DNA of 16,738 nt from Anaerolineaceae bacterium (GTDB lineage Bacteria; Chloroflexota; Anaerolineae; Anaerolineales; Anaerolineaceae): assembly GCA_011620445.1 (NCBI GenBank), contig WOZB01000202.1:1-16738 (forward strand). Direction: 5' to 3'. A program made the position numbers and the translations under genes. The notes beneath the pieces were generated by a model. The model searched no databases. It had not been told where the DNA came from and saw only the letters and a list, made by a program, of their open reading frames with translations. This document shows positions 1 to 16,738 of the stretch, piece by piece (position 1 is the first letter of the stretch; each line of letters begins with the position of its first letter).

Positions 1-5
1 AAAAG

Positions 6-37
6 AAAGGACGACCGAATTTCGGTCGTCCTTTTTT
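6..37 (+). terminator. Intrinsic terminator of an upstream gene
   Basis: A near-perfect inverted repeat pairs AAAGGACGACCG (6-17) with CGGTCGTCCTTT (23-34), leaving a small A/T loop, and it runs into a T6 tract (32-37). It lies 42 bp before the transporter ATPase start, so it ends, or partly attenuates, transcription from a gene left of the window. In GguAB/XylGH-type loci that gene is usually the periplasmic sugar-binding protein, but it is not visible here. Confidence 0.85.
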
Positions 38-49
38 GTTAAATCTAAG

Positions 50-73
50 TAAAATTATATGGAACGCAGGAGG
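50..73 (+). promoter_or_regulatory. Possible -10 box and strong RBS of the transporter operon
   Basis: TAAAAT (50-55) lies directly after the upstream terminator and could be a -10 element that restarts transcription. No convincing -35 hexamer is seen at the right distance. The ribosome binding site AGGAGG (68-73) sits 5 nt before the ATG at 79 and fixes that start. The RBS is clear; the promoter is a guess from one hexamer. Confidence 0.4.
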
Positions 74-78
74 CAACT

Positions 79-1602
79 ATGGATAGACCCATTTTGGAGA
101 TGAAAGCAATCACAAAGACCTTTCCAGGAGTGAAAGCCCTTGACAACGTGACGTTTAGTGTCAAGACCGGAGAAATTCATTGTCTTGTGGGGGAGAACGG
201 TGCTGGCAAATCCACGCTGATGAAAGTACTCAGCGGTGTTCACCCTCATGGTACTTATGACGGCCAAATTTTCATTAATGGTGAAGAACAGCGTTTTAAT
301 GGCATCCGTGATAGTGAAAAAGCAGGCATCGCCATTATTTACCAGGAATTGGCTTTAATCCCTGAGTTATCTATATATGACAATATATTCCTGGGTAATG
401 AAATCCGCAGCGGTATGGTGATCGATACCAATGAAACGATTATGAAGGCGAAGGTTGTGCTATCAAAGGTGGGTCTGGATGTAAACCCTGAAAGCAAGAT
501 TAAAGAGTTGGGTGTTGGTAAACAGCAGCTCATTGAGATTGCCAAAGCTCTCGAAAAGAACGTCCGCATTCTAATTTTAGATGAACCAACCGCGGCCTTG
601 AACGAAATCGATAGTCAGAACTTGCTTAAGGTAATCCAGGGCCTTAAAGCTCAATGCGTGACCTGTATTCTTATCTCACACAAACTGAGGGAAGTATTGG
701 CCATAGCAGATACAGTCACAGTTCTGCGGGATGGTAAAACCATTGTCACACTGGATGCAAGCGTAACAAAATTAACTGAACCGACCTTGATCAAATATAT
801 GGTTGGTCGTTCCATTGAAAATGTGTTCCCAAAACGAGAGCTTATTAACATAGGTGAAGAAGTTTTGAGACTTGAAGACTGGAGTGCATATTCGATGGCT
901 TTGGGTCGGGAGATACTGAAAGACATCAACATCTCCGTCAGAAAAGGGGAAATCGTTGGTGTTGCAGGCTTAATGGGCTCTGGGCGAACTGAATTGGCCA
1001 AGAGTATTTTCGGTAATCCTGACCATTACCGTGTCAAAGGGAAAATTTTCATCAATGGACAGGAAGCGACGTTCAAGGATCCGGCGAAGGCGATCAAATC
1101 CCAACTTGCCTATGTGACTGAAGATCGTAAAGGTAATGGCCTGATTCTGATCCAGGATATAAAAAGAAATATTACGCTGGCAAATCTTAAAGAGATCACA
1201 AATAGTGGAATTCTCAACGAGAATGATGAGATCGTCATCGCTAACAGATTCAGGAAAGAACTTAACATCAAAACACCAAGCATTGAGCAGAAAGTAAAAA
1301 ACTTGAGTGGTGGAAACCAACAAAAAGTTTCACTTGGCAAATGGCTCTTTGTAAAACCCAAGATCATGATCCTGGACGAACCCACCCGAGGTATTGATGT
1401 TGGCGCGAAATATGAAATTTACACGATTATGAACTCTCTCGTTGCGCAAGGAATGAGCATTATTATGATCTCGTCGGAACTGCCAGAAGTGCTGGGTATG
1501 AGCGATCGGATTTATGTGATGTCTGCAGGCAAGATCAATGGTGAGTTACCTGGGGATCAAGCTACCCAGGAACGCATTATGGAATTGGCAATTGATTATT
1601 AA
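79..1602 (+). CDS. gguA: Sugar ABC transporter ATP-binding protein (GguA/XylG type)
   Basis: This 507-residue protein has two fused nucleotide-binding domains and would energise monosaccharide import at the inner face of the membrane. Domain 1 has Walker A GENGAGKST (38-46), an atypical signature LGVGKQQ, and Walker B ILILDEPTAAL. Domain 2 has the degenerate Walker A GLMGSGRTEL usual in this family, a good signature LSGGNQQKV, and Walker B IMILDEPTRGIDVG. The insert HPHGTYDGQI after the first Walker A resembles XylG and GguA rather than RbsA or MglA. Length is normal and the start follows AGGAGG. The gene is followed 11 nt later by the permease. The substrate (xylose, arabinose, galactose or several sugars) cannot be told from sequence; the cognate binding protein probably lies just upstream. 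The function is firm, the exact symbol less so. Confidence 0.9.
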   Translation: MDRPILEMKAITKTFPGVKALDNVTFSVKTGEIHCLVGENGAGKSTLMKVLSGVHPHGTYDGQIFINGEEQRFNGIRDSEKAGIAIIYQELALIPELSIYDNIFLGNEIRSGMVIDTNETIMKAKVVLSKVGLDVNPESKIKELGVGKQQLIEIAKALEKNVRILILDEPTAALNEIDSQNLLKVIQGLKAQCVTCILISHKLREVLAIADTVTVLRDGKTIVTLDASVTKLTEPTLIKYMVGRSIENVFPKRELINIGEEVLRLEDWSAYSMALGREILKDINISVRKGEIVGVAGLMGSGRTELAKSIFGNPDHYRVKGKIFINGQEATFKDPAKAIKSQLAYVTEDRKGNGLILIQDIKRNITLANLKEITNSGILNENDEIVIANRFRKELNIKTPSIEQKVKNLSGGNQQKVSLGKWLFVKPKIMILDEPTRGIDVGAKYEIYTIMNSLVAQGMSIIMISSELPEVLGMSDRIYVMSAGKINGELPGDQATQERIMELAIDY

Positions 1603-1613
1603 GGAGCAAAAGT

Positions 1614-2825
1614 ATGAGTGACGAAATCAAAGCAGTCGAAAAAAGATCCATAATACAGAATCTGGGTCAGATAGCCAAGGCAAATTTCAGCACTTATTTC
1701 ATGTTTATTGCTTTGGTGGTCATCATGATTCTGTTTTCGGTGCTGACAAAAGGAATTTTCATTTCCTCGAGAAATATCAGCAACTTGGTTAACCAGATGG
1801 GGTATATCGCGGTTCTCGCAGTTGGGATGACGCTTGTGATCATTATCCGACATATCGACCTCTCGGTAGGTTACCTGGCTGGATTTCTTGGAGCGTTTGC
1901 GGCCATCGCGATGAGCGTCTGGAAACTCCCCATTTACGCGGTTATTCCTGCTGTGCTTATCCTGGGCATTCTGTCAGGTTTACTCACCTCAACGCCAATT
2001 GCCAAATTAGGCGTACCTGCATTTGTTTCAACCATGGCTGCCGGGTTGATATTTCGGGGGGCATTGTTATTGGTGACCATGGGATCGGGCACTATTATTA
2101 TCAGGGACCGCGCATTTAACGCTATCGGCAACTCCTTTATCCCAGATATCGCACATCCTGGTTTTCTGCCAAAGAACCACCTGGTAACTTTGATTGTCGG
2201 TCTCGTGGGAATCCTGCTTTTCATTTATTCATCTTTTCAGGGCAGGAAAAAGAAACAAAGCTATCAATTTGAAGTTTTGCCAACCAATTTATTCGTGCTG
2301 CAGCTCATCCTTATTTCAGCTATCATCGGTTACATCTCCTGGGTGCTCTCTGGCTACAATGGCATTTCCTGGAGTCTGGTTATTGTTCTGCTGGTTGTGG
2401 CTATCTTCCAGTTTATTATGACCAAGACACCTTTGGGCCGCCATATTTACGCGGTTGGGGGCAATCCCGAAGCAGCGGAATTGAGCGGCATCAGCGTATC
2501 AAAAATCACATTTATTGTCTTTGGTGCCATGGGTTTTCTTGCAGCATTATCAGGCGTGATGTATGCTTCGAGGCTTCAGTCAGCCACAACCACAGCCGGT
2601 CTGGGCTTTGAGACCGATGCCATTGCGGCCGCATTTGTCGGCGGTGTTTCCGCGGCAGGCGGTGTGGGCACAGTGGCCGGTTCCATTGTGGGAGCGCTGG
2701 TAATGATGTCGCTTACCAGCGGCATGAACTTGATGGGCATCGATATCTCAGTGCAATACGTCGTTCGCGGTATCGTCCTCGTCTTTGCGGTTATCGTTGA
2801 CCGCGCAACCCGACATGGACGTTAG
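1614..2825 (+). CDS. gguB: Sugar ABC transporter permease (GguB/XylH type)
   Basis: This 403-residue integral membrane permease partners the preceding ATPase. Hydrophobic segments span most of the protein, beginning with FMFIALVVIMILF near residue 30. The family motif HIDLSVG follows the second membrane segment, and TPLGRHIYAVGGNPEAAELSGI is the cytoplasmic loop thought to contact the ATPase. The long central stretch between the two halves, with a charged RKKK patch, is typical of XylH/GguB, which are longer than RbsC (about 320 residues). AAGGAG (1601-1606) overlaps the ATPase stop codon and sits 7 nt before the ATG, so the pair is translationally coupled. An intrinsic terminator 40 bp after the stop closes the operon. 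Confidence 0.9.
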   Translation: MSDEIKAVEKRSIIQNLGQIAKANFSTYFMFIALVVIMILFSVLTKGIFISSRNISNLVNQMGYIAVLAVGMTLVIIIRHIDLSVGYLAGFLGAFAAIAMSVWKLPIYAVIPAVLILGILSGLLTSTPIAKLGVPAFVSTMAAGLIFRGALLLVTMGSGTIIIRDRAFNAIGNSFIPDIAHPGFLPKNHLVTLIVGLVGILLFIYSSFQGRKKKQSYQFEVLPTNLFVLQLILISAIIGYISWVLSGYNGISWSLVIVLLVVAIFQFIMTKTPLGRHIYAVGGNPEAAELSGISVSKITFIVFGAMGFLAALSGVMYASRLQSATTTAGLGFETDAIAAAFVGGVSAAGGVGTVAGSIVGALVMMSLTSGMNLMGIDISVQYVVRGIVLVFAVIVDRATRHGR

Positions 2826-2864
2826 TTCACGCATTAATTTCTATTCTTGAAGGCAACCAAGTTT

Positions 2865-2899
2865 CACAGATCTATCAATATTTGATAGGTCTGTGTTTT
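2865..2899 (+). terminator. Intrinsic terminator of the sugar transporter operon
   Basis: A 14-bp stem pairs CACAGATCTATCAA (2865-2878) with TTGATAGGTCTGTG (2882-2895) around a 3-nt loop, followed by TTTT (2896-2899). The single imperfect position is a U-G wobble if transcribed on the + strand but an A-C mismatch on the other. This orients the terminator to the plus strand and to the transporter genes. Confidence 0.8.
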
Positions 2900-2964
2900 G
2901 TTGGCGGGTCTGAGCAAACAGCAATTAAGATTTGGTTCATTCCTGCTCGAATTGTTAATTTGCC

Positions 2965-3010
2965 TTGAAATGGATATCAAAGCCTTGTGCAATGGAACTC
3001 AAGGTAAAAT
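2965..3010 (+). promoter_or_regulatory. Candidate promoter region of the AOR operon
   Basis: Two weak candidates lie in the 217-bp gap before the ferredoxin gene. One is TTGAAA (2965-2970), 17 nt, TGCAAT (2988-2993). The other is a GGTAAAAT box (3003-3010) with no good -35 partner. The same GGTAAAAT string precedes pdxS and the DUF488 gene, which favours the second. A promoter is expected here because a terminator lies upstream. Confidence 0.3.
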
Positions 3011-3042
3011 AAAGCCAGCAATATTCGAAAGGAATCCTCACC

Positions 3043-3438
3043 ATGAAAATCCTTGCCCACAAACAGGAGATATGTACAGGCTGCCGCAACTGCGAAGAAG
3101 CCTGTGCTGATTTCTACTTTAAACGGACCGACCGTAACTACTCCTCAATCCGCATAACCAATAATGACAATACTTTTCACGCCACAAAGTGTACTCAGTG
3201 CGGGGAGTGCATCAACATGTGTACCTCAAACGCCATTTACCGCGACCGTCTGGGTGTTGTGCGAATTGACAAAAATAAGTGCGTAGGCTGCCTTGGCTGT
3301 GTAGGGTTTTGTTCTGAACTATCTATGTTCTACGCTGATGACTTACCAGTACCCTTCAAATGTGTGGCCTGCAATGTTTGCGTCAAGGCTTGCCCGGAGG
3401 GCGCGCTTGAAATCTTGGTCAGCAAGGTGAAGGAGTAA
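3043..3438 (+). CDS. Ferredoxin-like protein with four [4Fe-4S] cluster motifs (AOR electron-transfer subunit)
   Basis: This 131-residue iron-sulfur protein probably carries electrons to or from the AOR encoded next. Four complete CX2CX2CX3C motifs are visible: C11-C14-C17-C21, C50-C53-C56-C60, C80-C83-C86-C90 and C107-C110-C113-C117. In such polyferredoxins the last cysteine of one motif usually pairs with another to complete each cluster, giving four [4Fe-4S]. No signal peptide or membrane segment is present, so it is cytoplasmic. It resembles the small AorA-type subunit of multi-subunit bacterial AORs and HycB-like subunits. AAAGGA (3028-3033) supports the ATG. The AOR gene starts 2 nt after its stop, with its AAGGAG site inside the end of this gene. 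No FAD/NAD-binding AorC-like subunit follows. Confidence 0.88.
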   Translation: MKILAHKQEICTGCRNCEEACADFYFKRTDRNYSSIRITNNDNTFHATKCTQCGECINMCTSNAIYRDRLGVVRIDKNKCVGCLGCVGFCSELSMFYADDLPVPFKCVACNVCVKACPEGALEILVSKVKE

Positions 3439-3440
3439 AC

Positions 3441-5588
3441 ATGGCCCGTAAAATCTTAAAATCTTACGAGTACAAGCCCGCGAAACTAAACCGTGGCTAT
3501 ACCCGAAAATCGCTTTACATCAATGTTGGTGATCTGTCTGTGCAAGCAAAAGACATTTCGCAGATGATGATCGATAAGTTTGTAGGCGGCAAAGGCTTTG
3601 ACCTTTACTATCTCTGGCATGCGACTCTGCCCGAAACAAAATGGGATGACCCGGAGAACGAAATTGTAATGAGTGCGGGACCATTGGGGGGCATGACCCA
3701 GTATTCCGGTACAGGTAAGACACTGGTTTGCGGAATCTCGCCCATGACGGGAATCCCAATTGACAGCAATGTTGGGGGATACTATGGACCTTTGCTGAAG
3801 TTTTCGGGTTGGGACGCGCTTGAGTTGCAGGGTAAATCGGATAAGGACCTGGTTATCTTTATCGATGGCAATAAGGGTTTGATCCAAATCGAAGAGGACG
3901 ATGGCTTACCTGAAGATACCCATTTGCTGAACGAAAAACTGACCGAAGAGTACGCAGAAGATGAAGATGATAAAGTAAATATCTCGGTTGTCTGCACCGG
4001 TAGTGCTGCACCGCATATTCGCTTTGGCATGTTGAACTTCTCTTTCTATGACCCCCGCCGCAAGACTTGCCGGGTTAAACAAGCCGCCCGCGGTGGATTA
4101 GGTACAATCCTGCGGGATAAGAAGATTAAGGCCCTGGTGGTTAAGTTCAAGGGAGTTAAGCCAAACTTAAACGACGTGGCCGACATTTCGACCATCAACA
4201 AAATCGGTGTTAAATACGCCAAAGAAATGCATGACCTGGACCAGAAACAGAATGGCATTCGTAAAATTGGCACCGCTAATACAGTGGCGATCATGAATAA
4301 GTACGATCTTCTTCCTACCCGCAACTTCCAGGCTGGCGGAGATCCCGAAGCTGTGAAGATTTACCCTCAAGTATTTATCGACAACTTCATTACGCAGGGT
4401 ATCCACGATGGCTGTTGGTATGGTTGTACCATGTCTTGCGCCAAAACCGCCGACCACTTCAAGCTGCTGACGGGACCTTACAAAGGTCAATGCGTTACAG
4501 TAGATGGCCCTGAATATGAGTGCGTTGCCGGGCTGGGAGCCAACCTGGGTGTTTTTGACCCACGGGCGATCCTGGAAGAGAACTTCTACTGTGACACTTA
4601 TGGCGTGGACCTGATTTCGTTTGCTACCTGCCTGGCTTTTGTGATGGAATGTTTTGAGCGCGGGCAAATTAACCTTGAGAATACAGGCGGCTTGGACTTG
4701 CATTTTGGCAATAGCGAATCGGTGCTTGAAATTCTGCATCAAATGTCACGCGGAGAAGGTTTTGGCGTGATCGTTGGCCAGGGCACCAGGCGCTGCAAAC
4801 AGATATTCGTAGAAAAATTCGGCGCGGATCCGAAACTGTTGCAAGACATCGGCATGGAAGTCAAGGGTCTCGAATATGCTGAGTACTGCCATAAGGAAAG
4901 CCTAGCGCAACAAGGCGGCTTTGCTCTGACCAACAAAGGTCCGCAACACGATGAAGCCTGGTTAATTTTTATGGACCAGGTGAACAAGCAAATCCCGAGC
5001 TTTGAGGATAAGGCAGATGCCTTGTACTACTACCCAATGTTCCGAACCTGGTTTGGGCTCTGCGGCCTTTGCAAGCTGCCCTGGAATGATATTGTGCCCG
5101 CGGATAATGGCAAAACCGATGATCCGGCTAAGGTGCCCGAACACGTGCAGAACTACGTGGATATCTTCAACGCGGTCACTGGTAAAAGTATTGATAAGGA
5201 TGAATTGATCCGCCAATCCGAACGGGTTTATAACTTCCAGCGTGTCTTCAGTGTGCGCATGGGGCATGGCACCCGGGCAGAAGATTACCCGCCTTATCGC
5301 TCATTGGGGCCCGTAAGCAAGGAAGAGTATCTCTCCCGGCAGGAAATGTATGATAAGCAGATTCGGGAAGTGCATGGGAAAGATCCGGAAAGCCTGAGTA
5401 TCGAAGAAAAGATGCTCATCCAACGTAAACATCGTGAAAACCAATTCGAAAAATTAATGGACGCGGTCTATAAGCGCCGTGGATGGACAAACGAAGGTGT
5501 GCCAACAGCTGAGCACCTCGCTTCAATAGGCATGGATTTACCTGAACTTCTTGAGGTCCTCGAAACGCACGAAAATAAGGAAAAATGA
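3441..5588 (+). CDS. Aldehyde:ferredoxin oxidoreductase family protein (tungsto/molybdopterin enzyme)
   Basis: This 715-residue enzyme is expected to interconvert an aldehyde and a carboxylate with ferredoxin, using a W or Mo bis-pterin cofactor and one [4Fe-4S] cluster. N-terminal cofactor-binding signatures include VGGKGFDLYYLW, SAGPLGGMTQYSGTGK, SNVGGYYGPLLKFSGWDALELQGK and AARGGLGTILRDKKIKALVV. By alignment from memory to Pyrococcus furiosus AOR, E360 (in GPEYE) matches E313 and H503 matches H448, both in the active-site pocket. Cluster cysteines are C325, C329 and C333, spaced CX3CX3C rather than the CX2CX3C of Pyrococcus AOR, with C541 in GLC as the fourth ligand; C544 is also near. The Asp that starts the second DXXGLC pterin motif is replaced (TWFGLC). 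The protein is about 100 residues longer than Pyrococcus AOR. The substrate is unknown; the BamB/WOR-like branch is possible but not shown. Confidence 0.9.
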   Translation: MARKILKSYEYKPAKLNRGYTRKSLYINVGDLSVQAKDISQMMIDKFVGGKGFDLYYLWHATLPETKWDDPENEIVMSAGPLGGMTQYSGTGKTLVCGISPMTGIPIDSNVGGYYGPLLKFSGWDALELQGKSDKDLVIFIDGNKGLIQIEEDDGLPEDTHLLNEKLTEEYAEDEDDKVNISVVCTGSAAPHIRFGMLNFSFYDPRRKTCRVKQAARGGLGTILRDKKIKALVVKFKGVKPNLNDVADISTINKIGVKYAKEMHDLDQKQNGIRKIGTANTVAIMNKYDLLPTRNFQAGGDPEAVKIYPQVFIDNFITQGIHDGCWYGCTMSCAKTADHFKLLTGPYKGQCVTVDGPEYECVAGLGANLGVFDPRAILEENFYCDTYGVDLISFATCLAFVMECFERGQINLENTGGLDLHFGNSESVLEILHQMSRGEGFGVIVGQGTRRCKQIFVEKFGADPKLLQDIGMEVKGLEYAEYCHKESLAQQGGFALTNKGPQHDEAWLIFMDQVNKQIPSFEDKADALYYYPMFRTWFGLCGLCKLPWNDIVPADNGKTDDPAKVPEHVQNYVDIFNAVTGKSIDKDELIRQSERVYNFQRVFSVRMGHGTRAEDYPPYRSLGPVSKEEYLSRQEMYDKQIREVHGKDPESLSIEEKMLIQRKHRENQFEKLMDAVYKRRGWTNEGVPTAEHLASIGMDLPELLEVLETHENKEK

Positions 5589-5782
5589 TTAAGGTCAATA
5601 CAGAAGACCATCCCTGGAACAAGCCGCTCACCGTTCAGGAACTGCTGGACGAGAAAGGGTACATCTTTCCGCATATCGTGGTGCGTATCAACGGCCAGTA
5701 TATTGAGGAAGATGACTACGCTACGCAGCTAGTGCAGGACGGTGATGATGTGTTGGTATTGCATTTAATGGCAGGCGGATAA
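5585..5782 (+). CDS. ThiS/MoaD-like ubiquitin-fold sulfur carrier protein
   Basis: This small protein of 65 residues ends in LHLMAGG. The terminal Gly-Gly is the site that an E1-like enzyme adenylates and converts to a thiocarboxylate in ThiS and MoaD carriers. Hydrophobic strands IVVRING and DVLVLHLM fit the beta-grasp fold. The start overlaps the AOR stop in an ATGA arrangement, and the next gene begins on the last base of its stop (TAATG), so all three are translationally coupled. Context suggests that it supplies sulfur for the dithiolene of the pterin cofactor used by the AOR, as proposed for carrier genes in other AOR operons. A role in thiamine synthesis is less likely because no thi genes are nearby. 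Confidence 0.8.
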   Translation: MIKVNTEDHPWNKPLTVQELLDEKGYIFPHIVVRINGQYIEEDDYATQLVQDGDDVLVLHLMAGG

Positions 5783-6468
5783 TGGAGCCTGGGCAGTATC
5801 TGCGCAACCACGAGGCGATAAGCAGGCAGGAACAGCAGATTCTTGCTGATAAACGCGTACTGGTGGCGGGTTGCGGCGGACTGGGTGGTTATGTCATCGA
5901 GAATTTGGGCCGTGTTGGGGTTGGGCACCTCAGAATAGTTGATGGCGACTTTTTTGAAGAAAGCAATCTTAACCGGCAGCTCTTGAGCTCTCATATAAAT
6001 CTTGGCAAACCCAAAGTGCTGGCTGCCAAACAACGCATGCAAGCGGTGAATCCCCAAGTTGAAGTGGAAGGATTTCAGACTCGGATCACCGCAGAAAACG
6101 CATCGGAATTAATGCAGGGTTGCGACCTGGTTGTGGACTGCCTGGATAACATTTCCTCCCGAAAAATCCTCCAGGCCGCCTGCGAAGAAGCCGGCTTGGC
6201 ATTGGTACATGGCGCGGTGGCAGGTTGGCGTGGGCAGGTGTGTGTGATTTTGCCCGGGGAGAAATTGCTGGATAAACTCTATCCCAATCCGATGGCAGAG
6301 CGCGGCGAAGAAGCCAGGCAAGGTACGCTCAGTTTTACTGCCGCAACCCTCGGTTCGATACAAGCGTCGCTGGTTATTAACCAACTCTTGCACCCTAAAG
6401 ATTGGGGGAGCAGGGTTCTTCTGATTGACTTGAAAGAATTGCTGTTCCACACGATTGTTCTGGATTAA
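5782..6468 (+). CDS. ThiF/MoeB-like E1 adenylyltransferase without zinc-binding cysteines
   Basis: This 228-residue member of the ThiF/MoeB/HesA superfamily should adenylate the C-terminal glycine of the carrier encoded just before it. Visible features are the nucleotide loop GCGGLGG (30-36), IVDGD (52-56), the NRQ motif (64-66), K76/K78 in LGKPK, and VDCLDN with D122, which match the ATP and Mg sites of MoeB. The C-terminal third ends with TLGSIQASLVINQLL, equivalent to the VIGSLQA helix of the family. Unlike MoeB and ThiF it has no CXXC pairs for structural zinc, and no cysteine at all after residue 154, so the usual catalytic cysteine region is absent. It is the last gene of the AOR operon and is not followed by a convincing terminator. 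Confidence 0.82.
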   Translation: MEPGQYLRNHEAISRQEQQILADKRVLVAGCGGLGGYVIENLGRVGVGHLRIVDGDFFEESNLNRQLLSSHINLGKPKVLAAKQRMQAVNPQVEVEGFQTRITAENASELMQGCDLVVDCLDNISSRKILQAACEEAGLALVHGAVAGWRGQVCVILPGEKLLDKLYPNPMAERGEEARQGTLSFTAATLGSIQASLVINQLLHPKDWGSRVLLIDLKELLFHTIVLD

Positions 6469-6534
6469 TCAGAACCTGTCAGCACTCAACCCAAAGCCGA
6501 AGCCAGAGTAGGCAGCGAAGTGTAAGCTCTGGGC

Positions 6535-6562
6535 TTGAAATAATATTCAGCCGATTTAGAAT
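6535..6562 (+). promoter_or_regulatory. Probable sigma-70-type promoter of the D-2-hydroxyacid dehydrogenase gene
   Basis: TTGAAA (6535-6540), 16 nt, TAGAAT (6557-6562): each hexamer matches the consensus at five of six positions. It lies in the 182-bp gap after the AOR operon and would give a leader of about 80 nt before the ATG at 6651. It implies independent expression of the dehydrogenase. A bulged hairpin (6500-6508 with 6527-6536) just upstream lacks a T tract and is not a good terminator, so readthrough is possible. Confidence 0.45.
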
Positions 6563-6650
6563 ATAAGAAGCGTTAAATCTTTGGCTATTACTGCTTCGAC
6601 AATTCTTATCTCAGCGTAATTGGGACTGCCCTGCCCAAGAAAGGTATTTC

Positions 6651-7676
6651 ATGAGTGAAAAGATTTTGGAAGTTCTTTCTACCATCAGCTTGCAAGAGAA
6701 ACATATTAAGAAAATCCGTGAACTTGACTCATCTATTCACCTAAGTTCTTATTCCGGTAAAGATGTAAATTCAATTCCTGCGGAGGTGTGGGAAAAAGCA
6801 GAAGTTCTCTTAACCAACGGGAGAAACCTTCCCAAATTGGAAATGATTCCCAATCTTACCTGGGTTCAAATTTCGTTTGCGGGAGTGGAATCCTTATTGA
6901 AGTCTGACCTGGCTCATAAGCCTGGATTGGTACTGACCTCAGCCAGCGGCACGATGGTGGAAATGATGGGTGAGTATACTCTTATGGCCATGCTGATGCT
7001 GGCTCACAAGATTCCAGAGGTTATCCAACTTCAACGCAAGAAGGAGTGGGGCAATAACATGAGTAAGTCCCTGCAACCACTCGATTTGCGCGGACGAACG
7101 GTGGGAATTGTTGGGTACGGATCCATTGGGCGTGAAATTGCCCGGGTGTTGCAGCCATTTGGTATGAAAATTTTGGCGGCTAAGAAGAATGTGATGCAGT
7201 TGGAAGACGAAGGCTATACCCCGGAAGGTTTGGGAGACCCGAAGGGCAGGCTCTTTACACGTCTGTATCCGATCGAAGCCCTAAAAGGTATGTTGGGAGA
7301 GTGCGACCATGTCGTGATTACCTTACCGCATACTCCTGAAACCCATCATCTTCTTGACAAGGAAATTTTTGATGCAATGAAACCTGGGGCGTACCTTGTG
7401 AATGTAGCCCGCGGTGGCGTAATTAAAGATGAGGATTTGGTGGCAGCTCTCAAAAGCGGCCGTGTAGGTGGGGCAGTGCTGGACGTATTTGAGCCTGAAC
7501 CGCTGCCCGTGGATTCCGCGTATTGGAGTCTACCAAATGTTATTGTGACACCCCATATTTCCGGTGTTTCCGCAGACTTTTTGGATAAGGTTATCGACCT
7601 TTTTGCGGTTAATCTAAAGCGCTACCTCGGTGGACAAGCCCTCTACAATCGGGTCAACCTGGATAAAGGTTATTAA
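6651..7676 (+). CDS. D-isomer-specific 2-hydroxyacid dehydrogenase
   Basis: This 341-residue NAD(P)-dependent enzyme should interconvert a 2-keto acid or glyoxylate-like substrate with the D-2-hydroxy acid. The Rossmann loop is GYGSIG (155-160). The catalytic set appears as R254 in NVARGG, E283 in DVFEPEPLP and H302 in TPHISG, the Arg-Glu-His arrangement of the family. The residues after the second nucleotide-binding strand are AAKKN rather than an acidic residue, which hints at NADP preference (inference). A segment of about 20 residues around EDEGYTPEGLGDPKGRLF is inserted before the strand leading to CDHVVITLPHTPETHHLL. AGAAAGG (6638-6644) supports the ATG. The gene follows the AOR operon, so it could dispose of keto acids, but no shared transcript is shown. 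Substrate unknown. Confidence 0.87.
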   Translation: MSEKILEVLSTISLQEKHIKKIRELDSSIHLSSYSGKDVNSIPAEVWEKAEVLLTNGRNLPKLEMIPNLTWVQISFAGVESLLKSDLAHKPGLVLTSASGTMVEMMGEYTLMAMLMLAHKIPEVIQLQRKKEWGNNMSKSLQPLDLRGRTVGIVGYGSIGREIARVLQPFGMKILAAKKNVMQLEDEGYTPEGLGDPKGRLFTRLYPIEALKGMLGECDHVVITLPHTPETHHLLDKEIFDAMKPGAYLVNVARGGVIKDEDLVAALKSGRVGGAVLDVFEPEPLPVDSAYWSLPNVIVTPHISGVSADFLDKVIDLFAVNLKRYLGGQALYNRVNLDKGY

Positions 7677-7738
7677 ACTCCAAAACGTGCCGATGGGGTA
7701 TTTTCACCATGGGGATTAATTGGACGAGCATCAAATTC

Positions 7739-7768
7739 TTGCTTAGAACATACGTTCAATGATAAAAT
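7739..7768 (+). promoter_or_regulatory. Probable promoter giving a leaderless rarA transcript
   Basis: TAAAAT (7763-7768) lies only 6 nt before the ATG at 7775. A -10 box fires about 6-8 nt downstream, so transcription would start at or next to the A of the start codon. A partial -35 (TTGCTT, 7739-7744) is 18 nt upstream. No Shine-Dalgarno sequence precedes the ATG, which agrees with a leaderless mRNA. Confidence 0.5.
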
Positions 7769-7774
7769 CGAGCC

Positions 7775-9124
7775 ATGGACCTTTTTGATTATTCCATGCA
7801 GGACCAGCTTGAAAAAGAAGGACCTCTGGCCGCGCGTATGCGCCCGAAAACTCTGGATGAAATTGTCGGTCAGGCGCATATCATTGGGCCGGGAACCTTG
7901 CTGCGCAGGGCCATCCAGGCTGACCGTATGTTCGGCTCAATCATTCTCTGCGGTCCGCCTGGCACTGGCAAAACCACCCTGGCGCGGGTCATCGCCAACA
8001 CCACCCAGGCGCATTTTTCCAGCCTGAGCGCGGTTTTGGCCGGGGTGTCTGATCTGCGCAAAGTAATCGAAGAAGCCATTGAACGTAGAAGGCTGCACCG
8101 GCAGCGCACTATCCTATTTGTGGATGAGGTGCATCGCTGGAATAAAGCCCAGCAGGATGCCTTGCTGCCGCATGTGGAAACTGGCTTACTAACGCTCATT
8201 GGGGCCACCACCCAGAACCCCTACTTTGACGTGATCAAAGCGCTTGTTTCCCGCTCCCGCATTTTCGAACTGAAGCCTTTAACGGAAGCGGATATCATCC
8301 ACCTCCTGCAACGCGCTTTGGCCGATAAAGAACATGGTTATGGAACATTAGAAGTAAGCATCGATGCAGAAGCCATGACGCATCTGGCTCGCACGGCAGG
8401 TGGGGACGCGCGCAATGCTCTAAATGCGCTTGAGCTGGCAGTTGAAACCACTTCTCCGACTAATGGCGTCATCCACGTTGATCTGGATGTAGCCCAACAA
8501 TCCATCCAAAAACGGGCAGTGCAATACGATAAAACCGATGACCAGCACTACGATACAATTTCGGCCTTCATCAAAAGTGTGAGAGGTTCAGACCCCGATG
8601 CCGCTTTGTATTGGCTGACCAAAATGCTGGTGGCGGGTGAAGACCCGCGCTTTATCCTGCGCCGCTTGATTGTGCTGGCCAGTGAGGATATCGGCCTGGC
8701 AGATCCGATGGGAATTGTGGTGGCCACTGCTGCCGCCCAGAATTTTGAATACATTGGCATGCCCGAAGGTTGGTACCCCATTGTGGAAGCTACCTTGTAC
8801 CTGGCAACCGCACCGAAATCCAATTCCGCGACGGCGTATTTTATAGTACAGGATGAAATTGCCGAAAATGGAGCCAAGCCGGTGCCGATGCACCTGATGG
8901 ACCCAAGCCGGGATGCCCAGGGCTTTGGGCATGGGCAGGGCTACGATTACCCGCACAGCCACGAAGGACATTGGACACCGCAGCAGTATCTTCCGGATGA
9001 CCTGGCAGGCAGGCATTTCTACGAACCATCAGACCAGGGGTACGAGAAGGCAGTCCAGGCGCGCCTGAAAGCCTGGCGCGAAGGTCAGGCCGCGAAGGAT
9101 AAGAAATCCACGAAGAGTAAGTGA
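7775..9124 (+). CDS. rarA: Replication-associated recombination protein A (MgsA/RarA AAA+ ATPase)
   Basis: This 449-residue AAA+ ATPase of the RarA/MgsA/WRNIP1 family acts at stalled replication forks and is related to clamp-loader subunits. It begins PLAARMRPKTLDEIVGQ, the family's conserved N-terminus. Walker A is GPPGTGKTT (60-68) and Walker B is ILFVDEVHR with D117 and E118, followed by NKAQQDALLPHVE. Sensor 1 is IGATTQNPYFDV, and SRSRIFELKPL follows. The C-terminal half with DPDAALYWLTKMLVAGEDPRFILRRLIVLASEDIGLADP is the RarA tetramerisation region. Length is normal. The usual FVDEVHRFNK has Trp in place of Phe (W122), which is conservative. It stands alone, and there is no ribosome binding site. 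Confidence 0.95.
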   Translation: MDLFDYSMQDQLEKEGPLAARMRPKTLDEIVGQAHIIGPGTLLRRAIQADRMFGSIILCGPPGTGKTTLARVIANTTQAHFSSLSAVLAGVSDLRKVIEEAIERRRLHRQRTILFVDEVHRWNKAQQDALLPHVETGLLTLIGATTQNPYFDVIKALVSRSRIFELKPLTEADIIHLLQRALADKEHGYGTLEVSIDAEAMTHLARTAGGDARNALNALELAVETTSPTNGVIHVDLDVAQQSIQKRAVQYDKTDDQHYDTISAFIKSVRGSDPDAALYWLTKMLVAGEDPRFILRRLIVLASEDIGLADPMGIVVATAAAQNFEYIGMPEGWYPIVEATLYLATAPKSNSATAYFIVQDEIAENGAKPVPMHLMDPSRDAQGFGHGQGYDYPHSHEGHWTPQQYLPDDLAGRHFYEPSDQGYEKAVQARLKAWREGQAAKDKKSTKSK

Positions 9125-9126
9125 AC

Positions 9127-9175
9127 CCTAAACGCCCCAATTCATCATAATGCGAGGGGAGTGGCTTTTAGGTTT
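9127..9175 (+). terminator. Possible terminator of rarA
   Basis: CCTAAACGCC (9127-9136), 2 nt after the rarA stop, pairs with GGCTTTTAGG (9163-9172) with one mismatch around a 26-nt loop and is followed by only TTT. The loop is long and the T tract short, so this is a weak call. The 150-bp gap between convergent rarA and the aldo/keto reductase gene also has a 7-bp hairpin, GCCAATT (9204-9210) with AATTGGC (9218-9224), without a T tract on either side. Confidence 0.3.
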
Positions 9176-9274
9176 CAGCCTTTGAAATTTGGGCTCCCAA
9201 CATGCCAATTTAAGTTGAATTGGCGGATCAGCGATTTGCGATGCTATCAAGCCCCTCATAGGAGTTTTGAGATT

Positions 9275-10258
9275 TCAATACTCATCCGGGTCTTCGTCAA
9301 AACCTGAAAGGGCAGCCTCTATCCTGGCTAATACCTCATCATTTAACAATGGCACAATATCAATGGCTTTCATATTCTCCACCACCTGTTCGGGGCGGCT
9401 GGCGCCGGTAATCACCGAAGAGACGTTCGGATTCTTGAGCAGCCAGGCTAAAGACATTTGTGCCAAAGTAACTCCCAAATCCGCAGCGATGGGGGCAAGT
9501 TTCTCCGCCATGGCAATCTTGGCCTTATCAAGCACAGATTCGCGCATCCATTGGTAAGCTGCAAGCGTGGCACGGCTGCCTTCAGGTACAGCTCCGCCAT
9601 TGTACTTGCCCGTAAGCACACCTGAAGCAAGTGGTGAATAGGTGGTCAGCCCTATACCCGGGTGTTCGTAGAGTGGGGCAAATTCCTTCTCAACGCGAGT
9701 GCGGTGCAGCAGGTTGTACTGCGGCTGTTCCATACTTGGGGGCAGCCAGTTGTGCTTCTCAGCAATTGCGGTAGCCTCAGCTATGTCCTGCGCGTTCCAA
9801 TTGGAGGTTCCCCAATAAAATGCCTTTCCCTGGCGGATGACTTCATTGAAAGCCCAAACCGTTTCTTCGATGGGGCATTCCTTATCCTGGGTATGGGCAT
9901 AAACCAGGTCAATGTAATCAGTGTGGAAGCGCTTGAGCGAGCGGTTGACACCCTCAATGATATGTTTGCGAGACAAACCTCGCTCGTTGGGCGTATTACC
10001 GCCCCAGAAGACCTTTGTGGAAATGAGGAATTGCTCGCGTGGGATACCAAGCTGAAGTAACGCATCGCCCATGATTTCTTCGGATTTGCTCTGCATGTAA
10101 CCTTCAGCATTGTCAAAAAAGTTGACACCCAGGTCAAAAGCGGTCTTGAGGATGGTTTTTGCCTTTTCAAGATCCACCTGGTTGTGATAGGTTACCCAGG
10201 ATCCCAGTGATAGTTCAGAAATCTTCAGGCCAGATTTACCAAGATGTCGGTAGTTCAT
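9275..10258 (-). CDS. Aldo/keto reductase (voltage-gated potassium channel beta-subunit-like)
   Basis: This 327-residue NADPH-dependent reductase has a TIM-barrel fold. The catalytic tetrad of the superfamily is visible: D49 and Y54 in FFDNAEGY, K82 in ISTKVFW, and H122 in VYAHTQD. WGTSNWNAQDI and the C-terminal SVITGASRPEQVVENMKA form the cofactor-binding part. The sequence MNYRHLGKSGLKISELSLGSW and the whole-length match point to the Kv-beta/YghZ group (AKR family 6-like), which reduces aldehydes and ketones including methylglyoxal. The true substrate is unknown. AGGAGA (complement of 10262-10267) precedes the ATG. The DUF488 gene lies 11 bp upstream on the same strand, so the two form an operon. 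Confidence 0.92.
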   Translation of the reverse strand: MNYRHLGKSGLKISELSLGSWVTYHNQVDLEKAKTILKTAFDLGVNFFDNAEGYMQSKSEEIMGDALLQLGIPREQFLISTKVFWGGNTPNERGLSRKHIIEGVNRSLKRFHTDYIDLVYAHTQDKECPIEETVWAFNEVIRQGKAFYWGTSNWNAQDIAEATAIAEKHNWLPPSMEQPQYNLLHRTRVEKEFAPLYEHPGIGLTTYSPLASGVLTGKYNGGAVPEGSRATLAAYQWMRESVLDKAKIAMAEKLAPIAADLGVTLAQMSLAWLLKNPNVSSVITGASRPEQVVENMKAIDIVPLLNDEVLARIEAALSGFDEDPDEY

Positions 10259-10269
10259 AACTCTCCTAA

Positions 10270-10638
10270 TTATTGGTTTAATTTTTGTTCAAGCCAGGTT
10301 TTCAGAACCTGAGCTTGGTTGTGTACTTTATCCCTGGCAGCATAGACCAGGGTTACGTTGCCGGTTTCCAAGGCTTGTTTAACCTCGTCGATAAAAGCGG
10401 GTGAAACTGCATTTGCGTTCAGTTCCATGCGGTAGGCATCCACAAACTGGTTAAACTTTTCTGCCATGTGGCCAAAAATTACTCGCAGCTCGTTACTTGG
10501 GGCTATTGCCTTGGCCCAGGATTGGAGTTCAAGCGACTCTTTAGTTTTACCCCGCGGCCAGAGGCGATCAACAAGAATGCGGGTACCATCTTGTTCAGAC
10601 GGGGGCTCATAAGCGCGTTTAAGTTTTATCTCAGGCAT
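10270..10638 (-). CDS. DUF488 family protein (YeaO-like)
   Basis: This 122-residue protein carries the DUF488 signature RILVDRLWPRGKTKE (about residues 20-34), ELRVIFGHMAEKFNQF in the middle, and GNVTLVYAARDKVHNQAQVL near the end. The family is widespread, small and cytoplasmic, and its biochemical function is not settled. Length is normal. The ribosome binding site is CGGAG, 7 nt before the ATG on the minus strand. It is the first gene of a two-gene operon with the aldo/keto reductase, whose RBS lies in the 11-bp gap. The pairing may mean a shared stress role, but nothing in the sequence shows this. Confidence 0.85.
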   Translation of the reverse strand: MPEIKLKRAYEPPSEQDGTRILVDRLWPRGKTKESLELQSWAKAIAPSNELRVIFGHMAEKFNQFVDAYRMELNANAVSPAFIDEVKQALETGNVTLVYAARDKVHNQAQVLKTWLEQKLNQ

Positions 10639-10657
10639 ATTTCTCCGCTTTCAAGCT

Positions 10658-10663
10658 ATTTTA
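10658..10663 (-). promoter_or_regulatory. Candidate -10 box of the DUF488-aldo/keto reductase operon
   Basis: On the minus strand the sequence reads GGTAAAAT, with TAAAAT covering 10663 down to 10658 and lying 19 nt before the ATG. No good -35 is at the right distance (TTGTCA lies 20 nt away). It is the same string seen ahead of pdxS and the AOR operon. Confidence 0.3.
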
Positions 10664-10839
10664 CCTGAAGGAAGGCGTGCAATTGACAAAGGTAGAAGCT
10701 ATTGTGGTAACTGGAGACTGGCTCAAACACTTTGTAAAAGACTGAGACCACTGGTCAACTGCTCGTGCTCGGTCTGGAGACTAACCGTCCGTTACACGGC
10801 GGGCACATGCCGCACGATCACCGGTTTTCTTTCAAGTGC

Positions 10840-10908
10840 AGATTGCTCCATCGCTGGCGCTTCTAGCAATGACGAGACACTTTGTCATCGAGCTCAGCGT
10901 GGCGATCT
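10840..10908. repeat. Degenerate interspersed inverted repeat (MITE/REP-like)
   Basis: The left half runs from AGATTGC (10840-10846) to AGCAATGACGAG (10865-10876). The right half from GTCAT (10884-10888) to GCGATCT (10902-10908) is a diverged inverted copy of it. The centre pairs ATGAC (10869-10873) with GTCAT (10884-10888), and inside the left half ATTGCT (10842-10847) pairs with AGCAAT (10865-10870). The words resemble the dispersed palindromes of form GATTGCTTCG...GCAATGACG found in many bacterial genomes. It has no coding capacity and lies between divergently oriented units (DUF488 and tRNA-Glu). It appears old and degraded. Confidence 0.5.
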
Positions 10909-11065
10909 GGATGGAATAATTATGCTTTGAGAAAACCCCCGGGAGATCTAGAAAAATTCATGGAATGCTTCTCAGTATTCCCTACCAGAGAAAATGCAAA
11001 GATCTCTCGCAAGTAAACTTGGGATGAAATATTCGCTGACTGATAACACAATTCTCAAAAATTCG

Positions 11066-11094
11066 TTGACCACCTGCCACCCTTATGATATGAT
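11066..11094 (+). promoter_or_regulatory. Sigma-70-type promoter of tRNA-Glu
   Basis: TTGACC (11066-11071), 17 nt, TATGAT (11089-11094): this is the clearest promoter in the window, with five of six matches in each hexamer and ideal spacing. The -10 ends 12 nt before the first tRNA base, so the primary transcript would have a 5' leader of only a few nucleotides. The -35 lies in the second copy of a repeated word, ATTCGYTGAC (11031-11040 and 11061-11070). Confidence 0.8.
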
Positions 11095-11106
11095 TCGTGC
11101 CTCGAC

Positions 11107-11179
11107 GCCCCCATCGTCTAGTGGCCCAGGACGCGGCCCTCTCAAGGCCAAAACCGGGATTCGAATTCCCGTGGGGGCA
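11107..11179 (+). tRNA. tRNA-Glu (anticodon CUC)
   Basis: A 73-nt cloverleaf. The acceptor stem pairs GCCCCCA (11107-11113) with TGGGGGC (11172-11178), and A11179 is the discriminator. The D arm is GTC...GAC. The anticodon loop CTCTCAA (11139-11145) carries CTC at 11141-11143, flanked by T11140. The T arm is CGGGA-TTCGAAT-TCCCG (11155-11171). The outermost anticodon-stem pair is a C-A mismatch (11134/11150). CCA is not encoded and must be added after transcription. The acceptor sequence and CUC anticodon are typical of glutamate tRNA. Confidence 0.95.
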
Positions 11180-11188
11180 TCTTTTTTT
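11172..11188 (+). terminator. T-tract terminator after tRNA-Glu
   Basis: The GC-rich 3' acceptor strand of the tRNA is followed 2 nt later by T7 (11182-11188). The folded tRNA can act as the terminator hairpin, so transcription probably stops before the acyltransferase gene at 11220, which has its own -10-like box. Confidence 0.55.
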
Positions 11189-11203
11189 AAGCCATGACTG
11201 CCT

Positions 11204-11209
11204 TATAAT
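11204..11209 (+). promoter_or_regulatory. Consensus -10 box of the acyltransferase gene
   Basis: A perfect TATAAT (11204-11209) lies 10 nt before the ATG at 11220, predicting a 5' leader of about 3-5 nt. No Shine-Dalgarno sequence is present, so the transcript would be effectively leaderless. The expected -35 position is T-rich tRNA terminator sequence and does not match the consensus. Confidence 0.5.
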
Positions 11210-11219
11210 ATAAGCCCAG

Positions 11220-12317
11220 ATGCAGAGCGACAGTTACACCATCCCCTATCCCAGGAATTCTATTTTTCGAACCATTGCCAAGTGGCTTGTACGTGGTTTG
11301 CTAAAACTTCTGGCGCGCCTTAGTGTGGAAGGTTCAGAAAAAATCCCCAAGACCGGTCCCGCAATTCTGGCGGTCAATCATGTCCACGTTCTTGAAGTTG
11401 CCCTCGCAGTGGCCATCCCTGACCGGCAAGTGGAACTGATTGGCAATGGCGACATCCCTTTTGACCCAGCTTATGGTTGGTTGGCAAATGCTTATGGCTT
11501 CATCCCCGTCAAGCGCGGCTCACTCGACCGGGACGCGCTATACAAAGGGATGGACGTCTTACGGCAGGGCGGCCTTCTGGGAATCTTCCCGGAAGGGGGT
11601 ATTTGGGGTCAGGCAAATATGGACTCTCAAATTGGTGTTTCGCTAATTGCCCAACGCACTCAAACACCCGTCATCCCCATTGCCTGCGGCGGCATGAAAG
11701 GTGTCATGGGTCTAATATTGAAACTTAAACGCCCCAGCATCAGCATGAAGGTTGGAGAAGCCATTCCGCCTCCACCTGCATCCGCCAGCTACAACAAAGC
11801 AGCTCTCAAGGCACATGCAGACCTGGTGCTGAAGGAAATTCAGAATTTACTCCCTGAAAGTGAACGGTGGAATATCAGCGAAGGCGAGGAATTTGCCGTT
11901 ACTGAATTGGGTCTCGATGGCGGTGACACGCTTGATGAAATTATGCCGGAGGTTGAGGGCATAGTACTGGCAAAACTACTATCCACGCCATCGTTTCTGG
12001 ACACCTTTGACCGCAACCTGAAGATCCCGGTAGAGCCGATGCAATCCCCTGAGCGGCTTTGGCAAGCCTCCCACTGGTGCAGGAGCATTGATTCACTTCT
12101 GAGTTATAACAGTCAGAACCCTGGCTTCTTCCGCTACCGCTTTGGTATTGAAGGCGGCCTGCAGATGGGGCCGGCGCTCAGGCGGCTGCGAAAGTTCATC
12201 GAAAGGGCTAATAGCCTGCGCAAAACCTTACGCCTGCGCGTGCAGCGCTCCCGCCGCTTCCGAAACGGGGAAGTGAGCACAACCGTTTTGGAATACGAAA
12301 TTATTCCTGACAAATAG
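11220..12317 (+). CDS. PlsC-like 1-acylglycerol-3-phosphate acyltransferase with extra C-terminal domain
   Basis: This 365-residue protein has a lysophospholipid acyltransferase domain (about 20-190) that would transfer an acyl chain to lysophosphatidic acid or a related acceptor at the membrane. Motif I is NHVHVLE (53-59), so the catalytic H54 is followed at X4 by Glu59 instead of the usual Asp. Motif II appears as IPVKRG (95-100), motif III as FPEGGIW (123-129) and motif IV as VIPIACGG (151-158). A basic, hydrophobic N-terminal helix (IFRTIAKWLVRGLLKLL) may bind the membrane. Residues about 190-365 form an additional region that I do not recognise, ending in an Arg-rich stretch. Typical PlsC is 200-250 residues. 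The start is set by ATG just after a TATAAT, with no ribosome binding site. It follows tRNA-Glu and converges on recJ. Confidence 0.83.
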   Translation: MQSDSYTIPYPRNSIFRTIAKWLVRGLLKLLARLSVEGSEKIPKTGPAILAVNHVHVLEVALAVAIPDRQVELIGNGDIPFDPAYGWLANAYGFIPVKRGSLDRDALYKGMDVLRQGGLLGIFPEGGIWGQANMDSQIGVSLIAQRTQTPVIPIACGGMKGVMGLILKLKRPSISMKVGEAIPPPPASASYNKAALKAHADLVLKEIQNLLPESERWNISEGEEFAVTELGLDGGDTLDEIMPEVEGIVLAKLLSTPSFLDTFDRNLKIPVEPMQSPERLWQASHWCRSIDSLLSYNSQNPGFFRYRFGIEGGLQMGPALRRLRKFIERANSLRKTLRLRVQRSRRFRNGEVSTTVLEYEIIPDK

Positions 12318-12322
12318 GAAAC

Positions 12323-12346
12323 AAAAACCGCGCTTCGAGAACGCGG
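12323..12346 (-). terminator. Intrinsic terminator of recJ (minus strand)
   Basis: Read on the minus strand, CCGCG (12346-12342), a 9-nt loop and CGCGG (12332-12328) are followed by TTTTT (12327-12323). It lies 45 bp beyond the recJ stop and just after the acyltransferase stop. On the plus strand the hairpin is followed only by CATTTCATCC, so it can serve the acyltransferase only weakly. Confidence 0.65.
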
Positions 12347-12390
12347 CATTTCATCCTAACAAAGAATCCGCTTCCAAAATTCTTTAAAAC

Positions 12391-14097
12391 CTAATATTTG
12401 ATATCTCTGACTGAGAGTTGCGTTTCATGCCGGCCCATATATTCATTCTCTGAGAAGGTGTAGGCCAGGTCAACACGGGAGGGCAGGCTGCCAGCTAGAT
12501 TTCCCATACCAAAGGCGATCGCTGGGAAGTCCACCTGGCCAGCTTTGACGCGGAATCGCAGATGTTTGCCATCTTTTGTGGCGTTCACGTTCGTAATTGG
12601 GCAGCCGAAGCTGCAGAAAAGGGCATCAGGGTTACCGCGGCCAGTTGGCTCTAGCAGTTCTGCTGCCTGGAAGATCTCAGGCATGTCCTGGGGGGTCAGG
12701 GCTTCCAGGTTGATAGGCATGTCAATTTTGAGGAAGGGGCTAGGCCAGGGTTCGCCGACGACATCCAGGGCGATGCGATTCATTCGTTGAACGAACTCAG
12801 GGATATTGGTTTTTTGAATGGTCAGTCCAGCTGCTACAGCGTGGCCGCCATGCTTGACCAGCAGGTCATCACACAGGTCCAGGGCGGCGTTGATGTCAAA
12901 GGGCTCAATTGAACGACAGGAAGCCTTAACATAGGCTTCGGATTCGTAGCCGATAATGGTTGGTTTATAGGTGGCGTCCACCACTTTTGAAGCTGCAATG
13001 CCAACAACACCCTCATTGAAATCGGGCGAATAAACAAAAATCACATGCGTTTCGGGGTCTTCCAGCAAGGGCGAGGCCAGGGTTTGGGTGATGACTGACT
13101 CCATAATATCTTGACGCTGGCTGTTTTGACTGTCTAATTTCTGGGCCAATTCACCGGCTTGGCGTAGGTCGCGCGAAGTGAGCAGGTTAAAAGCTGCCAG
13201 GGCAGATTCCAGCCGCCCTGAGGCATTCAGGCGCGGCCCAATCTTAAATCCGATATCCCCGGTATTCAATGTATCCAGTCGGATGCGGCTGACCTGACTG
13301 AGTGAAAACAAACCCTGGCGGTTGACCTGTCGGGCTCTTTGCAAGCCTTTAAAGACCAGGGAGCGATTCTCGCCAGATAACGATACGATGTCGGCCACAC
13401 TACCGATGGCAACCAAATCCAGCCAATCTTCAGCCTGGAGGCCGTCAACCGGGAAGCTCTGCAGATAAGCTTGCACCAACTTATAGGCCACGCCCACGCC
13501 CGCAAAATCCTTAAAAGGGTAGGGATCATCAACGCGATGCGCATTGATGACGGCGTTGGCAACGGGAAGCTGTACATCCGGTTTATGATGATCCGTCACA
13601 ATGACATCCATGCCCAATTCACGGGCACGGGCAACTTCGCGGGCGGAGCGGATGCCGCAATCTACCGTGATGATTAATTGTGTGCCTTCACCGGCCAGCT
13701 GTTCCATGGCTTCCACATTCAAGCCGTAACCCTCTTCAAAACGGCTGGGGATGTAAACGCGGGCTGGTACGCCAAGGGCTGCAAAAAACTCAAAAAGCAG
13801 GGATGAAGCAGTGACCCCATCCACATCGTAATCCCCATAAATAGTAATATTCCCGCCAGTTTCAAGGGTGCAATGGATCAGGTCAACGGCAGTTTGCATA
13901 TCCCGCAGTTGGAATGGGTCGGTATTGATAGATACCTCACGCGCAATGTAAGCAAAAGCCGCCTCACGGTCTTTGATGCCGCGGTTATAGAGCAACTGCC
14001 TTAGGAAAGGAGAAAAATTTTGCAATCCCTGGCTGATCTCTTCAGGAATCTCAGGGGCAATCTTCCAGTTTTTTTGAATGCGTGGTCTTGGATTCAT
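12391..14097 (-). CDS. recJ: Single-stranded-DNA-specific exonuclease RecJ
   Basis: This 5'-3' single-strand exonuclease acts in recombinational and mismatch repair. It is 568 residues from the chosen start, a normal length. The DHH domain shows [11 protein letters not shown] (87-97, with metal ligands D89, D91 and D93), VDCGIRS near 145-151 and VTDHHKP (167-173). [11 protein letters not shown] marks the end of the DHH core, and the DHHA1 domain has [13 protein letters not shown]. The C-terminal OB-fold-like part ends in [14 protein letters not shown] chose the ATG at 14097 because AGGAG (complement of 14105-14109) lies 7 nt upstream. An in-frame TTG at 14139 would add 14 residues but lacks such a site. 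It is divergent from pdxS, with a TACAAT (complement of 14115-14120) as a possible -10. Confidence 0.95.
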
Positions 14098-14221
14098 TGG
14101 CTTACTCCTGCCCAATTGTAACTGAAAGAACGGCTTCAAATGTTGTTTTCCTCACCTTCCAGCTGCTGGCCTACACAAGGAAGCGCCTATGCAGAGTTTT
14201 AAATCTTGAGAGGCCGGCTGT

Positions 14222-14254
14222 GGTAAAATGCCGATATAAACACCCGTTCGGAGG
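14222..14254 (+). promoter_or_regulatory. Extended -10 promoter and RBS of pdxS
   Basis: TGGTAAAAT (14221-14229) is an extended -10 (TGn plus hexamer), which can work without a good -35; none is seen at 17-18 nt. The predicted start near 14236 leaves a short leader with GGAGG (14250-14254), 7 nt before the ATG at 14262. No riboswitch-sized leader exists. Confidence 0.55.
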
Positions 14255-14261
14255 CAATTGC

Positions 14262-15167
14262 ATGGCAAAAACAGCAAGTAAAGAAAAAGTAGTTTCCAGC
14301 TTTGAGGTCAAGAAGGGCCTCGCTGAGATGCTTAAAGGTGGCGTGATCATGGATGTGGTCACCGCTGAGCACGCACGCATCGCGGAAGATGCGGGAGCCT
14401 GCGCGGTCATGGCTTTGGAACGTGTGCCGGCAGACATCCGGGCTACAGGCGGGGTTGCCCGCATGTCAGACCCGGAACTCATTTTGCAAATTATGGATGC
14501 CGTCTCCATCCCGGTGATGGCCAAGGCCCGCATCGGTCATTTTGTGGAAGCCCAGATTCTGGAAGCACTTGGCGTTGATTACATTGACGAATCTGAAGTG
14601 TTGACCCCGGCAGATGAGTCCTTCCATATCAACAAGCATGACTTTAAGGTGCCCTTTGTGTGCGGTTGTCGCAACCTGGGTGAGGCTTTGCGTCGCATTG
14701 GAGAAGGCGCTGCCATGATGCGCACCAAAGGTGAGGCCGGAACCGGCGATGTGGTGGAAGCTGTTAAGCACGCCCGTTCGCTTTTTGGCGATATCCGTGT
14801 GCTGCTAAACCTGCCCGAAGAAGAAGTGATGACTTTTGCCAAGAATATCGGCGCGCCTTTCGAGCTTTGCCTGGAAACACGCAAACTCGGCCGCCTGCCT
14901 GTCGTGAACTTTGCAGCCGGCGGCATTGCCACCCCGGCAGATGCAGCTTTGATGATGCAATTGGGTGTGGACGGCGTTTTTGTCGGTTCCGGAATTTTCA
15001 AATCCGGCGACCCTGCCAAGCGCGCTTCCGCCATCGTGAAAGCCACCACCCATTACAACGAGCCCAAATTGTTGGCCGAGATCAGCCGCAACCTGGGTGA
15101 AGCCATGGTTGGACGCACCGTGGATAGCCTTTCGGACGGCGACAAGCTGGCCGGCCGCGGCTGGTAA
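14262..15167 (+). CDS. pdxS: Pyridoxal 5'-phosphate synthase lyase subunit PdxS
   Basis: PdxS condenses ribose 5-phosphate, glyceraldehyde 3-phosphate and ammonia into pyridoxal 5'-phosphate; the ammonia is supplied by PdxT, encoded next. The protein is 301 residues. D31 in IMDVV, K88 in [10 protein letters not shown] and K156 in [10 protein letters not shown] match D24, K81 and K149 of Bacillus subtilis PdxS with a constant offset of seven, so both Schiff-base lysines are kept. [15 protein letters not shown] and [24 protein letters not shown], with [11 protein letters not shown], are the phosphate-binding loops. The reading frame is open further upstream to 14082, but the ATG at 14262 has GGAGG 7 nt before it and gives the normal N-terminus (MAKTASKEK). 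Confidence 0.97.
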
Positions 15168-15185
15168 GTAAAAGCGAGTAATCCC

Positions 15186-15770
15186 TTGATTATTGGTGTC
15201 CTCGCCCTACAAGGCGACTTTCGTGAGCATCGTGCAGCCCTCAAAAAGCTGGGCATTGAAAGCCATGAAGTCAAAGCCAACGATGACCTCCCTGGTTTGG
15301 ATGGTTTGATCATCCCGGGAGGGGAATCGACCACCATGGGCAAACTAATGGTTGATTACGGCATGATTGAACCTCTCCAGAAATTTGCCAAAACCCATGC
15401 TGTTTGGGGTACCTGCGCGGGGGCCATTCTTCTCTCGAAAGATACAGGCCGGCCTCAGCCGTTGCTGGCCTTGATGGATTGCGACACCACCCGCAACGCC
15501 TTTGGCAGGCAGGTGGATTCGTTTGAAATTGAAATTCCTGTGCCTTTCCTGGAGCCCGCCAAGCCTGATTACCACCTGACCTTCATCCGCGGGCCGATCT
15601 TCAGCCGGATACGCGGTAAGGCGCAAGCCTTGCTTCAGCTGCCAGATGGCAAAGTTGTGGCGGTGTTGGATGGGCATTTGCTTGCTACCTCTTTCCACCC
15701 TGAACTGACAAACGACCTGCGCTTCCACCGTTATTTTGTGGAGATGGTAAAACGGACCCGCGCGAACTGA
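15186..15770 (+). CDS. pdxT: Pyridoxal 5'-phosphate synthase glutaminase subunit PdxT
   Basis: This 194-residue class I glutamine amidotransferase releases ammonia from glutamine and channels it to PdxS in the 12+12 synthase complex. The catalytic triad is C77 in GTCAGAI, H171 and E173 in SFHPEL. PGGEST (44-49) forms the oxyanion region, and IGVLALQGDFREH is the typical N-terminus. It starts with TTG at 15186, 18 nt after the pdxS stop, because that codon gives the expected N-terminus directly; only a weak GCGAG precedes it. The rare start and poor ribosome binding site suggest coupling to pdxS translation. The next reading frame overlaps its stop. Confidence 0.95.
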   Translation: MIIGVLALQGDFREHRAALKKLGIESHEVKANDDLPGLDGLIIPGGESTTMGKLMVDYGMIEPLQKFAKTHAVWGTCAGAILLSKDTGRPQPLLALMDCDTTRNAFGRQVDSFEIEIPVPFLEPAKPDYHLTFIRGPIFSRIRGKAQALLQLPDGKVVAVLDGHLLATSFHPELTNDLRFHRYFVEMVKRTRAN

Positions 15771-16663
15771 GCCTGACTGATTTACCGCTGCTGCTGAAGG
15801 GTGCGGCACGTCTACAAAGCCTGGACACCTTTCGCTATTACACGCGCGGAAACCCCCTTAACACACATAACCTGCTGGCAATTCTCAACCCTTCCTCAAC
15901 CGTAAAAACTTTGACAATGGAGATGGTTGATCAAAGATCTTACATCCAGGTGCGGGTGGAAGATGGAAAATCGCGAGCGCAGCTGGATTATCTGATCGCT
16001 AATAAAGACCCAGAAAGCTTGGATCCGCAATTGTTGGAGGCCGCAATCAAGGTTGCGGGAGAATGGGGCGCCCAGGTTTTATTAGCGGACCTGCCATCAA
16101 ATTCAGTCTTTCATTCGATTTTCAAGCGACTGGGTTTTATCCATTGGGCAGGGCAAAAAATTTACCGGCTAGAAAAGACGAAAACCAGCCAAAAGCTGCT
16201 AAACCATCAATGGCGCATCTGGACCAGCGCGGATATGCCTGCTCTGGAGGCTTTATACCGCAGCCTGGTGCCAGGTTTGTTCCAGCCTATCGAAGAACTG
16301 ACCCGCAAGGCAAAATTAGGAATGATCCTGCAAGATGATAAGGGTAGATGCCTTGGTTATGTGGATTATGACGAAGGTCCTAAAGGCATCTGGCTGCAGC
16401 CTTTCCTGCTGCCTGAACTGAATGATGCCGATGTAATCCGCGACATGATTTCTGCTTTGCATGTGCTTTGGAAGGGGCCGGTTTACCTAAGCGCGCGGTC
16501 ATACCAACCCTGGGTGGATGCTCTTGCCCAGAGTGGAAGCGCTGAGCTAATCTCTGAGCAAAACCTGTTGGTGAAGTACCTGGCAGCCCATGTTCCCGCG
16601 GCTGAAGCGTTGAAGAACTTCCGCCTGGAAAAGGGGAGAGTTGAAAGCAGCTTCCCTTTGTGA
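15767..16663 (+). CDS. Acetyltransferase-like (GNAT-related) protein with unusual start
   Basis: The reading frame is open from 15704 to the stop at 16661-16663. From about residue 1 of CTG 15767 it reads like protein (SLTDLPLLLKGAARLQSLDTF, then YYTRGNPL), resembling the N-terminus of two-part GNAT-like proteins that I recall from Chloroflexota. No ATG, GTG or TTG is in frame before TTG 15911, so I propose CTG 15767, which overlaps the pdxT stop as CTGA and gives 298 residues; the conservative start is 15911 (250 residues). A first GNAT-like half includes LPSNSVFHSIFKRLGFIHW. A second half includes LEALYRSLVPGLFQPIEEL, LGYVDYDEGPKGIWLQPFL and SYQPWVDALAQSG. Substrate unknown; no clear acetyl-CoA loop (RxxGxG) is visible, so activity is uncertain. 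Confidence 0.7.
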   Translation: MSLTDLPLLLKGAARLQSLDTFRYYTRGNPLNTHNLLAILNPSSTVKTLTMEMVDQRSYIQVRVEDGKSRAQLDYLIANKDPESLDPQLLEAAIKVAGEWGAQVLLADLPSNSVFHSIFKRLGFIHWAGQKIYRLEKTKTSQKLLNHQWRIWTSADMPALEALYRSLVPGLFQPIEELTRKAKLGMILQDDKGRCLGYVDYDEGPKGIWLQPFLLPELNDADVIRDMISALHVLWKGPVYLSARSYQPWVDALAQSGSAELISEQNLLVKYLAAHVPAAEALKNFRLEKGRVESSFPL

Positions 16664-16738
16664 TGGATGACCTCGGTTAATAATTGCGGATCAACCCATT
16701 GTTATAAAAATTCCAATGAAAAATGCAGTCTTGATCTT
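16664..16738. other. Intergenic end of window
   Basis: The last 75 bp after the acetyltransferase-like gene are A/T-rich and hold no reading frame of note and no convincing terminator. TTATAAAAATT (16701-16711) could contain a -10 box for a gene beyond the edge, but this cannot be judged. Confidence 0.3.

What the first reader, a model, noticed from the sequence alone, without database searches (positions are those of the whole stretch)
3043..6468. Compact AOR operon with its own electron carrier, sulfur carrier and E1 enzyme
Four genes are fused by 2-nt, 4-nt overlap and 1-nt overlap junctions: a four-cluster ferredoxin, an AOR-family enzyme, a Gly-Gly-ending ThiS/MoaD-like carrier and a ThiF/MoeB-like adenylyltransferase. 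The carrier/E1 pair looks dedicated to cofactor assembly or to sulfurating this enzyme. In known AorABC complexes an FAD subunit takes electrons to NAD; none is here, so the partner may be free ferredoxin or an enzyme elsewhere. The combination suggests a self-sufficient, transferable redox module whose substrate is unknown.
Basis: partly seen in the sequence, partly recalled or inferred. Interest (0 to 1): 0.7.

Follow-up and report, generated by a model that had tools for sequence, protein, structure and literature searches.

The report
Tungsten enzyme operon with sulfur carrier
Four overlapping genes encode a probable tungsten aldehyde-type enzyme, its electron-carrying subunit, and a small sulfur carrier with its activating enzyme; the carrier pair is the only one of its kind found in this genome, and its relatives mostly lack the usual enzyme for the next step of making the metal cofactor and often carry a different candidate protein.

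Summary
The locus is of a known kind: a Class II-like tungsten oxidoreductase (WorS-WorL, ferredoxin-linked) with the ThiS-like carrier WorX and an E1. AOR-linked MoaD/MoeB clusters were described in 2006; WorX was named in 2026, function unknown. 'Dedicated, self-sufficient, transferable' needs correcting. In this 91%-complete genome with four AORs, carrier and E1 are the only ThiS-family and over-cut-off ThiF-family proteins found, and no true ThiG was found; they probably serve tungstopterin synthesis in general, not thiamine. Wider finding: genomes with this AOR clade have MoaC (39 of 50) but mostly lack MoaE (found in 5 of 50; 35 of 39 MoaC+ genomes lack it). A MOSC protein lies next to moaC-moaA in 8 of 11 MoaE-less against 0 of 20 MoaE-containing Chloroflexota loci. 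In some Clostridia worX, E1, moaC, moaA and MOSC are contiguous. Best reading: WorX plus E1 supply dithiolene sulfur, with MOSC the candidate MoaE substitute. Against: none of those 8 MOSC+ genomes has a detected WorX, so MOSC cannot always depend on it. No biochemistry was tested.

The parts
2865..2895 (+). terminator-like hairpin between the sugar ABC genes and the operon
   Evidence: 14-pair stem and T-run; 4 terminator-like sites found against 4.4 in shuffles, so weak as statistics
3043..3438 (+). worS-like: 131-aa four-[4Fe-4S] ferredoxin subunit
   Evidence: 16 Cys in 4 motifs; Fer4; matches chain E of 9mqx, E 1.1e-12; chain D of that entry is an AOR
3441..5588 (+). worL-like: AOR-family oxidoreductase, 715 aa
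   Evidence: PF02730 and PF01314; active-site residues kept; Fe-S ligand motif CX3CX3C (C325, C329, C333) plus C544, invariant in 16 clade members
5585..5782 (+). worX: ThiS-like sulfur carrier ending Gly-Gly, 65 aa
   Evidence: WorX profile A2; the profile hits ThiS and SAMP2 structures, E. coli MoaD is not among its 8 matches
5782..6468 (+). E1-like adenylyltransferase (ThiF/MoeB fold), 228 aa
   Evidence: G30, G32-G35 (GxGGLG), D54, D56, R65, Q66, K78 and D122 kept in 27 of 27 (window plus 26 relatives); no cysteine conserved at 90%

Best explanation
The operon encodes a Class II-like tungsten oxidoreductase (WorL catalytic subunit, WorS four-cluster subunit handing electrons to free ferredoxin) together with the sulfur-carrier part of tungstopterin synthesis. 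Shown by sequence: the four proteins, their conserved order, and that carrier and E1 are the only such pair found in this genome. Inferred: the E1 adenylates the WorX Gly-Gly end, a cysteine desulfurase system turns it into a thiocarboxylate, and WorX then gives the dithiolene sulfurs that turn cPMP into the pterin for WorL and probably the other three AORs. In the MoaE-less relatives the pterin-binding partner is probably the MOSC protein of the moa operon, standing where MoaE would act. The substrate of WorL is probably an aldehyde but is not known.
For: Sole pair: PF02597 1 hit, PF00899 1 hit over cut-off in G000; in genus mate G405 (99% complete) WorX is one of two PF02597 hits, the other a 22-bit hit inside a 745-aa frame. 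No true ThiG in the 4 genus genomes: their hits score 28-30 bits, true ones 351 or more, in 10 of 56 handles; the G000 hit lies in the window's pdxS. MoaE in 5 of 50 WOR-clade genomes, four of them at 34-37 bits, against MoaC in 39 of 50; in the home phylum MoaE is in 330 of 400, so the search works. MOSC near moaC: 8 of 11 MoaE-less and 0 of 20 MoaE-containing loci of the home phylum, 14 of 16 WOR-clade genomes (Fisher p 2e-5 for the first pair, uncorrected for kinship). Contiguous moeA-moeA-MOSC-worS-worL-worX-E1-moaC-moaA-MOSC in L054 (L055 begins inside the same order); at least one of moeA, moaA, moaC, MOSC in the held flanks of 11 of 80 loci; MOSC in 8, of the moa-operon type in 6. A ThiS/MoaD-like carrier lies within about 10 kb of moaC in 9 of 39 MoaC+ genomes, none of the nine with MoaE. 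E1 keeps adenylation residues but no conserved Cys, which would suit a MoeB-type enzyme (recalled). In Thermococcus kodakarensis a carrier (TK2118) in an operon with an E1 is implicated in the W cofactor of GOR (PMC11323500, abstract and passages).
Against: G000 itself shows no MoaA, MoaC or MoaE, so its pathway is read from relatives; among its nearest relatives with WorX, MoaC was found in G001, G003 and G004 but not in G002, G005, G361 or G000. MOSC does not need WorX: of the 8 MOSC+ MoaE-less genomes of the home phylum, none has WorX, and 7 have no ThiS-like hit at all with the WorX profile (which would miss MoaD-type carriers); G340 has none by the PF02597 model either. WorX does not need MOSC: it occurs with strong MoaE in G411 (moaC without MOSC nearby) and G039, and with weak MoaE in G012, G024, G027 and G031; G012 has MOSC as well. 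23 of 80 loci lack WorX nearby, 12 of them cut by a contig end. No activity was tested.
Confidence: 0.55

Rival explanations
1. WorX and E1 act after pterin synthesis: WorX thiocarboxylate sulfurates the tungsten site or helps insert the cofactor into WorL, while MPT is made by MOSC (or another enzyme) with sulfur straight from a cysteine desulfurase.
For: The 6 WorX (74 bits or more) in 400 genomes of the home phylum all lie within about 2.5 kb of this AOR clade, also where MoaE exists (G411); MOSC-type operons exist without WorX in 8 of 8 further genomes. A cysteine desulfurase was proposed as the substitute in acetogens (PMC5039349, passages).
Against: worX and E1 are contiguous with moaC and moaA in L036, L050, L054, L055 and L061, and E1s lie in or beside moa operons in L130, L132, L134 and L136, pointing to pterin synthesis; no second ThiS-family protein was found for the three other AORs of G000.
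Confidence: 0.2
2. An ordinary MoaD-MoeB-type pair: MoaE is present but lies in the missing 9% of the MAG or is too divergent for the profile.
For: G000 is 90.9% complete in 299 contigs; four relatives have MoaE at only 34-37 bits, so more divergent ones may be missed.
Against: 0 of 4 genomes of the genus (91-99% complete) have MoaE; 45 of 50 WOR-clade genomes lack it, several with titles of cultured species such as Alkaliphilus transvaalensis and Fervidicola ferrireducens; the WorX profile matches ThiS and SAMP2 structures, not E. coli MoaD; papers report the same absence in cultured anaerobes.
Confidence: 0.14
3. WorX is a ubiquitin-like protein modifier (SAMP-like) conjugated to WorL or other proteins rather than a sulfur donor.
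For: Gly-Gly end, E1 in the same operon; the profile matches SAMP2; the Ubls of T. kodakarensis do both jobs (PMC11323500).
Against: The recurrent neighbours that I identified are pterin and redox genes; JAB peptidases or E2s were not searched for.
Confidence: 0.07
4. WorX and E1 are the genome's ThiS-ThiF for the thiazole of thiamine.
For: WorX passes the TIGR01683 ThiS cut-off.
Against: No true ThiG in any of the 4 genus genomes or in 46 of 56 handles searched; the E1 is far below the ThiF equivalog cut-off and has no conserved cysteine; steady linkage to AOR.
Confidence: 0.02

Closest known systems
AOR-linked MoaD/MoeB gene clusters (Iyer, Burroughs and Aravind 2006, PMC1779556; passages read)
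   Same: Carrier strictly adjacent to AOR, often with MoeB, table also lists a 4Fe-S ferredoxin; sporadic across phyla; proposed to make the W cofactor for AOR and to be a mobile cluster.
   Different: They treat the carrier as MoaD and list MoaE among the occasional neighbours; here the profile is ThiS/SAMP2-like and most relatives lack MoaE.
WOR Class II with WorX (Putumbaka et al. 2026, PMC13328260; outline, named sections and passages read)
   Same: WorL plus a four-cluster WorS, Fd as carrier; WorX a 'ThiS-like' neighbour predicted to act in pterin biosynthesis, exact function unknown; worX and thiF lie beside CsWOR87.
   Different: The main text has no mention of MoaE, MoaD, MoeB or Anaerolineae (term counts); the clade number of the window protein was not tested (clade 81 is a guess from its gut relatives).
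MoaE-less anaerobes: Geobacter metallireducens (PMC2700814), Dehalobacter (PMC4751268), acetogens (PMC5039349); passages read
   Same: MoaE reported missing although molybdopterin enzymes are present; Dehalobacter authors suggest MOSC proteins as the substitute.
   Different: Single-genome or single-group notes; the passages seen do not link MOSC to a WorX-E1 pair or count it against MoaE.
T. kodakarensis TK2118-TK2117 (PMC11323500; abstract and passages read)
   Same: Carrier plus E1 operon implicated in the W cofactor of an AOR-family enzyme (GOR).
   Different: Archaeal MoaD-family carrier; its AOR-adjacent paralogue there is another gene, TK1065.

Membership tests
WOR Class II (WorL plus WorS) | WorL with both AFOR domains | tested here: met
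   PF02730 and PF01314 over cut-off
WOR Class II (WorL plus WorS) | Adjacent WorS with four [4Fe-4S] clusters | tested here: met
   16 Cys in four motifs, 2 nt upstream
WOR Class II (WorL plus WorS) | No WorN (FAD) and no WorABC subunits in the operon | tested here: met
   None in the four-gene unit or its direct neighbours; 13-14 of the 80 relatives' loci carry FAD or Fe-S genes upstream
WOR Class II (WorL plus WorS) | Binds W-pterin and uses ferredoxin | not testable with these tools
   Active-site residues conserved; no biochemistry
WorX (ThiS-like WOR neighbour) | ThiS-like, Gly-Gly end, beside a WOR | tested here: met
   57 of 80 clade loci have one, 56 ending GG and one GGC
ThiS-ThiF of thiamine synthesis | ThiG in the genome | tested here: not met
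   Best G000 hit 28.6 bits, inside pdxS; true ThiG 351 bits or more; MAG 91% complete
ThiS-ThiF of thiamine synthesis | E1 over the ThiF equivalog cut-off | tested here: not met
   156 of 275 bits
Canonical MPT synthase pathway (MoaD, MoaE, MoeB) | MoaE present in the genome | tested here: not met
   0 in G000; 0 of 4 in the genus
Canonical MPT synthase pathway (MoaD, MoaE, MoeB) | MoaA and MoaC present | tested here: inconclusive
   Not found in G000; present together in genus mate L124
E1 superfamily (ThiF/MoeB) | Adenylation residues (GxGGLG, D, D, R, Q, K, D) | tested here: met
   27 of 27 at the residues listed; their roles are recalled

The most novel reading that the evidence does not exclude
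Many anaerobes make molybdopterin or tungstopterin with a non-canonical synthase in which a MOSC-domain protein replaces MoaE (three invariant cysteines, a YiiM/mARC-like predicted fold). In those with a tungsten oxidoreductase of this clade, a ThiS-like carrier (WorX) and an E1 without conserved cysteine, encoded beside the enzyme, replace MoaD-MoeB as sulfur donor. In the window's genus WorX and E1 would be the only carrier route of sulfur into the cofactor.
Probability: 0.35. Interest if true: 0.8.

Novelty: new variant of a known kind. Interest (0 to 1): 0.55.

Why it matters
Two open questions meet here: what WorX does (stated as unknown in 2026, PMC13328260) and how MoaE-less anaerobes close the dithiolene step (stated as unknown for Geobacter metallireducens in 2009, PMC2700814, and remarked on for acetogens in 2016, PMC5039349). 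The counts give a concrete three-protein candidate (WorX, E1, MOSC) that can be tested in vitro and in a genetically tractable gut acetogen. If true, molybdopterin synthase would have a second, unrelated catalytic subunit, and tungsten use in many anaerobes would depend on it.

Tried and rejected
Thiamine: rejected because no true ThiG was found. A separate dedicated pair beside a housekeeping pair: rejected for this genome, since no second pair was found. A recent mobile insertion: not supported, flanks partly shared with relatives. Moco riboswitch: none at gathering threshold in the window; only the tRNA was found. A further conserved gene family in moa regions as MoaE substitute: in the 20 regions the only clusters present in 5 or more regions were MOSC/Mog (with some response regulators merged in), MoaA, MoaC and MoeA. 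MOSC as a hidden MoaE: not supported as a fold; the model (mean pLDDT 88.9) matches YuaD, YiiM and mARC, and no MoaE is among the 50 of 444 matches shown. Background rate of MoaE absence in Clostridia and Bacteroidota: not measured, searches spent.
Full report
WHAT IS THERE. The window is part of contig C280 of a MAG of 1.92 Mb, 299 contigs, 90.9% complete. Its five nearest named loci are titled Anaerolineaceae (2) or Chloroflexi/Chloroflexota (3), so I call the home phylum Chloroflexota; the tools name no taxon for the window itself. Four genes on the + strand, 3043-6468, follow a sugar ABC pair (79-2825) after a terminator-like hairpin and are joined by a 2-nt gap, an ATGA overlap and a 1-nt overlap. 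They encode a 131-aa protein with four CxxCxxCxxxC motifs, a 715-aa AOR-family enzyme, a 65-aa ThiS-like protein ending Gly-Gly and a 228-aa ThiF/MoeB-fold protein. Against solved structures the AOR is closest to P. furiosus AOR (1aor, 179 bits) and keeps T278, E360, Y482 and H503 where PfAOR has Thr243, Glu313, Tyr427 and His448 (residue list from PMC13328260). Its cluster-binding motif is CX3CX3C where the alignment shows CX2CX3C in PfAOR, and is invariant in the 16 clade members aligned. The small Fe-S protein matches the Fe-S chain of an AOR-containing PDB entry, 9mqx.

KNOWN KIND. This is the layout of a Class II tungsten oxidoreductase, WorSL, with Fd as acceptor, plus WorX (PMC13328260, sections on Classes I-IV read). 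That paper calls WorX 'ThiS-like', exact function unknown, predicted to act in pterin biosynthesis, and notes worX and thiF beside CsWOR87. In 2006 Iyer et al. already described AOR-adjacent MoaD genes, often with MoeB, as a possible mobile cluster for the W cofactor (PMC1779556, passages).

HOW CONSERVED. S-L-X-E1 are contiguous in the five nearest loci, L013-L017, and in genus mate L244. A WorX lies within 3 kb in 57 of 80 loci and a strong E1 in 26 of 80; of the 23 without WorX, 12 end within 3 kb of the AOR. In 11 Bacteroidota-titled loci the X-E1 pair is divergent from the AOR, so the link survives rearrangement. 56 of 57 carriers end GG and one GGC. Among 400 genomes of the home phylum the WorX profile gives 6 genomes at 74 bits or more and none between 50 and 74; the 5 fetched (L244-L247, L249) and the window all have this AOR clade within about 2.5 kb.

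NOT A SECOND PAIR. In G000 the window pair is the only PF02597 hit and the only PF00899 hit over cut-off, with one further ThiF hit at 21 bits, below it, while there are four AORs. The other three are 26-27% identical to this one. No true ThiG was found in the four genomes of the genus (28-30 bits; the G000 hit is the window's pdxS); ten handles of 56 have ThiG at 351 bits or more. Handles G003 and G405 share coordinates and scores and are taken as one genome, so the 56 are at most 55.

MISSING MoaE. MoaE was sought in 50 of the 80 genomes (40 with WorX nearby, 10 without): 5 of 50 have it, one strongly (G039) and four at 34-37 bits. MoaC, sought in the same 50 and in G000, is in 39 of 51 (39 of the 50). 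Of the 39 MoaC+ genomes, 35 lack MoaE. In 400 genomes of the home phylum MoaE is in 330 and MoaC in 361; 318 have both, 43 have MoaC only, 12 MoaE only. The genus of the window has MoaE in 0 of 4, its family in 2 of 10. G000 itself has neither MoaA, MoaC nor MoaE, and MoaC was also not found in WorX-bearing G002, G005 and G361. I take this as an assembly or binning gap, since in relatives moaC ends a contig (L123) or lies on 9.3- and 4.2-kb contigs (L124, L125); that is inference. MoaE absence has been noted before: G. metallireducens (PMC2700814), Dehalobacter, whose authors suggest MOSC proteins (PMC4751268), and acetogens (PMC5039349); passages only were read.

MOSC IN ITS PLACE. I fetched 16 moaC regions of WOR-clade genomes (16 of the 39 MoaC+), 20 of MoaE+ genomes of the home phylum picked by me across families from the listed MoaC places, and 11 of the 43 MoaC+ MoaE- ones. 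A MOSC protein lies within 1.2 kb of moaC in 14 of 16, 0 of 20 and 8 of 11 respectively. The misses are L126 and L133 (moaC without moaA nearby) and L237, L242, L243 (L237 and L243 come from genomes 88% and 76% complete). One of the 14 (L129, G012) also has a weak MoaE hit. Fisher p for 8/11 against 0/20 is 2.1e-5 and for 21/26 against 0/20 is 1e-8, not corrected for relatedness, and the sampling was mine. Pfam confirms MOSC, in the genus mate L124 fused to a Mog-type domain, in an operon with MoeA, MoaC and MoaA. Some MoaE+ regions have a MoaD-like Gly-Gly protein near moaC instead (L215-L217, by reading). In 33 MOSC sequences (32 different) K-x-C-x3-C and a third cysteine are kept; they are C103, C107 and C116 in A3. 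The predicted fold is that of YuaD, YiiM and mARC.

LINK BETWEEN THE TWO. In L054 the order is moeA-moeA-MOSC-worS-worL-worX-E1-moaC-moaA-MOSC, and L055 begins inside the same order; L036, L050, L061 and L066 have parts of it; in Bacteroidota-titled L084, L086 and L089 moeA-moaA-moaC-MOSC lies downstream of the AOR. In all, 11 of 80 loci have at least one of moeA, moaA, moaC, MOSC in the held flanks and 8 have a MOSC, of the moa-operon type in 6 and of a more divergent type only in L061 and L066. A ThiS/MoaD-like carrier lies within about 10 kb of moaC in 9 of 39 MoaC+ genomes (G013, G014, G015, G018, G021, G025, G035, G040, G048), none of which has MoaE. L131, L132 and L136 pair MOSC with a carrier ending LFPPVGGG beside another AOR-family gene, and L132 and L136 also with an E1.

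AGAINST. The 8 MOSC+ MoaE-less genomes of the home-phylum sample (L233-L236, L238-L241) have no WorX, and 7 of them no ThiS-like hit at all with the WorX profile (G131 is the exception at 38 bits; MoaD-type carriers would be missed), so MOSC does not depend on WorX. WorX exists with strong MoaE (G411, G039) and with weak MoaE (G012, G024, G027, G031). So WorX follows the AOR more closely than it follows MoaE loss, which fits the late-sulfuration rival as well. The background rate of MoaE loss in Clostridia and Bacteroidota is unmeasured. A very divergent MoaE cannot be excluded.

MECHANISM. Shown: genes, order, linkage, residues. Inferred: E1 adenylates WorX (residues kept in 27 of 27, no conserved Cys); WorX thiocarboxylate supplies dithiolene sulfur; MOSC binds the pterin. 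Precedent: T. kodakarensis TK2118 with its E1 is implicated in Wco of GOR (PMC11323500). Electrons: WorL to WorS to free ferredoxin, by analogy with Class II enzymes.

PRINT SEARCH. That MOSC has not been tied to WorX rests on search listings 14, 36, 42, 43, 44, 66, 67, 85 and 86 of an open-access library, and on passages of the papers cited; subscription papers (e.g. Schut et al. 2021) were not readable.

Noticed in passing
G000 contigs C14 (L001), C133 (L008), C143 (L009): Three further AOR-family genes, 26-27% identical to the window's; by reading of the ORFs one lies before 2Fe-2S and FAD sarcosine-oxidase-like genes, one beside Fe-S and HdrA-like genes, one in a sugar or hydroxyacid catabolic cluster; L009 has a masked stretch inside the AOR frame.
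   Followed up: partly
L020, L021, L023-L027, L030 and others, up to 4 kb upstream of worS: Recurrent Fer2_4, Pyr_redox_2, Fer4/BFD and a 385-aa protein upstream of worSL in 11-14 of 80 loci (three of the four types confirmed by Pfam): a possible FAD/NAD electron partner that the window's operon lacks.
   Followed up: partly
L139-L142 (c7 family, 129-137 aa): Divergent MoaE-like proteins (34-38 bits) in four Clostridia-type genomes, with no moaA or moaC cluster member in the fetched regions; function unclear.
   Followed up: no
G340 (L233): Genus mate, 95% complete, with moaC-moaA-MOSC but no ThiS/MoaD-family protein found by either profile.
   Followed up: partly
window 3441-5588: AOR clade-specific shift of the Fe-S ligand motif to CX3CX3C, invariant in 16 members.
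   Followed up: no
window 6651-7676: D-2-hydroxyacid dehydrogenase 182 bp downstream; also a few kb from the operon in L013 and L244 together with rarA, so a possible metabolic neighbour.
   Followed up: partly
window 11107-11179: tRNA-Glu (CTC) by ARAGORN, tRNA by Rfam.
   Followed up: no
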